64,000 bases of DNA from Candidatus Calditenuaceae archaeon (GTDB lineage Archaea; Thermoproteota; Nitrososphaeria_A; Caldarchaeales; Calditenuaceae), in assembly GCA_025058175.1 (NCBI GenBank), contig JANXED010000005.1, forward strand, positions 1 through 64,000, read 5' to 3'. Each line of letters starts with the position of its first letter. The stretch's first letter is position 1. The notes beneath the pieces are model-generated. The model was not told where the DNA came from. It worked only from the letters and a program-made list of their open reading frames with translations, and made no database searches. The position numbers and the translations under genes are program-made. Positions 1 through 64,000 of the stretch are shown here, one piece after another.

Positions 1-1
1 G

Positions 2-265
2 GAGCTCAAGGAGGAGACAGGGATCTCTCAGGTCGAGCCGGTCCTCGGCTTCAGGCGTGAGGTCTCGTACTTCTTCACGGACTCGGGCGAGCGGGTCGCC
101 AAGACGGTCGTCTACTTCGCGGTGAGGGCCCTGAGCCCAGAGGTCAGACTCTCTGAGGAACACTTGAGTTACGAGTGGCTCGCCTACGAGGACGCGATGA
201 AGAGGCTCTCCTTCAGGACCTCGAGGGCGCTGCTCGAGGAGGTCGAGAGGCTGCTCGCGTCGTAG
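2..265 (+). CDS. Nudix hydrolase, C-terminal part (cut by window edge)
   Basis: The 5' end lies outside the window. The visible 87 residues open with ELKEETGI, the second half of a Nudix box (RExxEExGU), so the metal-binding glutamates of a Nudix pyrophosphohydrolase are present. A small alpha/beta domain of the usual Nudix size follows, ending in a Leu/Arg-rich helix. The spacing and the YEWLAYEDA segment resemble diadenosine tetraphosphate hydrolases (family knowledge), but the substrate cannot be fixed without the N-terminus. It ends 46 nt before the convergent MetRS beta-like gene. Confidence 0.75.
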   Translation, partial: ELKEETGISQVEPVLGFRREVSYFFTDSGERVAKTVVYFAVRALSPEVRLSEEHLSYEWLAYEDAMKRLSFRTSRALLEEVERLLAS

Positions 266-310
266 TACGGAGCTCCGCCGGCTTAAGGTCCAGCCCCACG
301 ACCTCGGGCG

Positions 311-643
311 TCAGAGGACCTGCGCTCCCTGATGTATGTCCCTCTCCGGGACGATCGGCACGACGTTGGACTCGTCGGTCATCGCTGCCAGTATCATGCA
401 CTCCGAGACCAGCCCCTTAACCTTCTTCGGCCTGAGGTTGGTCACGAAGACGAACTTCCTGTTGATGAAGTGCTCCGGGCCGTAGAGGTGCCCCAGTCCC
501 GCGAGCGCCTGCTTCCTGAACGTCCCGAAGTCGACCGTCAGCCTGATCAGTCTGTCCGTGCCCTGGACCCTCTCAGCCTCGATCACCATCCCGACCCTGA
601 TGTCCGCGCGCCTGAACTCAGAGATGTCCAGCTCCGATGACAA
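311..643 (-). CDS. tRNA-binding protein, methionyl-tRNA synthetase beta subunit-like
   Basis: A 110-residue stand-alone OB-fold domain of the EMAPII/Trbp111 type, the same domain that forms the C-terminus (beta subunit) of many methionyl-tRNA synthetases. Typical motifs are DIRVGMVIEAERV near the N-terminus and FVTNLRPKKVKGLVSECM in the middle. It is expected to dimerise and hand tRNA to MetRS in the cytoplasm. The start is TTG; a TATA-like TTAATC (671-677, minus strand) lies about 32 nt upstream, and no ATG or GTG fits. The catalytic MetRS gene is not in the window. Confidence 0.85.
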   Translation of the reverse strand: MSSELDISEFRRADIRVGMVIEAERVQGTDRLIRLTVDFGTFRKQALAGLGHLYGPEHFINRKFVFVTNLRPKKVKGLVSECMILAAMTDESNVVPIVPERDIHQGAQVL

Positions 644-793
644 GCCGCTCCCTGTCTCGCGGACCTGGTTGATTAAGGTGGCGAGGCAAAGGTAAGGAAG
701 CTGCCTCCCGATCGGGGATTACGGGCCCGATGCCTCATACGGATATCGCGCACTCCAGTTAAATACGGATCGAGGCGACGGCACGGGGGTAGG

Positions 794-2536
794 ATGGTCA
801 AGGTCCACGGGCCGCTCGAGGAGGCGAGGCCTGCGCTGAGGAGGGTCTACGTCAGGGAGGTGGTGCTCGAGAACTTCATGTCGCACGAGTACAGCAGGGT
901 CAGGGTCTCCAGAGGGATCAACCTGATCACCGGACCTAACGGCGCCGGGAAGTCCTCGATATTGCTCGGGATATCGGTCGCGCTGGGCCAGAGCTACACC
1001 GAGAGGGGCGAGAGGCTCGCGGACCTCATCAGGAGGGGCAGGGACTCGGCGAGGGTATCGGTCGTGCTCGACAACTCGCCGGTCGACGGCGAGCGCCCCG
1101 TCAGGTCCATCCCGCTGGACACCATCACGATCACCCGTTACATCAAGAGGACCGGGGAGTACTGGCACTACGTCAACAACAGGTTCAGGACGAAGGCCGA
1201 GGTCGACCAGCTCCTCAGGTCGCTGGGGATCAACCCGAACAACCTCCTGATCGTGATGCACCAGAACATGATAGAGGAGTTCGCGGCCCGCGACGACTCC
1301 GAGAAGCTCAGGATGCTCGAGGACGCGGTCGGGCTATCCTCAATGAGGGAGAGGATCCTGCAGGCTCAGGAGAGGCTCTCGTCCCTAATGGGCGAGGTGA
1401 ACGCCGTGAGGAGGGCCCTCGAGGAGGCAGCGGCCGCCGTCGAGTACTGGAAGTCCGAGGTCGAGAAGCTCTCGAGGAAGAGGGAGCTCGAGTCGAGGAG
1501 GACGGCCCTTGAGCTGGAGTTCCTCTGGAGCCTCGCGAGGTCGACCGAGCTCGCTGTGAGGAGGAAGTCGGAGCTGCTCGATCAGGTCAGGTCGGAGCTC
1601 TTTGGTCTCAGGGCCGAGGAGGCCGAGGTCTCCGAGACGCTGAGGTCGAGGAGGTCGGCGCTCGCGGAGCTGCTGAGGTCGGGAGGCGGCGACGTCGAGT
1701 CGGTCCTGAGGGAAGTCGACGGGCTGATCGAACTGGCGGCGCGGAGGGGCGTGATCGGGTACAGGATCGGCGAGCTGGAGAGGGAGGGCAGGGCCCTCGA
1801 GAGGGAGATCAGGGCCCTCGAGAGGGAGCTCGACGAGAGGGTCAGGGCCGCGTCGGAGAGGGGGCCGCGGGTCGAGACCGACCGGGAGCCCTCCGAGGTC
1901 CAGGAGGAGCTGAAGTTCGTCGCGCTCCAGCTCTCCTCGTTCGGGACCGTCGTCGGCGAGGCGGAGGAGATGTACTTCATGGCGGACTCGAAGTTCAGGA
2001 GCCTCCAGATCAGGGCCGAGGAGCTGGAGCAGAACGTCAGGAGGGCGCTCGAGGAGGTCGAGCACCGGAAGAGGGTCTGGAGGGAGAAGCTCGAGGAGCT
2101 GGTCAGCGAGGTCAACCCCGTCTACGATGAGATCCTCTCCAGCGTTGGAGGCACCGGCGCGATCAGGGTCAGGGGGCTCGAGGACCCGGCGACCGCGAGG
2201 CTCGAGCTCTACGCCGGCTTCAGGGGCAACCCGGCGACGCTCCTCGACGCGAGGGCCCACAGCGGCGGCGAGAGGGTGCTGGCGACGCTGGGCTTCCTAC
2301 TCGCGGTCCAATCGAGGGTCAAGTCGCCCTTCAGGGCCGTCGACGAGTTCGACGTCCACCTCGACCCGCTGAACAGGGAGAGGATGATGACGATGCTGCT
2401 CGAGACCGCCCGGAGGCACGGCGACGTCCAGTACATCATCATCACGCCCGGCAGGGTCCCCGAGATGGAGGGCGTCAACCTGATCGTGGTCCAGAACGTC
2501 TCGGGCCGCTCCATCGTGACCGGTGGTCAGGGATGA
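794..2536 (+). CDS. Short SMC6-like ATPase
   Basis: 580 residues, about half the length of a true SMC. Visible in order: Walker A GPNGAGKSS (47-55), Q-loop HQN near 155, coiled-coil segments rich in Glu/Arg/Leu from about 180 to 430, ABC signature SGGER (about 490) and Walker B ending VDEFDVHLD (about 517). The Walker B tail DEFDVxxD and the following helix with IIITPG resemble eukaryotic SMC6 rather than Rad50 or bacterial SMC. I see no Rad50 CxxC zinc hook and no obvious hinge domain, so the arms are short. Archaeal SMC5/6-related proteins are known; the extreme shortness is notable. ATG start with TTAAATA (759-765) about 32 nt upstream. The next gene overlaps by ATGA. Role inferred: DNA tethering or repair. 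Confidence 0.8.
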   Translation: MVKVHGPLEEARPALRRVYVREVVLENFMSHEYSRVRVSRGINLITGPNGAGKSSILLGISVALGQSYTERGERLADLIRRGRDSARVSVVLDNSPVDGERPVRSIPLDTITITRYIKRTGEYWHYVNNRFRTKAEVDQLLRSLGINPNNLLIVMHQNMIEEFAARDDSEKLRMLEDAVGLSSMRERILQAQERLSSLMGEVNAVRRALEEAAAAVEYWKSEVEKLSRKRELESRRTALELEFLWSLARSTELAVRRKSELLDQVRSELFGLRAEEAEVSETLRSRRSALAELLRSGGGDVESVLREVDGLIELAARRGVIGYRIGELEREGRALEREIRALERELDERVRAASERGPRVETDREPSEVQEELKFVALQLSSFGTVVGEAEEMYFMADSKFRSLQIRAEELEQNVRRALEEVEHRKRVWREKLEELVSEVNPVYDEILSSVGGTGAIRVRGLEDPATARLELYAGFRGNPATLLDARAHSGGERVLATLGFLLAVQSRVKSPFRAVDEFDVHLDPLNRERMMTMLLETARRHGDVQYIIITPGRVPEMEGVNLIVVQNVSGRSIVTGGQG

Positions 2537-3279
2537 GGCCGGTGGAGGTAAGGGTGGAGGAGCTGAGGAGGATGGCGGCGGCCCTCGAGTCGGTCCTCAG
2601 CATGAAGGTCGAGCCCTTCACCGTCAACGTCGCCTCGCTCCTCAGGAGGCTCAGGTCGATCGTCGAGGAGAGCAGGGACCTCGAGACGGTCGTCCTCGAC
2701 GCCGAGGTCCTCTACAGGGTCTCGGTGGTCCTGGGGCTCCAGCAGAGGTACATCCTCCAGAGCGCCTCCTCACTCCTGATCGACTCCCAGCTGGTCGTCG
2801 CGAAGGTCCTCAGGTCCGAGCCCCACGAGCTCGCCGCGGCCCTCGTCTCGGCCTGGCGACCGATCGCGAGGGTCGAGCACGTCACCACACCCCTTCTCGT
2901 CAGGGCTTACGAACACTTCCTCTCGCTCCCGGGGAAGCCGGTGAGGATCGAGGCCGGGCTATCCGCCGAGGAGAGGGCTCCGGGATGGGAGGCCTACGAG
3001 GCCGCGTTCGAGGAGGAGCTGAGGTCGCTGAAGTCGGAGCTCGAGTCCGAGGGAGGCTGGGTCGACTACTGGGAGTTCGTCTCGAGGGAGGGCGAACGCC
3101 GGAGGGCCAGCAGGGCGTATCTCCTGAGCTTCCTCATCACCCGAGGCGAGATTGAGGTCCAGTACGACCCGCTCAGGGAGGAGATCAGGGTAATGGCCGC
3201 GACCGCCCCACAGCAGAGGAGGGAGGGCGACGTCCTCTCCCTGGTGATATCGCTGGGCCGGATGGGGCGGGGCGGCTGA
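2533..3279 (+). CDS. Kleisin-like (ScpA-like) partner of the SMC6-like ATPase, tentative
   Basis: 248 residues, overlapping the SMC-like gene by ATGA, so the two are probably translated together. The N-terminal part (about 15-80) alternates amphipathic helices in the way ScpA/kleisin N-domains do: VEPFTVNVASLLRRL, then LDAEVLYRVSVVLGL. The C-terminal part (about 180-230) ends in a compact helix-helix-strand unit, YLLSFLITRGEIEV followed by EIRVM, like the winged helix of a kleisin that docks on an SMC head. The match is by pattern only and there is no catalytic motif. Alternative: an unrelated helical accessory protein specific to this SMC. The gene position is the strongest argument. Confidence 0.5.
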   Translation: MRPVEVRVEELRRMAAALESVLSMKVEPFTVNVASLLRRLRSIVEESRDLETVVLDAEVLYRVSVVLGLQQRYILQSASSLLIDSQLVVAKVLRSEPHELAAALVSAWRPIARVEHVTTPLLVRAYEHFLSLPGKPVRIEAGLSAEERAPGWEAYEAAFEEELRSLKSELESEGGWVDYWEFVSREGERRRASRAYLLSFLITRGEIEVQYDPLREEIRVMAATAPQQRREGDVLSLVISLGRMGRGG

Positions 3280-3421
3280 GCGCTAGACCGGTCCATGGCC
3301 AATCTCTCGCCCTCTGGGCTTCACTTCCGGCAGGGTTGAGTACCGGGTCCACTTTCGGGGCGCACTCGGACTTTCGGGAGACCCTCCGTGAATTTCCAGG
3401 ACCTCGGAGGCCTCAGGGCCG

Positions 3422-3703
3422 ATGGGCAGGACCGTCCCGACGTACAGGCAGAGGCTCCTGGCCGAGCTCGAGAGGTGGAAGTGCTTCAGGTCCGCGCTCC
3501 TGAGGGACGAGAGGTATGACTTCGACAGGCTGGTGGACCAGGCCTTCTCCTACGTCCACGCGGGCTCGATGTGCCCCGAGAGGGAGGCGTTCGAGGTGCT
3601 GGTGATATCGCTGCTCCTCGCCCACGAGTCGAGGCTCAGGTCGCTCGAGGGGGCGGCCGGCGTGGAGGCTCCGAGGGTCGGCGCGAAGGGGCTTGATCGG
3701 TAG
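3422..3703 (+). CDS. Small conserved archaeal protein upstream of PolB2-like gene
   Basis: 93 residues starting MGRTVPTYRQRL, an N-terminal signature I associate with a family of small archaeal proteins of unknown function. The remainder is helical and charged, with two Cys that are not arranged as a zinc site. Its 3' end overlaps the DNA polymerase gene by 11 nt, so the two are probably one transcript. A small protein sits beside dpo2 in some Sulfolobales, by recollection, so a role as polymerase partner is a reasonable inference. Start is ATG. A 142-nt gap separates it from the SMC/kleisin pair. Confidence 0.7.
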   Translation: MGRTVPTYRQRLLAELERWKCFRSALLRDERYDFDRLVDQAFSYVHAGSMCPEREAFEVLVISLLLAHESRLRSLEGAAGVEAPRVGAKGLDR

Positions 3704-5876
3704 GCTGCTGGACCTGAACTTCACGCCCGACGGCGAGGCGGTCGAGCTCTGGCTCAGGCTCGGCGAGTCCGAGGTCGAGAGGGTCCGAGTCGAGTGGATG
3801 CCCTCGGTCTGCGCGGTAGGGCCCGGAGGCGCGCTCGAGGAGCTCGCGAGGGCGTTCTGTGAGCGCTCGGAGCTGGTGACGGCCTCCGAGGAGCCCGGGA
3901 GGGATCCCAGGCCGGCGTTGAGGATCAGGGCGAAGGCCTGGGAGAGGAGAGAGGTCGCGAGGCTTATCGAGTCGTCCTTCGGAAGGTCAGGAGTCAGGGT
4001 CTACGACGTCGACGTCCCGGCGCTCCAGCAGTTCCTCTATGAGCACGGGCTCTTCCCGACCGCGCTGGTCGAGGTCTCCGGAGACCGGCTGAGGACCATC
4101 GACTCGAGGGAGGACGCGGACTACGACGTCTCGTGGGTCAGGGTCGCGGAGCTCGAAGTCTCGACGCGGCGAGGCTCAGCTTACCCGGGCCTCGACGAGC
4201 CCCTGGGTTCCGTGAGGCTGACCTCGAGGGAGGGGGAGGTGGAGCTGGACGGCGACGAGCCCGGCGTCCTCGAGGAGCTGATGAGGGCGGTGGAGCCCTT
4301 CGACGTGCTGTTGGTCAAAGGCGGCGACTCTTTCGCGATGCACTACCTCCGCCACAGGGCGTCGGTGAACGGCGTCGAGCTCGAGCTGGGGAGGGAGAGG
4401 TCTCCGAGACCGAGGAGGGGCTCGAGGGCCTACTGGAGCTACGGCAGGGTCTACAGGAGGCACAGCGCCTTCAGGTTGAGGGGAAGGGTCCACGTCGACC
4501 CTCTCAACTCCTTCGTCTACTCCCACACGGGGCTCTTCGGCCTCCTCGAGGTCGCGAGGACCTGCGTAGTCCCGCTCCACGACGCCGCAAGGTACACGAT
4601 CGGGCAGTGCATGACCTCCCTCCAGTTCGAGGTCGCGAGCAGGAGGAAAGCGCTGGTGCCCTGGAGGGCCGGGAGACCGCTCTACTTCACCCTCGGGGAG
4701 CTCAGCGTGATGGACAGGGGAGGACTCACGCTTGACCACAGACCCGGAGTCTACTGGGGAGTCGCGGAGGTGGACTTCCAGAGCATGTACCCGATGATCA
4801 TCCTGACGAGGAACGTCAGCGCGGAGACCGTGAACTGCGGGTGCTGCGGCGGCCGCGGGACGCCGATCCCGGAGATAGGAGGCCACACCTGCTCGAGGAG
4901 GGTAGGGCTGGTCCCGGAGGCGATATCGCTCCCTCTCAGGAAGAGGCTCGCGTACAAGTCGATGCTTAGGGAGGGAAAGGGCGACCCGGAGGTCCTCAGG
5001 GCGAGGTCGGACGCGCTGAAGTGGGTACTCGTCTCCTCCTTCGGGTATCTGGGCTTCAGGAAGGCGAAGTTCGGGTCTAGGCTCGCCCACATGGCCGTCT
5101 GCGCCCACGCCAGGGACGCGCTGCTGAGGGCGGTAAGGGTCGCGGAGCGAATGGGCTTCGAGGTCGTCCACGGGATCGTCGACTCGCTCTGGGTCAGGAG
5201 GGAGGGTGCAGCCGAGGAGGATTACTCGGAGCTGGTGAGGGCGATCGAAGAGGAGACCGGCCTGCCCGCGGCCCTCGAGGGGACCTACAGGTGGATCGCG
5301 TTCCTCCCCTCGAAGTCCTCCCCCCTCAGGCCCGTGAACGGGAGGTACTTCGGCTTCAGGACCGACGGCAGGGCCAAGTTCAGGGGGATTGAGGCGAGGA
5401 GGTCGGACACGCCGCCGCTGGTCGCGAGGATGCAGCTGGAGATGCTCGAAGTCCTCTCGAGGGTCGAAGCCCCGCAGGACCTGCCTGGAGCGGTGGAGGA
5501 GTGCTTCGGTGTGCTGAGGAGGTACGAGAGGGACCTGGTGCTGGGGAGGGTCGGAGTGGAGGACTTGGTGGTGACGGTGAGGCTCTCGAGGGACCCCTTC
5601 GGCTACTTCAACAGGGTCAGGCAGGCGGTCGCCGCGAGGAGGCTCCTGAGGATGGGCGTGGAGGTGGGGGCCGGGAGCGTCGTCAGCTACGTCGCCCTCG
5701 GGGACAGCTCCGCGCCCTACCCATCGGAGAAGCCCATAAGTCCGGCCTGTTGCTCGACGGAGTTCTACCTGAACGCGCTCAGAAGGGCCGCGGAGACGAT
5801 CCTCTCGCCGCTGGTCCGTGCGGTCGCTGGGGCACGCGGCGGACCAGTCCCCGTCAGGGCCTCAGCAACACCTTGA
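3693..5876 (+). CDS. Family B DNA polymerase with degenerate active sites (PolB2/Dpo2-like)
   Basis: 727 residues. Motif A is clear (VDFQSMYPMIIL, near residue 361). Motif B is altered (LKWVLVSSFGYLGF, near 442; the usual Asn before the Tyr-Gly is Ser). Motif C reads HGIVDSLWV (near 496), so the first Asp of the standard DTDS is missing while the second remains. The exonuclease I motif is also altered (ELEVST in place of DIE). Disrupted exonuclease and polymerase motifs are the hallmark of archaeal PolB2, reported to act in damage bypass rather than bulk replication. Start is TTG, overlapping the upstream small gene. The 3' end overlaps the convergent dehydrogenase by 23 nt. Confidence 0.85.
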   Translation: MIGRLLDLNFTPDGEAVELWLRLGESEVERVRVEWMPSVCAVGPGGALEELARAFCERSELVTASEEPGRDPRPALRIRAKAWERREVARLIESSFGRSGVRVYDVDVPALQQFLYEHGLFPTALVEVSGDRLRTIDSREDADYDVSWVRVAELEVSTRRGSAYPGLDEPLGSVRLTSREGEVELDGDEPGVLEELMRAVEPFDVLLVKGGDSFAMHYLRHRASVNGVELELGRERSPRPRRGSRAYWSYGRVYRRHSAFRLRGRVHVDPLNSFVYSHTGLFGLLEVARTCVVPLHDAARYTIGQCMTSLQFEVASRRKALVPWRAGRPLYFTLGELSVMDRGGLTLDHRPGVYWGVAEVDFQSMYPMIILTRNVSAETVNCGCCGGRGTPIPEIGGHTCSRRVGLVPEAISLPLRKRLAYKSMLREGKGDPEVLRARSDALKWVLVSSFGYLGFRKAKFGSRLAHMAVCAHARDALLRAVRVAERMGFEVVHGIVDSLWVRREGAAEEDYSELVRAIEEETGLPAALEGTYRWIAFLPSKSSPLRPVNGRYFGFRTDGRAKFRGIEARRSDTPPLVARMQLEMLEVLSRVEAPQDLPGAVEECFGVLRRYERDLVLGRVGVEDLVVTVRLSRDPFGYFNRVRQAVAARRLLRMGVEVGAGSVVSYVALGDSSAPYPSEKPISPACCSTEFYLNALRRAAETILSPLVRAVAGARGGPVPVRASATP

Positions 5877-6813
5877 GCGTCCCTGGAGACGACGCGGACG
5901 CAAAGGCCTCCCTGTGCTCCTCGAGCCTGTGAACGGCGTCGACCAGCCTCCTGACGTCGACCAGTCCCCTCTCGAGCGCCCTGATGGCCGGCCTGAAGGG
6001 CCCGCACCTCGAGCCCACGACGTGGACTTCATCGACGACGACCTTCGCGAGGTCGATCCTGTAATCGGCTGCGATCGTCGACTTCAGGACCAAGTAGCCC
6101 CGCGGCCTGACGAGCTTCAGCGCGGTCGCCAACCCCTCCGCCCTCCCGGTGGCCTCGACCACGAGGTCGTAGGAGGACTCCTCGCCCGGGGCCACGCCCT
6201 CGACCGCGTCGATCCCGAGCTCTCTCAGCAACCCGACCTTCCTCCCGTGCTTCCCGATCACCCTCAGCCTCGAGACCCTGTCCCTCAAGACCTGAGCGAT
6301 CAGGTTAGCGAGCCTCCCGTCGCCGACCACGCAGGCGCTCCAGCTGGGGTCGACATGGACCTGCTCGAGGACCTCGAAGGCCGCAGCGAGGGGCTCCACG
6401 AAGACCGCCCTCTCGTCTTCCACCGAGTCCGGGACCCTGTGGAGGTTCTCGACCGGGAGCCTCAGGTACTCCGCGAACGCACCGTCCCTTCCCTTGATCC
6501 CGAGGACCGTCCTGCTCCTGCAGTGCCTCCTCAGCCCTATCGAGCACATGTCGCACCTTCCGCAGGCGGCGTTGATCTCGCCCACCACCCTCGCGCCCAC
6601 GAGGTCGCTCCTGTCAGACTCGACCACCTCGCCGACGAACTCGTGCCCCGGCACCCCCTTGAAGCCCGCGTAGCCCTTGAGTATCTGGAGGTCGGTGCCG
6701 CATATCCCTGCGAGCCTGACTTTGATCAGCACCTCCCCGTCCCGCTCGACCCTATGGTCCTCGACGAGCCTGATCTCCCTGCCGTTGAAGTAGAGGGCCC
6801 TGCACTCCACCAT
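5854..6813 (-). CDS. Zinc-dependent alcohol dehydrogenase-like oxidoreductase (MDR family)
   Basis: 319 residues of the medium-chain dehydrogenase family. Catalytic-zinc ligands are visible in GICGTD (about 38) and GHEF (about 59), and the structural-zinc loop is CGRCDMCSIGLRRHC (about 84-98). The nucleotide-binding turn is VVGDGRLANLIA, a relaxed GxGxxG, so NAD(P) use is likely. Its ATG is 1 nt past the stop of the ECF transporter T subunit, so it is the last gene of that operon. This suggests it acts on whatever the transporter imports, a sugar, polyol or vitamin precursor (inference). Substrate unknown. The end overlaps the convergent PolB2-like gene. Confidence 0.85.
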   Translation of the reverse strand: MVECRALYFNGREIRLVEDHRVERDGEVLIKVRLAGICGTDLQILKGYAGFKGVPGHEFVGEVVESDRSDLVGARVVGEINAACGRCDMCSIGLRRHCRSRTVLGIKGRDGAFAEYLRLPVENLHRVPDSVEDERAVFVEPLAAAFEVLEQVHVDPSWSACVVGDGRLANLIAQVLRDRVSRLRVIGKHGRKVGLLRELGIDAVEGVAPGEESSYDLVVEATGRAEGLATALKLVRPRGYLVLKSTIAADYRIDLAKVVVDEVHVVGSRCGPFRPAIRALERGLVDVRRLVDAVHRLEEHREAFASASSPGTLKVLLRP

Positions 6814-6814
6814 C

Positions 6815-7612
6815 TCAGATCACGTGCGGGAAGACGACGCCGTAACCGTTCAGCCTCAGGTAGACCGAGAACGCCGCGAGGAAGAGGACCGTCGCGGTGA
6901 AGGCCGCGTCCCTGGCCCTGAACCTCAGGTCCAACAGGTAGCTCCTCTTCGCCGTCGGGACGAAACCCCTCGACTCAATCGCGAGCGGCAGCTCCCCGAA
7001 CCTCCGCATCGTCGTGATGAAGAGCGGCACGATGACCGCCGCGGAGTTCCTCATCCTCGAGAAGACGTTGCCCTTGACCAGGTTGACGCCCCTCGCCCTC
7101 TGGGCAGCGAGAATCGTCAGTCCGTCACCGACCATCGCTGGGATGAACCTGAAGACCGCGGAGACCCCGAAGGCCATCGAATAGGGCATCCCGAGCTTCG
7201 TCAGCGCGAGCTCCAAGTCCTCGATCCTCGAGGTGGTGAGGAGCAGGAGGCCCGAGAGGACCATCGCGACGAGCCTGAAGGCGACCGCGAGGGCGTACAT
7301 CACCGACTCCTGCGTGAACGTTACCCCCGCGAGCTGAATGAGGACCGTCTCTCCGCCCCTCCTGAAGAGCGGCCAGAGGACCAGGCTCATGACTGCCAGC
7401 GAGACTAGCCCAAACCAGAACATCTTCAGCCTCGAGGCGACTCCAGACGCAAGGACCATCGCGAGCACCGCAGCCAAGACGGTCCCCGTGTAGAGCGGGT
7501 GGTTGAAGACCGAGGACCAGACGAAGACGCAGACGACGAACGCGATCTTCGCCCTAGGGTCGAGGGAGTGGAAGAAGCTCCGGCCCTCGACGTAAAGGAT
7601 GTACTTCGTCAC
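6815..7612 (-). CDS. ECF transporter T component (EcfT/CbiQ family membrane protein)
   Basis: 265 residues with about five hydrophobic segments and the cytoplasmic coupling region of EcfT proteins. The two short Ala-Arg-Gly coupling signatures are seen as AQRARG (near 165) and ESRGF (near 215). These helices link the substrate-binding S protein to the ATPases in the plasma membrane. GTG start, directly after the TGA of the fused ATPase gene. The order S, A-A, T is a complete group of ECF importer parts. Starts with MTKYILYVEGRSFFHSLDPRAK, where the HxLDPRxK stretch is typical of EcfT. Confidence 0.9.
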   Translation of the reverse strand: MTKYILYVEGRSFFHSLDPRAKIAFVVCVFVWSSVFNHPLYTGTVLAAVLAMVLASGVASRLKMFWFGLVSLAVMSLVLWPLFRRGGETVLIQLAGVTFTQESVMYALAVAFRLVAMVLSGLLLLTTSRIEDLELALTKLGMPYSMAFGVSAVFRFIPAMVGDGLTILAAQRARGVNLVKGNVFSRMRNSAAVIVPLFITTMRRFGELPLAIESRGFVPTAKRSYLLDLRFRARDAAFTATVLFLAAFSVYLRLNGYGVVFPHVI

Positions 7613-7613
7613 C

Positions 7614-9293
7614 TCAGCCCACCTCCACGTGCTCTAAGAACTCCCTCGGCGTGAGGAGCGTCACGCCCGCCACCCTCCTCGAGAGCTCGCAGGTCTCCGG
7701 CGGGAAGATGTCGTGCTGCGCCAGGAGCTCGGCGTTGGAGAAGGCGACCCTCGTCGGAGCGTCGAGGACGATCCGGCCGTCGGCCATCATGACGGTCCTC
7801 GTGCAGTACTCGGCCACGACCCACATCTCGTGGGTTATGGTGATGACCGTCGTCCCAGCCCTGTTCAGGTTGAGCACCGTGTTCATCAGGGCCCTCGTCT
7901 CGCCGGGCGAGAGGCCGGTCGTGGGCTCGTCGAGGATGACGACCCTTGGGTTCAGGGCCAGTATCGAGGCGACCGCGACCCTCTGCCTCTCGCCCTTCTG
8001 AAGGAAGAACGGGTCCTCGTTGAGGAGGCGCGTTATCCCCATCATCTCCGCGACCTCCCTAACCCTCCTGTCAACTTCGGCCTCGCTGAGGCCCCTTGCC
8101 CTGAGGCCGTACGCAAGCTCCTCGTAGACCGTCTGCGAGAATATCTGGTAGTCGGGGTTCTGGAAGATGTACCCGACGTCCTTAGCCCTCTCGGAGACGT
8201 CCTCCGCCGTCGCGTCCCTCCCGAAGATCCTCACCCTGCCCCTCTTCGGCCTCAGGATCCCCATGATCACCTGAGCGAGCGTAGTCTTCCCGCTCCCGTT
8301 CTGCCCGATCAGCGCCAGCATCTCTCCCTGGTGGACCCTGAAGTCAACGCCCTTCAGGACCCAGTTCTGGCCATCGTAGGCGAACCAGACGTCCTCGAGC
8401 TCCACGGCGAGGCCGTCGCCCGGGGCAGGCCTCTCCTCCGGCGTCCTCACCCTCTTGACCCTAGGGAAGACCCGCAGGGCCTCGTCGAGCAGAACAGGGA
8501 CCGAGTTGCTCCTGACCCTCATGTCCCAGCAGATCTCCGCGACCTCCGGCGGCTTCAGCCCAAGCGACCTGAGCTCCTCGACCATCCCTAGTACCTCCTT
8601 CGCATCCCCCTCCGCCGCCACCTTGCCGTCGACCAAAAGGATGACCCTGTCTGCGAACTCCGCGACCTTCTCGAGGCGGTGGTCGACCAAGACCAGCGAT
8701 TTGATCACCTCCTCGTCCAGCAGCCTCCTCATCACGTCGTAGACCTCCCTCTTCCCCCTCGGGTCGAGGTCGCTCGTGGCCTCGTCGAGTATCAGGACCG
8801 AGGGCTGCAGCGAGAGCAGCGAGGCTATCGCGAGCCTCTGCTTCTGCCCCCCACTGAGCGCGAACGAGTACCTCTTCTCTAAGCCCGTGAGCCCCACGAG
8901 GTCCAGGGCCCACTTGACCCTCCTCCTGATCTCCTCCCTCTCAAGTTGGAGGTTCTCCGGCCCGAAGGCGACCTCAAGCTCGACGGTCGTCCTGAAGAGC
9001 TGGACCTCGTAGTCCTGCATCACCATCGCGCAACTCTTGCTGATCTCCCCGACCCGCTTAGACGTCGTCACCTCCCCGTACACCCTCGCCTCTCCCCTGA
9101 AGTCGTCGTAGACGCCCATGTTAGGTATCAGGCCGGCCATCACCTTGCAAAGGGTCGTCTTGCCGGCGCCCGTGGGCCCGATGATCGCAACGACCTCGCC
9201 CTCCGAGACCTCAGCGCTGACGCCCTTTAGCGCGTAGTCGTTCGAGCCGCGGTACTTCACCCAGACGTCCCTTACCTCGACGGCCTTCACCAT
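7614..9293 (-). CDS. ECF transporter fused double ATPase (EcfA-EcfA')
   Basis: 559 residues containing two ABC domains in one chain. Domain 1 has Walker A GPTGAGKTT (about 38-46), signature LSGGQKQRLA and Walker B VLILDEATSDLD. Domain 2 has Walker A GQNGSGKTT (about 330), a relaxed signature LQKGERQRVA and Walker B VVILDEPTTGLS. Fusion of the two energising subunits is common in archaeal ECF systems. ATG start; a TATA-like GTATATC (9325-9331, minus strand) about 35 nt upstream gives it its own promoter in addition to read-through from the S-component gene. The degenerate second signature suggests unequal ATP sites (inference). Confidence 0.9.
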   Translation of the reverse strand: MVKAVEVRDVWVKYRGSNDYALKGVSAEVSEGEVVAIIGPTGAGKTTLCKVMAGLIPNMGVYDDFRGEARVYGEVTTSKRVGEISKSCAMVMQDYEVQLFRTTVELEVAFGPENLQLEREEIRRRVKWALDLVGLTGLEKRYSFALSGGQKQRLAIASLLSLQPSVLILDEATSDLDPRGKREVYDVMRRLLDEEVIKSLVLVDHRLEKVAEFADRVILLVDGKVAAEGDAKEVLGMVEELRSLGLKPPEVAEICWDMRVRSNSVPVLLDEALRVFPRVKRVRTPEERPAPGDGLAVELEDVWFAYDGQNWVLKGVDFRVHQGEMLALIGQNGSGKTTLAQVIMGILRPKRGRVRIFGRDATAEDVSERAKDVGYIFQNPDYQIFSQTVYEELAYGLRARGLSEAEVDRRVREVAEMMGITRLLNEDPFFLQKGERQRVAVASILALNPRVVILDEPTTGLSPGETRALMNTVLNLNRAGTTVITITHEMWVVAEYCTRTVMMADGRIVLDAPTRVAFSNAELLAQHDIFPPETCELSRRVAGVTLLTPREFLEHVEVG

Positions 9294-9377
9294 GGGACGG
9301 CCATCAATCCTCTCGCCCTAAAGATATACGCTGAGAGCTGACGGGTACAGGTTGAGAGGGACCGAAAAATTCGGGCT

Positions 9378-10181
9378 TCAGTCCTTCGCCAGCAGCGCCA
9401 TCCCGACCGCGAAGATAAGGATGAAGACGCCGCCAACCGTCAGGAGGGGCGCGCCCGCGAAGACCGGTGCGAACTGCAGCAGCGGCTGGCCTAGCCCCAC
9501 ACCGACCAGTATCGTGACCCAGGTGCCCACGACGCCCGCGACGAAGACCAACGCGGTCCCGATCCTGTGATAGGACTTGACCTCCGACGGAGTGTACTGG
9601 TAACCCTTCATCACGTCGGTCCAGAGCCAGCCCGCCCTCTTCGCCCTCGGGTAGACGAGGGCCATCAGGATCGGGGCGATGATGCCCGCAGAGATCAACT
9701 CGTTGAAGAAGATGATGAACGCGAGGAAAGTGAACGGCACGAACCCGACCAGCTCGGTCCAGTAGGGGATTATCAGCGCGACGACTCCCGAGTGCACCAG
9801 TATCACGAACTCGTACTTCAGGAGGCTCGAGAGCGTCCTGCAGTGCGGCTCCTCCCTGAAGACCCTGTGCCAGATCTTGTAAGGCACGAGCCCGAGGAAG
9901 AAGTTCCCGATGAACCCGCCGATGCTCCCGATCGTCAGCGCCCCGCCCAATATGTCGAAGCCTATCAGGTTCCCCACGGCCGAGCCCCACGCAGCCGCCG
10001 GCCCGAAGAGCAGGCTGGTGAACGGAGGTATCGCGTTGCCAGGCCTTATCGCGGTGACGCCAGGAATGATCCATATCGGGAGCGCCGCGAAGACGAAGAG
10101 CAGCGCGGCGTAGAGTCCTGCGGAGACGACGAACGCCGTGATCATCTGCGTGTAGCGCCACATCGTGAAGATTTCCCTCAT
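9378..10181 (-). CDS. Putative ECF transporter substrate-binding S component
   Basis: 267 residues from the chosen start, strongly hydrophobic with about six membrane spans, Gly/Ala-rich and with the conserved loop FTSLLFGPAAAWGSAVGNLIGFD typical of S components, which place a substrate loop between helices 1 and 2. I chose the ATG at 10181 (MREIF) because the TATA box at 10206-10212 is centred 28 nt upstream, as in leaderless genes; ATGs at 10190 and 10280 are possible but less well placed. The ligand is not predictable from sequence; the downstream dehydrogenase hints at a reducible or oxidisable small molecule. Confidence 0.8.
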   Translation of the reverse strand: MREIFTMWRYTQMITAFVVSAGLYAALLFVFAALPIWIIPGVTAIRPGNAIPPFTSLLFGPAAAWGSAVGNLIGFDILGGALTIGSIGGFIGNFFLGLVPYKIWHRVFREEPHCRTLSSLLKYEFVILVHSGVVALIIPYWTELVGFVPFTFLAFIIFFNELISAGIIAPILMALVYPRAKRAGWLWTDVMKGYQYTPSEVKSYHRIGTALVFVAGVVGTWVTILVGVGLGQPLLQFAPVFAGAPLLTVGGVFILIFAVGMALLAKD

Positions 10182-10205
10182 GACGTCCATGATCGCTCGA
10201 CTCGG

Positions 10206-10212
10206 TATAAAA
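10206..10212 (-). promoter_or_regulatory. TATA box of the ECF/dehydrogenase operon
   Basis: On the minus strand this reads TTTTATA, centred 28 nt before the ATG at 10181. This spacing fits archaeal TATA-to-start distance and therefore decides the start of the S component. Confidence 0.6.
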
Positions 10213-10279
10213 CAGTTCCGACGCGTGGCTCGCCAAGTAAAATCAGCCCGAGGCGCAGAGACGCAACACGGCTTCGACA

Positions 10280-10436
10280 CGCGACGGCCCGGTCGCGGTT
10301 GTTCGCCAGCTCTAATCTTAAATATGAAACAAAAGCTTTAAATCAACGTCCCATGAGGATTTGAAGTGTGCGTATATGTAGTTTATATAATCTATATGCA
10401 ATATTTAAATCTGAACCAAAAACCTCTATTACAGCC
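10280..10436. promoter_or_regulatory. AT-rich intergenic promoter region with several TATA-like boxes and a GC hairpin
   Basis: It opens with a perfect 6-bp GC hairpin (CGCGAC at 10280-10285 and GTCGCG at 10292-10297). Four AT-rich boxes follow: CTTAAATAT near 10318, CTTTAAATC near 10337, TTTATATA at 10382-10389 and ATTTAAAT at 10403-10410. The last is centred about 30 nt before the ATG at 10437 and is the probable promoter of the zinc-ribbon gene. The others may be alternative starts or regulator sites; no open reading frame of note lies between. Confidence 0.5.
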
Positions 10437-10640
10437 ATGGCGGTGGTGCAGAACCAGGTCAGGAAGGAGGAGAAGGTCGTCACGAGGAGGAGCTATGCGG
10501 CCGGCTACAGGTACTGCTCGAGGTGCAGGGTCTACCACCTGACCGACAGCGTGAGGTGCCCATACTGCGGGATCCTCCTGAGGAACTCGCCTAGGAAGAA
10601 GAAGCCGGTGGACCCATCGAAGTACGTCAGGATCGAGTGA
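10437..10640 (+). CDS. Small zinc-ribbon protein
   Basis: 67 residues. Two Cys pairs, CSRC and CPYC, spaced 14 residues apart form a zinc ribbon in the centre, flanked by basic tails (KEEKVVTRRS and PRKKKPVDPSKY). Such small ribbons bind RNA, DNA or ribosomes in archaea; no specific family is recognised. The start at 10437 (MAVVQNQ) is chosen because ATTTAAAT lies 30 nt upstream; an in-frame ATG at 10368 falls inside the promoter. Located 76 nt before the actin homologue and possibly co-transcribed. Confidence 0.75.
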   Translation: MAVVQNQVRKEEKVVTRRSYAAGYRYCSRCRVYHLTDSVRCPYCGILLRNSPRKKKPVDPSKYVRIE

Positions 10641-10716
10641 GCTCAAGCTGAGCTGGGCGGCAACGGACCGAAGAGCCCGATAAGCTATTAGACGACCTGG
10701 GCCTCCCCCCAGCGGA

Positions 10717-11982
10717 GTGTGGGAGGAGGAGTACAAGCGGAGGTACGTCTTCGCCGCCGATTACGGGACCAGCGACTACAAGTACGGGCCGATAACGCTC
10801 GGCGAGCGGCCGCAGGTCATCGAGAACAGGGGCTACTTCCCGGAGCCCTCGATCGTCTCGAGGATAATGGGCGTCGAGAGGGAGGTCGTCGTGGGCAAGG
10901 ACGTCGTGCTCTTCCTCGAGAGCGGCGCGGACTTGCTGAGCAGGATGGTTTACCCTATGAGGAGCGGGATCGTGGGCAAGGACGACGCGAGGGCATGGAA
11001 GGTGATAAGGGAGCTGACGAGGGCCTCACTGGAGGAGTTCAGGCCGAAGGGCGTGGGGTTCAACGGGTTTTACGTCGTCGCGGCGCTCTCCGCGGTCGCA
11101 CCGAGGTACATGTACGAGCGGCTCTTCGAGGTCCACTCCGAGCTCGCGAAAGAGGGACTGGTCCACTCCTCGACGATCATACCGCAGCCCCTCGCCGTCG
11201 CCATCGCCCACAAGGCGACCTCATGCGTCGTCGTGGAGAGCGGGCACGGAAACACCCAGGTCACGCCGATCTCGAGGGCCCCGATCAGGGGAGCAGTCGT
11301 GGCCCTGAACAGAGGAGGGGCCGACGCGAACGCGATTACCGCGGAGATCCTCAAGGACGCGGGGTACGGCGACCTCGCGAAGGAGGAGGCGCTCGTGAGG
11401 AGGGTGAAGGAGCACCTCGGCCTGCTTCCGCTCGACTTGGACCGCGCGGTCTCCTTCGCGAGGTCGAACCCCTCCCTAGTCCATAAGGCGATCAAGGTCC
11501 CGGGGACCAGGATCAGGATCGACCTCGGAGAGAACTCTTGGGCGAGGTTCCTGATCGGCGAGTACGTCTTCGACCCGAACAAGGAGGTCTTCGAGAGCTA
11601 CTTCAAGCGCGGGATGCCCAGGCCGAAGGACGTGAAGTTCGGCGACACGGTCTTCTACGGCACCACAACGGTGGCCGACGCGATCATCTCCGCGGTCGAG
11701 AAGTGCCCGGTGGAGCTCCAGCCTTACCTCTACTCGCAGATCATCCTCTCGGGAGGGAACCTTTCGTGGTCGGTCCCGCAGGAGCTGAGGGGCGTGGCCT
11801 CTGACGCGGCCGCCAGGGTCAAGAAGGACCTCTCGGAGAGGGGAGTGGAGAACGTCAACGTCAGGTCCTCCGAGGAGCCCCAGTTCACGGTCTGGAGGGG
11901 CTGCATAGTCTTCGGGTACTCGGTCCCCGCGAACTATGAGTGGTCCTGGGAGAGGATGGAGGGATGGATGAGGTTCAGGTGA
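10717..11982 (+). CDS. Archaeal actin homologue (crenactin-type)
   Basis: 421 residues with the actin-fold nucleotide motifs in order: phosphate-1 ADYGTSDYKYGP near the N-terminus, phosphate-2 VVVESGHGNTQVTPI (about 170-184, compare DSGDGVTHTVPI of actin) and the adenosine motif ILSGGNLSW (about 347). The length matches crenactins (about 430) rather than MreB or ParM (about 340). It is expected to form ATP-dependent cytoskeletal filaments that influence cell shape. GTG start. No arcadin-like gene is visible next to it; the neighbours are a zinc-ribbon protein upstream and a DUF354 glycosyltransferase 6 nt downstream. Substrate residues look intact. Confidence 0.85.
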   Translation: MWEEEYKRRYVFAADYGTSDYKYGPITLGERPQVIENRGYFPEPSIVSRIMGVEREVVVGKDVVLFLESGADLLSRMVYPMRSGIVGKDDARAWKVIRELTRASLEEFRPKGVGFNGFYVVAALSAVAPRYMYERLFEVHSELAKEGLVHSSTIIPQPLAVAIAHKATSCVVVESGHGNTQVTPISRAPIRGAVVALNRGGADANAITAEILKDAGYGDLAKEEALVRRVKEHLGLLPLDLDRAVSFARSNPSLVHKAIKVPGTRIRIDLGENSWARFLIGEYVFDPNKEVFESYFKRGMPRPKDVKFGDTVFYGTTTVADAIISAVEKCPVELQPYLYSQIILSGGNLSWSVPQELRGVASDAAARVKKDLSERGVENVNVRSSEEPQFTVWRGCIVFGYSVPANYEWSWERMEGWMRFR

Positions 11983-11988
11983 GGCCTT

Positions 11989-13032
11989 TTGGGGTGCGAC
12001 GTGCTCTTCGACGTCCTTACACCGAAGCAAGCCCTCTTCTTCTGGGCCGTAGGCCGAGAGCTCGAGGCCCGAGGGATCGAGGTCTCCTACGTCGCTAGGG
12101 ACTACGAGCAGCTGGACTGGGTCGAGCGCGAGCTTCGGCTCGGGGCCCTGAAGGTAGGGAGGTTCGGCGGGGAGGGGCTCGAGGGGAAGCTGGTCGCGAG
12201 CACCGAGAGGCAGGCGGCCCTCATCGATGTCCTCAAGGAGCTCAGACCGAAGATCGCGGCCTCGAGCGGGTCGATCGAGCTCTGCAGGGTCGCCTACGGA
12301 CTCGCGGTCAGGCACTACCTCGCCTCCGACACGCCCCACTCGCCGGTGAACAGGGTCTGCGTCCCGCTCTCCGACCTCGTCGCGACTCCCCGCTACATCC
12401 CAGTCTCGGAGTGGAGGAGGTGGGCAACTCCCTCGACCAGGTTCCTGAGGTACAGGGCCCTCGACCCGATCGCGTGGATCAGGAGGCTGGAGGGCCCGGT
12501 GAGTCGTAGTGCGGGGAGGAGGTACGTCCTCGTCAGGCCGCCGGAGAGGAAGGCGAGCTACCTCAGATCGGGTGGTCTGGAGGAGACCTCGGCGGTGATC
12601 CGGGCCCTCAGATCCAACTACGAAGGCGAGGTGCTGGTGGTCGCGAGGTACAGGGACGACGCCTCCCAACTCTCGGGGGTCTCCGGAGACCGGGTGAAGG
12701 TGTTGAACGAGCCGACGCTACTGCTGCCGCTGATCGCCGGCGCCGACGCGGTCTTCTCGGGCGGCGGAACCACGGCCCAAGAGGCCGCACTGCTCGGCGT
12801 CCCTACATTCACCTTCTACCCCGGCGAGATACCTGCAGTCCACAGGTTCCTGATCAGGAGGGGGCTGCTGAAGGAGGTAGACCCTGAAAAGCGTTCGATT
12901 GCGGCGGCGATCGAGCTCGCGATGGAGTCCGGGTTCCGAAGGAGGCTGATGGAGAGGGCGAGGAGGCTGAGGGGCTCAATGGAGGACCCCGCTGAGGCCC
13001 TCGCGAACGCTATTGCGGCTGGACTGGAGTAG
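11989..13032 (+). CDS. DUF354 family glycosyltransferase-like protein
   Basis: 347 residues of the DUF354 family, archaeal relatives of the GT-B fold UDP-GlcNAc 2-epimerases and glycosyltransferases. Seen: N-terminal VLFDVLTPKQALFF, a middle DTPHSPVNRVCVPLSDL loop, and a C-terminal nucleotide-sugar region FSGGGTTAQEAALLGVPTF, with the Gly-rich turn and acidic residue expected for nucleotide-sugar binding. It probably works on surface polysaccharide or lipid-linked sugars at the inner membrane face (inference). TTG start at 11989, 6 nt after the actin gene, so likely in the same transcript; the GTG at 12001 is an alternative start. Confidence 0.8.
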   Translation: MGCDVLFDVLTPKQALFFWAVGRELEARGIEVSYVARDYEQLDWVERELRLGALKVGRFGGEGLEGKLVASTERQAALIDVLKELRPKIAASSGSIELCRVAYGLAVRHYLASDTPHSPVNRVCVPLSDLVATPRYIPVSEWRRWATPSTRFLRYRALDPIAWIRRLEGPVSRSAGRRYVLVRPPERKASYLRSGGLEETSAVIRALRSNYEGEVLVVARYRDDASQLSGVSGDRVKVLNEPTLLLPLIAGADAVFSGGGTTAQEAALLGVPTFTFYPGEIPAVHRFLIRRGLLKEVDPEKRSIAAAIELAMESGFRRRLMERARRLRGSMEDPAEALANAIAAGLE

Positions 13033-13074
13033 CTTGATGGACCGGCGACTCAGATGGCAGCCAGGTGGTAGGCG

Positions 13075-14385
13075 CTGAGGGTCTTCGCGGACCTGCAGAT
13101 CCACTCGAGGTACTCGGGGGCCACGTCGACCAAGATGACCCTCGACGAACTGGTCTACTACGCCGACCTCAAGGGAATAGACCTGATGGGGACCGGAGAC
13201 GCCCTTCACCCGCTCTGGCTGAGGGAGCTGATCGAGAACACCGTGGAGGTCTCGCAGGGCGTCTACGCGTACAAAGGAGGAGGGAGGGTGAAGTTCGTCG
13301 CGCAGACGGAGGTCGCGACCGTCCACGACTACGCCGGGAGGACGCGGAAGATCCACCACGTGATCCTCATGCCGAGCCTCGAGGTCGCTGGCCAGCTCTC
13401 GGACGCGCTGAGGGGGTACGGGAACGTCGAGTCCGACGGGAGGCCAGTTCTGAACGTCAGGCCGAGCGAACTGGTCGAGGTCGTCCTTCAGACGGAACCC
13501 AGGTGCTACGTCTTCCCCGCACACGCCTGGACTCCCTGGTGGTCGATCTTCGGGGCCTTCAGTGGCGTCGACGCGGTAGAGGAGTGCTACGAGGACAAGG
13601 CCGACCGGATCCATGCGATCGAGACCGGGTTGAGCAGCGACCCGCCGATGAACTGGAGGGTGAGCTCGCTCGATCGATACCTGCTGGTCAGCTCCTCTGA
13701 CTCCCACAGCCCCTACCCCTATAGGATAGGGAGGGAGATGGTCGTCCTCGAGCTGAAGGACCTCTCATACGACGGCCTCTACGCCGCCCTCACCCGCTCC
13801 CCGGGCCCTTCGATGGCGGTCATGACGGTCGAGGTCCCCCCGAGCTACGGGAAGTACCACTGGTCGGGACACAGGAGGTGCGGGGTGGGTCCGCTGAGCC
13901 CGAAGGAGGCGAAGAGGCTGAACTACGTCTGCCCGAGGTGCGGGAGGAGGCTCACGAAGGGCGTCGAGGACAGGGTCGAGGAGCTCGCCGACAGGCCTGA
14001 GGGTTACAGGCCGGAGGGCGCCCTAGACTTCGTCTACGTACTGCCGCTGCAAGAGCTGATCGCCCTGAGCAGGGGCGAGGACCCGAACGCGACCAACCTG
14101 ATGTCCAAGGCGATATGGGGCGAGTACGTGAGGATGGTCGGGGCCTTCGGGAGCGAGATTCGGGCCCTCCTCGAGGCGCCAGTCGGGGAGATCGCGAGGC
14201 TCACCGACCCGGTACTCGCTCGGCTGATCGAGAGGATGAGGAGGAACCAGCTAGAAGTCGTGCCCGGGTACGACGGCCTCTACGGAAGGGTCAAGCTGCC
14301 TGAGGGCATCGGCGCCAGCGCTAGGAAGATGACGCCGAAGTCCGAGGTCGGGAGGAGGCGCACTAAGACCCTCGACGAGTACTGA
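13075..14385 (+). CDS. Endonuclease Q (PHP-domain DNA repair nuclease), CTG start
   Basis: PHP domain with metal motif ADLQIHSRYS at the very N-terminus and HDYAGRTRKIHHV downstream, followed by a Cys4-like zinc region (CGVGPLS... CPRCGRRLTKGVEDRVEELADR) diagnostic of the EndoQ family. EndoQ nicks 5' of deaminated bases and abasic sites. The C-terminus ends TKTLDEY, a possible PCNA-binding peptide. There is a TAG at 13069-13071 and no ATG, GTG or TTG before the essential DLQIHS motif; the next standard start (ATG 13135) would remove it. CTG at 13075, six nt after AGGTGG (13063-13068), is therefore chosen, giving 436 residues. Confidence 0.85.
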   Translation: MRVFADLQIHSRYSGATSTKMTLDELVYYADLKGIDLMGTGDALHPLWLRELIENTVEVSQGVYAYKGGGRVKFVAQTEVATVHDYAGRTRKIHHVILMPSLEVAGQLSDALRGYGNVESDGRPVLNVRPSELVEVVLQTEPRCYVFPAHAWTPWWSIFGAFSGVDAVEECYEDKADRIHAIETGLSSDPPMNWRVSSLDRYLLVSSSDSHSPYPYRIGREMVVLELKDLSYDGLYAALTRSPGPSMAVMTVEVPPSYGKYHWSGHRRCGVGPLSPKEAKRLNYVCPRCGRRLTKGVEDRVEELADRPEGYRPEGALDFVYVLPLQELIALSRGEDPNATNLMSKAIWGEYVRMVGAFGSEIRALLEAPVGEIARLTDPVLARLIERMRRNQLEVVPGYDGLYGRVKLPEGIGASARKMTPKSEVGRRRTKTLDEY

Positions 14386-14400
14386 CGGCAAACCCCGCGG

Positions 14401-16305
14401 TCAGGCGAGCCTAAGGGAGTCCAGGTTGTTCGGCGCGTAGACCGAGGCGCCGGGAACCACCTTCCTAGCTACCGGGTACATGGCCTGAATCGCCTCGGGC
14501 TCGCCGTGGATGAAGACGACGTTCTTAGGTCTGGTGGAGACCCGCTTGAGGTAGTTGATCAGCTGCTGCCTGCTCGAGTGGCCGGAGAAGCCATCGACCT
14601 TGTCGACCCTCATCCTCACGGTCAGGGCCTCGAACTTCCCCTCCTCGTTCATCACCTGGACCTCCCTCATCCCCTTCAGGATCTTCCTCCCCAGGGTCCC
14701 CTCGACCTGATAGCTGACGAACTGCAGCAGGTTCCGCTCGTCGCCGCAGAGCCTCCTGAAGTACGCCAGGACCGGACCTCCCTCCATCATGCCCGAGGTG
14801 GCGAGGATGATCGCGGGCTCCGTCGACTGGAGGACCTCCTCCCTCTGCTGGGGGCTCCTGACCAGCGTGAAGTAGTCGGAGAGGAAGACGTTCCCGACCT
14901 GTTCCATCTCGGCCTGGAGCTTGCCCGACATGTACTCGGGGAACATCATGTGGATCGCGGTGGACTCGATGAGGAGGCCATCTAGGAAGACCGGGACTTC
15001 GGGGATCACCTTCTGCTCGAAGAGCCTCCTGATCACCAGCATGATCTCCTGAGCCCTCCCGACCGCCGGGACAGGTATCAGTACCTGACCTCCCTCACTC
15101 ACGGTCTGGGATATCCTCTCGCCTAGCATCCTGACGCTCTCCTCCCTCGTGTATGGGACCGGAGTCGCGCCGTAGGTGCTCTCGAGGATCAGCGTCTCGA
15201 CCCTCGGGAACTTCGTGACTGCGGGGCTCAGCATCTCGGTCTCCTCGTACTTGAAGTCGCCGGTGTAGACGACGTTGTGGAAGCCGTCGTCGACGTGAAG
15301 GTGCGCGATCGCGGATCCTATGATGTGGCCCGCGTTGTAGAAGGTCAGCCTCATGTCGGGGGTTATGTTGGTGACCACGCCGTACCTGAGCGTGACCGTG
15401 TACTGAGCGACGGTCCTGACGTCGTGCTCGGAGTATGGCGCGAACTCACCCTCTTTCCCTATTAGGTTGAGGTAGTCGAGGTGCTCCATGATCATCAAGG
15501 GCAGCGTCGGCTCCGTCATGTAGACCGGGCCCCTGTAACCGTACTTGAAGAGGAGCGGGAGGGCCCCGTGGTGGTCCATGTGTGAGTGCGTGACGACGAC
15601 CGCGTCCAGCTCCTCGATCAGGTCTGGGTAGGAGTCGAACCTCGGGAAGACGTCGTGGATCCTGGTCGCGCCGGCGTTGATGCCCGCGTCGAGCAGGACC
15701 GTGCTCTCCTTAGTCTTGACCAGCAGGCAGGACCTCCCGACCTGCATAGCTCCCCCGAGGAACGTGATGACGACCTCGCTGTCCTGGAAGAGCCTGTCCC
15801 TGAAGACCCTCTCGCCGATCGACCTGAGGATCTCTATCCGCTCGGGCCCGGCCCCGTAGATGTACCTGCTCACCTTCTCGACGGTCGTCGAGGTCATCGG
15901 CGGAGCCCTCCTCACCGTCACGACCCACCTCAACCTGTTCTCGAGTTCAGCCACGACGGCCTCGTCGATCGGGACCACCACGTCCTTCGTCTTGATGGTG
16001 ACGATCACCTCTCCCAGCTCCTCGTCGATCCGGAGGCTGTACTGGTGGCCCGCGAACGCCTCCGCGACCGCGGCCTCCGCCTCCTCCTTCGGGGCCCTTA
16101 TCGAAGGGTCGGGCCTGATCACGACCCTCTTCTTGATCATGCTCACCAGCTCCCTCGCGATCCTGTTCCTGTCCGCGAAGACGTCGGGCCTGTCGGTGTA
16201 GATCGCGATCCTCGGCCCCTCATAGTCGATCTTGGTCGCGACGCGCTGCCCCTGACCCACCGTCGCTAGATAGCTTAAGATCTCGTCCCTGATCGAGCTA
16301 AACAT
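14401..16305 (-). CDS. fttA: FttA/aCPSF1, beta-CASP ribonuclease for transcription termination
   Basis: 634 residues, the usual length for this archaeal family. Two KH-like RNA-binding domains occupy about residues 1-180. The metallo-beta-lactamase domain carries THSHMDHHGALP (HxHxDH), then GHIIGSA, the TGDF motif, and beta-CASP motifs in the second half, ending with FSGHSSRQQL and FIHGEPEA. FttA cleaves RNA and releases RNA polymerase at gene ends together with Spt4/5, and also processes mRNA. ATG start; an AT-rich box (TTTATTTAAG at 16353-16362 on the plus strand) is about 53 nt upstream and would leave a leader of roughly 25 nt. The 248-nt gap to the divergent aminotransferase holds the promoters of both. 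Confidence 0.93.
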   Translation of the reverse strand: MFSSIRDEILSYLATVGQGQRVATKIDYEGPRIAIYTDRPDVFADRNRIARELVSMIKKRVVIRPDPSIRAPKEEAEAAVAEAFAGHQYSLRIDEELGEVIVTIKTKDVVVPIDEAVVAELENRLRWVVTVRRAPPMTSTTVEKVSRYIYGAGPERIEILRSIGERVFRDRLFQDSEVVITFLGGAMQVGRSCLLVKTKESTVLLDAGINAGATRIHDVFPRFDSYPDLIEELDAVVVTHSHMDHHGALPLLFKYGYRGPVYMTEPTLPLMIMEHLDYLNLIGKEGEFAPYSEHDVRTVAQYTVTLRYGVVTNITPDMRLTFYNAGHIIGSAIAHLHVDDGFHNVVYTGDFKYEETEMLSPAVTKFPRVETLILESTYGATPVPYTREESVRMLGERISQTVSEGGQVLIPVPAVGRAQEIMLVIRRLFEQKVIPEVPVFLDGLLIESTAIHMMFPEYMSGKLQAEMEQVGNVFLSDYFTLVRSPQQREEVLQSTEPAIILATSGMMEGGPVLAYFRRLCGDERNLLQFVSYQVEGTLGRKILKGMREVQVMNEEGKFEALTVRMRVDKVDGFSGHSSRQQLINYLKRVSTRPKNVVFIHGEPEAIQAMYPVARKVVPGASVYAPNNLDSLRLA

Positions 16306-16553
16306 GAGCTTTCTTTCACCTTCTGGGCGACAGCCCTACCTGAACCCGCTCCGTCTTTATTTAAGTGTAAATCGTTCGGCATCCCGGCCCGCGTTGAGCT
16401 CGCACAACCGGTGCGCGCCCTCGCACACCACCTAAGCGACGGGCAGGACGCTGCAGAGTCGTCACGACACCCGCCGTATGACATACCAGTGACACCCTGG
16501 GTGCGCGCCTCGGGACGGTTTATCTTCAGGAGAGGTGTAAGAGGGGGACCGAG

Positions 16554-17885
16554 TTGCAGGACGACGTGGTCAGCGTCACCAGGGCCCACCTCTTCGGGAC
16601 CTGGAGGAAGCAGAGGGGGTGGACGCCCCTCAATGCCGTGAAGGGAGAGGGCTGCTACGTCCTCGACGCCTCGGGGAGGTCGATCCTGGACTTCTCCTCG
16701 ATGCTGGTCTGCGTCAACCTCGGGTACTCGAACAGGGCGATAGCCGAAGCCGTAGCGTCGCAGATAGGCACGCTGCCTTACGTGATCCCCTCCATGACCA
16801 CCGTCGTGAAGGCCGAGGTCGCCCGGCTCCTGAAGGAGGTCCTGCCCGAGGGCCTCGAGAAGTTCTTCTTCTCGACTTCAGGGACAGACGCGGTAGAGGC
16901 CGCGATCAAGATCGCGAGGCTCAAGACCGGCAGGCCCAAAATCCTCTCGAGGTACTTCTCCTACCACGGGTCCACGAGCGGCTCGATCGCGGCCAGCGGC
17001 GAGGTGAGGAGGTGGTTCGTCGAGCACTTCGGGAAGGCCGGAGACGTCGTCTTCGCACCGCCGCCTTACTGCTACAGGTGCCCGTTCAAGCTGAAGTACC
17101 CCGAGTGCGGCATCGCCTGCGTCGAGGTGATCGACCACATCATCAAGAACGAGTTCGGGATAGCCGGGATCATCTTCGAGCCTGTGGTGGGCACGAACGG
17201 CGTGATAGTCCCTCCCGAGGGTTACATGGAGAGGCTACAGGAAATAGCGAGGGAGAACGACGTCCTCCTCATCGACGACGAGGTGATGACGGGATGGTTC
17301 AGGACCGGGAAGTGGTTCGCGGTCGAGCACTGGGGCGTCAAGCCCGACATACTCGTCACCGCGAAGGGTCTCACCTCCGCGTACGTCCCGCTCGCGCTCA
17401 CAGCAGTCAGCAGGGAGATCGCGGAGCACTTCGAGGACAACTTCTTCGCGCACGGCCACACCTACGAGGCTCATCCGGTGGGGCTGGCGGCCGCTAAGGC
17501 AGCGATCCAGGAGTACAGGAGGCTCAGGATCTGGGAGAACGTCGAGAGGGTCGGGAGGTACTTGGGCAGGAGGCTGAGGGAGCTGGAGGAGAGGCACCGG
17601 TCGGTGGGTGAGGTGAGGGGAATCGGGATGTTCTGGGCAATCGACCTGACCAGGGACAGGAACACGAGGGAACCCTTCAGCGTCTACGCCGATAAGTACG
17701 CGGGGAACTCGACGATGGCCGAGAGGTTGGCGGCAGAAGCGCTCAAGCGCGGAGTCTACCTCCTCGGCTACGTCAACAACCTCGTGATCGCCCCTCCCCT
17801 CATCGCCACCGAGGCCGACGTCGACAGGGGAGTTGATGTCCTGGACGAGGTCCTCAGGGTCTCGGACCAGGAGGCGAGGGGCTGA
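16554..17885 (+). CDS. Class III PLP-dependent aminotransferase
   Basis: 443 residues of fold type I. Seen: substrate entry VLDASGRSILDFSSMLVCVNLGYSN (about 34-58, in pieces), STSGTDAVEAAIK, the Asp that pairs the pyridine nitrogen in LLIDDEVMTGWFRTG, and the PLP lysine in VTAKGLTSAYVPLA. Class III enzymes move amino groups from omega- or beta-amines to 2-oxo acids. The substrate is not assignable; the TAKGLTSAYVPL segment and the CYRCPFKLKYPEC insert resemble the taurine-pyruvate/beta-alanine group. TTG start with TTTAT (16519-16523) about 33 nt upstream. Confidence 0.85.
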   Translation: MQDDVVSVTRAHLFGTWRKQRGWTPLNAVKGEGCYVLDASGRSILDFSSMLVCVNLGYSNRAIAEAVASQIGTLPYVIPSMTTVVKAEVARLLKEVLPEGLEKFFFSTSGTDAVEAAIKIARLKTGRPKILSRYFSYHGSTSGSIAASGEVRRWFVEHFGKAGDVVFAPPPYCYRCPFKLKYPECGIACVEVIDHIIKNEFGIAGIIFEPVVGTNGVIVPPEGYMERLQEIARENDVLLIDDEVMTGWFRTGKWFAVEHWGVKPDILVTAKGLTSAYVPLALTAVSREIAEHFEDNFFAHGHTYEAHPVGLAAAKAAIQEYRRLRIWENVERVGRYLGRRLRELEERHRSVGEVRGIGMFWAIDLTRDRNTREPFSVYADKYAGNSTMAERLAAEALKRGVYLLGYVNNLVIAPPLIATEADVDRGVDVLDEVLRVSDQEARG

Positions 17886-17887
17886 GC

Positions 17888-18817
17888 TCAACCGATCGAT
17901 ATCATCAGGTACGAGACCACTATCGAGACGTAGATCAGGGAGAAGGAGATGAGGGCGGCCACGTGCCACCTCATCCTCCTGACGTAGGAGAGGCCGGCCG
18001 CGAAGACGAGGAACGAACCCACCTGGGAGACCACTAGGACCAGGTTCGCGGTGACGCTGTTCGGGAGCGGGAAGGTAGCCTCGAACTGCCCGAGCCTCAT
18101 GACCCTATCGACGAAGGCCGCAGCGGGGTAGAGCGACATCGGGAGGAGCCCGAGCGGCAACAGGGCCAGCATCTGCCTCCACTGACCCCCGAACGTGATC
18201 AGCGACGCGAGGAGGCCCTTCACCCCCTTGAACCTGTCGGGCGTCCGGCCCGAGAGCCGCTCGTAGAGCTCCGAGAGGGCCGAGAAGTACCCGTAGGTGA
18301 GGAGGGCCGTGGCCGCGAGGCATACCGCGAGCCCGTCGACTGAGAAGTGCCTGAACTTGTAGACGTGGAGTATCAGGAGGACGAACTTGCCGTTGAGCAG
18401 GAGCGCCACTAGCACCGCCGCGGAGAGGGCCGCCGTCAGCGCCCCGAACCTCGGCCTTTCGACGAAAGGGCTGATCAGCCACGTGGGGACGAAGACCTGG
18501 CTCAGCAGCTCAATTGCCCTGCTCCGCCTCTGGTCAATCTCCTCGAACGAGAGGTCTTCCCTCGTCTTGAGGTACCTATAGACCTGCTCCCCAAGCTTGG
18601 TGAGGACGTAGTTCCGCTTGTCGTCCTGAGCGACGAGGTCCCTCAGCTGCCTGAGGTTGTAGTAGAGGGAGCCCGTGCTTATCCCGAGCTTCTCCCTCAA
18701 GGCCACCGCGCCTATCTTCCCGGAGTCGCCGACGACCTCGATGATCCTCCGCCTTATGCGGTGCCGGAGCAGCCACAAGAGCTCCCTCTCGTCGATGCCT
18801 TCGGCCAAAATCTTCAC
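17888..18817 (-). CDS. Winged-helix domain fused to a multi-span membrane domain
   Basis: 309 residues. The N-terminal about 75 residues form an ArsR-like winged helix (RRRIIEVVGDSGKIGAVALREKLGIS..SLYYNLRQLRDLV), followed by a linker and about six hydrophobic spans from residue 125 to the end. A membrane-anchored DNA-binding protein of this build is common among TACK archaea but of unknown role. GTG start with a TATA-like box on the minus strand at 18841-18850, 29 nt upstream. Its promoter overlaps that of topoisomerase VI subunit A, so it could regulate itself and top6A (inference). Confidence 0.7.
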   Translation of the reverse strand: MKILAEGIDERELLWLLRHRIRRRIIEVVGDSGKIGAVALREKLGISTGSLYYNLRQLRDLVAQDDKRNYVLTKLGEQVYRYLKTREDLSFEEIDQRRSRAIELLSQVFVPTWLISPFVERPRFGALTAALSAAVLVALLLNGKFVLLILHVYKFRHFSVDGLAVCLAATALLTYGYFSALSELYERLSGRTPDRFKGVKGLLASLITFGGQWRQMLALLPLGLLPMSLYPAAAFVDRVMRLGQFEATFPLPNSVTANLVLVVSQVGSFLVFAAGLSYVRRMRWHVAALISFSLIYVSIVVSYLMISIG

Positions 18818-18840
18818 ACCTACGGGTCACCGCGTCCGCT

Positions 18841-18858
18841 GGATATTTACCGTTTATT
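18841..18858. promoter_or_regulatory. Overlapping divergent TATA boxes (membrane HTH gene / top6A)
   Basis: The minus-strand GTAAATATCC (18841-18850) lies 29 nt before the GTG at 18817. The plus-strand TTTATT (18853-18858) lies 32 nt before the ATG at 18887. The two boxes are only a few bases apart, so transcription complexes for the two genes should compete. Confidence 0.6.
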
Positions 18859-18886
18859 CGGCGGGAGCTTCACGGCGGAGCTTCGC

Positions 18887-20029
18887 ATGACCTTAAGAGA
18901 AGGCGCTGGGCCTGCACTTCGGATGAAGGACGACGGGCCCGAGAAGTCGGTCTACAGGGCCGACAAGGAGAAGGAGAAGGTCCTCAGGGAGCTGAAGGCG
19001 CTCGGGACCAGGATAGTCAACGACCTGAAGAGGGGGAGATGGCCCTCGGTCGAGCTGCCGTTGAGGACGACCAAGAACATCGTCTACGACGCGGACCTCA
19101 GGCAGTACGTCCTCGGACCGAAGAAGGCGGTCAGAACCCTGAGCAACATCAGGCACGTCAGGCCCTTCGCGCAGATGGTGTGGCTGATGAAGTTCTCAAA
19201 GCAGCTGATCGAGTCGGGGAAGACCTCGACACTCAGGGACACGTACTACGTCGCGCTGGGCGAGAACGTCGACTTCGAGGACCAGGACGAAAGCGACGAC
19301 ATCATCTTGGAGCTCGAGAGCGTGCTGGGTCACCCGAGGGAGGACTTCAACATCTTCCCGGAGGAGAGGGCCTCGATATACGGGGACCTCGTGATCGAGT
19401 ACACCGTCCCCGGTTTCAGGGGCAACAGGGTCGACCTATCTACGCACCCGGACGGGTATGCGATAGGCCCGGCCCTCACGACCGCCGAGTTCGTCAGGTG
19501 CGGGGCCGAGATGGTCTTCGTGATCGAGAAGGGCGCGGTCTTCAGCAGGTTCGTCGAGGAGAGGGCCGACAAGAAGTTCAAGGCGCTGCTGATCCACACC
19601 GCGGGCCAGTCTCCGAGGAACTGCAGGAAGCTGATCAGGAGGCTGAGGGAGGAGCTGGACCTCCCAATCTACGTCTTCGCCGACGCCGACCCCTACGGCG
19701 TCCACATAGCCTCGGTCCTAATCCACGGCTCCGCGCTCTCCGCCCACATCAAGCAGCTCAACGTCCCCGACGCGATCTGGGCAGGCGTCTACGCCACGGA
19801 CATCACGAAGTACAAGCTGCCCTCGATGAAGTTCACTGACGTCGACGAGAAGAGGCTCTCTGAGCTCCTGGAGGACCCCAGGTACCAGGCCGACCCGTGG
19901 AGAAGGGAGGTGAAGTACTTCGAGAAGCTGAAGAGGAAGGCGGAGCTCGAGGCCTTCTCGAAGTACGGGCTCGAGTTCATCGTGAAGGACTTCCTCCCGG
20001 AGAGGCTCGCGGAGCTCCAGAAGCGGTGA
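18887..20029 (+). CDS. top6A: DNA topoisomerase VI subunit A
   Basis: 380 residues from the chosen ATG. Contains the catalytic 5Y-CAP (TLRDTYYV, tyrosines at about 120-121) and the Toprim metal site (VIEKGAVFSRF with the Glu, and DADPYGVHI). Together with subunit B it makes the type IIB enzyme that relaxes supercoils and decatenates DNA by double-strand passage. The start is set by a TTTATT box 32 nt upstream; an open frame continues to 18761 but runs through the divergent gene. Subunit B, which is adjacent in many archaea, is not next to it. Confidence 0.93.
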   Translation: MTLREGAGPALRMKDDGPEKSVYRADKEKEKVLRELKALGTRIVNDLKRGRWPSVELPLRTTKNIVYDADLRQYVLGPKKAVRTLSNIRHVRPFAQMVWLMKFSKQLIESGKTSTLRDTYYVALGENVDFEDQDESDDIILELESVLGHPREDFNIFPEERASIYGDLVIEYTVPGFRGNRVDLSTHPDGYAIGPALTTAEFVRCGAEMVFVIEKGAVFSRFVEERADKKFKALLIHTAGQSPRNCRKLIRRLREELDLPIYVFADADPYGVHIASVLIHGSALSAHIKQLNVPDAIWAGVYATDITKYKLPSMKFTDVDEKRLSELLEDPRYQADPWRREVKYFEKLKRKAELEAFSKYGLEFIVKDFLPERLAELQKR

Positions 20030-20065
20030 GTTATTAGGCCGGCGGGACGATCGCACGTCAGGGTA

Positions 20066-20875
20066 TTGGTGCTGAGGTTCGCGGGCGAGAGGCCGGCGGT
20101 CCTGATAGAGAGCTCGGGGAGGAGGTACCTGCTGGTCACGGACGTCCACCTCGGCTACGAGCTGGAGCTCGCGGCTAAGGGCGTAAGGGTCCCTCCTCAG
20201 GCCCCTAAGGTCACCAGGCAACTGCTCGAGCTGGGCGAGGAGTCTGGAGCCGAGGTGCTGGTCCTCTTGGGAGACATCAAGCACAGGGTCACCGGAGTCA
20301 GCTGGAGTGAGGAGGTGGGCGTGAGGACGATGCTCTCAGAGCTAAGCAGGAGGTTCGAGGAGGTGGTGGTCCTCCCTGGGAACCACGACGCGGGCATCTC
20401 GGAGCTCGCGAAGGACACGGCGAGGCTCGCGGGGAGCAGGGGCATCAGGATCGGGGGCTACTGGGTGATGCACGGCCACACCTGGCCCCTCCCCGAGTCG
20501 CTGGACGTCGACGCCTACGTCATCGGACACACTCACCCGACCGCGGTGATCAGGACGCCCGAGGGGGACCTCAGAATGAGGGTGAACCTGGTCCTGAAGG
20601 GCTCGAGGTCCAGGCTCGCGAGGGCGATCGCCGAGAGGCCCGGTTACGCCGAGGTCCTCGAGGTGATGAGGCCGAGGGGGACGGTCAAGCTGCTAGTGCT
20701 CGCGCACTTCAGCCCCATGGCTCCCGGCGTCGACGTGGCGGAGCTCCCCGGTTCGCGGAGGACCAGCCCGCTTTTGAGGTCCGGCGCCTTCGACGTCGCG
20801 GAGGCCGAAGTCCTGAGCACGTCGGGCGAGCTGCTCGGGAGGTTGACGGAGCTTGGGGTCGAGGAGGAGGCTTGA
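20066..20875 (+). CDS. Metallophosphoesterase (COG1407-type)
   Basis: 269 residues of the calcineurin-like phosphoesterase fold. The metal motifs are in order: DVHLGYE (about 33), LLGDIKH (about 71), LPGNHDAG (about 108), MHGHTWPLP (about 135) and IGHTHP (about 152). COG1407 proteins are archaeal and bacterial ICC-like phosphoesterases, often near DNA repair genes. TTG at 20066 directly followed by GTG at 20069; either may be the start. A TTATTAG box near 20033 gives it a promoter separate from top6A. Overlaps the SWIM protein gene by 23 nt. Confidence 0.8.
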   Translation: MVLRFAGERPAVLIESSGRRYLLVTDVHLGYELELAAKGVRVPPQAPKVTRQLLELGEESGAEVLVLLGDIKHRVTGVSWSEEVGVRTMLSELSRRFEEVVVLPGNHDAGISELAKDTARLAGSRGIRIGGYWVMHGHTWPLPESLDVDAYVIGHTHPTAVIRTPEGDLRMRVNLVLKGSRSRLARAIAERPGYAEVLEVMRPRGTVKLLVLAHFSPMAPGVDVAELPGSRRTSPLLRSGAFDVAEAEVLSTSGELLGRLTELGVEEEA

Positions 20876-21176
20876 GCCCGAGGAGGAGGCGAGGAGGCTC
20901 GCGGAGGAGGGAAGGGTCAAGCGGTACGTCTTCAGGCCGAGCGGCCGCGTCGTCTGGGTCGTGGTGGGCAGGAGGAGGGAGTACATCGTGATGCCCGAGG
21001 TGAACTACTGCACCTGCGACGACTACTACTTCAGGGTGATCAAGGGTCAGAAGCCCTCTTGCTACCACATAGCAGCCGTGAGGACCGCGATCTCGGAGGG
21101 GAGCTACGTCGATGTCGAGGAGGAGGACAGGTGGTTCTGGCACCTCCTCGACGAGTGGCTCGATTGGAGCGGGTGA
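20853..21176 (+). CDS. SWIM zinc-finger protein
   Basis: 107 residues. The middle carries the SWIM pattern CxC...CxH as CTCDDYYFRVIKGQKPSCYHI (about 50-70), a zinc finger that binds DNA or protein partners; related small SWIM proteins act with RecA/Rad51-type recombinases in archaea and eukaryotes (family knowledge). N- and C-termini are charged, with WFWHLLDEWLDW near the end. TTG start overlapping the phosphoesterase gene, so probably translated with it. The 3' end overlaps the convergent GtrA gene by 73 nt. Confidence 0.75.
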   Translation: MGSRRRLEPEEEARRLAEEGRVKRYVFRPSGRVVWVVVGRRREYIVMPEVNYCTCDDYYFRVIKGQKPSCYHIAAVRTAISEGSYVDVEEEDRWFWHLLDEWLDWSG

Positions 21177-21697
21177 GCGCGCTCCGCGTAAGTCCGTGAG
21201 GAGCGAGGCCCCTCGGGTCCGGCAGAGAACCCCTTTTCGGGCCCTTCGGCCCCTTTGTAATCCCCGGGCCTCACCTTCCAGACCCAGACGAAGCTCGTGA
21301 GGAGGTTGACTGAGAAGGCGACCACGACCGCAAGGAAGTACGCGACGAGGTGGTTCACCAGCAGGACCTTGTTCAGCAGGTAGAAGGTCGCGAGGTTGAC
21401 CGCGATGCTCCCGACCCTCGAGGCGTGGAACTTCAACAGCCTGGCCGCGAACCCGTTGTTCGGGTCTCCGCCTGCGCCGAAGGTCCACCTGTCGTTGATG
21501 AGGAAGTTCGCGACGAGCGTGACCTCCGTGACTAGGGCAGCGCTGAGGAAGGACTCCGCGCCGAGCAGGTCCACCATCCCGAACATCATCGCCTCCGCGA
21601 GGACGAGCGTCGCGACCCCTACCGTCACAAACCTGTACGTCCTCCGGTCCCTAAGGAGCGCGAGCCCGTAGGACCAGGCGACCCTGAGGGCCCTCAA
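21104..21697 (-). CDS. GtrA-like membrane protein
   Basis: 197 residues with four hydrophobic spans in the first 135 residues, matching GtrA/DPMS3-type proteins: FVTVGVATLVLAEA, FLSAALVTEVTLVANFLINDRWTF, VGSIAVNLATFYLL and YFLAVVVAFSVNLLTSFVWVW. The NFLINDRWTF motif is characteristic. GtrA helps move lipid-linked sugars across the membrane. TTG start overlapping the nfo stop (TTGA). The long polar C-terminal tail, rich in Ser/Arg, lies partly antisense to the SWIM gene and is probably not functional. Confidence 0.75.
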   Translation of the reverse strand: MRALRVAWSYGLALLRDRRTYRFVTVGVATLVLAEAMMFGMVDLLGAESFLSAALVTEVTLVANFLINDRWTFGAGGDPNNGFAARLLKFHASRVGSIAVNLATFYLLNKVLLVNHLVAYFLAVVVAFSVNLLTSFVWVWKVRPGDYKGAEGPEKGFSAGPEGPRSSRTYAERAHPLQSSHSSRRCQNHLSSSSTST

Positions 21698-22545
21698 CCC
21701 GCGGGCCCCTCGTAGAGCGACCTGAGCACGCCTAGGTCCCTGGAGTAGTCGCCGCGCTCGTCCTCGGGCGTCTCGATGATCATCGGGAGCCTCCTGAGCT
21801 TCGGGTGGTTGATTATCCTCCTGAAACCTTCCTTCCCGATGTTGCCCAGGCCGATGTGCTCGTGCCTGTCGAGCCTGCTCCCGAGCCCTCCCTTCGAGTC
21901 GTTGAGGTGGAGGACCTTGAGTTCTCTGATCCCGACCAGCTCGTCGAAAGACCTGAGGGTCTCCTCGAGGCCGGTCGCGGACCTGACGTCGTAGCCGGCT
22001 GCGTAGAGGTGGCAGGTGTCGAGGCAGACTCCCACCCGATCCCCGAACGAGAGCCTCCCGAGGATCTCCTTGATCTCCTCGAACCTCGAGCCGATGCTCC
22101 CCCTCTGACCAGCCATGTTCTCGAGGAGGAGCACGCACTTCGGGTCGGCCTCGCCGATCGCCCTCTCGACGGCCCTAACGACCTGAGACGTTCCGACCTC
22201 AACTCCCTTCCCGAGGTGGCTCCCGATGTGGCAGACGAGGTACTCGATGCCGAGCGCGTCGCACCTCCTCAGCTCCTCGACGAGCGACCTGACCGACCTC
22301 TCCCACCCCTCCTTCACCGGCGAGGCGATGTTCGGGAGGTACGGCATGTGGGCTACGACGACCTCGTACCGCGCCTCTCTCCTCCGCCTCCTGAACTCCT
22401 CGACCTCCTCGTCCCTCAGCTTCCCGGCCCTCCAGCCCCTGGGGTTCCTCGTGAAGATCTGGAACGTCGTACACCCGAGCTCCTGGGCCCTATCGACCGA
22501 CTTCGCGATCGACCCTGCTATGGAGACGTGCGCGCCTAGCAGCAT
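21694..22545 (-). CDS. nfo: Endonuclease IV (AP endonuclease)
   Basis: 283 residues, standard length. The zinc/metal ligand motifs are present: GAHVSIAGS at the start, VVAHMPYLPN (about 64), VCHIGSHLGKG (about 106), LLLENMAGQ, CLDTCHLYAAGYD (about 175) and LHLNDSKGGLGSRLDRHEHIG (in pieces). It cleaves DNA 5' to abasic sites in base excision repair. ATG start with a TATA-like CATTTATGG (22570-22578, minus strand) 28 nt upstream, suggesting a leaderless transcript. Followed directly by the GtrA gene. Confidence 0.93.
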   Translation of the reverse strand: MLLGAHVSIAGSIAKSVDRAQELGCTTFQIFTRNPRGWRAGKLRDEEVEEFRRRRREARYEVVVAHMPYLPNIASPVKEGWERSVRSLVEELRRCDALGIEYLVCHIGSHLGKGVEVGTSQVVRAVERAIGEADPKCVLLLENMAGQRGSIGSRFEEIKEILGRLSFGDRVGVCLDTCHLYAAGYDVRSATGLEETLRSFDELVGIRELKVLHLNDSKGGLGSRLDRHEHIGLGNIGKEGFRRIINHPKLRRLPMIIETPEDERGDYSRDLGVLRSLYEGPAG

Positions 22546-22602
22546 CCACGATCACCGGTCCCCCAGACCATAAATGCTTGTCCCGTCGGCCTGAACCGGT
22601 CC

Positions 22603-24315
22603 TCAAAGCAGGAGCGGGATCAGGAACGACGACACCATCAGCGCGAGGTAGACCGCGATCGACCTCTGCGTCAACCTGGAGAGCCTCTCGAGCGCGTTGC
22701 CGCTGAGGGCCGGGACCTCCCTGTGGGCCACCTCGACGACCGAGACATCGGCCTCCTCCAACGACCCCACGGCCCTCCTCGCGAGCCTCTTCAGCCTCTC
22801 CGCGACCTCCCCAGCGCCCACCGCCTCCCCTATCGTCCTGTAGCCCCTTCCGCCGAGACTGACGCCGTTCACCGCGTGCGTGTCGGTAGTGAGGAACTCC
22901 ACCGCGTCCCAGCCCTCCTCCCTCACGGCCTCGACGACCGCGGGCCTCACCTCGGGCAGAGCGTTGTTCCCGTCGACCACCGCCATCGCGAGCCTGTACC
23001 CGTTCACCTCGAGCCCGAAGACCGAGAGCCCCGAGGGCCCCATTCCGTCGGTCGGTCCGATGTCCTCGGGCACCTCCCTGGCCAGCGCCACTCTCGGCCT
23101 GCCGGTCACCCGGTCAGAGCGGCCTACGAACAGCTCGAGCGCAGCCCTGATTCTGGAGAGCTCCCGATCGGAGAGGCCGTTGTAGCCGTCCATGAAGGAG
23201 TTGTGCGGGTCGATCACCCTGACGCCCACGCCGGAGAAGGGCTCCTCGAGGGACTTGGGGAAGTCCTCCATCGGCATCGGGTGGAGCGTGGCCACGACGA
23301 ACGTCCTCCCGCAGGCCTCGAAGCCCGTCACCGTGACGCCGTCGACCTCGCGCTGGGGCAGGATCGACGCGGTCCGGGAAGGAGTTCCTTTGTGACTCGC
23401 GACGGTGTCCGCGACCTCGGTCACGACCCTCATCACGGAGCCCGAGTCGGCGACGTCCGCGTCGTGCCCTGCGCACCCCTTCACCACCAGGGCCTCGACG
23501 CCGCGCCTCGAGAGCTCCAGCTCGACCTGGTAGTTCAGCATCGAGCTCCCGACGTTCCTGAAGGGTCCGAAGTGGAAGTCGGTCACGACCAGAGCTAGCC
23601 TCCTTCCGGAGGAGGTCCTGAAGACCACCGCGGTCGACGCGAAGTCCCTCCTCCCCGAGAGGTGCACCAGCTCCCGCTCGAGGTGGCCCGAGTCTCCCGC
23701 GAGGACCGTCCTCGCGAAGCCCCTCGCTAGCCTGAGGGGCGTGGTCCCGGAGAAGCCAGTGGAGAGCGCTGCTAACGAGGCGGCGGGCGCGAGGAGCGTA
23801 GCGGCGAGCGAGACAACGACCTGGTAGTGGAGCTCGGGCCGCGGCAGCGCGACCGAGTACCTCACTAGAGCCTCGGCCACGCCGGCGGCGTAGCCCCTGA
23901 TGGGCCCCTCAAAAGCCGCGAGGACCGTGACCCTGACGTACCCGGAGAGCGAGACCGACGCGAGATAGGCCTTCCAGGTCCCCTGATCGCCCTGGGCTAG
24001 GACCGAGTAGCCCGTGCCCGCCAGGGAGGCCGCGAGCCCGAAGTAGTTCTCGAGGAGGGTGAGCATGTTGAGCCTCCTGAGCGTGACCACCCTCGACCCC
24101 GCGTAAAAGGTCCTCGAGGAGACCAGGTTGACGACCATCGGGAGGATGGCCATCGACGAGGCCCAGGCGACCAGTTCGGTCGGGGAGAGGGCGGCCAGCT
24201 CGACGACCAGCGCGGTCACGAGGGCCGTCGCGAGGACCAAAAGGGGGGCGAAGTCTGCGCCTGGGGGCCTGAAGAGGAACCTGTACTTAGATGCGATCCC
24301 CGAGGCGTCGACCAA
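22603..24315 (-). CDS. DUF2070 family membrane protein
   Basis: 570 residues. The first half has about six hydrophobic spans, the middle and C-terminal half form a soluble domain (VVTDFHFGPFRNVGSS, VKGCAGHDADVADSG, FLTTDTHAVNGVSLGGRG), and the chain ends with a hydrophobic anchor (VYLALMVSSFLIPLLL). This matches DUF2070, an archaeal family of unknown function. The conserved DFHxGP, GHD and TTDTHAVNG segments with His/Asp residues suggest a metal-dependent hydrolase acting at the membrane (inference). Start supported by GATATAG centred about 30 nt upstream. Confidence 0.8.
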   Translation of the reverse strand: MVDASGIASKYRFLFRPPGADFAPLLVLATALVTALVVELAALSPTELVAWASSMAILPMVVNLVSSRTFYAGSRVVTLRRLNMLTLLENYFGLAASLAGTGYSVLAQGDQGTWKAYLASVSLSGYVRVTVLAAFEGPIRGYAAGVAEALVRYSVALPRPELHYQVVVSLAATLLAPAASLAALSTGFSGTTPLRLARGFARTVLAGDSGHLERELVHLSGRRDFASTAVVFRTSSGRRLALVVTDFHFGPFRNVGSSMLNYQVELELSRRGVEALVVKGCAGHDADVADSGSVMRVVTEVADTVASHKGTPSRTASILPQREVDGVTVTGFEACGRTFVVATLHPMPMEDFPKSLEEPFSGVGVRVIDPHNSFMDGYNGLSDRELSRIRAALELFVGRSDRVTGRPRVALAREVPEDIGPTDGMGPSGLSVFGLEVNGYRLAMAVVDGNNALPEVRPAVVEAVREEGWDAVEFLTTDTHAVNGVSLGGRGYRTIGEAVGAGEVAERLKRLARRAVGSLEEADVSVVEVAHREVPALSGNALERLSRLTQRSIAVYLALMVSSFLIPLLL

Positions 24316-24378
24316 CCCGGCCGGCCACGAAGAGCGCTCACTATATCCATGACGTCACCGCCCCCGCAGTGAGTCAGA

Positions 24379-26106
24379 TCACTTCAGCGGGTGTCCCTTC
24401 AGGTCTATGACGGGCTTCGGCGAGAAGCCAGGGGGGTATATCGTCTCCTCGAGCGGCCTGCCGGGAGGGACCATCGGGAAGACCTTCTCGTCCCTGCTGA
24501 CCGGGACGTCCAGGACCAGGGCCTGCTCGCTCCTGATGGCCCTCCTGACGTGGGAGACCAGCTCGCCGTAGTCCTGGACGAAGTGGGCCTCCACCCCGAA
24601 CGCCTCCGAGAGCTTGACGAGGTTCGTGACGTCGGTGAAGTCGACGTCCTTGAACCTCCTCTTATAGAAGAGGTCCTGCCACTGCCTGACCATCCCGAGG
24701 CTCCTGTTGTCGAAGACCACCGTGATCACGGGGACGTCGTTCTCGGCCACGTTCGCGAGCGTCTGGCAGGTCATCAGGAAGCTACCGTCGCCGTCGAGGT
24801 TCATGACCACCCTGTTCGGCGCTGCGACCTTCGCCCCGAACGCCGCCGGGAGCCCGAAGCCCATCGTACCGAGCCCGGCGCTGGTGATGAACGTCCCCGG
24901 CTCGAGGACCTTGTAGAAGAGCTGGGCCCACATCTGGTGCTGCCCGACGCCGGTCGTCACGATCGCGGACCTCGGGAGCTCGTCCCTGAGGAGCTTGACG
25001 ACCCTCCAGGAGGATAGCGCACCGGAGTCGTCCTGGGAGAGCATGTACTCGTCGTAGGCGGCACCGATCCCCTTCAGCCTCGGTATCCAACCGGGGTCCA
25101 CGTCGGACCTCCCCGACCTGATCGCCCTCAGGAGCGACCTCAGCGCAGCCTTGCAGTCCGCCTGGACGAAGACGTCGGGCCTGACGACCTTCGAGTTCTC
25201 CGAGGAGTCAACGTCGACATGTATCAGGGCCTTGCCCTTCCTGAACTCGCTCGCGGGGCCAATGGCCCTATCCGAGAGCCTCGTACCCACCGCGATCACG
25301 AGGTCCGCCTCCACCATCGCGAGGTTCGCCTCGACCCTCCCGTGCATCCCCACCACGCCGAGCACGTTCATGTGGTCCTCGGGTACGGAGGTCTTCCCGG
25401 GCGTGGTTGTCACCACAGGGGCCAGGATCCTCTCGGAGAGCTCGAGGACTTCGTCAGTGGCGCCGCTCGACCAGACCCCTCCGCCAACGAGTATCAGCGG
25501 CCTCCTCGACCTGGCGATCAGCTCCGCGGCCCTCGAGACCGCTTCCTCGCTCGGCTCCGTCGGCGTCCTCGCGAAGCCCGGCTCGGGCTCGACCGTCAGC
25601 TCCTCGCCCACTTCCTCTTGGAAGACGTCCCTTGGAACGTCGACCAGTGTCGGGCCCGCCCGCGGAGACGCGGCGCAGAAGTAGGCGTTCACGAACTCCT
25701 GGGGGAGCCTCTCGGACCGGAGTACGGTCGTCGCGTACTTAACGTGCGGCAGGACCATGCTCACGATGTCCGACTCCTGGAACGCGTCGGTGCCCATGAA
25801 GGGCCTCGTCACCTGCCCGGTTACAGCGACGAGGGGCGCGCTGTCCATCGAGGCGTTCACCAGCCCCGTGATCAGGTTCGTGGCCCCCGGTCCCGAGGTC
25901 GCGGACGCGATCCCGGGCCTCCTCTTCACCCTGGCGTACCCCTCTGCCGCGTGGGCAGCTTGCTGCTCGTGCCTCATCAGGTAGCTCCTGATCTCCGAGT
26001 CGAGGAGCGCGTCGTAGAAGGGGAGGTTCGCGCCCCCGGGTATCCCGAAGACAGCCTCGACCCCGAGCTCCTCCATCGTCCTCACGAGCTTCTTGGCCGC
26101 GTTCAG
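24379..26106 (-). CDS. ilvB: Acetolactate synthase large subunit, probable CTG start
   Basis: Thiamine-diphosphate enzyme that joins two pyruvates, or pyruvate and 2-oxobutyrate, in valine/leucine and isoleucine synthesis. N-terminal FGIPGGANLPFYDAL, catalytic Glu in RHEQQAAHAAEGYARV, FAD/central domain, and the ThDP motif GDGSF..NVAENDVPV near residue 450. Family members have residues before the annotated GTG at 26085, and the frame here reads NAAKKLVRTMEEL upstream. The only possible initiator for these is CTG at 26106, which overlaps the preceding stop as CTGA, preceded by GGTGGTGATG (26111-26120). With CTG the protein is about 575 residues. The regulatory small subunit is not in the window. 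Confidence 0.9.
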   Translation of the reverse strand: MNAAKKLVRTMEELGVEAVFGIPGGANLPFYDALLDSEIRSYLMRHEQQAAHAAEGYARVKRRPGIASATSGPGATNLITGLVNASMDSAPLVAVTGQVTRPFMGTDAFQESDIVSMVLPHVKYATTVLRSERLPQEFVNAYFCAASPRAGPTLVDVPRDVFQEEVGEELTVEPEPGFARTPTEPSEEAVSRAAELIARSRRPLILVGGGVWSSGATDEVLELSERILAPVVTTTPGKTSVPEDHMNVLGVVGMHGRVEANLAMVEADLVIAVGTRLSDRAIGPASEFRKGKALIHVDVDSSENSKVVRPDVFVQADCKAALRSLLRAIRSGRSDVDPGWIPRLKGIGAAYDEYMLSQDDSGALSSWRVVKLLRDELPRSAIVTTGVGQHQMWAQLFYKVLEPGTFITSAGLGTMGFGLPAAFGAKVAAPNRVVMNLDGDGSFLMTCQTLANVAENDVPVITVVFDNRSLGMVRQWQDLFYKRRFKDVDFTDVTNLVKLSEAFGVEAHFVQDYGELVSHVRRAIRSEQALVLDVPVSRDEKVFPMVPPGRPLEETIYPPGFSPKPVIDLKGHPLK

Positions 26107-27641
26107 GACCCATCACCACCTGTTCTCATGCTGAGGGCCTGCGAGACCGCGCCTCCCACCGCCATCGCGACCGCCATCGCCGGGTCGTGGGCGAGCCCCC
26201 TTCCGACGAGCGTCGAACCGTTGAACCTCAAGACCACCTCGGCCTCCGCAGGGCACCTGTCCGGGTTGGGCGGGACGTATACGGAGCACTCGACCACCTC
26301 CACTGGGCCCAGGACCCTCGAGACGACGTTCGCGACCGCCGAGATCGAGGCGGAGACCGGCGACCTGCCCCTCCCGAACCCCGTGACGCGCTCGCCCCTG
26401 AGGAAGACCTCTACCTCGCCAGAGACCTCCCGACCGTCGGCCCTCAACGAGACCGAGATCACCTCGAGGGGCTGCGAGGAGACCAGCGACGGGTCGTCCC
26501 TGACGAGCCCTAGCAGGAGCTGCTCGGTCAGCCTCGCGCCCGTGTCCGCGAGCTCCTTCACCCTCTCCAGGACCCTCTTCCCCTCCTCGAGGTCAAGCTC
26601 GAACCCGTGCTGCCTGAGGACCTCGACGACCGCGTGGGTCCCCGAGTGCTTCCCGACCACTATCCTCCTCCTCTTCCCGACCAGCTCCGGAGCTATCGGC
26701 TCGTAGGTGAGGGGGTTGTTGATGACGCCGTGGACGTGAATGCCGCTCTCGTGGCTGAAGGCGTGGTCCCCGACGACCGCCTTGTTCCTCTGGACCACCA
26801 TCCCGGTGAGGCTCGAGACCAGCCTCGAGACGGCCGCCAGCTTGCTCAGGTCTATCCCGGAGTCGACGCCGTAGAGCACCTTCAGGGCCACGACCACCTC
26901 CTCCAGGCTCGCGTTCCCAGCCCTCTCCCCGATCCCGTTGACCGTGACGTGGACGATCTCGGCTCCGCCCTCTACGCCCGCGATCGTGTTGGCGGTCGCT
27001 AGGCCCATGTCGTCGTGGCAGTGGACCGCTACCGGAAGGCCCGTGGCCTCCCTCACCTGCCTCGCCAGCTCCCTCATCACGAGCGGAATCGCGACTCCTA
27101 CCGTGTCGGGGACGTCGAGGCTGTCCGCGCCCGCCTCTGCAGCTCCCTTGTAGACCCTCAGGAGGAAGGACCTCTCGGACCTCGTCGCGTCCTCGCAGGA
27201 GAAGTGGACCTCGACGCCACGCGACTTCGCGTACTCGACGCTCTCCACCGCAGCCTCGTAGACCTGCTCCGGCGTCATCCTGAGCTTGTGCCTCATGTGG
27301 ATCTCCGAGGTCGCGATGAAGACGTGGACCCAATCGACCCCCGCGTCCACCGCCCTGTCGATGTCCCTCCTGTCGCACCTCGCCAGCGCGCAGACCTTCG
27401 GCCCCAGACCCAGCCTCGAGATCTCCCTCACCGCCTCGTGCTCGCCCCTCGAGACGGCCGGGTAACCGGCCTCGATCACCGCGACGCCGAGCTCAGCCAG
27501 CGCCCTCGCGACCTCCACCTTCTCCTCCTTCCTCAGCGAGACTCCCGGCGTCTGTTCTCCGTCCCTCAGCGTCGTGTCGAAGACCTGCACCCGCTCGGGG
27601 AGGAGACGGAATGCGTCCCGGACAACGCTGCCCCACGACAC
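26103..27641 (-). CDS. 2-isopropylmalate synthase / (R)-citramalate synthase
   Basis: HMG-CoA-lyase-like synthase with the catalytic Arg motif DTTLRDGEQTPG, the HCHDDMGLA metal motif (H-x-H), GERAGNASLEE, then the C-terminal LeuA dimer/regulatory domain starting near residue 370. It condenses acetyl-CoA with 2-oxoisovalerate (LeuA) or pyruvate (CimA); sequence alone does not decide, but a second CimA-type gene lies at 51-52.6 kb, which favours LeuA here. I prefer GTG at 27641 because GAGGTG is just upstream; TTG at 27662 is the longest option. Overlaps ilvB by 4 nt, forming a branched-chain amino acid operon. Confidence 0.88.
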   Translation of the reverse strand: MSWGSVVRDAFRLLPERVQVFDTTLRDGEQTPGVSLRKEEKVEVARALAELGVAVIEAGYPAVSRGEHEAVREISRLGLGPKVCALARCDRRDIDRAVDAGVDWVHVFIATSEIHMRHKLRMTPEQVYEAAVESVEYAKSRGVEVHFSCEDATRSERSFLLRVYKGAAEAGADSLDVPDTVGVAIPLVMRELARQVREATGLPVAVHCHDDMGLATANTIAGVEGGAEIVHVTVNGIGERAGNASLEEVVVALKVLYGVDSGIDLSKLAAVSRLVSSLTGMVVQRNKAVVGDHAFSHESGIHVHGVINNPLTYEPIAPELVGKRRRIVVGKHSGTHAVVEVLRQHGFELDLEEGKRVLERVKELADTGARLTEQLLLGLVRDDPSLVSSQPLEVISVSLRADGREVSGEVEVFLRGERVTGFGRGRSPVSASISAVANVVSRVLGPVEVVECSVYVPPNPDRCPAEAEVVLRFNGSTLVGRGLAHDPAMAVAMAVGGAVSQALSMRTGGDGS

Positions 27642-27852
27642 GGTTCCCACCTCAGGGGGCAAGCGCCGGCGGGGAGGAACGTCGAGACACGAACTCGTTC
27701 GGCTCCGCGAAGTGACAGTTCCGAACTCCGGTCAACCCACGTGCCCGAGCAATAGGCACCACCGGCTTGCACCGACGCGGATTCTGCTCCGATTTATACC
27801 TTCCTAAACGACCGACGGTCGCAGACCTTCGAGGGGTATCGGCTTAATTACA

Positions 27853-28131
27853 GTGCCGGACGCTCTCTCGGCGTTGAGGGAGCCGAAGTACCAGGTCGAG
27901 GTGAAGCAGTCCTCCAGGGCCCTAAGGGTCGAGAGGCAGCTAGTCGAGGAGCTGAAGGGCTCGCTCAGCGCGAAGGTCATCTCCCGGATGAGGAAGGAGT
28001 ACGTCGACTGCCCGGTCGCGGGCGCACAGCTCCCCTTCCTGATCTGCTACAACTGCACCTCGTTCATCAGGAGGGTCTCGGGGGTGGTCCACTGCGAGGG
28101 GAAGGAGCAGAGGCTGAGGGACAGGACATGA
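27853..28131 (+). CDS. Small Cys-containing hypothetical protein
   Basis: 92 residues, no family recognised. The N-terminal half is a basic amphipathic helix region; the C-terminal half holds four Cys in YVDCPV..FLICYNCTSF..VVHC, which could bind a metal or Fe-S cluster. GTG start; TTTATA lies near 27793-27798, about 55 nt upstream. The stop overlaps the next gene as ATGA, so the two are co-translated. Confidence 0.65.
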   Translation: MPDALSALREPKYQVEVKQSSRALRVERQLVEELKGSLSAKVISRMRKEYVDCPVAGAQLPFLICYNCTSFIRRVSGVVHCEGKEQRLRDRT

Positions 28132-28397
28132 ACCAGGGCATGGTCCTCTCGGGGCTCGTCACAACGGTCTTCGGCGTGATATTCCTGCTAACGGGCTTCA
28201 TCCCGCTCGGCGCCCTGATACTCGTCGGGATCGCGATGTTCGTCATCGGGATAGGGGCGCCGCCCTCGGAGCCCGTCACCCCTCAGGACCCGACGAAGAA
28301 GTTCTGCTGGTACTGCATGGAGGAGATCGACAAGGACGCCACGACCTGCCCCTACTGCGGCATAGAGCAGATCGAGGAGGGGAAGAAGCGGGGATAG
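28128..28397 (+). CDS. Membrane protein with C-terminal zinc ribbon
   Basis: 89 residues. Two hydrophobic spans in the first 45 residues (VLSGLVTTVFGVIFLLTGF and ALILVGIAMFVIGIG) are followed by a cytoplasmic zinc ribbon with CWYC and CPYC. Small membrane-anchored ribbons are widespread in archaea and not functionally defined. Its ATG overlaps the stop of the previous gene (ATGA), so the soluble Cys protein and this anchored ribbon probably form a pair. It ends 30 nt before argG. Confidence 0.7.
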   Translation: MNQGMVLSGLVTTVFGVIFLLTGFIPLGALILVGIAMFVIGIGAPPSEPVTPQDPTKKFCWYCMEEIDKDATTCPYCGIEQIEEGKKRG

Positions 28398-28427
28398 AAT
28401 TAAAGCGGGCTGGCGGGCGATACGGGC

Positions 28428-29624
28428 ATGCGCGTCGCGCTTGCCTACAGCGGAGGGCTCGACACGACCGTCTCGATCAAGTGGCTCCAGGAGAAATACG
28501 GTGCGGAGGTGATCACGGTTACCGTCGATGTCGGCCAACCCGAGGACTTCGAGGAGGTCGAGAGGAGGGCGTACACGGCTGGTGCGGTCAAGCACTACCT
28601 GATCGACGGGAAGGCGAGGTTCGCGGAGGAGTTCGTCTCTAAGGCGATCAAGGCGAACGCCCTTTACGAGGGCGAGTACCCGGTCTCGACCGCACTGGCG
28701 AGGTACCTGATCGCGGAGGAGGTGGCGAAGGTCGCGAAGGCCGAGGGCTGCGACGCGGTCGCGCACGGTTGCACCGGAAAGGGGAACGACCAGCTGAGGT
28801 TCGACGCGACCTTCGCGGTCCTGGTCCCCGAGATGAGGGTGATCGCGCCCGTCAGGGAGTGGGGGATGAGCAGGGACGAGGAGGTCGAGTACGCCAGGTC
28901 TAAGGGCCTGAGGCTGGACCTGAAGAAGAGCAGGTTCAGCATCGACGAGAACCTCTGGGGCAGGTCCCTCGAGGCTGGGGAGCTGGAGGACCCGTGGAAC
29001 GAGCCGCCCTGGGACGCGCTGAAGTTCGTGAGGCCTCCGTCAGAGTGGAGGGACGGCGAGGACCTGGTCGTGGAGTTCGAGGGAGGCGTGCCGGTCGCGG
29101 TCGACGGCGAGAGGATGAGACTCGACGCGATGGTACAGCACCTGAACTTCAGGGCCGGGAGGCACGGGGTCGGGCTGATCGACCACATCGAGGACAGAGT
29201 TGTAGGCCTGAAGTCAAGGGAGGTCTACGAGGCACCGGCCGCGACCGTACTGATCAGGGCCCACAGGGACCTGGAGAAGCTGGTGTTGAGCAGGAGGGCC
29301 CTCGCCTTCAAGAGGCAGGTCGAGGAGGAGTGGGCCTGGCTCGTCTACGCGGGGCTCTGGTACGACCCGTTGAGGGAGGCGCTGGACGCGTTCGTCGAGG
29401 AGACCCAGAAGGCCGTGGCCGGCGAGGTGAGGTTGAGGCTCGAGAAGGGCGCGCTGCTGGTCAGGGGGAGGAGGAGCCCTTACTCGGCTTACGCGGAGGA
29501 CCTGATCACGTACTCGGCCGCGAGCAGGTTCGATCAGCGGGCCGGAGAGGCCTTCTCGAGGATCTGGTCGTTGGAGTCGCAGATCGTCAACAGGGCCAGG
29601 GGGAGGTTCAGGTCCGGCCGCTGA
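28428..29624 (+). CDS. argG: Argininosuccinate synthase
   Basis: 398 residues, the normal length. N-terminal ATP pyrophosphatase P-loop AYSGGLDTTVS (SGGxDT), citrulline/aspartate-binding EGEYPVSTALARYL, and HGCTGKGNDQLRF. It makes argininosuccinate from citrulline, aspartate and ATP in arginine synthesis. ATG start with GAATTAAAG about 27-30 nt upstream. argH is not adjacent. The last 17 nt overlap the convergent amidohydrolase. Confidence 0.96.
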   Translation: MRVALAYSGGLDTTVSIKWLQEKYGAEVITVTVDVGQPEDFEEVERRAYTAGAVKHYLIDGKARFAEEFVSKAIKANALYEGEYPVSTALARYLIAEEVAKVAKAEGCDAVAHGCTGKGNDQLRFDATFAVLVPEMRVIAPVREWGMSRDEEVEYARSKGLRLDLKKSRFSIDENLWGRSLEAGELEDPWNEPPWDALKFVRPPSEWRDGEDLVVEFEGGVPVAVDGERMRLDAMVQHLNFRAGRHGVGLIDHIEDRVVGLKSREVYEAPAATVLIRAHRDLEKLVLSRRALAFKRQVEEEWAWLVYAGLWYDPLREALDAFVEETQKAVAGEVRLRLEKGALLVRGRRSPYSAYAEDLITYSAASRFDQRAGEAFSRIWSLESQIVNRARGRFRSGR

Positions 29625-30987
29625 GGAACTTCTCCCTCACTGCCTCGAACCGCTCCTCCGCTCTCCTGATCACCGACTCCTCGTCCATCGTCAGCACCTT
29701 TCCGTCCATCACGACCGGTTGACCGTCCACGAGGACGTGGGCGACGTCGCGGCCCGTCGCCGCGTAGATGAGCAGGGATACTGGGTCGGTGAACGGGGCC
29801 AGCGAAGGGCTGCCGGTCCTGACCACTACCACGTCGCCCCTCTTCCCCCTCTCCAGCGTGCCTACGAGACCTTCCAGTCCAAGGGCCCTCGCTCCACCGA
29901 TCGTCGCGACCTCGAGGGCGTCCCAGGCCGTGAAGCGGTCCGGTCCGTGGAGCGCCTTCTGGAAGAGTGCCGCGACCTTCATCTCCCTCACCATGTCGTA
30001 GGAGTCGTTGCTCGGTCCCCCGTCGCACCCCAGGGAGACGTTGACGCCCTTCTCGAGCATCCTCGCGACCGGCGCTATCCCCGAACCGAGCTTCGCGTTG
30101 GAGGAGGGGCAGTGGGCCACCGAGGTCCCGGTAGCCGCGAACGCCTCCAAGTCCTCCTCCGAGAGCCAGACGCAGTGGGCGTAGACCCTCTTCCTCCCCA
30201 GCAGCCCGAACCCCCTCAGGAAGGACGAGGGCGTGAAGCCCCTCGAGGCGAAGTAGGCCACGTCGTCCCTAACCTCCGCGAGGTGCATGGTGATGCCCGC
30301 GCCGGTCTCTTCCGCGAGCTCCGCTGCCCTTCGAAACATCTCGTCCGAGACCGCTCCCGGCGTCCTGAGCCCGATCCAGAAGTCGATCCTGCCCCCGCCA
30401 GCGCCGGCCCACTTCCTCCTCGCTTCGAGGAACTGCTTGAGGCACTCCTCGCCGTCCTCGACCATGCCCTCGGGGAGCGCGTTCCCAATCGACGCGTAGC
30501 CCTGCAGGTCCATCACCTTCTTCGAGAGCACGGCCCTAATACCGGACCTGAGGACCGACTCGGCTATCCCGTCGATACCGTACCTCGCGTGGAGCCCTGC
30601 CTCGAGGAACGTCGTAGTCCCGGTCCTGAGCATCTCGAGGACGCAGAGCTCTGCGCTGGCCCTCCCGTCCTCGTTGTCGTAGACGCCCTGAAGCCTCCAG
30701 ACCCACTCCCTCAGCCACGGGATCAACGTGACTGTGTCTGGAACGAACCCGCGTATCAGGGCCTGGGCGAGGTGAACGTGCGTGTCGACCAGTCCTGGTA
30801 TCGCGACGCCCCTAGGCTCGTCTATCACCAGGTCGTCCTTAGACCACTTCCCAACGCCGTCGCGCCCGCCGACGTACGAGATCTCCCCGTCCTCGACCAG
30901 AACGGCTCCGTCCCTGATGACCTCTCCCCTCCTCGCGACCGAGACGACCGCGCCGCACCTGATGAGGACCCTCTCGACTCTACCCAT
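29608..30987 (-). CDS. Amidohydrolase/deaminase (TrzA/AtzB/SsnA group)
   Basis: 459 residues of the metal-dependent amidohydrolase family, cytosine-deaminase-like group. Metal ligands are seen as VDTHVHLAQ (HxH), HLAEVRDD, AHCVWLSEED and the Asp in CDGGPSNDSYDM. Enzymes of this group deaminate guanine, S-adenosylhomocysteine, methylthioadenosine or triazines; the substrate is open. It overlaps the stop of the molybdenum hydroxylase large subunit by 8 nt, so joint action on a purine-like ring (for example guanine deamination feeding a xanthine dehydrogenase) is a sensible inference. I chose the ATG at 30987; a GTG lies at 30999. Confidence 0.8.
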   Translation of the reverse strand: MGRVERVLIRCGAVVSVARRGEVIRDGAVLVEDGEISYVGGRDGVGKWSKDDLVIDEPRGVAIPGLVDTHVHLAQALIRGFVPDTVTLIPWLREWVWRLQGVYDNEDGRASAELCVLEMLRTGTTTFLEAGLHARYGIDGIAESVLRSGIRAVLSKKVMDLQGYASIGNALPEGMVEDGEECLKQFLEARRKWAGAGGGRIDFWIGLRTPGAVSDEMFRRAAELAEETGAGITMHLAEVRDDVAYFASRGFTPSSFLRGFGLLGRKRVYAHCVWLSEEDLEAFAATGTSVAHCPSSNAKLGSGIAPVARMLEKGVNVSLGCDGGPSNDSYDMVREMKVAALFQKALHGPDRFTAWDALEVATIGGARALGLEGLVGTLERGKRGDVVVVRTGSPSLAPFTDPVSLLIYAATGRDVAHVLVDGQPVVMDGKVLTMDEESVIRRAEERFEAVREKFLSGRT

Positions 30988-33277
30988 GCCCCTCCCCACC
31001 GGCCTTGAGCTTGTCGACGACGCCCGCCTCCTTCAGGAGCCAGTAGACCTTTTCAGGGGTCATGGGGACCGAGGTGGGCTCGACGCCGCACGCGTCCGCG
31101 ATCGCGTTGGCTATCGCCGGCGCGACCGAGAGGATCCCGACCTCGCCTATGCCCTTCGCGCCGAACGGCCCCTCCTCCTCGAAGGTCTCGACGGGTATCA
31201 CATCGATCCTCGGGGAGTCCTTCGAGCTCGGTATCAGGTAGGTGGAGAGGTCCCTAGTCAGCAGGTATCCGTCGGCGATCTTGGCGTCCTCCATCAGCGC
31301 GAACCCCAGCCCCTGGACCACCGCGCCCTCGATCTGGCCGGTGAAGTTGAGCGGGTTGATCACCCTTCCAGCGTCGACGACCGAGACGACCCTCGGGACC
31401 GTCACGGACCCCGTGAGGACGTTCACGACCACCTCCGCGACCGTCACGCCGAACATGAAGAAGAGGTGCGGTATCTCGAGCGTACCGGGTATCGGCTCGA
31501 CCTTGGGGACCTCGTAAGTCCCGACGACCCCCCTCCCCAGCCCCTTCGCCTCCAGCCTCTCCGCCAGCTCTCCGAGTGGGACAGGCCTCCCGGAGTCGAC
31601 GACCGCGCCCTCCTCCGTGAACGAGACGCTCGAGGGCCTCTTTCCCGTCTCCGCCTCGAAGAGGTCCTTCACCCTCTCCGCCAACGCCTCAACCGCCCTC
31701 CTCAGCGCGTTCCCAGCCAGGAAGACCTGCCTCGACGCCGAGGTGACGCTGGTGTCAGGGGACCTCTCGGTGTCCGCGAAGAGCACTCGGACCCTCTCGA
31801 CGGGGACCCTGAGGAGCTCGGCGGCGAGCTGTGCGACGGACTCCACCACGCCCTGGCCGATCTCCGTGAAGCTCCCGCCCACTACGACCGTTCCGTCGGG
31901 GTTCAGCTCGAGCGAGACGCTCCCCCTGTCGGGAAGGGCGCCGATCGTGTAACCCTTCATCCCGGCCGCGACGCCTATCCCCCTCCTCAGCCACGGGTAC
32001 TCGAGTTCCACCGGCCTCCCCCTCTCCCTCCAGAGCGGGTGCTCCCTCGCGGCCCTGAGGCAGTCGTAGATCCCGACGCTCCCCTCCATCCTGTTCCCGA
32101 AGACGTAGACGTCGCCTTTCCTGACCGCGTTGATCATCCTCAGCTCGATCGGGTCCATCCCGAGCTTCCTCGCGATCCTGTCGACCTGCCTCTCCATCGC
32201 GAAGAGCACCTGCGGAGCGCCGAAGCCCCTGAAGGCCGAGGCGACCATGTTGTTGGTGTAGACGAGGTAAGCGTCGATCTTCGCGTTCGCGATCCTGTAG
32301 GGGCCGTTGCAGTTCTCGATCGCGACGTCCAACACGGCTGGACCCAGGGCCGCGTAGGCTCCGGTGTCGTAGATGATCTCGACCTCGTTGGCGAGCAGCC
32401 GGCCGTCCCTCGAGGCAGCGGTCCTCATTCTGATCACCGCAGGATGCCTCTTGGTCCCAGAGACCATCGACTCCTCCCTCGACAGGACGAGCCTCGCGGC
32501 CCTCCCGGTCTTCATCGTCACCAGCGCCAAGTGTATTTGGACCGAGACGTCGTCCTTCCCTCCGAACGCTCCGCCGACGTAGGGCGTAATCACCCGTATC
32601 CTCTCCGGGGGGAGGTCGAGGGCGTGGGCGATCTCGGCCCTGTCGCGATGAGGGGACTGTCCTCCGGCCACCACGACTATCCTCCCCTGCTCGTCGAGGT
32701 AGGAGATCCCGGCCTCCGTCTCGAGGAACGCGTGGATCTGGGTGCCGGTGGTGTAGGTCCCCTCGACCACCACGTCGGCCGCCGCGAAGGCCGCCTCCAC
32801 GTCACCGAACCTGAGGCTGGTCTGTCTGCAGACGTTCCCGCCTTCGTGGACCTTCGGCGAGTCGGGCATCATCGCCCTGACCGGGTCCGTCACCGGGGGC
32901 AACGGTTCGTACTCGACATCGATCAGCCTGACCGCCTCCGAGGCCGCCTCCCTCGTCTCGGCGGCCACCAGCGCGACCGGGTCGCCGATGTACCTGACCT
33001 TGTCGTCGCAGAGGACTGGCCTGTCCTTCACGAAGACGCCGAACCTGTTGACTGGAACGTCCTGGTGCGTGAGTACCGCAACTACTCCGGGATAGGACTT
33101 GGCCCTTGAGGCATCGATCCGCTTGATCAGGGCGTGTGGGTACCTGCTCCTTAGGACCGAGACCCAGAGGAAGTCGTCGGGGAAGAGGTCGGAGGCGTAC
33201 TTCGCCGCGCCGGTCGCTTTCTCGAGCGCGTCCCTCCTGACAACCGGCGCACCGACGTAGGTCGTCCTGGAGGTCAG
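30980..33277 (-). CDS. Molybdenum hydroxylase large subunit (xanthine dehydrogenase family), CTG start
   Basis: About 765 residues. Begins TYVGAPVVRRDALEKATG, the usual start of these subunits, then GGAFGGKDD, the active-site loop VASAFRGFGAPQ (about 345) and the catalytic Glu in GAKGIGEVG (about 704). The loop AFRGFG matches xanthine/aldehyde oxidoreductases; the Cu-binding AYRCSFR loop of aerobic CO dehydrogenase is absent. There is no ATG, GTG or TTG in frame near the conserved beginning; the only initiator is CTG at 33277, overlapping the FAD-subunit stop as CTGA, with GGAGGT at 33287-33292 nine nt upstream. Binds molybdopterin; MoaE is encoded at 49 kb. Confidence 0.88.
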   Translation of the reverse strand: MTSRTTYVGAPVVRRDALEKATGAAKYASDLFPDDFLWVSVLRSRYPHALIKRIDASRAKSYPGVVAVLTHQDVPVNRFGVFVKDRPVLCDDKVRYIGDPVALVAAETREAASEAVRLIDVEYEPLPPVTDPVRAMMPDSPKVHEGGNVCRQTSLRFGDVEAAFAAADVVVEGTYTTGTQIHAFLETEAGISYLDEQGRIVVVAGGQSPHRDRAEIAHALDLPPERIRVITPYVGGAFGGKDDVSVQIHLALVTMKTGRAARLVLSREESMVSGTKRHPAVIRMRTAASRDGRLLANEVEIIYDTGAYAALGPAVLDVAIENCNGPYRIANAKIDAYLVYTNNMVASAFRGFGAPQVLFAMERQVDRIARKLGMDPIELRMINAVRKGDVYVFGNRMEGSVGIYDCLRAAREHPLWRERGRPVELEYPWLRRGIGVAAGMKGYTIGALPDRGSVSLELNPDGTVVVGGSFTEIGQGVVESVAQLAAELLRVPVERVRVLFADTERSPDTSVTSASRQVFLAGNALRRAVEALAERVKDLFEAETGKRPSSVSFTEEGAVVDSGRPVPLGELAERLEAKGLGRGVVGTYEVPKVEPIPGTLEIPHLFFMFGVTVAEVVVNVLTGSVTVPRVVSVVDAGRVINPLNFTGQIEGAVVQGLGFALMEDAKIADGYLLTRDLSTYLIPSSKDSPRIDVIPVETFEEEGPFGAKGIGEVGILSVAPAIANAIADACGVEPTSVPMTPEKVYWLLKEAGVVDKLKAGGEGHG

Positions 33278-34158
33278 AGGACACCGACCTCCCTCGCGAT
33301 CCTCCAGAGGGTCATGAAGACGTAGTTGACCGAGAGCTCCCTGCGGTACGCCGCGGAGCCCCTGACGTCGTCGATCGGCGAGATGGACCTCAACACTGCC
33401 CGGGCCGCCTCCCACATGACGTCCTCCCTGAGCCTCCTCCCCTTCAGGGCCCTCTCGGCCTCGTGTGCCCTCACGACCGTAGGCGCGACGGCTCCCAGCG
33501 CTATCGCAGCGCCCCTCACCAGGTCTCCCTCGAGGTCCAGGAGGACCGCGCCGTTGACAACCGATATCGCGTCGCCCTGCCTGAGGCCGTGCTTGAAGAA
33601 GTGGCCCACCTCGCCCCCCTTCTCCGCTCTCAGTCGGACCTCAACGAGCAGCTCGTCGGGCCTCATGTCCAGCCTCTTATAGCCCCTATAGAACTCCGTG
33701 ATCCCGACGGTCCTGGTCCCCTTGAGGCTGGCCAGCTTCAGCTCCGCGTCGTGGACGTAGAGCGCGGGGAGCGAGTCCGCGGCGGGAGAGGCGTTGACGA
33801 CGTTGCCGCCTATCGTCCCCTTGTTCATTATCTGGACCGAGCCGACCGTCTCCGCGGCCTCCGCGAGGACCGGCGCGTGCCTCCTGATCACCTCTGAGGA
33901 GGCGATCTCGGAGAACGTCGTCAGCGCGCCTATCGCGATCGTCTCGTCCTCGTGCCTGACGTACTTCAGCTCCCAGAGCCCCGAGACGTCCAGCAGGTCG
34001 GACTTCTGAACGGCACCAGACCTCATCTGGACCAACAGGTCCGTCCCTCCAGCGAGCACCTTGATACCCCTCCTTTCCGCGAGGACCCTGAGGGCCTCGT
34101 CCAGGTCCCTGGGGACCAGGACGTCGACGTCGTGGAGGAGGACCTCCAACTCAGGCAC
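33274..34158 (-). CDS. Molybdenum hydroxylase FAD-binding medium subunit
   Basis: 294 residues of the CoxM/XdhB family. FAD motifs: VLAGGTDLLVQMR (AGGT, about 35-47) and TIGGNVVNASPAADS (TIGGN, about 114). Passes electrons from the Mo centre and Fe-S clusters to the acceptor. GTG start at 34158, overlapping the small-subunit stop by 8 nt; its own TGA overlaps the CTG of the large subunit. Order small, medium, large is as in CO dehydrogenase-type operons, though the active-site loop of the large subunit points to another substrate. Confidence 0.9.
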   Translation of the reverse strand: MPELEVLLHDVDVLVPRDLDEALRVLAERRGIKVLAGGTDLLVQMRSGAVQKSDLLDVSGLWELKYVRHEDETIAIGALTTFSEIASSEVIRRHAPVLAEAAETVGSVQIMNKGTIGGNVVNASPAADSLPALYVHDAELKLASLKGTRTVGITEFYRGYKRLDMRPDELLVEVRLRAEKGGEVGHFFKHGLRQGDAISVVNGAVLLDLEGDLVRGAAIALGAVAPTVVRAHEAERALKGRRLREDVMWEAARAVLRSISPIDDVRGSAAYRRELSVNYVFMTLWRIAREVGVL

Positions 34159-34615
34159 CCGCCGCCCTCAGGACCGCGGCCACGACCTTCGCGTACCCGG
34201 TGCACCTGCAGAGGTTCCCCCTTATCGCGTCCCTCACCTCCTCCTCAGTCGGCCTCGGGTTCCTTGAGAGGAGCGCGTAGGAGGCCACGATCAGGCCCGG
34301 AGTGCAGTGGCCGCACTGGACCGCGCCCGACTCGACGAACGCCCTCACCAGCGGGTGTCCCGGATCGATCCCCTCGATCGTCGTGACCCTCCTCCCCTCG
34401 ACCTGGGTCATCGCGGTAAGGCACGCGTGGACTGGTTCGCCGTCGATGAGGACGGTGCACTCGCCGCAGTCCCCCCTAGCGCAGCCCTCCTTCGTCCCGG
34501 TCATCCTGAGCTCGTACCTCAGGACCTCGAGGAGCGAGTACGCAGGGGGAGCCCTGACCTTCACCGGTTTACCGTTCAGAACGAAGCTGAACTCCCTCTC
34601 GATCCTGTGGACCAT
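34151..34615 (-). CDS. Molybdenum hydroxylase 2Fe-2S small subunit
   Basis: 154 residues. First 2Fe-2S cluster (plant-ferredoxin type): GCARGDCGECTVLIDG and the later Cys in HACLTA; second cluster: CGHCTPG and CRCTGY. Same layout as CoxS/XdhC. First gene of the operon. ATG at 34615 (MVHRIEREF) is preceded by TTTTTATC (34644-34651, minus strand) about 33 nt upstream, which sets the start; the longer frame beyond it is unlikely to be coding. Confidence 0.92.
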   Translation of the reverse strand: MVHRIEREFSFVLNGKPVKVRAPPAYSLLEVLRYELRMTGTKEGCARGDCGECTVLIDGEPVHACLTAMTQVEGRRVTTIEGIDPGHPLVRAFVESGAVQCGHCTPGLIVASYALLSRNPRPTEEEVRDAIRGNLCRCTGYAKVVAAVLRAAGA

Positions 34616-34643
34616 CCGTGACGTTCCAAACCCCCGACTGAAG

Positions 34644-34651
34644 ATAAAAAC
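34644..34651 (-). promoter_or_regulatory. TATA box of the molybdenum hydroxylase operon
   Basis: TTTTTATC on the minus strand, centred about 33 nt before the small-subunit ATG. Confidence 0.55.
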
Positions 34652-34711
34652 GTGAACCGTCTCTCCGGGACGCGACAGACATATCAGAGACCGGGCCCGT
34701 CTAGGCGAGAG

Positions 34712-35008
34712 ATGCTGGTCTACAAGGGGAGCAAGGAGGCGGTCGCGAAGGTCGTCGAGCGGATCCTCTCCGACGACATCGGCTCGAGGGCTAACGTCAT
34801 CGTCAGGGACGCGGCGCAGCTGACCGGAGGCCAGGGCCAGTACGTCAGGGTGCTCGGGACAGAGGAGCAAGAGGCCAGGGTCAGGGAGCTGGTCGGGCTT
34901 GAGCTCGAGGAGGTCAAGGGTGAGGAGCTCGAACGGGTCGTGAGTGCGCTCCGCGAGGAGGACGAGAGGGCGCTCTCGGGGATGGGGATGATCTTCGGCG
35001 GCGAGTAG
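34712..35008 (+). CDS. Hypothetical protein, 98 residues
   Basis: Not recognised. Alpha/beta-looking acidic protein: MLVYKGSKEAVAKVVERIL at the N-terminus, a Gly/Gln turn (LTGGQGQYVRVLG) in the middle, a Glu/Leu-rich helix and the end MGMIFGGE. No Cys, no membrane span. The ATG at 34712 is chosen because an ACATATC box lies about 30 nt upstream; the frame is open to 34652 but that stretch holds the promoter. Single-gene unit between the divergent hydroxylase operon and the disrupted membrane gene. Confidence 0.65.
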   Translation: MLVYKGSKEAVAKVVERILSDDIGSRANVIVRDAAQLTGGQGQYVRVLGTEEQEARVRELVGLELEEVKGEELERVVSALREEDERALSGMGMIFGGE

Positions 35009-35048
35009 GACCCGGCGTGCTGACGTGTCACATGCATGCGACTGTATA

Positions 35049-35060
35049 CCGTATATTATC
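35049..35060 (+). promoter_or_regulatory. TATA-like box of the disrupted membrane-protein gene
   Basis: CGTATATTATC sequence about 32 nt before the ATG at 35086, in the usual archaeal position. Confidence 0.5.
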
Positions 35061-35085
35061 ATGATGCATACGTGACGAATGTTTA

Positions 35086-35650
35086 ATGGGGACGCTTGAT
35101 AACATTAATGATACAGGGAAATCGGTCTGGGCATCTAGGTTCATAATGGCGGCGATCATCTAGGGCGCCCTGGCCACCGCGAACACGCTGTTCTGGGTGG
35201 TAGGGCAGCTCGGATTCCTGAGGCCGGAGGTCAGCAGGGTCATCGCCTTCGGCAGCGCGGGGACTTGGTTCACGGTCGGGTACACGACCTACCTGATCGT
35301 CGGCGTGGTCGCGATGGCGGTCACGGCCCTCTTCTACCACTACATCGAAAACGTGCTCGGTAAGCCCTACACCGGCATAGCCAACACGTTCGCATGGTTA
35401 CACTTAGTACTGATGAACGTCGGCGTGGTGGGTGCGACTTGGATGATGATCGGAGGCTATCAGGGAGGAGCCGCCATGCTGCCGCCCGCCGTCGGGGGGG
35501 GGGGGATGGAACGCGACGATGGTGCACGTTAACGTCTTCTACGGCATCCCGCTGGGTTATCCGACGTGGATAGCGCTCTTCATCTTCGTGCTAGCTGCCG
35601 GGGTCATCTTCGGAGGGCTTGGCTACCTGATAACTTGGCGGAGGAGGTAG
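35086..35650 (+). pseudogene. Four-span membrane protein gene with amber codon and poly-G frameshift
   Basis: One continuous protein can be read only if two faults are repaired. From ATG 35086 the frame gives MGTLDNINDTGKSVWASRF then IMAAII, a TAG at 35161-35163 (one base from CAG, Gln), then GALATANTLFWVVGQLGFL and three or so further hydrophobic spans up to a run of 12 G (35494-35505). After it the coding frame shifts, continuing WNATMVHVNVFYGIPLGYP and a last span ending TWRRR at 35650. The span pattern and aromatic/His content suggest a respiratory-complex membrane subunit, but I do not recognise a family. A promoter box is in place. Either a decaying gene, a phase-variable gene, or sequencing errors. 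Confidence 0.6.
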
Positions 35651-35676
35651 ACTGCCCCTGACTTTACTCATCAGTA

Positions 35677-35697
35677 TTTTTGTGACACGCGCTTTTT
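35677..35697 (+). terminator. Two T5 runs, possible archaeal terminator
   Basis: TTTTT at 35677-35681 and at 35693-35697, shortly after the stop at 35650. Oligo-T tracts end transcription in archaea; no stem is needed. Confidence 0.4.
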
Positions 35698-35757
35698 CAT
35701 TTGTCGCGCAGTTCCATTACGGATGCGCCAACATCCCAATTTGCCGCACAGCGTGGC

Positions 35758-36780
35758 TTAGGTGGTCAGCCAGCTCGACATGCTCTCGGTGGACCTGACT
35801 ATCCTCGCGCCCTCTGAAGCGAACTTCCTGTAGTAGAGATCGGCGGCCTCGGTGTAGTCCACAACGCCCTTCACGACGACCGGAGAGGAGCAGTCGTCGA
35901 GCAGGAATACCTTATTGACCAAAGCTGGGTCCCTCTCCTTGAAGGCGTTGATCAGGTCCTCAACGGTCCACGCGACGCAGTGGCTCTTCGCCTGACCCGC
36001 GACCAGGATCACGTCGTATCCGCTCAGCTCCTGCACGAGCTCCACGTCCAGAGCACCCAGCTTCTCGCCGTCGGGGCCGGTCTTGACCTCCGGCTGCAGC
36101 GCTGAGTAGTGCTCGGTGAACGGGTTCGTCCCCTTGATCCTGATGAAGGGCTGCGAGGCCCTCGCGATCGAGTGGAAGAAGACCGCCTCCTCAACCGCAG
36201 AGACTATCGCGTGGCCTATCCCTCCCAGCATCGCGTGGAACGGCCATATCGTGAGCTCGTACTTTCCCGACCTCTCCAGCGACTCGACGTAGTGGAGCAG
36301 GTGCCTCTGGGCCCACTCTCTCGATACCCCCAGCGCGTTGCAGGCCTCCGGGTCCACGGACCACCTCCCGCGCCTCACGTCCTCGACCGAGATCCTCGTG
36401 TAGGGCTCAGGGTGGTTTCCGTCCCTGTCGACTAGGAAGGTCTCGTGGAAGATCTGGTAAGCTTGGTGAGTGTCCATCGTCAGATAGATCCTAGTTATGT
36501 TCTCGAGGTTCCTGTAGACGAACTGGCAGAGCCTTACGTTGTCCTCGACTGCTCCTAGCCCAGACCTCCCGGCCACGAAGAGCTCGAAGCCAGGTACGCA
36601 GAAGGTGTTCTGGACGTCGATCAGTAGCAGCGCGACCCTGAGGTCGTCCTTCGACGCGGGCCTGACTCCGTACGTCCTAGCCCACCTCCTCGCGTCCCTC
36701 GCCCTCTCCGCGTACTCGACCCTCCAGACGTCGCCCACCAGCTCGGGCCTGAAGTGGGGAGGAATGGGGAGCTCCCTCAT
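35758..36780 (-). CDS. Isochorismatase-superfamily cysteine hydrolase, nicotinamidase-like
   Basis: 340 residues, longer than typical nicotinamidases (about 200). Catalytic Asp in VALLLIDVQNTFCVPG (about 50-65) and nucleophile Cys in VAGQAKSHCVAWT (about 275-287), followed by the LLDDCSSPVV segment common in this superfamily. The extra length includes an N-terminal extension and inserts around MDTHQAYQIFHETFL and the TIWPFHAMLGG region. It is divergent from nicotinate phosphoribosyltransferase, so conversion of nicotinamide to nicotinate in NAD salvage is the likely role; another isochorismatase-type amide hydrolysis is possible. ATG start. Confidence 0.78.
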   Translation of the reverse strand: MRELPIPPHFRPELVGDVWRVEYAERARDARRWARTYGVRPASKDDLRVALLLIDVQNTFCVPGFELFVAGRSGLGAVEDNVRLCQFVYRNLENITRIYLTMDTHQAYQIFHETFLVDRDGNHPEPYTRISVEDVRRGRWSVDPEACNALGVSREWAQRHLLHYVESLERSGKYELTIWPFHAMLGGIGHAIVSAVEEAVFFHSIARASQPFIRIKGTNPFTEHYSALQPEVKTGPDGEKLGALDVELVQELSGYDVILVAGQAKSHCVAWTVEDLINAFKERDPALVNKVFLLDDCSSPVVVKGVVDYTEAADLYYRKFASEGARIVRSTESMSSWLTT

Positions 36781-36903
36781 CGGGCGTTCCTGACTCGAGC
36801 CTGGAGATCAGCGTTCCCGAACCGGTAAAGCGATCTCGCTCGAGGACCGTTGCCTAGAAATTACACGTTAAAAAGACTCGTCCCCGATTGAGGTGGAACC
36901 GGG

Positions 36904-38115
36904 ATGAGCCTCAGGCCGAAGATCTACTGCGCCGACGAGAGGACGATCCTCGAGGGTCGGGTGACCGACGTCTACTTCCTTAGGACCGAGGAGATCGTGA
37001 GGAGGAGCGGTCTTGGGGAGAGGAGGGTCTGCGCGGACGTCCACAGCTACGGCCTGCCCGAGGGGTACTCTTGGGCGGTCTTCGCGGGGCTCGAGGAGGC
37101 ACTCAAGCTTCTCGAGGGCAGGAGGGTGAACGTCTACGCGATGGAGGAGGGCGAGGTCTTCAGGCCGATGGAGCCCGTGATGGAGATCGAGGGGCCCTAC
37201 GCCGAGTTCGGTGTCCTCGAGTCCTCGATCCTTGGGGCCCTCAGGCACGAGTCCAGCGTCGCCACTAAGGCCGCGAGGGTGAGGCTCGCGACGTGGGGAA
37301 AGCTGCTGGTCTTCTTCGGGATAAGGTGCGTCCACCCGGCCGTGGCTCCCGCGGTCGACAGGGCCGCGTTCATAGGAGGATGCGACGCGGTCTCGGGCGT
37401 CCTCGGGGCCGAGATGCTGGGCGAAAGGCCGGTCGGGACGATGCCTCACGCCCTGATCATCCTCTTCGGCGACCAGGAGAAGGCGTGGATGGCCTTCGAC
37501 GAGGTCATGCCGCCGGAGGTCCCGAGGATAGCGCTCTGCGACACCTTCGACGACGAGCGCGTCGAGTCCCTGAAGGCCGCGAGGGCGCTGGGGAGGAGGC
37601 TCCACGCTGTGAGGCTCGACACGCCGAGCTCGAGGAGGGGCAACATGAGGGCGATCGTCGAGGAGGTCAAGTGGACGTTGAGGGTGAACGGCTACGACTG
37701 GGTGGGGGTCTTCGTCAGCGGCGGCATAGACGAGGAGGAGGCGAAGGAGCTGGTCGACGTCGCCGACGGGTTCGGCGTGGGGACCTCGATCGCGTTCCCG
37801 CCATCGGTCGACCTGGCCATGGACATCGTCGAGGTAGACGGCTCGCCGCTCTCGAAGAGGGGAAAGCTCCCCGGGAGGAAGCAGGTCTACAGGTGCGAGA
37901 GGTTCCACGACACCCTCGTCCCGCGGACTATGGAGCTGGAGAGGTGTCCGACCTGCGGAGGCGAGGTGAGACCGCTGCTGAGGCCCGTGATGCTCAACGG
38001 AGAGCTGGTCAAGCCGATTGAACCTCCGAGGGAGATCAGGGAGCGGGTGATCAAGAGGCTCAGCGCGATCAGGGAGATGGACGGCCAACTCCCGCCGGTA
38101 AAGGTCTTCGCGTAG
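36904..38115 (+). CDS. Nicotinate phosphoribosyltransferase, archaeal type
   Basis: 403 residues. Typical motifs: TDVYFLRT near the start (substrate-binding Tyr), LRHESSVATKAARV, FFGIRCVHPAVAP, VRLDTPSSRRGNMR (about 236) and VFVSGGIDEEEA (about 263). The C-terminus has a zinc ribbon (RCER and CPTCGGEV) as seen in archaeal members. It makes nicotinate mononucleotide from nicotinate and PRPP for NAD salvage. ATG start with GTTAAAAAG about 31 nt upstream. Divergent from the nicotinamidase-like gene across 123 nt. Confidence 0.92.
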   Translation: MSLRPKIYCADERTILEGRVTDVYFLRTEEIVRRSGLGERRVCADVHSYGLPEGYSWAVFAGLEEALKLLEGRRVNVYAMEEGEVFRPMEPVMEIEGPYAEFGVLESSILGALRHESSVATKAARVRLATWGKLLVFFGIRCVHPAVAPAVDRAAFIGGCDAVSGVLGAEMLGERPVGTMPHALIILFGDQEKAWMAFDEVMPPEVPRIALCDTFDDERVESLKAARALGRRLHAVRLDTPSSRRGNMRAIVEEVKWTLRVNGYDWVGVFVSGGIDEEEAKELVDVADGFGVGTSIAFPPSVDLAMDIVEVDGSPLSKRGKLPGRKQVYRCERFHDTLVPRTMELERCPTCGGEVRPLLRPVMLNGELVKPIEPPREIRERVIKRLSAIREMDGQLPPVKVFA

Positions 38116-38206
38116 TCCGACCCCGACCCAGGGGACTTCACGCCGTCAGCCTCCCGGCGGAGCGGCTGTCACAACTTTCTAATAACGGACGCTCGCTGAG
38201 TCCCCC

Positions 38207-38710
38207 GTGTCGGAGGAAGGGGACCGAGTCAAGGTCACGATCGAGTACCGAGGACTTCAGACGTCGTTCGAGGGCGACCCTGAGGGAGTCGTCAGGGCGG
38301 TGAACGCGTTCCTCGAGAAGGTCCTGCCCTCCTACTCGCTGGCGAGGAAGCTCAGCGTCGACGTCTCCGCGGAGGAGGTGATCAAGGCCCTCGAGGGCTA
38401 CGTGGTCCATGACAGGACGGTCGGTTTCGTCCATAAGCCGACCATCCACGGCCTCCCAGCGGCCGACCAGATCCTCTCGGTGCTCGCGGCGAGGTGGCTC
38501 GAGCACGTCTTCGGGATGAGGGACAGGCCCGCCGTTTCCCTGAAGGCGATCTCCGAGGCCCTGGGTCTGAAGAGGGGGACGCTGACCGCTGCGCTCTCCG
38601 AGCTGAGGAGGTCCGGCTGCGTCAGGAGCGCAGAACGGGGCGATTACGAGATCACGGCGGTCGGGCTTCAGACTCTTGCCGAGAGGCTTGCCGAGAGGTC
38701 GAGGCAGTGA
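38207..38710 (+). CDS. HTH-containing protein, convergent partner A
   Basis: 167 residues. N-terminal strand-rich domain (VKVTIEYRGLQTSFEGDPEGVVRAVNAFL), a middle SVDVSAEEVIKALEGYVVHD segment and a C-terminal winged helix (LKAISEALGLKRGTLTAALSELRRSGCVRS). GTG start at 38207. A relative with the same N-terminal plan is encoded on the opposite strand just downstream; the two genes overlap tail to tail by 59 bp. Not assigned to a known family; DNA-binding regulator or NurA-HerA accessory is inferred from position. Confidence 0.65.
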   Translation: MSEEGDRVKVTIEYRGLQTSFEGDPEGVVRAVNAFLEKVLPSYSLARKLSVDVSAEEVIKALEGYVVHDRTVGFVHKPTIHGLPAADQILSVLAARWLEHVFGMRDRPAVSLKAISEALGLKRGTLTAALSELRRSGCVRSAERGDYEITAVGLQTLAERLAERSRQ

Positions 38711-39125
38711 CGTCCGCGGGCTGACCCCTAGAGGGCGCAAAGTAGACGTACCTCCTGGGCGCGCCGCCCCTCGCCAGCCTCTCCTCCCTGACCAGGTCCA
38801 GCAGCACGTGCCCGACCGCGGTCGAGTCAAACCCGTACCCCCTCCTCGCGACCTCCCGAGTCACGTCAGAGAGAGTCCTCGGCTCCGAGAAGAAGCCCTC
38901 CGCCAGGAGCCTCTCGACGACCTGCCTGCAGGTGATCGGTTTCGGCCGCTCCCGCTCCTCCCTCTCCTCCAGCCCCTCCGCTCTCGCGCCGCCCAACGCC
39001 TCAACGACCCTCCTCACGCCCTCCTCGATCTGGTCCAGCCCCGCCTCGATCTCGACCTCATAGGCTCCTACCTTCAGCCTAACCTTGACTCTTTCAGTTG
39101 ATTTTTCATGAGACAAGCCGGGCAC
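38652..39125 (-). CDS. HTH-containing protein, convergent partner B
   Basis: 157 residues. The N-terminus (VKVRLKVGAYEVEIEAGLDQIEEGVRRVVEAL) parallels that of partner A: a beta hairpin, then a helix. A charged linker is followed by a winged helix (RTLSDVTREVARRGYGFDSTAVGHVLLDLVREERL) and an aromatic wing (RRYVYFAP). It lies divergent from nurA with only 47 nt between them, which holds AATTTAATAG. Regulation of nurA-herA is plausible. Function unknown. Confidence 0.65.
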   Translation of the reverse strand: MPGLSHEKSTERVKVRLKVGAYEVEIEAGLDQIEEGVRRVVEALGGARAEGLEEREERERPKPITCRQVVERLLAEGFFSEPRTLSDVTREVARRGYGFDSTAVGHVLLDLVREERLARGGAPRRYVYFAPSRGQPADVTASTSRQASRQESEARPP

Positions 39126-39172
39126 CTCCAGAAAAATTTAATAGGAAGCTTCCTTCAATCAATTGATGGATC

Positions 39173-40108
39173 ATGAAGGTCATGAGCGGTTTGATGAACA
39201 TCATGGAGCACATCGACGTTCAAGAGTTTTCGCCGATATTTATGAGTGTAGTAAGAGACTGCATCGCTTCTTTCCGGTGGAGGGAGAGGCGTCCGCGCGG
39301 CTCACCGATCGTCTTCGGTGCCGAGGAGCTGCTCGACGGGTTCTGCAGGTCGCCCGACCTGAGCGGGTGCGAGGTCTACGAGCTACGGGGGCGGGGTACG
39401 CGGAGGAGCGTCGCCGCAGTCGACGCCTCGGTGACGGCGATCGGGCTCTGGGACGGAGGGGTGCTGGCCTCGCTGAAGGGCGCGGTGGTCCAGAGGTCCC
39501 ACGAAGGGGTCAGGGTTACGGTCCTGGGCCCGGTCCCTAAGTACGTTCCTCTGGAGGTGACGGACGACCCCGTCGGCGACTCGGTGCTGCTCAGTGAGCT
39601 CAGGTGGTTCGAGAGGCACCTCCAGGCCTTCGCGGCCTCACAGGAGGGGCCGGAGCTGCTGCTGTTCGACTCTCCGCTCGCAAAGGTCGACAGGGGCGTG
39701 CTCGAGCTCTCCAGGAGCAGGCACGTGGTCGGCGTCGTCAAGTCGAGCCCGCTTGCCTTGATTCCAGGGGCCCTTGAACTCCCACCGACCCGCGGGGTCG
39801 GAGCTGTGGCCCTCGTCAGGGAGGGGGAGTTCGCGGTCACGGTCTCGAGGCTCTCGCCCAACGGACTACCGCTGAGGATTGACGTCTGGCCCGCGGACGG
39901 GTGGAGGGAGGCTCTTGAGGACGTCCTGACCAGCGACTGCCTCGTCCACGGTTACCCCGAGTCCCTGGCGCTGGCCCACGCGTACTCCAGGCAGACCTGG
40001 CCCGAGGTCTTTGCGTTGAGGTCGCTTCTGACGAGGGAGCTGCGCGCGGGGTGCATTGAGGCCCCGGACGTGAGGTCGACGGTCCTCTCGCCGTTCGACG
40101 GGAGATGA
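39173..40108 (+). CDS. nurA: NurA nuclease
   Basis: 311 residues with the NurA domain: VAAVDAS (about 81-86, first metal Asp) and LLLFDSPLA (about 163, second Asp). NurA is a 5'-3' nuclease that with HerA resects double-strand breaks in archaeal recombination. Partner HerA follows with an ATGA overlap, the usual arrangement. ATG at 39173; ATG at 39182 is a second option. An AATTTAATAG box lies about 33-38 nt upstream. Mre11 and Rad50, often in the same operon, are absent here. Confidence 0.88.
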   Translation: MKVMSGLMNIMEHIDVQEFSPIFMSVVRDCIASFRWRERRPRGSPIVFGAEELLDGFCRSPDLSGCEVYELRGRGTRRSVAAVDASVTAIGLWDGGVLASLKGAVVQRSHEGVRVTVLGPVPKYVPLEVTDDPVGDSVLLSELRWFERHLQAFAASQEGPELLLFDSPLAKVDRGVLELSRSRHVVGVVKSSPLALIPGALELPPTRGVGAVALVREGEFAVTVSRLSPNGLPLRIDVWPADGWREALEDVLTSDCLVHGYPESLALAHAYSRQTWPEVFALRSLLTRELRAGCIEAPDVRSTVLSPFDGR

Positions 40109-41541
40109 GGATCTACCGGAAGGCCGGCGACAGGGTGGAGCTCATCGCCCTCGGGAGGGACCTGAGGCTCGAGAAGGGCGACTACGTCCTCGCGTCGGAC
40201 GGAAGCAGCACGCTGGTCCTGCAGGTGATAGACGTTGAGTACGCCGAGCTCCCCGGCGCCCTCGAGGAGACCCTCAGGGACCTAACGACCGACTCGCTCG
40301 TCCAGCTCGTCAGGCACGACCCTATGAACGTCGAGTCTCACGTGAGGGCCGTCAGGGACTCGAGGCTTGTGGTCACGAAGCTCAGGAAGGTGATCGGAGG
40401 ACCCTCGATCTCGCTGCCCTCGAGGCACGCGACCCGTGTGAGGCAGGCCTCGCCGCTGGAGGTCCTGGATTTAGCCTCGGGGCACAAGGAGAGGTCGATC
40501 GAGCTCGGCGACGGCGTCGCCATCGACCCGAGGGACGTCGAGGGATGCGTGACGATAATCACGGGGAGGAAGGAGTCCGGGAAGTCCCACCTCGCGAAGC
40601 TGCTCGCGGTCTCGCTGGTCATGACAGGTTACACGGTGCTGGTCCTCGACATCAACGGCGAATACGTCTCATTGGGGACTAGGAGGGACGGAGGGAGGAG
40701 CGGGATTCACGACAGGATGACCGTGCTCTCGCCCGGCATCGACTACCTGATACCGCTGAACGGTCTCTCGCAGGAGGTCCTGGCCGACGTGATGACGTTC
40801 GCGCTCGGGCTGCCCCAGACCAGCTTAAGGGAGCTCCTGAGGGCCGCTAGGGAACTCAGGGAGTCAGGGGGGCTGACGTTCAGGGGCCTCTACAGGGCCG
40901 TCCTCCACTCGCAGATGAACGAGTCGGTGAGGGACGCGATACTGAACAGGCTTGCGGCCCTCGAGTCCTCCGGCCTCTTCACCGACGAGCGGGGCGCCAC
41001 CGACGCGCTGGTCAAGGCCCTCGCGTCGCCTGAGGGGAGGCTGGTCGTACTGGACATGAGCTGCCTCGGCCCGTCGCAGAGGAGGATCCTCGTGGAGTAC
41101 GTCTTGAGCGACCTGAAGGATCGGCTATTCGCAGGGGAGCTGGAGCCGCTGATCCTGTTCGCGGAGGAGGCCCACCTCTACCTCAGGGAGACCTACTGGG
41201 AGGACATCGTGACGAGGATGAGGCACATAGGGATATCGACGGTGCTGATCACCAACCAGCCCGACTCGATCCCCGCCCTGATCTACAGGCAGGCCGACAA
41301 CGTCTTCATGTTCAACACGCGCAACGGCTCGGACATCGAGCACCTCGCGAGGAACCTCGACGTCGACGCGGAGACCCTCAGGTCGATCCTCCCGGACCTC
41401 GAGAGGGGACACGTGCTGGCCTGGGGTAAGGCGTTCAGCTTCATGCCGATCGCGTTGACGGTGAGGGACACGGAGTTGGTCACGCGAGGGGAGACGAGGC
41501 GGAGGTCCCTCAGGGGGGAGAGCGCCGAGGGCGTCATGTGA
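40105..41541 (+). CDS. herA: HerA bipolar DNA helicase/translocase
   Basis: 478 residues. N-terminal HAS-barrel-like beta domain (first about 100 residues), RecA-fold ATPase with Walker A GRKESGKSH (about 153-161), Walker B LILFAEEAH (about 350), and HIGISTVLITNQPDSIP, where the Asn/Gln sensor and arginine finger regions lie. HerA hexamers drive DNA into NurA for end resection. Overlaps nurA by ATGA. Length is close to other HerA proteins (about 500). Confidence 0.92.
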   Translation: MRIYRKAGDRVELIALGRDLRLEKGDYVLASDGSSTLVLQVIDVEYAELPGALEETLRDLTTDSLVQLVRHDPMNVESHVRAVRDSRLVVTKLRKVIGGPSISLPSRHATRVRQASPLEVLDLASGHKERSIELGDGVAIDPRDVEGCVTIITGRKESGKSHLAKLLAVSLVMTGYTVLVLDINGEYVSLGTRRDGGRSGIHDRMTVLSPGIDYLIPLNGLSQEVLADVMTFALGLPQTSLRELLRAARELRESGGLTFRGLYRAVLHSQMNESVRDAILNRLAALESSGLFTDERGATDALVKALASPEGRLVVLDMSCLGPSQRRILVEYVLSDLKDRLFAGELEPLILFAEEAHLYLRETYWEDIVTRMRHIGISTVLITNQPDSIPALIYRQADNVFMFNTRNGSDIEHLARNLDVDAETLRSILPDLERGHVLAWGKAFSFMPIALTVRDTELVTRGETRRRSLRGESAEGVM

Positions 41542-41594
41542 CCGGTGCGGCTGCACGACAACTTATTAGAGGCCGCAGAGAACCTAAACTTAAC

Positions 41595-42407
41595 ATGGCG
41601 TTCGCTCTACAGGTCGGAGTCGGAACGCTCTTCGGTCTCCTCATACTGGTCATCATACTGATCGCGATCCTGAGGGCCGCCATCAGGGTGGTGAAGGAGT
41701 ACGAGAGGGTCGTGGTCTTCAGGCTCGGCAGATTGATCGGCATAAAGGGCCCAGGGCTCGTCTTCCTGATACCGATAATCGACTCGCCAAAGTTGATCGA
41801 CCTGAGGATAGTCTCGATAGACGTCCCGAAGCAGAAGATCGTAACTAAGGACAACGTCACCGTCGAGGTCGATGCGGTCGTCTTCATGAGGGTCGAGGAC
41901 CCGCAGGCGGCGGTCCTGAGGGTTAGGGACTTCCTGATGGCCTCCAGCATGCTCTCGATGACCACACTCAGGGACGTGATAGGTCAGGTCGAGCTCGACG
42001 ACCTCCTGACGAAGAGGGACGAGCTGAACGTCAGGATTCAGCGGATACTCGACGAGGCGACGGAGCCCTGGGGCGTTAAGATAACCGCTGTCGCGATAAG
42101 GGACGTGGTGCTCCCCGCTGACATGCAGAGGGCGATCGCGAAGCAGGCCGAGGCCGAGAGGGAGAGGAGGAGCAGGGTGATCATGGCGGAGGGCGAGTAT
42201 CTCGCGGCCCAGAAGATGGCCGAGGCCGCGATGGCCTACGCGGCGAACCCGATAGCGCTGAGGCTCAGGGAGCTTCAGACTTGGACGGAGATCGCGAGGG
42301 AGAAGAACTTGATTATCGTGACAGAGGGCGGAGGAGGGCTGGGGAGTTTCGTCGCGACGGCGGCAGGAGTAGCGGGCCATGAGATCAAGAAGGGGAAGGC
42401 CGAGTAG
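41595..42407 (+). CDS. Slipin/stomatin-like SPFH protein
   Basis: 270 residues. One N-terminal membrane span (VGTLFGLLILVIILIAILRA) followed by the SPFH domain (VVKEYERVVVFRLGRL, GPGLVFLIPIID) and a C-terminal coiled-coil (AIAKQAEAERERRSRVIMAEGE). Forms membrane microdomain oligomers. ATG at 41595 (MAFALQ) is chosen because CTTATTAG at 41562-41569 lies about 30 nt upstream. The next gene is the membrane protease that cleaves stomatins, overlapping by 29 nt: the standard slipin-NfeD operon. Confidence 0.92.
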   Translation: MAFALQVGVGTLFGLLILVIILIAILRAAIRVVKEYERVVVFRLGRLIGIKGPGLVFLIPIIDSPKLIDLRIVSIDVPKQKIVTKDNVTVEVDAVVFMRVEDPQAAVLRVRDFLMASSMLSMTTLRDVIGQVELDDLLTKRDELNVRIQRILDEATEPWGVKITAVAIRDVVLPADMQRAIAKQAEAERERRSRVIMAEGEYLAAQKMAEAAMAYAANPIALRLRELQTWTEIAREKNLIIVTEGGGGLGSFVATAAGVAGHEIKKGKAE

Positions 42408-43713
42408 CGATAAGAAGCTCGCGCTGCTACTGCTGCTAGCCGCGTTCTTAATTCCGCTCTCGTTGAGTTTGGCTCCCGCTGAGTCGCAACCGAGACCCCG
42501 GGTCGCCCTGCTCGAGGTCCAGGGCTACATCTCGACCGCTGTGGCCGAGTGGATCGAGCAGTTCCTCGAGACGGCAGAGATTTACGACGCGGTCGTCATC
42601 ACCATCAACACCTTCGGGGGCTTAGGGGACGCGACCCTGAAGATCGTCGACGCCATAATGAACTCGCCTGCGCCCGTGGTCGTCTTCGTCTACCCGCCGG
42701 GTGGGCAGGCTCTCTCGGCAGGGACCTACATACTGATGTCGGCGGACCTCGCGGCGATGGCTCCCCACACGATCATCGGGTCGGCGCAGCCCGTGGTCAA
42801 CGGAGTCCCCTCGCAGGACCCGAAGCTGATCAACTTCCTCGTCGAGAAGATTAGGACGATGGCCAGGATCCACGGACGGAACGAGACTCAGGCGGCGAGG
42901 TTCGTGACCCACAACGACAACCTCAACCCAAACGCCGCCCTGGAGAGGGGAGTAATCGAAGTGGTCGCTGAGGACGTCAGGGACCTGCTGGAAAAGGCTC
43001 ACGGGAGGACGGTCAGGAGGCTAGGGGGCGAGGCGACGCTGAACCTCAAGGGCGCGGTGATCGAGAGGATCTCCAGGGACGTTAGGTCGGAGGTGCTCCA
43101 TTTCCTGAGCGACCCGATACTCTCGACGCTCTTGATGTCGCTCGGCTTCCTGATACTGATCGTGGGCCTCACCAACCCCGGCATCGGGACCGAGCTGGTC
43201 GGGGGGATCCTGATACTCCTTGGGCTGATCGGACAGGGCTTCAGCGTCAACCTAGTAGGTCTCGGGATAATCATCCTGGGGTCTATCCTCGTGCTCTACG
43301 AGTTCTACACCGGTGGAACCCTCATCGCCTTGCCGTTCGGTATAGGCTTGCTGGTCCTCGGGTCGATACTGCTGATTCGCTCACCGCCCGGCATAATCTA
43401 CATCGCGCAGAGCTGGCTTGAGGAGGCAATGGTGAGCGTGGTGCTCGTCGGGACGTTCGCTGGCGCTTTCGCGGGGTTCGTCGTCTACAAGGTGGCCAGG
43501 GTCGCGAGACGGAGGACGCTCCAGATAGCAGTCGAGGAGTCCGGAAGGGCCGTCGAGGACATCGCCTCGGGCTCGGTGGGGTATGTAGTGGTCGGCGGGG
43601 AGTACAGGAGGGCCCTAGCGCTCGAGGACGTCAAGCGAGACGAGGAGGTCAAGGTCGTCGGGAAGAGGGACAACTTGCTCCTGGTCAGGCCCGCGAGGCC
43701 GAAGCAGGCCTAG
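42379..43713 (+). CDS. NfeD-family membrane serine protease (STOPP/PH1510-like)
   Basis: 444 residues. N-terminal signal/anchor (LALLLLLAAFLIPLSLSL), ClpP-like protease domain with nucleophile Ser in GGQALSAGTYIL (about 115-125), several membrane spans (about 250-350) and a C-terminal NfeD OB-fold domain (about 390-440). PH1510 relatives use a Ser-Lys dyad and cut the C-terminus of the partner stomatin; a candidate Lys follows the Ser region (SQDPKLINF). Overlaps the slipin gene by 29 nt. Confidence 0.9.
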   Translation: MRSRRGRPSSDKKLALLLLLAAFLIPLSLSLAPAESQPRPRVALLEVQGYISTAVAEWIEQFLETAEIYDAVVITINTFGGLGDATLKIVDAIMNSPAPVVVFVYPPGGQALSAGTYILMSADLAAMAPHTIIGSAQPVVNGVPSQDPKLINFLVEKIRTMARIHGRNETQAARFVTHNDNLNPNAALERGVIEVVAEDVRDLLEKAHGRTVRRLGGEATLNLKGAVIERISRDVRSEVLHFLSDPILSTLLMSLGFLILIVGLTNPGIGTELVGGILILLGLIGQGFSVNLVGLGIIILGSILVLYEFYTGGTLIALPFGIGLLVLGSILLIRSPPGIIYIAQSWLEEAMVSVVLVGTFAGAFAGFVVYKVARVARRRTLQIAVEESGRAVEDIASGSVGYVVVGGEYRRALALEDVKRDEEVKVVGKRDNLLLVRPARPKQA

Positions 43714-43768
43714 ATCGCCCGAAGGGACCAAAAACTACCTCGTATTGGGTACGCGACGCTCCGGACGC

Positions 43769-44200
43769 TTAGAGCTGCGCGCCAAAGCGGTCTGTCCTGC
43801 GCCTCAGGCCCCTAGGCCTGGAGGCGTTGAAGTAACCTCCCGAGGGCACGGTCCTCTCGGAGAGGTTGTTCTCGGTGTTGACCTCGCCGATCTCCTCGTC
43901 CACGACCTCTACGCTCCCGTACCTCCCGAGGTTCAGCTGCATCCTGCCCTTGAAGACCTTGACGTAGGCGTTGGTCACCTTCACGGTGCTCCCGACCTCC
44001 ACCTTGTCTATGTCGTCGTCCCACAGGACCAGCGATATCGCGCCCGTCTTGTCAGCTATCGTCGCGATCGAGAGCCTGTGGTTCGCGTTGTCGTACTGGC
44101 TGCCCACGACCCGCGGCTCGGTTTTCGAGACGACCTTCGCGACCAGGTTCACGCCCCTTGAGCTGGGGCCGAGGTCCTCTATTCTCTCCACCTTACTCAA
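43769..44200 (-). CDS. Single-stranded DNA-binding protein, crenarchaeal type
   Basis: 143 residues with one OB-fold (residues about 10-105: VNLVAKVVSKTEPRVV, SIATIADKTGAISLVLWDDDI, VTNAYVKVFKGRMQLNLG) and a flexible Gly/Arg/Ser tail, the plan of Sulfolobus SSB. Coats single-stranded DNA in replication and repair. ATG start; an AT-rich CATTAAAAAG box (44246-44255, minus strand) is about 50 nt upstream, leaving a short leader. It faces away from the DUF401 gene. Confidence 0.85.
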   Translation of the reverse strand: MSKVERIEDLGPSSRGVNLVAKVVSKTEPRVVGSQYDNANHRLSIATIADKTGAISLVLWDDDIDKVEVGSTVKVTNAYVKVFKGRMQLNLGRYGSVEVVDEEIGEVNTENNLSERTVPSGGYFNASRPRGLRRRTDRFGAQL

Positions 44201-44329
44201 ACGCGTTCACGCCCTATGTGTACCCCCACTTCTAATGAGGTCACTTTTTAATGTTCGCGAGCCCTCCTCAGCAGGGATGTCCGCTGATACATTCTTAAAC
44301 CGGCTTCACGTGGGGAGGAGTTCGCGGGT

Positions 44330-45472
44330 TTGGACTACTATGAGCTGCTGATGTTCGTCGCGTCGGTCTCGCTGATCGTGGCGCTGGTCCTCTCGAAGCG
44401 GGCGAAGGTCGGGTACGCGGTCGCGGCCGGGGCCCTCATGTACGGAGCCACGACCCTGAGGCCCGCGGAGCTGCTGAGCGTCACGGTAGGGTCCTTCAAC
44501 CAGAGGATGCTCGAGGTCGCGACGGCCCTGGTCTTCTCGATGACGCTCTCCCACGCGATGAGGAGGGACGGCGAGCGGATCTACAGGGGCATGGTGAGGC
44601 TCGGGCCGAGGGCGGCGGCAATAGGGATACCCGCGACGATAGGGCTGCTGCCGATGCCCGGGGGAGCGTACGTCTCCGCGACGATCGCCGACCAGCTCTA
44701 CGAGAGGGTGAACATGGACAGGAGGGTGAGGACGTTCGTGAATTACTGGTGGAGGCACATCTGGATATCGGTCTGGCCCCTCTACCAGGGCGTGATCCTG
44801 GCCTCTGCGGTCCTCCACGCGAGCGTCGTCGAGGTGATCTCGAGGACCTGGCCCGCGGCGCTGGCAGCTGCGATCGCAGGCTTCGCGATGGTGCCGAGGA
44901 TCCCGAAGGTGGGCGACCTCGGCCTGCTCCGGGACCTGAAGTCGCTCTGGCCCCTGGGGCTGGTCGCGGTCCTCTCGTTCCTCCTGCCCCTCCCGATCGC
45001 GATCGGACTGACGCTCCTCGCGTACGTCCTGGTCAGCAGGATGAGCTCGAGGGAGTTCCTCGAGGCCCTCAGACTCGGGACCAACCCTAACGTGATGATG
45101 ATCATAATCGGGTCGCTGGTCTTCTCGAGCTACATCGTCGCAACCGGACTGAACCTCGACCTCGCGGAGACGCTCGGCCCCTACGGCCCGATCGCCGTCT
45201 TCTCGGTACCGCTGGTCATAGGTTTGGCCACGGGAATAGAGTTCGCCTTCGTCGCGCTCGCCTTCCCTCCCCTCCTGGGACTGCTCGACGGATACATGGC
45301 CGCCCTCGCCTTCGCGGGCGGGCACATCGGGGTGATGCTGAGCCCCGCCCACAGCTGCTTCGTCCTCTCCTCCGAGTACTTCAGGACGCCCCTCAATGAC
45401 GTCTACCCGCTACTCGCGAGGGCCATACTGATCGAGGTCCCGCTGATCGCGCTCCTCCTGACGGTCCTCTGA
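44330..45472 (+). CDS. DUF401 family membrane protein (transporter-like)
   Basis: 380 residues, almost wholly hydrophobic with about ten spans. Motifs seen in the family: IGLLPMPGGAYVSA and the later GHIGVMLSPAHSCFVLSSEYF, with conserved Pro/Gly re-entrant features resembling ion-transporter superfamily members; substrate unknown. TTG start with CTTAAACC (44292-44299) about 34 nt upstream. Ends 2 nt before the convergent Fe-S oxidoreductase. Confidence 0.82.
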   Translation: MDYYELLMFVASVSLIVALVLSKRAKVGYAVAAGALMYGATTLRPAELLSVTVGSFNQRMLEVATALVFSMTLSHAMRRDGERIYRGMVRLGPRAAAIGIPATIGLLPMPGGAYVSATIADQLYERVNMDRRVRTFVNYWWRHIWISVWPLYQGVILASAVLHASVVEVISRTWPAALAAAIAGFAMVPRIPKVGDLGLLRDLKSLWPLGLVAVLSFLLPLPIAIGLTLLAYVLVSRMSSREFLEALRLGTNPNVMMIIIGSLVFSSYIVATGLNLDLAETLGPYGPIAVFSVPLVIGLATGIEFAFVALAFPPLLGLLDGYMAALAFAGGHIGVMLSPAHSCFVLSSEYFRTPLNDVYPLLARAILIEVPLIALLLTVL

Positions 45473-45474
45473 GT

Positions 45475-47460
45475 TCAGAAGAGCTCCGAGAGGTCCTTCA
45501 CCTTCACCGAGCCCTCGACCCCCAGCACCCTCACCGCGTCCTCGAGCATGGCGAGGCAGAAGGGACACTCCGCGACGATCACACTGGCCCCTGTGCTTAG
45601 GGCCTCCTCGACCCTCTGGACGCTCTCACGCTTGACCCTCTTCACCTCGTACCAATAGTTACCCCCTCCGCCGCCGCAGCAGAACGTGTCCGCACCTCTC
45701 CTAGGCATCTCCCTCAGGTCCGCACCCGCTAATGCTATCCTCGGCTCGTCGACGATGCCGTTGTGCCTGGCTATGTAGCAGGAGTCGTGGAGCGTGACCG
45801 AGACCGCCTCCCTGACCCTGATCCTCCCCTCCTTCACTAGCCTCCCCAGCAGTACCGAGTGGTGGACGACCTCGACGTCCAGCCCGAACTCCCTGTACTC
45901 GTGCTTCAGGACCTGGTAGCAGTGCGGGCAGTGGGTCAGGACCTTCTTCGCGTTGACGGACTTCAGCGCCTCCACGTTCCTGTAGGCCTGCTCCTGGAAC
46001 CTCCCCTCCTCGCCCATCCTCCTCGCCGACTCGCCGGTGCAGGACTCGAGGGGCCCGAGGACCGCGAAGCTCACGCCGGCCCGCGTGAGGACCTCCGCAA
46101 GCCTCTTAACGACCTGCCTCGCCCTCTGATCGAACGTCGAGAGGCACCCGATCCAGTAGACGTACTCGGCGTCGGGGTACTCGTCGACCGTCTTGACGCC
46201 CATCGCCCTCAACTCGGAGAGCAGCTCCTGCCTCGCGGACTGCGGGAGCCCGTACATGTTCCCGGTCCTGCCGAGGTTGGTGAGGGCCTCAACCGCGCGC
46301 CTCTCGAGCCTCCCCTCCAGCGTGAGGGACCTCCTCGCCTCGAGTATGTACTCCATCGGGCTGATGGTGACCGGACAGACCTCGGCGCAGGCGGCACAGG
46401 TGGTGCACGCGAAGAGCTCCTCATAGGTCAGCACTCCGGACTCGAGGACGTCGCGCCCCCCGTCCTGGCGGGAGCGCCACATCTCCTCTCTCAGCTTCTG
46501 GACGACCATCCTCGGCGAGAGAGGCGTTCCGGCCGCGAAGGCGGGGCAGGCGGCCTCGCATCTCCCGCAGTCGGTGCAGGCGTCGAGCCCCATCCTCTGG
46601 TACCAGTCGAGCTCGCTGACCCTCCTGAACCCGACCTTGACCTCGGCCTCAGGGCTGAGCTCCTCGAGCTTGAAGGGCGTCTTCGCGAGGACCGGAGGCC
46701 TCGGAGCTGCGTGGGAGAGCCCGGCGTAGAAGACGGCCACGATCGTGTGGAGGAGGTTGGTGAACGGGATCGCCGCGACTAGCGAGAAGGCGACGACCGC
46801 GTGGGCCCACCAGACCCAGGCGTAGAGACCGGAGGCGACCGCTTCAGGTACCTCGAGGGCCGAGAGCGATGCAGCGACCGCGTTCCCGACGAACGAGTAG
46901 CCGGCCCAGGGGACCTCTTTGACGTGGAGCCTGAGCCCCTCCATCACGAACCCCGAAACCCCGATGAACAGGATCCCGTAGAGGTAGGCGTAGTACTCGA
47001 GCTTCTGCCTGAGCCTCTTCACCCCTGAGTACCTCCTGCCCAGCGCGACGACGACCCCGTACATCATCAGGACGCCGAAGAGGTCCATCGCGAACTCGAA
47101 GGCGACGTAGCCCGTCCCCTGCAGGAGCTTTCCTCCGAGCCTCTCGAAGACGTCGAAGTCGATCGCAACCAGCACGGTCCCGATGAAGAGGACGAGGATG
47201 CCGTAGCTGAGCGCGACGTGCATCACGCCCGGTCCGATCTCCCTCAGGAGTCTCCTCTGCGCAACCGCGTACTTCGCCACCCCCTTCAGCCAAGCGACCG
47301 GGTCCCTGAGCACCGCCTTCAGCGCCTCCCATCCGTACTCGGACATCTTCAGGTAGAAGCCGTAGAGGAAGACGGCCGCGAACGGCAGCAGGACGAGGTA
47401 CATCGCGACCTCGGTCCACTCCGGGAGGAGGGCGAAGTTCTCCCTCGCGGGGACCTCCAC
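45475..47460 (-). CDS. Membrane-bound Fe-S oxidoreductase (cytochrome b-like domain fused to HdrD/GlpC-like domain)
   Basis: 661 residues. The first about 270 contain five or six spans with His residues, a nitrate-reductase-gamma/HdrE-like quinone-side domain. Then two 4Fe-4S motifs: CTDCGRCEAACPA and CTTCAACAEVCPV. The C-terminal half has two CCG-type domains (CLSTFDQ..CTGES..HCPHC and HDSCYIARHN..FCCGGGGG). The fusion links membrane quinones to soluble Fe-S partners, as in DsrMK-, GlpC- and Hdr-type systems; the electron donor is not evident. GTG start with GTTTTTAGC about 29 nt upstream. Confidence 0.85.
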   Translation of the reverse strand: MEVPARENFALLPEWTEVAMYLVLLPFAAVFLYGFYLKMSEYGWEALKAVLRDPVAWLKGVAKYAVAQRRLLREIGPGVMHVALSYGILVLFIGTVLVAIDFDVFERLGGKLLQGTGYVAFEFAMDLFGVLMMYGVVVALGRRYSGVKRLRQKLEYYAYLYGILFIGVSGFVMEGLRLHVKEVPWAGYSFVGNAVAASLSALEVPEAVASGLYAWVWWAHAVVAFSLVAAIPFTNLLHTIVAVFYAGLSHAAPRPPVLAKTPFKLEELSPEAEVKVGFRRVSELDWYQRMGLDACTDCGRCEAACPAFAAGTPLSPRMVVQKLREEMWRSRQDGGRDVLESGVLTYEELFACTTCAACAEVCPVTISPMEYILEARRSLTLEGRLERRAVEALTNLGRTGNMYGLPQSARQELLSELRAMGVKTVDEYPDAEYVYWIGCLSTFDQRARQVVKRLAEVLTRAGVSFAVLGPLESCTGESARRMGEEGRFQEQAYRNVEALKSVNAKKVLTHCPHCYQVLKHEYREFGLDVEVVHHSVLLGRLVKEGRIRVREAVSVTLHDSCYIARHNGIVDEPRIALAGADLREMPRRGADTFCCGGGGGNYWYEVKRVKRESVQRVEEALSTGASVIVAECPFCLAMLEDAVRVLGVEGSVKVKDLSELF

Positions 47461-47560
47461 GGGTTTAGCGGCCTCACCGGAGCTAAAAACGGTGCTCCGG
47501 AGTGCGCGGCGCGCGTTGGTCGGCCGCAGCCTTATACCCGGGTCTACCCGGGCCGAGGTC

Positions 47561-48115
47561 GTGGAGGTAAGGGTCCTCGAGTCGAGGAGGATCTACTCGG
47601 GGAGGACGGTGGGCCTGAGGGTGGAGAGGGTCTCGGTGGACGGGAGGGTAGTCCTCAGGGAGATAGTGGAGCACCGGGGGGCAGCAGTGATAGTCCCGAT
47701 CCGTGACGACGGAAGGCTGGTCCTGGTCAAGCAGTACAGGCGGCCGGTCGACGAGGAGGTCCTCGAGTTCCCCGCAGGGACGCTCGAGCCCGGCGAGGAC
47801 CCGGAGGGCTGCGCGAAAAGGGAGCTCCTGGAGGAGACCGGACACGAGGCCCTCTCCCTCGAGAGGCTCGCGACCGTATACCCCGCTCCCGGGTACTCGG
47901 AGGAGGCGATGCACCTCTTCCTGGCCAGAGCGGTCCCTAAAGGGGGTCTCGCGCTGGAGGACGACGAGGACCTGAGGGTCGTGACGCTGACGCTCGAGGA
48001 GCTGATCGGGATGGCGCTGAGGGGAGAGGTCAGGGACGCGAAGACGATCGTCGGCGCCTTCCTGCTGAGGGAGAGGTTGGGCCGAGGGAGCCAACCGGCG
48101 TCCGGGTTCCGGTGA
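47561..48115 (+). CDS. Nudix hydrolase, ADP-ribose pyrophosphatase-like
   Basis: 184 residues. Complete Nudix box GTLEPGEDPEGCAKRELLEETG (about 93-114) with PAPGYSEEAMHLFLA further on, the profile of ADP-ribose diphosphatases (NudF-like), which clear ADP-ribose into AMP and ribose 5-phosphate. I chose GTG at 47561 because CTTATA (47531-47536) is centred 27 nt upstream; a frame opening at 47492 would lie over the promoter. Divergent from the Fe-S oxidoreductase. Confidence 0.85.
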   Translation: MEVRVLESRRIYSGRTVGLRVERVSVDGRVVLREIVEHRGAAVIVPIRDDGRLVLVKQYRRPVDEEVLEFPAGTLEPGEDPEGCAKRELLEETGHEALSLERLATVYPAPGYSEEAMHLFLARAVPKGGLALEDDEDLRVVTLTLEELIGMALRGEVRDAKTIVGAFLLRERLGRGSQPASGFR

Positions 48116-48150
48116 CACGTTTATCAGACGTCCCGGAGACACATCCGCGG

Positions 48151-49212
48151 ATGAAGGTAACCGCTGAGGACGTGCTGAGGGCGCTGAAGCAGGTGAAGGA
48201 CCCGGAGCTCGGGGTCGACGTGGTGCAGATGGGGATGATCAAGGACCTGAAGGTGAAGGACGGCCACGTCTCCTTCACGCTCGAGCTGACCACCCCAGCC
48301 TGTCCCTACAACGAGGAGCTGAAGTCGGCGGTCCTAAAGGCCGTAGAGTCGGTGAAGGGCGTCGAGAGGGTCTCGATGGAGGTGAAGTCGAGGGTGCTGA
48401 GCGTCAGGCCCCAGAGCCAGGCCCTGAACCCGATACCCTCGGTGAAGAACGTGATCGCGGTCGCCAGCGGCAAGGGAGGGGTGGGGAAGTCCACGATCGC
48501 GGTGAACCTCGCCGTCGCGCTCTCGGAGGCGGGGGCCGCGACGGGCCTGCTGGACGCGGACGTCTACGGCCCGACCATACCCAGGTTCATCAGGGGTTAC
48601 GACTTCTCCTCGAGCGTCAGGGGCAACAAGGTCGAGCCGGCCAGGGGACCGCTCGGCGTGAAGATGATGTCACTCGGCTTGATAGTGACCGACGACACCC
48701 CCGTCATCTGGAGGGGGCCGCTCGTGGGGACGACCGTGAGGCAGCTGATCACCGACGTCGACTGGGGCGAGCTCGACTACCTGATCGTCGACCTCCCGCC
48801 GGGCACCGGGGACGCGCCGCTGACGCTCGCTCAGACCGTCCCGCTGAGCGGGGTGGTGATCGTCACGACTCCGCAGAAGGCCGCGGTCACGATAGCGATG
48901 AAGGCGCTGAGGATGTTCCAGAGGCTGAACGTCAACGTCATCGGGATAGTGGAGAACATGTCCTACGTCAGGTGCTCCGACTGCGGAAAGACGATCCGGG
49001 TCTTCGGGGAGAGCTACGCGAGGAGGGCAGCGCTGGAGGCCGGCGTTCCGCTCTTGGCCGAGGTCCCCCTGCTCGAGTCGATCCTCGAGGGGAGCGAGGA
49101 CGGGACGCCAGTGATCGTGAGGGACCCGAAGTCCGAGGCCGCGGAGGTCTTCAGGGCACTCGCGAGGAGGGTCGCGGGGAGGGTGAGCGTCATTGCCGCC
49201 GGCGGAAGGTGA
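48151..49212 (+). CDS. Mrp/NBP35 family Fe-S cluster carrier ATPase with N-terminal MIP18 domain
   Basis: 353 residues. An N-terminal MIP18/DUF59 domain (residues about 1-85, DPELGVDVVQMGMIKDLKV, TTPACPYNEEL) is fused to a ParA-like ATPase with the deviant Walker A ASGKGGVGKST, DADVYGPTIPR, DLPPGTGDAPLTLAQ, and the cluster CxxC in VRCSDCGKTI. Carries Fe-S clusters to apo-proteins. The ATG at 48151 is set by CGTTTATCAG about 30 nt upstream. moaE overlaps its 3' end. Confidence 0.92.
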   Translation: MKVTAEDVLRALKQVKDPELGVDVVQMGMIKDLKVKDGHVSFTLELTTPACPYNEELKSAVLKAVESVKGVERVSMEVKSRVLSVRPQSQALNPIPSVKNVIAVASGKGGVGKSTIAVNLAVALSEAGAATGLLDADVYGPTIPRFIRGYDFSSSVRGNKVEPARGPLGVKMMSLGLIVTDDTPVIWRGPLVGTTVRQLITDVDWGELDYLIVDLPPGTGDAPLTLAQTVPLSGVVIVTTPQKAAVTIAMKALRMFQRLNVNVIGIVENMSYVRCSDCGKTIRVFGESYARRAALEAGVPLLAEVPLLESILEGSEDGTPVIVRDPKSEAAEVFRALARRVAGRVSVIAAGGR

Positions 49213-49663
49213 GCGGTCGGAGCTCCTCTCGGTCCCGAGGACAGGCGTCTACGCGAAGGGTTCCCTCGACCTGGTCGCGGTCTACGATTCCCTGAGCTCG
49301 GCCTACGGCGACGGTTCCTCTGGCGCGCTGGCGACGTTCATGGGCATAGCTAGGTCGACGAGCAGGACCGGGAAGAGGGTCGTCGAGGTCGTGATAGAGG
49401 CCTACGTCGAGAACGCGGAGCTCGAGCTGCGCAGGATCGTCTCTGAGGCGACCGAGAGGCACAACCTGACCTTCGCGGGGATTTGGCACCTCTTGGGCCC
49501 CTTCAGGCCAGGGGAGCCGATCGTGCTGGTCGCCTCGATGGGCCCGAGGAGGAAAGGGGTGATGGACGCGCTAGCCGAGATGGTCGAGCGGTACAAGAGG
49601 GAGCCGGCGCTCTTCAAGAAGGAGGTCTACGCTGACGGGACGTCGGAATGGGTGGAGGAGTAA
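49193..49663 (+). CDS. moaE: Molybdopterin synthase catalytic subunit (MoaE)
   Basis: 156 residues. MoaE features: GALATFMGIARS, the VVIEAY segment, GIWHLLGPFRPGE and the catalytic-lysine end (KREPALFKKEVYADGTSEW). With MoaD it puts sulfur into precursor Z to make molybdopterin, needed by the Mo hydroxylase at 31-34 kb. TTG start overlapping the Mrp gene by 20 nt. An N-terminal extension of about 20 residues is present. MoaD is not adjacent. Confidence 0.88.
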   Translation: MPPAEGERSELLSVPRTGVYAKGSLDLVAVYDSLSSAYGDGSSGALATFMGIARSTSRTGKRVVEVVIEAYVENAELELRRIVSEATERHNLTFAGIWHLLGPFRPGEPIVLVASMGPRRKGVMDALAEMVERYKREPALFKKEVYADGTSEWVEE

Positions 49664-49985
49664 CAGTCTCGCGTTCTCGATGAGAACGCCTCCCTTCCTC
49701 GTTCTCCTTCGTTCCCAATCCCCTTCGCGAAGCTCTCTGCCACCTCGCTCCGCAGATTCAGGGGAGCCTCGGACTTCCGATCTCTGGGCAAGGTTCCGAG
49801 CCCTACTTCGCCTCTTCGAGCCCTCCTGAGCCAGTCCCCGTCTGGGACTCGGCGTTGCCGCGCTCTTCGCAGCTCGGTGTGTATGGAGAAGAACGACGAG
49901 CCAGACACATCTCTGCTCATGACGCAGCGAGGCAGTCGACCCCCGAGATCGAGTGACCTCTCATCTCGCGGTAGCCCCCGACTCA
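49664..49985. other. Intergenic block of 322 nt with atypical composition
   Basis: No gene is convincing here. Base composition is poorer in GC than the surroundings and the only long frame (minus strand, 49627-49986, 119 residues) uses codons such as CGA, GAT and AGA that the neighbours avoid. A perfect 8-bp hairpin lies at its left end, and AGTCCC/GGGACT (49833-49838 and 49844-49849) forms another small hairpin. A structured RNA or a remnant of an inserted element are the main options. RNase P and SRP RNA signatures were looked for and not found. Confidence 0.5.
49671..49689. repeat. Perfect 8-bp hairpin after moaE
   Basis: GCGTTCTC (49671-49678), loop GAT, GAGAACGC (49682-49689), 8 nt after the moaE stop. 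Followed by a C/T-rich stretch; could end or stabilise the mrp-moaE transcript. Confidence 0.6.
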
Positions 49986-50990
49986 TCAGACGAACCTGAG
50001 CGACTCGACGCCGACGCCCTCGTAGGACCCGAGCAACAGCTGATAGGCAGTCCCCCTCTCGGACCGGACCTCCTCGAGCTTCGCCCTCACCGAGATCCTG
50101 TCGCCGGGCCTCAGCACCCCAGCGAGCCTCGCGAGGTACGTGACCAGCCTCTCGATCCCGAATACCCTCTCCTCGACCCTGTAGACCGAGGGCGTGAAGA
50201 GCGACTCAGAGTCGTCCACGACCTCGACGACCGTCTCGACGATCCCCTTCGAGGTGTATTGGACCTCGCCGTAGGCGTACGGGGGCCTCTCCCTCACCCC
50301 GAAGACCGAGAACCTCGTCCCCGAGAAATCGCCCTTGTGGACAACCCTCGACGCCAGAAGCTCCGCCTGCTCCTTCGGTATTCTCAGCTGCGACCTCAGG
50401 TGTGAGACCCACTCGGGGCCGACTCCGGTCTTCAGCCTCTCGTCCTTAGACTCCGCTAGCGCGTCCAGAACCCTCCTCGTGTTGGACCCGCCGTGCACGA
50501 CTAGGTCGACGTCTGAGCCCGAGTGCGCTATTCCGAGCAGGACCGAACCGGTCACGCCGAAGCCCTCCTCCGGGACGCCGGAGGCCTCGGAGAGCCAACC
50601 GATCAGCTCGACCGCCCTCCGCTCGAGCGAGCTCTCCGGCAGCGAACTCCTCGACCTCAGCAGCTCGACCGCCTTCTCGCTGGTCCTATAAACCCTGGTC
50701 ACCTCGGCGAGCGGCGGCGCGATCACCTCGCTCCCCACCGAGGGGTCGAGGTAGACGTAGTCCGGCCTGACGGACCTCACGAACTCGATCGACCTCAGGA
50801 GCTCCCTCACCGAGTACTCAACCAGCACCCTCGAGTAGGTCCTGCCGTTCGCTGAGCGCCACGGCCCTGGCCCCGCGACGTACTTCAGGACCGCCCAGAC
50901 CCTGTCCCTCGGGTGGACGTCGCCCAGCACCGAGAAGATCCAGCCTTCGGACGTGACGAAGTAGTCCTTGTCCCTGAGCGGCCGATCCAT
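49986..50990 (-). CDS. Predicted nucleotidyltransferase (polymerase beta fold)
   Basis: 334 residues. The N-terminal about 130 residues are of unknown fold. The nucleotidyltransferase signature lies near 150: FGVTGSVLLGIAHSGSDVDLVV, with the GS and DxD elements of the polymerase-beta superfamily. This long archaeal form (COG1665-like) has no defined substrate; RNA or small-molecule nucleotidylation is possible. ATG start at 50990. The gene lies downstream of CimA on the same strand. Confidence 0.75.
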   Translation of the reverse strand: MDRPLRDKDYFVTSEGWIFSVLGDVHPRDRVWAVLKYVAGPGPWRSANGRTYSRVLVEYSVRELLRSIEFVRSVRPDYVYLDPSVGSEVIAPPLAEVTRVYRTSEKAVELLRSRSSLPESSLERRAVELIGWLSEASGVPEEGFGVTGSVLLGIAHSGSDVDLVVHGGSNTRRVLDALAESKDERLKTGVGPEWVSHLRSQLRIPKEQAELLASRVVHKGDFSGTRFSVFGVRERPPYAYGEVQYTSKGIVETVVEVVDDSESLFTPSVYRVEERVFGIERLVTYLARLAGVLRPGDRISVRAKLEEVRSERGTAYQLLLGSYEGVGVESLRFV

Positions 50991-51016
50991 CCTCGTTTCT
51001 CTCCAGCCTCAAGCAG

Positions 51017-52580
51017 CTATTTCCTGTTAGCCTGCAGCGCATACCTGTAGCCGTCGGAGATCGCCGCGAGGCTCGCCTCGATCACGTTCCTCGAGACTGA
51101 GGTCGTCCTCCACGCCGAGCCGTTCCCCGAGAACTCGACGATGACCCGCACCGGGGCCGCCGTGCCCTCGAAGCCGTCGACGACGCTGACCTTGTAGTCC
51201 GTCAGCCCGACCCCCTCGAGCTCGGGGAAGCAGGAGAGGAGCGCGCTCCTGATCGCGCCGTCCAGCGCGTGGACCGGCCCGACCCCCTCGCTGGAGGCCC
51301 TGTGGACGCGGCCGTCGACCTCGATCGCGACCGACGACCTGGCCGAAGGTCCCTCTGGGCCCTCAACCTCTACGGACCACTCGACGACCCTGAACCCCTC
51401 CCTGAACAGGCCGGCGGCGCGAAGGAGGAGCAGCTCCACCGTCGCCTCCGCGCCCTCGAGGTGATAGCCCAGCGACTCGAGCCGCTTCACCTCCTCGAGC
51501 ACCGCAGTGACCTGCTCCTCAGCGAGCCTTATCCCGACCCTCGAGGCGACGTACCTCACCGTCGACCTCCCCGAGAGCTCCGAGACCGAGAAGCTCCTCT
51601 CGTTCCCGACCGCTGAGGGGTCCAGGTGCTCGTAGGCCCTGGTGACCTTCAGGACCGCGTCGACGTGCACGCCGGCCTTGTGGGCGAAGGCGTTCCTCCC
51701 GACGTAGGGGTGATTGTCCGCAATCCTGAGGTTCAGGAGGTCCGCGACCGACCTCGAGACCCGCGTCAGGCGCCTCAGGGCCTCAGTCCTTCCCTTGAGG
51801 ACCGAGAGGCCCATCTTGTAGGCGACGTTCGGGAGCACCTGGCAGAGGTCCGCGTTCCCGCACCTCTCCCCGACCCCCAGAAGTGTCCCTTGGACGTGCC
51901 TCGCGCCGCTCCTCACCGCGACGAGCGTGTTGGCGACCGCGCAGCCAGCGTCGTTGTGGGCGTGTATCCCGATGTGCGCGTCCGGGAGTCGTCCCCTCAC
52001 CTCCTCGACCGCCCTCTCCACCTCCCAGGGCATCGAGCCGCCGTTGGTGTCGCAGAGGGTCAGCGTCCTCGCCCCTGCGTCTGCCGCGGCCCTCAACACC
52101 GACATCGCGTACTCCGGCGACTCCTTCCACCCGTCGAAGAAGTGCTCCGCGTCGAAGACCACTTCCGTCCCGTGGTCCCTCAGGTACTCAACGGTCTCGG
52201 AGACCATCTCGAGGTTCTCCTCCGGAGTGCACCTCAGGACCTCGGACACGTGGAGCGTCCAGGACTTCCCGAAGACGACCGCGACCGGCACCTCGGACTC
52301 GACGACCTCGTTCAGCGAGGGGTCCTCATCAGCCCTGATCCCCTTCCTCCTCGTCGAGCAGAAAGCAGCGATCCTGCTGTTCTTCAGGGAGACGCCCCTC
52401 AGGGCCCTGAAGAGCCCGGCGTCCTTGGGGTTCGAGCCCGGCCACCCCGCCTCGATGACGTCGACGCCCAGCTCGTCCAGCCTCTCGATCACCCTGAGCT
52501 TCTCCTGCAGCGAGAAGGTTATCCCTCTGGTCTGCGCGCCGTCCCTAAGGGTGGTGTCCAGAGTCTCGACGTAATCGATC
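51017..52580 (-). CDS. cimA: Citramalate synthase (CimA-type), start codon unclear
   Basis: Second synthase of the LeuA/CimA family. The frame reads IDYVETLDTTLRDGAQTRGITFSLQEKLRVIERL before the first standard start (52492), so the catalytic DTTLRDGAQ lies upstream of it. Other motifs: GIHAHNDAGCAVANT (metal His), LGVGERCGNADL and a C-terminal dimer/regulatory domain. This pattern is that of CimA, which makes citramalate from pyruvate and acetyl-CoA for isoleucine. Between the in-frame TGA (52620-52622) and the motif there is no ATG, GTG or TTG; ATC at 52580 is the least bad candidate, about 520 residues. A frameshift error upstream is the alternative. Confidence 0.8.
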
Positions 52581-52661
52581 CGACCACCCCGCGACCCGCG
52601 GCGGAGTGCGCCACGATATCAACGTATGCTCCGCGCCGACGCCCACAGATCGCAGAGCTTA

Positions 52662-52672
52662 GGTAAATTACC
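52662..52672. promoter_or_regulatory. Palindromic TATA-like element between cimA and the P-type ATPase
   Basis: GGTAAATTACC reads nearly the same on both strands and could serve both divergent genes. Its centre is 29 nt before TTG 52696 and 20 nt before GTG 52687, so the ATPase may really start at the TTG. Confidence 0.45.
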
Positions 52673-52686
52673 CCCGGGTCCGGCAA

Positions 52687-55419
52687 GTGGAGGGGTTGTC
52701 CGGGACCGAGGCGGAGTTCCACGCGCTCGAGGCGGAGGAGGTGGCTAGGCGGTTCAGGGTCGACCCTGCCAGGGGCCTGGACCAAAGGGAGGTCGAGGAG
52801 AGGCTGAGGAGGTTCGGCCCCAACGTGATCGTCGAGGCGAAGAAGCCGAGCCCGGTCCTGCTCTTCCTCAGGCAGTTCGCGAACCTGCTGATCCTGATCC
52901 TACTGGTCGCGACCACGATCACCGCCTTCCTCGGCGAGGTGATCGAGGCGGTCGTGATCGGCGTAATCGTCCTCTTCATCGGCGTCGTGGGGTTCGTCCA
53001 GGAGTACAGGGCCGAGAGGGCGCTCGAGAGGCTGAAGGAGCTGACCGCCCCGACCTGCAGGGTCCTGAGGGACGGCGAGGTGGTCACGGTTCCGGCGCAT
53101 CAGGTCGTTCCCGGCGACGTCCTGGTCCTCGGCGAGGGAGACATCGTGGCCGCCGACGGGAGACTCGTCGAGTCTCACGGGCTCAAGGTCGACGAGTCCG
53201 CGCTCACGGGGGAGTCGGTCCCCGTCGAGAAGGTGACCAGGGCCCTCCCCAGGGACGTCCCGCTCGGCGACAGGGTCAACTCGGTCTACGCGGGGACGCT
53301 CGTCGTCTCAGGGCGGGGGAAGGCGGTCGTCACGGCGACCGGCAAGTCGACCGAGTTCGGGAAGGTGGCAGCGTACACGCTCGCGGTCGAGGAGGAGCGG
53401 ACGCCCCTCGAGGCCAGGATGAACGAGCTTGGGAGGAAGTTCGGGCTGCTGGCCCTCGTGATCATCGCGGTGCTCTTCGTCCTGGAGCTCGCCGAGTCGC
53501 TGCTCTTCGGCGGCTTCACCCTCGAGTTCCTGATAGAGGTCTTCCTCTTCAGCGTCGCCCTCGCGGTCGCCGCGGTCCCCGAGGCCCTCCCGGCCGTCGT
53601 CACCGCGTCCCTCGCGATCGGTGCGTGGACGCTCGCGAAGCACGGCGCGCTGGTGAAGAGGCTCGCGGCGGTCGAGAGCCTCGGGTCGACGCAGGTGATG
53701 TGCTTCGACAAGACCGGAACCCTCACGAAAGGCGAGCAGACAGTCAGGGCCGTCTACGTCGACGGAAGGCTCCTCTCCGTGACCGGGACTGGTTTCAACG
53801 TCGAGGGCTCGATCGAGGGCGCCGACCGGAACTCGAGGGCCTTCGGGGAGCTGATGAGGGCCTCGGTCCTCTGCAACGACGCGACCGTGACCAACGCCGA
53901 CGGCAGGTGGAGGCACTCCGGCGACCCCACGGAGGTGGCCCTGCTCTTCATGGCCTTGAAGGCCGGCGTCGACGTCGAGTCGCTGAGGAGGGCTCACCCA
54001 AGGGTCTCTGAGAACCCGTTCACCAGCGAGCGGAAGATGATGTCCACGGTGAACCTCGTCGACGGCAGGAAGGTCGCGTTCGTCAAGGGAGCCCCCGAGG
54101 TCGTGATCGAGAGGTGCGTCGCGGCCCTCACCGGGAAAGGCGTCGTCCCGATGACACCCTTGATGAGGTCCGAGCTGATTGAGGTCAACGAGCGGCTCGC
54201 GTCGGAGGGGATGAGGGTCCTCGCGTTCGGGTACAGGGACGCGGAGGGCGTCAAGGGCGAGGAGGCCGAGAGGGACCTCGTCTTCATAGGGATGGCAGGC
54301 ATGATCGACCCGCCGAGACCCGAGGCGATCGAGGCGATAGGGGTGGCTAAGTCCGCGGGCGTGAAGCCCGTGATGATAACCGGAGACCATAGGCTCACTG
54401 CGATCGCGGTCGCGAGGGAATGCGGCATCGATACCGAGCACGTCATGACCGGGAGGGAGTTGGACATGATGACGGCGGAGGAGCTCGCCGAACACATCGA
54501 GAAGGTGACCGTCTACGCGAGGACCTCCCCAGTCCAGAAGCTGAAGATCGTGGAGGGGTGGAAGCTGAAGGACGCGGTCGTGGCGATGACGGGAGACGGC
54601 GTCAACGACGCACCGGCGCTGAAGAGGGCCGATATCGGGGTCGCAATGGGGATAAGGGGTACTGCGGTCGCGAAGGAGTCCTCAGACCTGATCCTCACCG
54701 ACGACAGCCTCGCCACGCTGGTGAAGGCGATCGAGCTCGGGAGGTGGATAATGGACAACATCAAGCGCTACCTCGCGTACCTCCTCCAGGCGAACCTCGT
54801 CGAGATCGTCGTCCTCTCGTTCACCACCCTCTTCCTCCTCAGGTACCTGGGGTACTCGGGAGAGGAGGCCCTCGCCCTGCTCCCGGTCCACATTCTCTAC
54901 ATCAACTTGGCCACCGACGGTCTTCCGGCCCTCGCGCTCGGGCTCAGTCCTCCCGACCCGGACCTGATGAGGAGACCTCCGATGAAGAGGGGCGAGAGCG
55001 TCTTCACGAGGGAGGTCGTCGAGTTCCTGATCAGGGCGCTGATCGTTGAGCCTCCGGTCATGATACTAGCATTCTACTCGGCCCTCCCGAACGGAATCGA
55101 CGCCGCGAGGACCAGGCTCTTCCTCCTCTTCGTCGCGATCGAGCTGGTGGTGGCCTTGAGCTGCAGGTCTCTGAGGCACCCGATAGTGAAGGTTAGGCCC
55201 CACAGGTGGCTGGTGCTCGCGGTCCTGTGGGAGGCGGTCCTGATCGGCCTACTGGTCTGGATCCCCTGGACGAGGGAGGCGCTGCACCTGACCGTGCCGA
55301 CGCTGGAGGACCTGACCTGGATCCTGGCCGGAGGCGCGGTGACCTTCGCGTCAATAGAGCTGCTGAAGCTCGTGGTGATCTCGAGGCACTCGCAGGCCCA
55401 GCGGTTCAGAGCTTCCTGA
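52687..55419 (+). CDS. P-type cation ATPase, Ca2+-type (P2A-like)
   Basis: 910 residues. N-terminal cation ATPase domain ([24 protein letters not shown]), A-domain [11 protein letters not shown]4 motif [12 protein letters not shown] (family usually PEGLP), phosphorylation site [13 protein letters not shown] (about 345), nucleotide domain KGAPE, hinge [12 protein letters not shown], and about ten spans. The residue pattern matches SERCA/PMR1-like pumps more than heavy-metal ATPases (no CxxC N-domain). Expels or imports Ca2+ or related cations. GTG at 52687 or TTG at 52696. The last 14 nt overlap the convergent SBDS gene. Confidence 0.88.
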
Positions 55420-56092
55420 CGTCGCCTCTCCCCGAGGTCAGCCTCATGACCCTGTCGGTGACCTCGCCGAGCATCCCACCAGGCAGCTCGACCTGACAGA
55501 CCCAGGAGCCGTCCCCCTTCCACTCCTCCTTCACTATCCTCCCAACGCCGCGCAGGTATCCGCTGACCCTAGGCTGCGCGTCGCCCGGCGACCTGACCTC
55601 GACCGTTATCTGGACGATCTTGATCGGGAGGACGGTCCTCAGCCTCTCCATCACCTTCCCGACCTGCTCCGAGGCCTCCGCGAACGGATCGATCTGGACG
55701 CCTACCTCCTTCATCGCGAGCTCGATCCTCTGGGGCGGTATCGGCGCGTTGGTCCTGGGGTCGATCGCGTTCCTCGCGATCAGGTCGATCACCTTCCTCC
55801 GCTTCTCCTCGATCAGGGCCCTCCTCTGCTCCGCGGTGAGCTGGACCTCGCCCTCCCTCACGATCGTCAGGGCGATCTGGTAGGGGTCGGTGGTCCCGAA
55901 GGCCTTCCTCAGCTCCTCCTCCTTCGCCCTGATCCCCTTCTTCGCGTCCCTGTAGACCTCTGGGTAGACGAGGACCTTCTGAGATGGCTGGGCCTGACCG
56001 AGCCTGATCTTCAGGGCCAAGTCCGGGTCCACGAGCACCTCGAAGGTCTCGCCCCGCTTCGTCATCCTAGCGATCGTGTAGTTCTGCGGCAA
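55406..56092 (-). CDS. Ribosome maturation protein SBDS
   Basis: 228 residues, the archaeal length. Domain I begins [25 protein letters not shown]; the conserved [20 protein letters not shown] and [23 protein letters not shown] motifs follow, then domain III. SBDS with EF2-like GTPase releases the anti-association factor aIF6 from the large ribosomal subunit. TTG start; preceded by GCGAGGGAG. Exosome genes, often near sbds in archaea, are not visible here. Confidence 0.93.
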
Positions 56093-56136
56093 CTCCCTCG
56101 CACCTCACGGGACTTCCTCTCGGGAGGCTTTAGCAG

Positions 56137-57204
56137 TTAGCCCGTCGGTTTCGAAGCTCCGGAGCGGCGCTTCCCGTCACTATTGCCTCGCCCGTGCCTC
56201 GCAGCGACCGCGAACCACAGGCCCCCGCCAGCGTGGACGAACCTCGCCCTCCCGAAGCCCGAACGCGAGAGGAGCGACGAGAGCTCCCTCCTCGAGAGCA
56301 TCGACCCTCCCTGCAGAGCGTAGTCGAGCGCGATGAACCTAAGGAGCGCGTCCTGCCTCGAGTCGCCCGTCCTTTCGGAGAGCCCCTCCGCCACGACCAG
56401 GAGCCCGCCGCGCCTCAGCGCCCTTCGGGCCGACCTCAGGACCCCGAGCCTGTCGGAGGCGACGCAGAGGACCTCGCCGAGGTAGACCAGGTCGAACTCC
56501 TCCCCGAATTCCAGCGACTCGCTGGTGCCCTCGACGAACGTCAAGCGGTCCGAGAGTCCAGCTTCCTCTGCCCTCCTCCTCGCGACCGAGATCGCGGCGC
56601 CGTCAGGGTCCACGCCGACCGCGGAGGCCGCTGAATACCTCAGGCAGAGCTCGACCGCCCACCCGCCGGTCCCGCAGCCGATGTCGAGGGCCCTCGCGCC
56701 CCTCTCGAGGACCGACCGCAGCCCCCTCACCCTCGGGACGACGAGCTCGAAGAAGGCCAAGTGGTCCCACCTCGTCGCCTCCGCGTACGCCTCTGTCAGG
56801 TGCCTCGCCCCATCGCTGTCGGCGCTCCCGCGGCCGAAGAGGGCGTCGAAGAGGTGGTAATCGAGGCTCCTCAGCGCCAGGTAGGAGAGCAACCCGCCGA
56901 CGTAGCGGTGATCCCGATCGTCCAGGATGAGCGCCCTCGCGTCGCCCTTCAGCGCGTACCTCCCTCGCCTTCCCTTCAGCAGGCCCAGCTCGGCGGCCGC
57001 CTCGCACCAGAGCCCTACAGCCTTCCTGTCCAGACCCGTCAGCCTCGCGATCTCGCCGGGCCCCGCCCCCCTCCCCAGCCCGTCGAGCGCCCTCAGCAGC
57101 CCGTACCTCCTCCCCAAGTGAGCGACCCAGACCGACGCGAAGCCGGCCGCGCTCTCCCACGGGTCGAACAACTCTGGACCACCCACGGCCCCAGAGGGAG
57201 GCAT
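56137..57204 (-). CDS. SAM-dependent methyltransferase with N-terminal winged helix
   Basis: 355 residues. The first about 95 residues form a winged-helix dimerisation domain (PGEIARLTGLDRKAVGLWCEAAAELGLL), then a Rossmann methyltransferase with motif I ALDIGCGTGGWAVELC (about 170-185), motif II VGVDPDG and LVYLGEVLC. This layout is that of O-methyltransferases/C-methyltransferases of the multidomain type. Substrate unknown. ATG start; divergent from the ABCE1 gene with 77 nt between. Confidence 0.8.
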   Translation of the reverse strand: MPPSGAVGGPELFDPWESAAGFASVWVAHLGRRYGLLRALDGLGRGAGPGEIARLTGLDRKAVGLWCEAAAELGLLKGRRGRYALKGDARALILDDRDHRYVGGLLSYLALRSLDYHLFDALFGRGSADSDGARHLTEAYAEATRWDHLAFFELVVPRVRGLRSVLERGARALDIGCGTGGWAVELCLRYSAASAVGVDPDGAAISVARRRAEEAGLSDRLTFVEGTSESLEFGEEFDLVYLGEVLCVASDRLGVLRSARRALRRGGLLVVAEGLSERTGDSRQDALLRFIALDYALQGGSMLSRRELSSLLSRSGFGRARFVHAGGGLWFAVAARHGRGNSDGKRRSGASKPTG

Positions 57205-57281
57205 GAGATTAACCGCTGATCAGGTCCCCACGCGGTCGACGTGTCTCGTTTACTAGGCGGCACCGATGGTCTCCGCGGGGA

Positions 57282-59075
57282 ATGAGCGGGTTCCTGAAGA
57301 TGAGGGTCGCGGTCCTGGAGCTGGAGAGGTGCCAGCCCGACAAGTGCGGGACGCCCTGCATCACCTTCTGTCCTCCCGTGAGGAACGGCATCGAGGCGAT
57401 CAGGCTGGCCTCCAATGGCTTCCCCGAGGTCAACGAGGAGCTCTGCATAGGGTGCGGGATCTGCGTCGCGAAGTGCCCGTTCGAGGTCATCACGATCGTG
57501 AACCTCCCCACCGAGCTCGGGGAGGACCTCGTCCACCAGTACGGCGTGAACGCCTTCAGGCTCTATAGGCTCCCCCACGTCGAGCAGGGGAAGGTCGTCG
57601 GGGTCCTCGGGAGGAACGGCATCGGGAAGTCGACGGCCTTTAGGGTCCTCTCGGGTCAACTGGTCCCGAACCTCGGAAGGCTTGAAGGGAGGGCGAGGTG
57701 GGAGGACGTCCAGCTGAAGTTCAGGGGGACGGTCCTCCAGGACTACTTCAGGAGGGTCGCGTCCGGTCAGGTCAGGGTCGTCTTGAAGCCCCAGCAGATC
57801 GAGCAGATCTCCAGGGCAGTCAAGGGCACGGTGAGGGAGCTCCTGAGGAGGGCCGCGGGAGGGGAGGGGTACGAGGGGGTGACGAGGGAGCTCGAGCTGG
57901 ACCGGATCCTCGACAGGGACGTCTCCGTACTCAGCGGCGGAGAGCTGCAGAGGCTCGCGATAGCCGCGGCGATCCTGAAGGGCGGCGACGTGCTGCTCTT
58001 CGACGAGCCGACGAGCTTCCTCGACATCAGGCAGAGGTTCAGGGTGGCGTGGGTCATCAGGGAGCTGGCCGCGAAGGGGAGGGGCGTGCTGGTCGCGGAC
58101 CACGACCTCGCCTTCATGGACTACGTCTCGGACGTAGTCTTCGTCCTCTACGGCGACCCCTCGGTCTACGGGGTGGTCTCGGGGCCCTACGGCTCGAGGG
58201 AGGGGATCAACGACTACCTCGAGGGTTACCTGCCGCTCGACAACGTGAGGTTCAGGAGCTACAGGATCGCGTTCCAGGTCAAGGGCCCCGAGGAGCAGCG
58301 CGAGGAGTCCGGATGGGGCCTCTACTGGCCCGAGATGACCAAGACCTTCGAGGGCTTTAGGCTCAAAGTCCCCGAGGGCGGAATCGGAAGGGGCGAGGTC
58401 CTCGCTGTGGTGGGGCCCAACGGCACCGGGAAGACGACCTTCGTGAAGCTGCTGGCCGGCCAGCTCGAGGACGACAGCGGCCTAAGGCTCGAGTACGCCT
58501 CCGTCAGCTACAAGCCCCAGCACCCGGTCCCGAGGCCCGAGACGGTCGAGGAGGTCCTCAAGGCCGCAGCGGGTGATAGGTTCGAGGGCGAGTTCGTCCA
58601 GTCGGAGCTGATCAGGCCACTGAGGATAGACAAGTTGGCGGAGAGGAGGCTCGACGAGCTGAGCGGCGGCGAGCTCCAGAAGGTCTCGATAGTCGAGGCG
58701 CTCTCGAGGGACGCGAAGATCTACCTGCTCGACGAGCCGAGCGCCTTCCTCGACGTCGAGGAGAGGTACAACGTCGCGAAGACCATCAGGAGGATCGCCG
58801 CCGACCTCGGCGCCCACGTCGTCTTGGTCGAGCACGACCTGATGATCGTCGACTTCGCCGCGACCAAGGTGATGGTCTTCACCGGCGAGCCCGGCGTGAG
58901 GGGGGAGGCCCTGCCGCCCTCGGACCTGAGGACTGGCTTCAACGCGCTGCTCAAGGAGCTCGGCGTGACGTTCAGGAGGGACCACGAGACCAAGCGGCCG
59001 CGGGTCAACAAGCCTGGATCGAGGCTCGACAGGCACCAGAAGGAGGTCGGCGAGTACTACTACCTCTCGGCCTAG
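57282..59075 (+). CDS. ABCE1/Rli1 ribosome recycling ATPase
   Basis: 597 residues. N-terminal Fe-S domain with RCQPDKCGTPCITFCP and CIGCGICVAKCPFE (eight Cys for two 4Fe-4S clusters), then two ABC domains: Walker A GRNGIGKST and GPNGTGKTT, signatures LSGGELQRLA and LSGGELQKVS, Walker B LLFDEPTSFLD and YLLDEPSAFLD. Splits ribosomes after termination. ATG start with a GTTTACTAGG box about 32 nt upstream. The last 4 nt overlap the convergent MscS gene. Confidence 0.97.
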   Translation: MSGFLKMRVAVLELERCQPDKCGTPCITFCPPVRNGIEAIRLASNGFPEVNEELCIGCGICVAKCPFEVITIVNLPTELGEDLVHQYGVNAFRLYRLPHVEQGKVVGVLGRNGIGKSTAFRVLSGQLVPNLGRLEGRARWEDVQLKFRGTVLQDYFRRVASGQVRVVLKPQQIEQISRAVKGTVRELLRRAAGGEGYEGVTRELELDRILDRDVSVLSGGELQRLAIAAAILKGGDVLLFDEPTSFLDIRQRFRVAWVIRELAAKGRGVLVADHDLAFMDYVSDVVFVLYGDPSVYGVVSGPYGSREGINDYLEGYLPLDNVRFRSYRIAFQVKGPEEQREESGWGLYWPEMTKTFEGFRLKVPEGGIGRGEVLAVVGPNGTGKTTFVKLLAGQLEDDSGLRLEYASVSYKPQHPVPRPETVEEVLKAAAGDRFEGEFVQSELIRPLRIDKLAERRLDELSGGELQKVSIVEALSRDAKIYLLDEPSAFLDVEERYNVAKTIRRIAADLGAHVVLVEHDLMIVDFAATKVMVFTGEPGVRGEALPPSDLRTGFNALLKELGVTFRRDHETKRPRVNKPGSRLDRHQKEVGEYYYLSA

Positions 59076-60406
59076 GGCCCGACTCCCTGCAAGGTATCTC
59101 GCCCCTCGCGGTCTCGGCCCCTCCTCCCCGGCCCGCTCGTCCTGCCGGACCTCGCCCTCTTGGACGGACCGCTCTGGGAGTCGGCGACGATCACGTACCT
59201 CCTCGGGTAGGGGATCTCGATCCCGTTAGCCCTGAACTCTTTGTGGATCTGGTAGAGGAGCTCCCTCGCCAGCTGGAAGCCCGTTGTTTGGTCCTTCGCC
59301 CTCACCAGCAGCCTCAGCCTTATCCCCGACTCTCCCAGCTCCATCACCTGGACCTGCGGGAGCCCTGGCGCCGGCAGGAAGAGCGGGTGCCGCTCCGCGA
59401 GCTCCCTCATGATGCTCATAGCCTTGTCGAGGTCGCTCTCGTAGCTCACGTCGACGAAGACCGGGACCAGCATCGTCGGGTCTATGGCAGAGTAGTTCAC
59501 GATTACCTCCGACTGGAAGACCGAGTTCGGGACCACGAACCTCCTGTTGTCCCAGGTCCTGAGGATAGTGTGGAACAGCTTGATGTCCTCCACGAAGCAG
59601 AAGTCGTTCCTAAACATCAGCGCCTCGCCTATCCTGAACGGGTGCGAGAGCGAGATCATCAGCCCCGAGATCAGGTTCGAGAGCGTCGACTGGGCCGCGA
59701 GGCCTATCACGATCGAGAGGAACCCGGCCGCGATCAGGGATGACGTCGCGATCCCGAGGAGCTCCGGGAACGTCACCAGCAGCGCCGCCAGCGCCCCGAG
59801 GAGTCCGACGAAGATGACTAGTACTCTCCGGATGAAGGTGAACGCGGTCATCGAGCTCTGATCGGTCGCGACCCTCTCGTAGAGAGCGCGGGTCAACAGG
59901 AGGTCGAGGACGGCCGCGGCGACGTAGGCGACCAGCAGACCAGTGAAGAGGTTCAGCACTCTCCACCAGAACTCGGAGATCTGTGGTGCGATGTGGGAGC
60001 GGAGGACGATCTGCGTCGCCGCTATCACGCTCAGCAGCAGCACTCCCGCGTTCAGGACCCTCCCTATGCCTCTCTCAGCGACCTTCTCGACCGTGAGGTC
60101 AGAGACCTGACTGATCAGCGCCCTCACCGCCAGCGCCAGCGCGACGATCCCCGCGACGAATCTGGGGTTGTTCGGGTCCAAGTACGGCGAGAGGTCCGCA
60201 GGGAAGACCTGGACCAGCTCCGCGAACGCCAGCGCTACCAGGTTGCCGACGACCAGGGCTAGCAGCGCGGCCCTTAGCCTCAGCAGGAACCTCCTCACGC
60301 CCGCGATCCCCTGCAGCCTCTGGGCCATCCTCCCCATCAGGTACCAGGCTCCGACCGCGAAGGCGACGGTCACCGCTGTCTCCAGGATCAGCCCCAGAGG
60401 GACCAC
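59072..60406 (-). CDS. Mechanosensitive ion channel, MscS family
   Basis: 444 residues. About five to six membrane spans, the last being the pore-lining TM3-like helix (AAGFLSIVIGLAAQSTLSNLISGLMISLSHPFRIGE), followed by the beta domain (VVPNSVFQSEVIVNYS) and C-terminal alpha/beta domain. It opens under membrane tension to release solutes. The C-terminus has a basic Ser/Arg/Gly tail of about 35 residues. ATG start region at 60406. It lies 46 nt before the tRNA-Leu 3' end, in the same direction. Confidence 0.9.
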   Translation of the reverse strand: MVPLGLILETAVTVAFAVGAWYLMGRMAQRLQGIAGVRRFLLRLRAALLALVVGNLVALAFAELVQVFPADLSPYLDPNNPRFVAGIVALALAVRALISQVSDLTVEKVAERGIGRVLNAGVLLLSVIAATQIVLRSHIAPQISEFWWRVLNLFTGLLVAYVAAAVLDLLLTRALYERVATDQSSMTAFTFIRRVLVIFVGLLGALAALLVTFPELLGIATSSLIAAGFLSIVIGLAAQSTLSNLISGLMISLSHPFRIGEALMFRNDFCFVEDIKLFHTILRTWDNRRFVVPNSVFQSEVIVNYSAIDPTMLVPVFVDVSYESDLDKAMSIMRELAERHPLFLPAPGLPQVQVMELGESGIRLRLLVRAKDQTTGFQLARELLYQIHKEFRANGIEIPYPRRYVIVADSQSGPSKRARSGRTSGPGRRGRDREGRDTLQGVGP

Positions 60407-60451
60407 GCCCGCGGCCTCTGAGCCCGACGCTATTTACCGAGCGCGTCACGG

Positions 60452-60567
60452 TGCGGGGGGTGGGATTCGAACCCACGAACCCCTTCCGTCTGGCCGAGCC
60501 TACGGGGAGCGGCTGCCCCATCGCCGGATCTTGAGGCCGCCGCCGTTGACCGCTTGGCTACCCCCGC
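60452..60567 (-). tRNA. tRNA-Leu(CAA) with two introns
   Basis: 116 nt. Acceptor GCGGGGG/CCCCCGC, T-arm GTGGG TTCGAAT CCCAC, anticodon loop CTCAAGA (anticodon CAA) on the stem GCGGC/GCCGC. Intron 1 is 15 nt (complement 60515-60529) at the standard position 37/38: bulge AG|A, central helix CTCA/TGGG, bulge GC|A. Intron 2 is 16 nt (complement 60484-60499) in the variable arm: central helix CCGT/ACGG, bulges AG|G and AA|G. Removing both leaves 85 nt with a normal long Leu variable arm (CCCC GTAG GGGG). The 3' CCA is not encoded. Confidence 0.88.
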
Positions 60568-60670
60568 CATCCCCGTGAACCGCTCCGTTAGGGATAAACG
60601 TCTCGCCGGGTCGGAGGCCTCGCTCGCCTCGCGAATGGGTTTTAGGCGACGCTGCCAGATCGTCGCAGGG

Positions 60671-62545
60671 GTGTCGATCAGGAGGGCGATGGAGGAGGCC
60701 CGAAAGGCGCTCGAGAGGGCTGGCGTCAGGGAGCCGAGGGTCGTCCCCACCAAGAGCCTCGCGTTCGGGATCGTGACCAGCACCTCGGCCTTCGAGGAGG
60801 CGAAGGAGAGGGGGATCGACGCGATGGCCTACGCAGAGGAGGTCGCGGCGAGGGCGAGGCAGCACACTGGGCCGCTGCTCGCGGAGGTCAGGGCCGCCCA
60901 GCCCGGCTACGTCAACTTCTACCCCGACTGGAGGAGGTTCTCAGAAGACGTCGTGAGGGGGGTCCTCGAGGACGTGAGGTCGTTCCTCTACGAGGGCCTC
61001 GGCGGCGGCGAGGTGGTGGTCGAGCACACGAGCGTCAACCCCAACAAGGCCCTCCACGTCGGCCACGCGAGGAACGTCTGCATCGGCGACACGGTCTACA
61101 GGCTGATGTCGAAGGCCGGGAGGAGGGTCACGGTCCTCAACTACGTCGACGACAGCGGCGCCCAGATGGCCGAGCTCCTCCTCGGTTTCACCGAGCTCGG
61201 GTTCGACCTGAACCCCCCGCCGGGCATGAGGTTCGACGAGTACTGCGGCGACTCGGTCTACGTCGAGGTGAACAGGCGCGCGAAGGTCGACCCCGAGATC
61301 GAGGCGAAGAGGAGGAGGGTCGCGAAGGAGTTGGAGGAAAGAGGCTCGGACGCGTTCAAGCTCTCGAGGGAGATAGCTCTGAGGGTCCTGAGGGACCAGC
61401 TAAGCACCTGCTACAGGCTCGGCGCGAGCTACGACCTCCTCGTGAGGGAGAGCGACGTCGTGGTCTCCGGCCTCTGGGACGAGGCCTTCTCGAGGCTGAA
61501 GGAGAGCGGGGCCGTCTACCTGGCCGACCGCGGGTCGAAGGCCGGGTGTTGGGTCGCGGACCTCTCCGGCCACCCGGTGCTCTCGAAGGAGGGGGACGAG
61601 GTCCTGGTGAAGAGCGACGGCTCTACCACCTACGTCGCGAGGGACATAGGGTTCGCGCTCTGGAAGCTCGGCGAGTCGAGGACTTCGCTGAGGTTCTCCC
61701 TCTGGGACGTCAGGGACGGCAGGCCCACGTACATCTCGTCTGAAGAGGGCGTGTCTCTGAGGCCCAACTCCCCGAGCCTCGTGATCACTGTGGTCGACTC
61801 GAGGCAGAGGCGCCCGCAGGAGGTCGTGAGGTACGCGCTCTCGAGGATCGGCGTCAGCGCAGACAGGTACCTCCACTACTCCTACGAGCCCGTCCTCCTC
61901 TCCAAGAGGTCCGCGGAGATGCTCGGGGCGAAGGCGGAGCGGTCCGCGGTCCAGATGAGCGGGAGGGAGGGGATCTATTTCAAGGTCGAGCAGGTCCTCG
62001 ACAAGCTGGTCGAGGTCGCGGCCAGGGAGACGTCGTCGAGGAGGCCCGAGTGGCCGTCCGAGAGGGTCCGGGAAGTGGCTGAGGCGATCGCGGTCGGCGC
62101 GTTCAGATACGGGATGCTGAAGGTCGACAGCGACAAGCAGATCGTCTTCGACATCGAGGAGTCCCTCAGGCTCGAGGGCGACACGGGACCGTACCTACAG
62201 TACTCGGTCGTGAGGGCGAGGAAGATCTTGCTGAAGGCGGAGGAGGCAGGAGTCGAACCGTCGCCAGCTCCCTCAGAGGACCTCACGCCGCACGAGATGC
62301 AGCTGGTGAGGGAGGTCTCCGTCGCGCCGCTCGCCCTTGAGGACACCGTCAAGGCCTTGAGGATAAGGACGCTCGTGACCCAGGCCAGGACGCTCGCGAC
62401 CGTGTTCAACGAGTTCTACGAGAGCTGCCCTGTGATCGGGGGAGGTCCGAACGCCGGCTTCAGGCTCAGCTTGGTCGCCGCGTACGCCAGGGTACAGGAG
62501 GAGTTGCTGGAGACGCTCGGCGTTCCGGTCCTCGACGAGCTGTAG
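60671..62545 (+). CDS. argS: Arginyl-tRNA synthetase
   Basis: 624 residues from the chosen start. N-terminal Add-1-like domain, the class I HIGH motif as HVGHARN (about 130), the DDSGAQMAELLLGF region typical of ArgRS, a KMSKS-equivalent reduced to MSGREG, and the C-terminal helical anticodon domain (LARTLVTQAR..YESCPV). The start is taken as GTG 60671 because a GGGTTTTAGG box is about 29 nt upstream; a longer frame to 60554 would run through the tRNA-Leu gene on the other strand. ATG 60689 is possible. Confidence 0.93.
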   Translation: MSIRRAMEEARKALERAGVREPRVVPTKSLAFGIVTSTSAFEEAKERGIDAMAYAEEVAARARQHTGPLLAEVRAAQPGYVNFYPDWRRFSEDVVRGVLEDVRSFLYEGLGGGEVVVEHTSVNPNKALHVGHARNVCIGDTVYRLMSKAGRRVTVLNYVDDSGAQMAELLLGFTELGFDLNPPPGMRFDEYCGDSVYVEVNRRAKVDPEIEAKRRRVAKELEERGSDAFKLSREIALRVLRDQLSTCYRLGASYDLLVRESDVVVSGLWDEAFSRLKESGAVYLADRGSKAGCWVADLSGHPVLSKEGDEVLVKSDGSTTYVARDIGFALWKLGESRTSLRFSLWDVRDGRPTYISSEEGVSLRPNSPSLVITVVDSRQRRPQEVVRYALSRIGVSADRYLHYSYEPVLLSKRSAEMLGAKAERSAVQMSGREGIYFKVEQVLDKLVEVAARETSSRRPEWPSERVREVAEAIAVGAFRYGMLKVDSDKQIVFDIEESLRLEGDTGPYLQYSVVRARKILLKAEEAGVEPSPAPSEDLTPHEMQLVREVSVAPLALEDTVKALRIRTLVTQARTLATVFNEFYESCPVIGGGPNAGFRLSLVAAYARVQEELLETLGVPVLDEL

Positions 62546-62563
62546 CCCCGGAGGCGTCAGGAC

Positions 62564-62570
62564 TAAATTA
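62564..62570 (+). promoter_or_regulatory. TATA box of tRNA-Ala
   Basis: TAAATTA centred 26 nt before the 5' end of the tRNA, the usual archaeal distance. Confidence 0.6.
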
Positions 62571-62592
62571 TCCGAGCGAGGAGGTGCACCGG

Positions 62593-62686
62593 GGGCCGGT
62601 AGATCAGCGGCAGATCGCCCGGTTCGCACCCGGGTGACGCGAAGGGCGTCCGGGAAAGGTCCGGGGTTCGAATCCCCGCCGGTCCA
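62593..62686 (+). tRNA. tRNA-Ala(CGC) with a non-standard intron
   Basis: 94 nt. Acceptor GGGCCGG with G3-U70 identity pair, anticodon loop TTCGCAC (anticodon CGC), T-arm CGGGG TTCGAAT CCCCG, 3' end CCGGTCC A with CCA not encoded. A 22-nt intron (62635-62656) sits after position 43, immediately 3' of the anticodon stem. It folds as a bulge-helix-bulge: CCCG/CGGG central helix, bulges GG|T and AA|A, and inner hairpin GACGC-GAAGG-GCGTC. Splicing gives a normal 72-nt tRNA with variable region AGGTC. Confidence 0.9.
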
Positions 62687-62751
62687 TCACCTCCGCGGTG
62701 TCCCGTAGCTCCGCGACGAAGTCTCGAGGTCAGGGCCCTCTAGATCTCAGA

Positions 62752-62826
62752 CGGGCCCGCCGGGACTCGAACCCGGGACCTCCGGCTCCGCAGGCCGGCG
62801 CCCTGTCCATGCTAGGCCACGGGCCC
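62752..62826 (-). tRNA. tRNA-Arg(GCG)
   Basis: 75 nt, no intron. Acceptor GGGCCCG/CGGGCCC with discriminator G, anticodon loop CTGCGGA (anticodon GCG, reads CGC), T-arm CCGGG TTCGAGT CCCGG. A TTAATAAAAC box (62848-62857, minus strand) lies 26 nt before the 5' end. Confidence 0.92.
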
Positions 62827-63316
62827 TCCGGTCGTCAACGCCTCTGCTCGTTTTATTAACTTCCCGAGACCTCCGGCGGCAGGTCCTGATCGCGCGCATC
62901 GCCCATCCCGGATACTCTCCCCTTATCGGAATGGAGTTAGGGGCTCGATGAGCTGACACCGCCACGCTCAACACGTGCGCGGCATAGTCGACGGGAAGCC
63001 TGATCAGATGCTGACGAAATGGGAGCAGAGGGCTGAAGTGATGGTGATCAGGCGGGTCCGAAGTCTTGCAGTTCCTCTACTCTGTGAAGGACGGTGGTCT
63101 CTTACCGGGCCAAACCCCTCATCGCGCTCGGTGGTCAAAGGCAGCCTTTAATGGATTGAAAAGCGCCCGATCATTACGATTATCGAACCAAAAAGAGTCT
63201 AGATTTGTTGTGACAACCGCACGTGGTGCGCCATTCGGCAGATCTTCCAGGTTAAGCAACGCATTAACACAATGATCGTAAAATGATATATGCCAGCAAG
63301 TGTCAGTACATGCGCA
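62827..63316. other. 490-nt intergenic region upstream of cstA
   Basis: Holds the tRNA-Arg promoter at its left end and an AT-rich AAAATGATATATG box near 63283-63296, about 29 nt before the cstA ATG. In between is a 9-bp inverted repeat (62998-63053) and a lower-GC stretch (about 63140-63290). No frame here has convincing coding character; small frames lack conserved motifs and start signals. Confidence 0.6.
62998..63053. repeat. Inverted repeat upstream of cstA
   Basis: GCCTGATCA (62998-63006) and its exact reverse complement TGATCAGGC (63045-63053) are separated by 38 nt. They could form a long hairpin in RNA or two operator half-sites. Confidence 0.55.
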
Positions 63317-64000
63317 ATGGTGTTCGAGACGCCCTTCGGTATAACGATGGTCGGCATCGTGATATTCCTGTTGACGTTCTTCACGTACAGCAGATGGGTC
63401 GACAGGAGGGTCTGGAGCCCCGATCCGAAGAGGCCGACACCGGCGCACATGTACATGGACGGCGTCGAGTTCTTCCCGGTCTCGAGGTTCGTGCTCTACG
63501 GGTTCCAGTGGAACTCCATCGCAGCGTTGGGACCGATCCTCGGACCCGGAATAGCTCTGACCTTCGGGTGGCTGCCCGCGTTCCTCTGGATCGTATTAGC
63601 TGCCCTGCTGATCGGGTGGGTCCAGGACTACAGCTCGATGTTCCTCTCGGTTAGGAAGGAGGGGAGGTCCTTCGGTCCGATCGCGTACGAGCTGCTGGGC
63701 CCGACGCCTAGGAGGCTGCTGCTCGGGTTCCTGCTCTTTTACTTGCTTTTGATCAACGCGGCGTTCCTCTTCGTCGTGGCGACCGTCGTGGACGCGTTCG
63801 CGGGCGCGTTCTGGTCACTGTTAGTCCTCGTGATAGCCGCGGTCATTACCGGCCACCTTCTCTTCAAGGTGAAGATGCCCGTGGTGCAGGTCACACTGAT
63901 CGCGGTCGTGTTGCTCGCGATCGGAGTCGTCATCGGAGCCATCTTCAACTGGCCTCCGCCGGGGACGCTGGGCACAGCTCCCTACACGCTCTGGTACGTT
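63317..64000 (+). CDS. CstA-family carbon starvation/peptide or pyruvate transporter, N-terminal part
   Basis: Open to the window end; 228 residues visible. Motif PTPAHMYMDGVEFFPVSR near residue 45 (CstA members read PTPAHxxxDGxDFVPT), then GPILGPGIALTFGWLPAFLW and WVQDYSSMFLSVRKEGRSFGPI, with hydrophobic spans between. CstA proteins import pyruvate or peptides when carbon is short. ATG start with AAAATGATATATG about 29 nt upstream. The 490-nt upstream region is unusually long for this genome and may be regulatory. Confidence 0.85.
   Translation, partial: MVFETPFGITMVGIVIFLLTFFTYSRWVDRRVWSPDPKRPTPAHMYMDGVEFFPVSRFVLYGFQWNSIAALGPILGPGIALTFGWLPAFLWIVLAALLIGWVQDYSSMFLSVRKEGRSFGPIAYELLGPTPRRLLLGFLLFYLLLINAAFLFVVATVVDAFAGAFWSLLVLVIAAVITGHLLFKVKMPVVQVTLIAVVLLAIGVVIGAIFNWPPPGTLGTAPYTLWYV

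Follow-up and report, generated by a model that had tools for sequence, protein, structure and literature searches.

Two overlapping genes near the start of the window (the 64,000-nucleotide stretch of archaeal DNA analyzed here, which forms the start of contig C92 in a genome that is 57% complete) probably encode the SMC ATPase and the kleisin of a hinge-less Smc5/6-type complex, in which a KITE protein resembling Nse1 and Nse3 would be the third subunit and DNA would be held in a clamp formed by the SMC heads and the kleisin. The two open reading frames, 794–2536 and 2533–3279, lie on the plus strand and overlap through the sequence ATGA, as the original prediction had described. The first encodes a 580-amino acid protein in which the Pfam model SMC_N is detected with an E value of 2e-32. 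It had been recognized from its sequence as an SMC-type ATPase of roughly half the usual length, and its canonical counterpart in this genome is indeed 1150 amino acids long. Orthologs of the short SMC, about 555–705 amino acids in length, occur as a single copy across the order and the phylum, and a phylum-wide search found one Smc5/6-type SMC gene per genome. The pairing of the SMC and kleisin genes is not a chance arrangement, because both are kept together across archaeal families.

The motifs expected of an SMC ATPase are intact and are located on the plus strand within the Walker A region (GPNGAGKSS, residues 46–55; 929–958), the ABC signature (HSGGER, residues 489–494; 2258–2275), and Walker B (FRAVDE, residues 513–518; 2330–2347). 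Alignment of 33 family members revealed that GPNGAGKSS, SGGER, and FRAVDEFD are invariant or nearly so. Walker B leads into FDVHLDPLNRE, a tail that had been noted as similar to that of Smc6; consistent with this observation, the best matches of the protein in the PDB are yeast Smc5 (E 3.8e-36) followed by Smc6. The profile built from the 33 members scores 195–225 bits against Smc5/6 and at most 169 bits against canonical SMCs, Smc1–4, and Rad50. The preference is reversed in a control, as the 44 matches of the window genome’s own canonical SMC at 1e-15 include no Smc5 or Smc6 chain.

Phylogenetic analysis of head domains leads to the same placement. In a tree of 48 sequences, in which the eukaryotic rows are human SMC6 and yeast Smc5 only, both on long branches, the short SMCs form one clade that joins these two eukaryotic proteins with support of 100/96. 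Canonical SMCs stand apart (100/98), as do Rad50-like rows (100/100), and a topology that forces Smc5/6 to group with canonical SMCs is rejected (AU p 0.0017). Because of the long eukaryotic branches and the absence of eukaryotic Smc1–4 from the tree, the exact sister group indicated by these sequences is less certain than the placement of the family on the Smc5/6 side. All of the NCBIfam equivalog cut-offs lie far above the scores of the short SMC, which reaches 175 bits with the canonical model SMC_prok (cut-off 729), without a match in the hinge, and 32 bits with RecN (cut-off 408). Together, the NCBIfam scores and the tree argue strongly against membership of the short SMC in Rad50, ASRP, or RecN, so that the Rad50 placement that would have counted against the original prediction did not materialize; in profile searches, its nearest relatives of solved structure are Smc5 and Smc6.

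The 248-amino acid product of the second gene (2533–3279, its start overlapping the stop of the SMC gene) is a kleisin of the Nse4-like type, as judged from family profiles and from its predicted fold. The window’s protein alone gives no useful match in Pfam, NCBIfam, or the PDB, and it is the family profile that yields matches. Pfam Nse4_C matches 19 of 33 family members (best E 3.5e-7), the family profile retrieves yeast Nse4 (1e-4) and human EID3/NSE4 (3e-4) from the PDB, and hhalign aligns the family with the canonical ScpA of relatives over 188 columns (E 6.5e-7). The AF2 model of the protein, the middle and tail of which are of low confidence, contains an N-terminal helical domain (residues 3–81; 2539–2775, plus strand) with a DPF-type motif (EPF here) and a weak match to the ScpA N-domain in 6ivh, followed by a C-terminal winged helix (residues 152–222; 2986–3198, plus strand). 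Foldseek identified Nse4 of the yeast Smc5/6 holo-complex (7qcd_F) as the closest fold, with an E value of 1.4e-3; the next matches are the C-domains of ScpA and Scc1 bound to SMC heads (4i99, 5h66, and 1w1w). AF2, Foldseek, and hhalign thus agree on the plan of the kleisin superfamily, an N-terminal helical domain and a C-terminal winged helix, which bears out the kleisin-like patterns that the original prediction had read at the two ends of the protein and the winged helix expected of it. The resemblance to Nse4-type (delta) kleisins lies in the C-domain and is remote, as is that of the third gene to MAGE and Nse1 (E 1e-7 to 1e-3); the kleisin family matches both Nse4 and ScpA.

A gene of about 190 codons stands directly downstream of the kleisin gene in most relatives, and nearly all loci have a gene for 180–210 amino acids after the kleisin gene. 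In the window genome, it is located on contig C81 (match 68708–69235), within an open reading frame of 208 amino acids. Eukaryotic Smc5/6 has two KITE subunits, MAGE/Nse3 and Nse1. When the third-gene family was compared with 24,736 Pfam families, MAGE/Nse3 was the most frequently matched (8 of 27 members; best E 3.6e-4) and Nse1 the second (6 of 27; best 1.2e-4), all of these matches being weak and below curated cut-offs. The same two families head the list for the copy in the window genome (MAGE, 2.7e-4; Nse1, 4.7e-4), and a search of the PDB with the family profile gave only a weak match to MAGE (E 0.08). A blind search with a profile of the third gene of Asgard operons (see below) found matches in nine genomes of the window’s order, at or near the kleisin gene and mostly directly downstream of it. 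As a control, the ScpB proteins of the same genomes match ScpB and neither MAGE/Nse3 nor Nse1. On these sequence similarities, it is likely rather than proven that the third gene encodes an Nse1/Nse3-like KITE subunit. Two other candidates were rejected. ScpB was ruled out as the identity of the third gene (hhalign gives a probability of 0.3% at E 0.17), a separate ScpB being present beside the canonical SMC, and the small open reading frame downstream of the kleisin gene (ORF3, 3422–3703) is not a shrunken KITE, since it shows no similarity in any search and the KITE-like gene of this genome lies on C81.

Among 151 genomes of the phylum, which are not independent samples, 71 contain the SMC, which is accompanied by the kleisin in 70 and by the third gene in 69 of them; none of the three is found in the other 80. 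The exceptions are G074, in which even the SMC is matched incompletely, and G154, in which the kleisin gene lies at a contig edge. Even two members of a single genus differ, G067 having all three genes and G081, a 100% complete genome, none. The trio is co-distributed even when it is unlinked, as in G057; the KITE-like gene is also unlinked in the window genome and in G002. Of the 32 loci with a KITE-like gene, 30 have SMC, kleisin, and KITE in this order on one strand, and these include contigs of Bathyarchaeota, Thermofilales, Methanodesulfokora, and Hadesarchaea. Within the window’s order, the trio is nearly universal and is inherited by lineage rather than scattered. The stripped-down SMC5/6 complex of the original prediction therefore stands insofar as an Smc5/6-type ATPase is accompanied by a kleisin across relatives; it falls short in comprising these two proteins alone, as a KITE-like protein is a constant third partner.

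The AF2 model of the 580-amino acid SMC (mean pLDDT 87.5) consists of a head, an arm of approximately 114 residues, and a five-residue turn. The N-terminal arm helix (residues 182–295; 1337–1678), along which conservation drops outward to 0.36, is followed at the arm tip by the turn (residues 296–300; 1679–1693), which occupies the position of the hinge in other SMCs. The chain then returns through C-terminal arm helices that contain a joint-like break (residues 301–356, 366–382, and 390–450; 1694–2143); all of these elements are on the plus strand. The closest fold is 5xei, an engineered construct of P. yayanosii Smc in which the head is combined with the coiled coil and the joint. Pfam SMC_hinge has no match in the window SMC or in three longer relatives that were checked individually (L046, L049, and L070), and it is not among the Pfam families that match at least three of the 33 members in a joint scan. 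The same model detects the hinge of Asgard relatives (2.8e-13) and, weakly, that of the canonical SMC (0.0039). A CxxC zinc hook was likewise not found in the window SMC or in four relatives that were scanned (L103–L106), so that the original reading of a protein with neither zinc hook nor clear hinge holds. The archaeal SMC, as modeled, is one that keeps the ATPase head, neck, and joint and ends in a short hairpin arm without a hinge.

A hairpin of this type could dimerize at its tip in the manner of RecN or Rad50 and generate a small closed ring, which may step along DNA like SMC motors. The arm is confidently modeled as an antiparallel hairpin, and longer tips occur in Bathyarchaeota and others, up to approximately 315 residues between fixed anchors. 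RecN, a short SMC-like protein that is also a half-length ATPase of similar size, provides a precedent, although it is not known to have a kleisin or a KITE. The properties of the tip itself argue against this arrangement. Conservation is approximately 0.7 in the head and falls to 0.25 at the tip, the lowest value in the arm, the distal arm between the fixed anchors varies from 193 to 315 residues across the family, and the sequences scanned contain neither a hook nor a hinge motif. Dimerization through the tips is thus unlikely.

Canonical SMC-ScpA-ScpB is encoded as well in the window genome and in most genomes of its order, and the hinge-less complex is therefore a second, separate SMC complex. 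The canonical operon of the window genome is located at 70200–77000 of contig C70 (G000:C70:70200-77000; L083); in most relatives, ScpA has diverged too far to be recognized by the corresponding Pfam model. The two complexes have the kleisin fold and, probably, the SMC-kleisin-KITE plan in common, whereas the canonical complex is encoded in its own operon in the same genome, contains an SMC with a hinge, and has ScpB in place of the KITE-like protein described here. ScpB was not found in two genomes of family f8 (G047 and G056), one of which, G056, also lacks a match for canonical SMC; both contain the trio, which may be their only SMC-kleisin complex.

The coexistence with canonical SMC in most of these genomes could also mean that the short SMC acts as a regulator by pairing with its canonical counterpart. 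A precedent is C. elegans SMCL-1, a short SMC-like regulator of condensin that, like the archaeal protein, departs naturally from the usual SMC plan (PMC5373644). SMCL-1 itself is not known to be encoded in a conserved operon together with a kleisin and a KITE. The archaeal SMC, in contrast, has a strictly co-occurring kleisin and KITE-like protein of its own, its ATPase motifs are intact, and it is present in G056, in which canonical SMC and ScpB were not detected; we consider a regulatory role very improbable. Even less probable is a defense system of the Wadjet or Lamassu type directed against plasmids or viruses. The ATPase part gives weak PADLOC matches to LmuB and JetC, and human Smc5/6 acts in antiviral immunity (PMC10586767), but the genes occur once per genome, are found almost throughout the order, and follow the lineage rather than being scattered, no nuclease partner is seen, and neither the kleisin nor ORF3 matches a PADLOC model. 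Finally, a Rad50- or ASRP-type repair ATPase akin to coalescin/Sph, with an unrelated helical neighbor, is scarcely credible, for although the short SMC resembles ASRPs in total length and matches the NCBIfam ASRP model with an E value of 6.6e-14, its score of 51 bits lies far below the required 300, SMC models give higher scores, the zinc hook was not found in the sequences scanned, and Rad50-like rows split off in the tree.

We return to the hinge-less Smc5/6-type complex as the preferred explanation. It resembles eukaryotic Smc5/6 in the sequence of the SMC head, in its position in the tree, and in the Nse4-type C-domain of the kleisin. It differs in having one SMC gene rather than an Smc5-Smc6 heterodimer, an arm of approximately 114 residues rather than a hinge and arms of about 50 nm, and one kleisin-like and one KITE-like gene, a simpler set than Nse1, Nse3, and Nse4; the single KITE-like gene weakly matches both of the KITE families that are separate proteins in eukaryotes. 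Yeast Smc5/6 suggests how these parts may work. In that complex, DNA lies between ATP-engaged heads and necks below and Nse1-3-4 above, where Nse3 secures it (PMC9191643). The archaeal complex retains the parts of this clamp without the rest, and we therefore propose, by analogy, that it is probably an ATP-gated DNA clamp, a conjecture that the original prediction had made in the form of a head-only clamp. In the assembly and stoichiometry that we infer, binding of ATP would cause engagement of two SMC heads, and the kleisin would bridge them, its N-domain on one neck and its C-terminal winged helix on the other head. The KITE would then close the top, so that DNA becomes clamped inside the head-kleisin compartment. 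Hydrolysis of ATP would open the heads and release the DNA; with no hinge, the kleisin alone would hold the partners together between cycles. The kinship with Smc5/6 and the frequent presence of an Lhr-type helicase gene nearby suggest a role in genome maintenance.

Current SMC models, namely DNA entrapment, segment capture, and loop extrusion, presuppose long arms joined by a hinge, and a conserved natural complex that has head, joint, kleisin, and a KITE-like protein without the hinge offers a direct test of those models. The complex also bears on the origin of eukaryotic Smc5/6, as Nse4-like and KITE-like partners accompany the archaeal Smc5/6-type SMC. Archaeal “SMC5/6-related” SMCs that group with Smc5/6 were reported by Yoshinaga and Inagaki (2021), as cited in PMC9389158, and as far as that citation describes it, this clade very probably includes the hinge-less family. 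Kleisin or KITE partners and loss of the hinge are absent from the accessible descriptions of that work. Archaeal canonical SMC complexes have been described as usually lacking a KITE, and smc, scpA, and scpB were undetected in Crenarchaeota (PMC7055376). Archaeal Nse4-like or Nse1/3-like partners and a hinge-less SMC-kleisin complex were not found in the literature that we searched, a set that did not include the 2021 paper and in which subscription papers and preprints were mostly not represented.

Operons in Asgard archaea (L120–L129) encode an AAA+ ATPase, an Smc5/6-like SMC, an Nse4-like kleisin, a KITE-like protein, and sometimes a zinc ribbon; their kleisin occurs in 17 of the 79 Asgard-phylum genomes sampled, and the third gene, of approximately 170 codons, follows SMC and kleisin. 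Their kleisin (hhalign 4e-14) and third gene (8e-11) are related to those of the hinge-less complex and the gene order is identical, whereas the Asgard SMC, 832–840 or about 1125 amino acids in length, has a hinge where tested, and the AAA+ ATPase gene lies upstream. These operons are candidates for closer relatives of eukaryotic Smc5/6. A broader scenario, to which we give somewhat less than even credence, is that a complete Smc5/6-type SMC-kleisin-KITE complex is ancient in archaea and ancestral to eukaryotic Smc5/6, that it is hinge-free in TACK archaea, and that the clamp of heads, kleisin, and KITE is the irreducible core of SMC complexes.

Several neighbors of the trio were observed. The Lhr-type helicase, of approximately 950 amino acids, is encoded near 16 of 37 loci (L032, L033–L035, L037, L038, L041, L043, L059, L061, L066, L072, and others), in many of them convergently and just downstream of the KITE-like gene. 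A protein of approximately 230 amino acids without a Pfam family is often encoded divergently upstream of the SMC gene (L035:15316-15999, L043:6200-6916, and 11 more loci). In the window, a PolB2-like B-family polymerase gene with a TTG start (3693–5876) reaches 341 bits with its nearest NCBIfam model, the cut-off of which is 516. The original prediction had connected the complex with damage tolerance through this adjoining gene; we rejected the link, as the PolB2-like neighbor occurs in the window’s genus only, and a type B polymerase gene in the vicinity of a single Bathyarchaeota locus represents a different arrangement. ORF3, 93 amino acids in length and located between the kleisin and PolB2-like genes, is likewise confined to the window’s genus and has no convincing family match. 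At the far end of the window, Rfam identified a 116-nucleotide tRNA on the minus strand (60452–60567) that ARAGORN missed and that possibly contains an intron.
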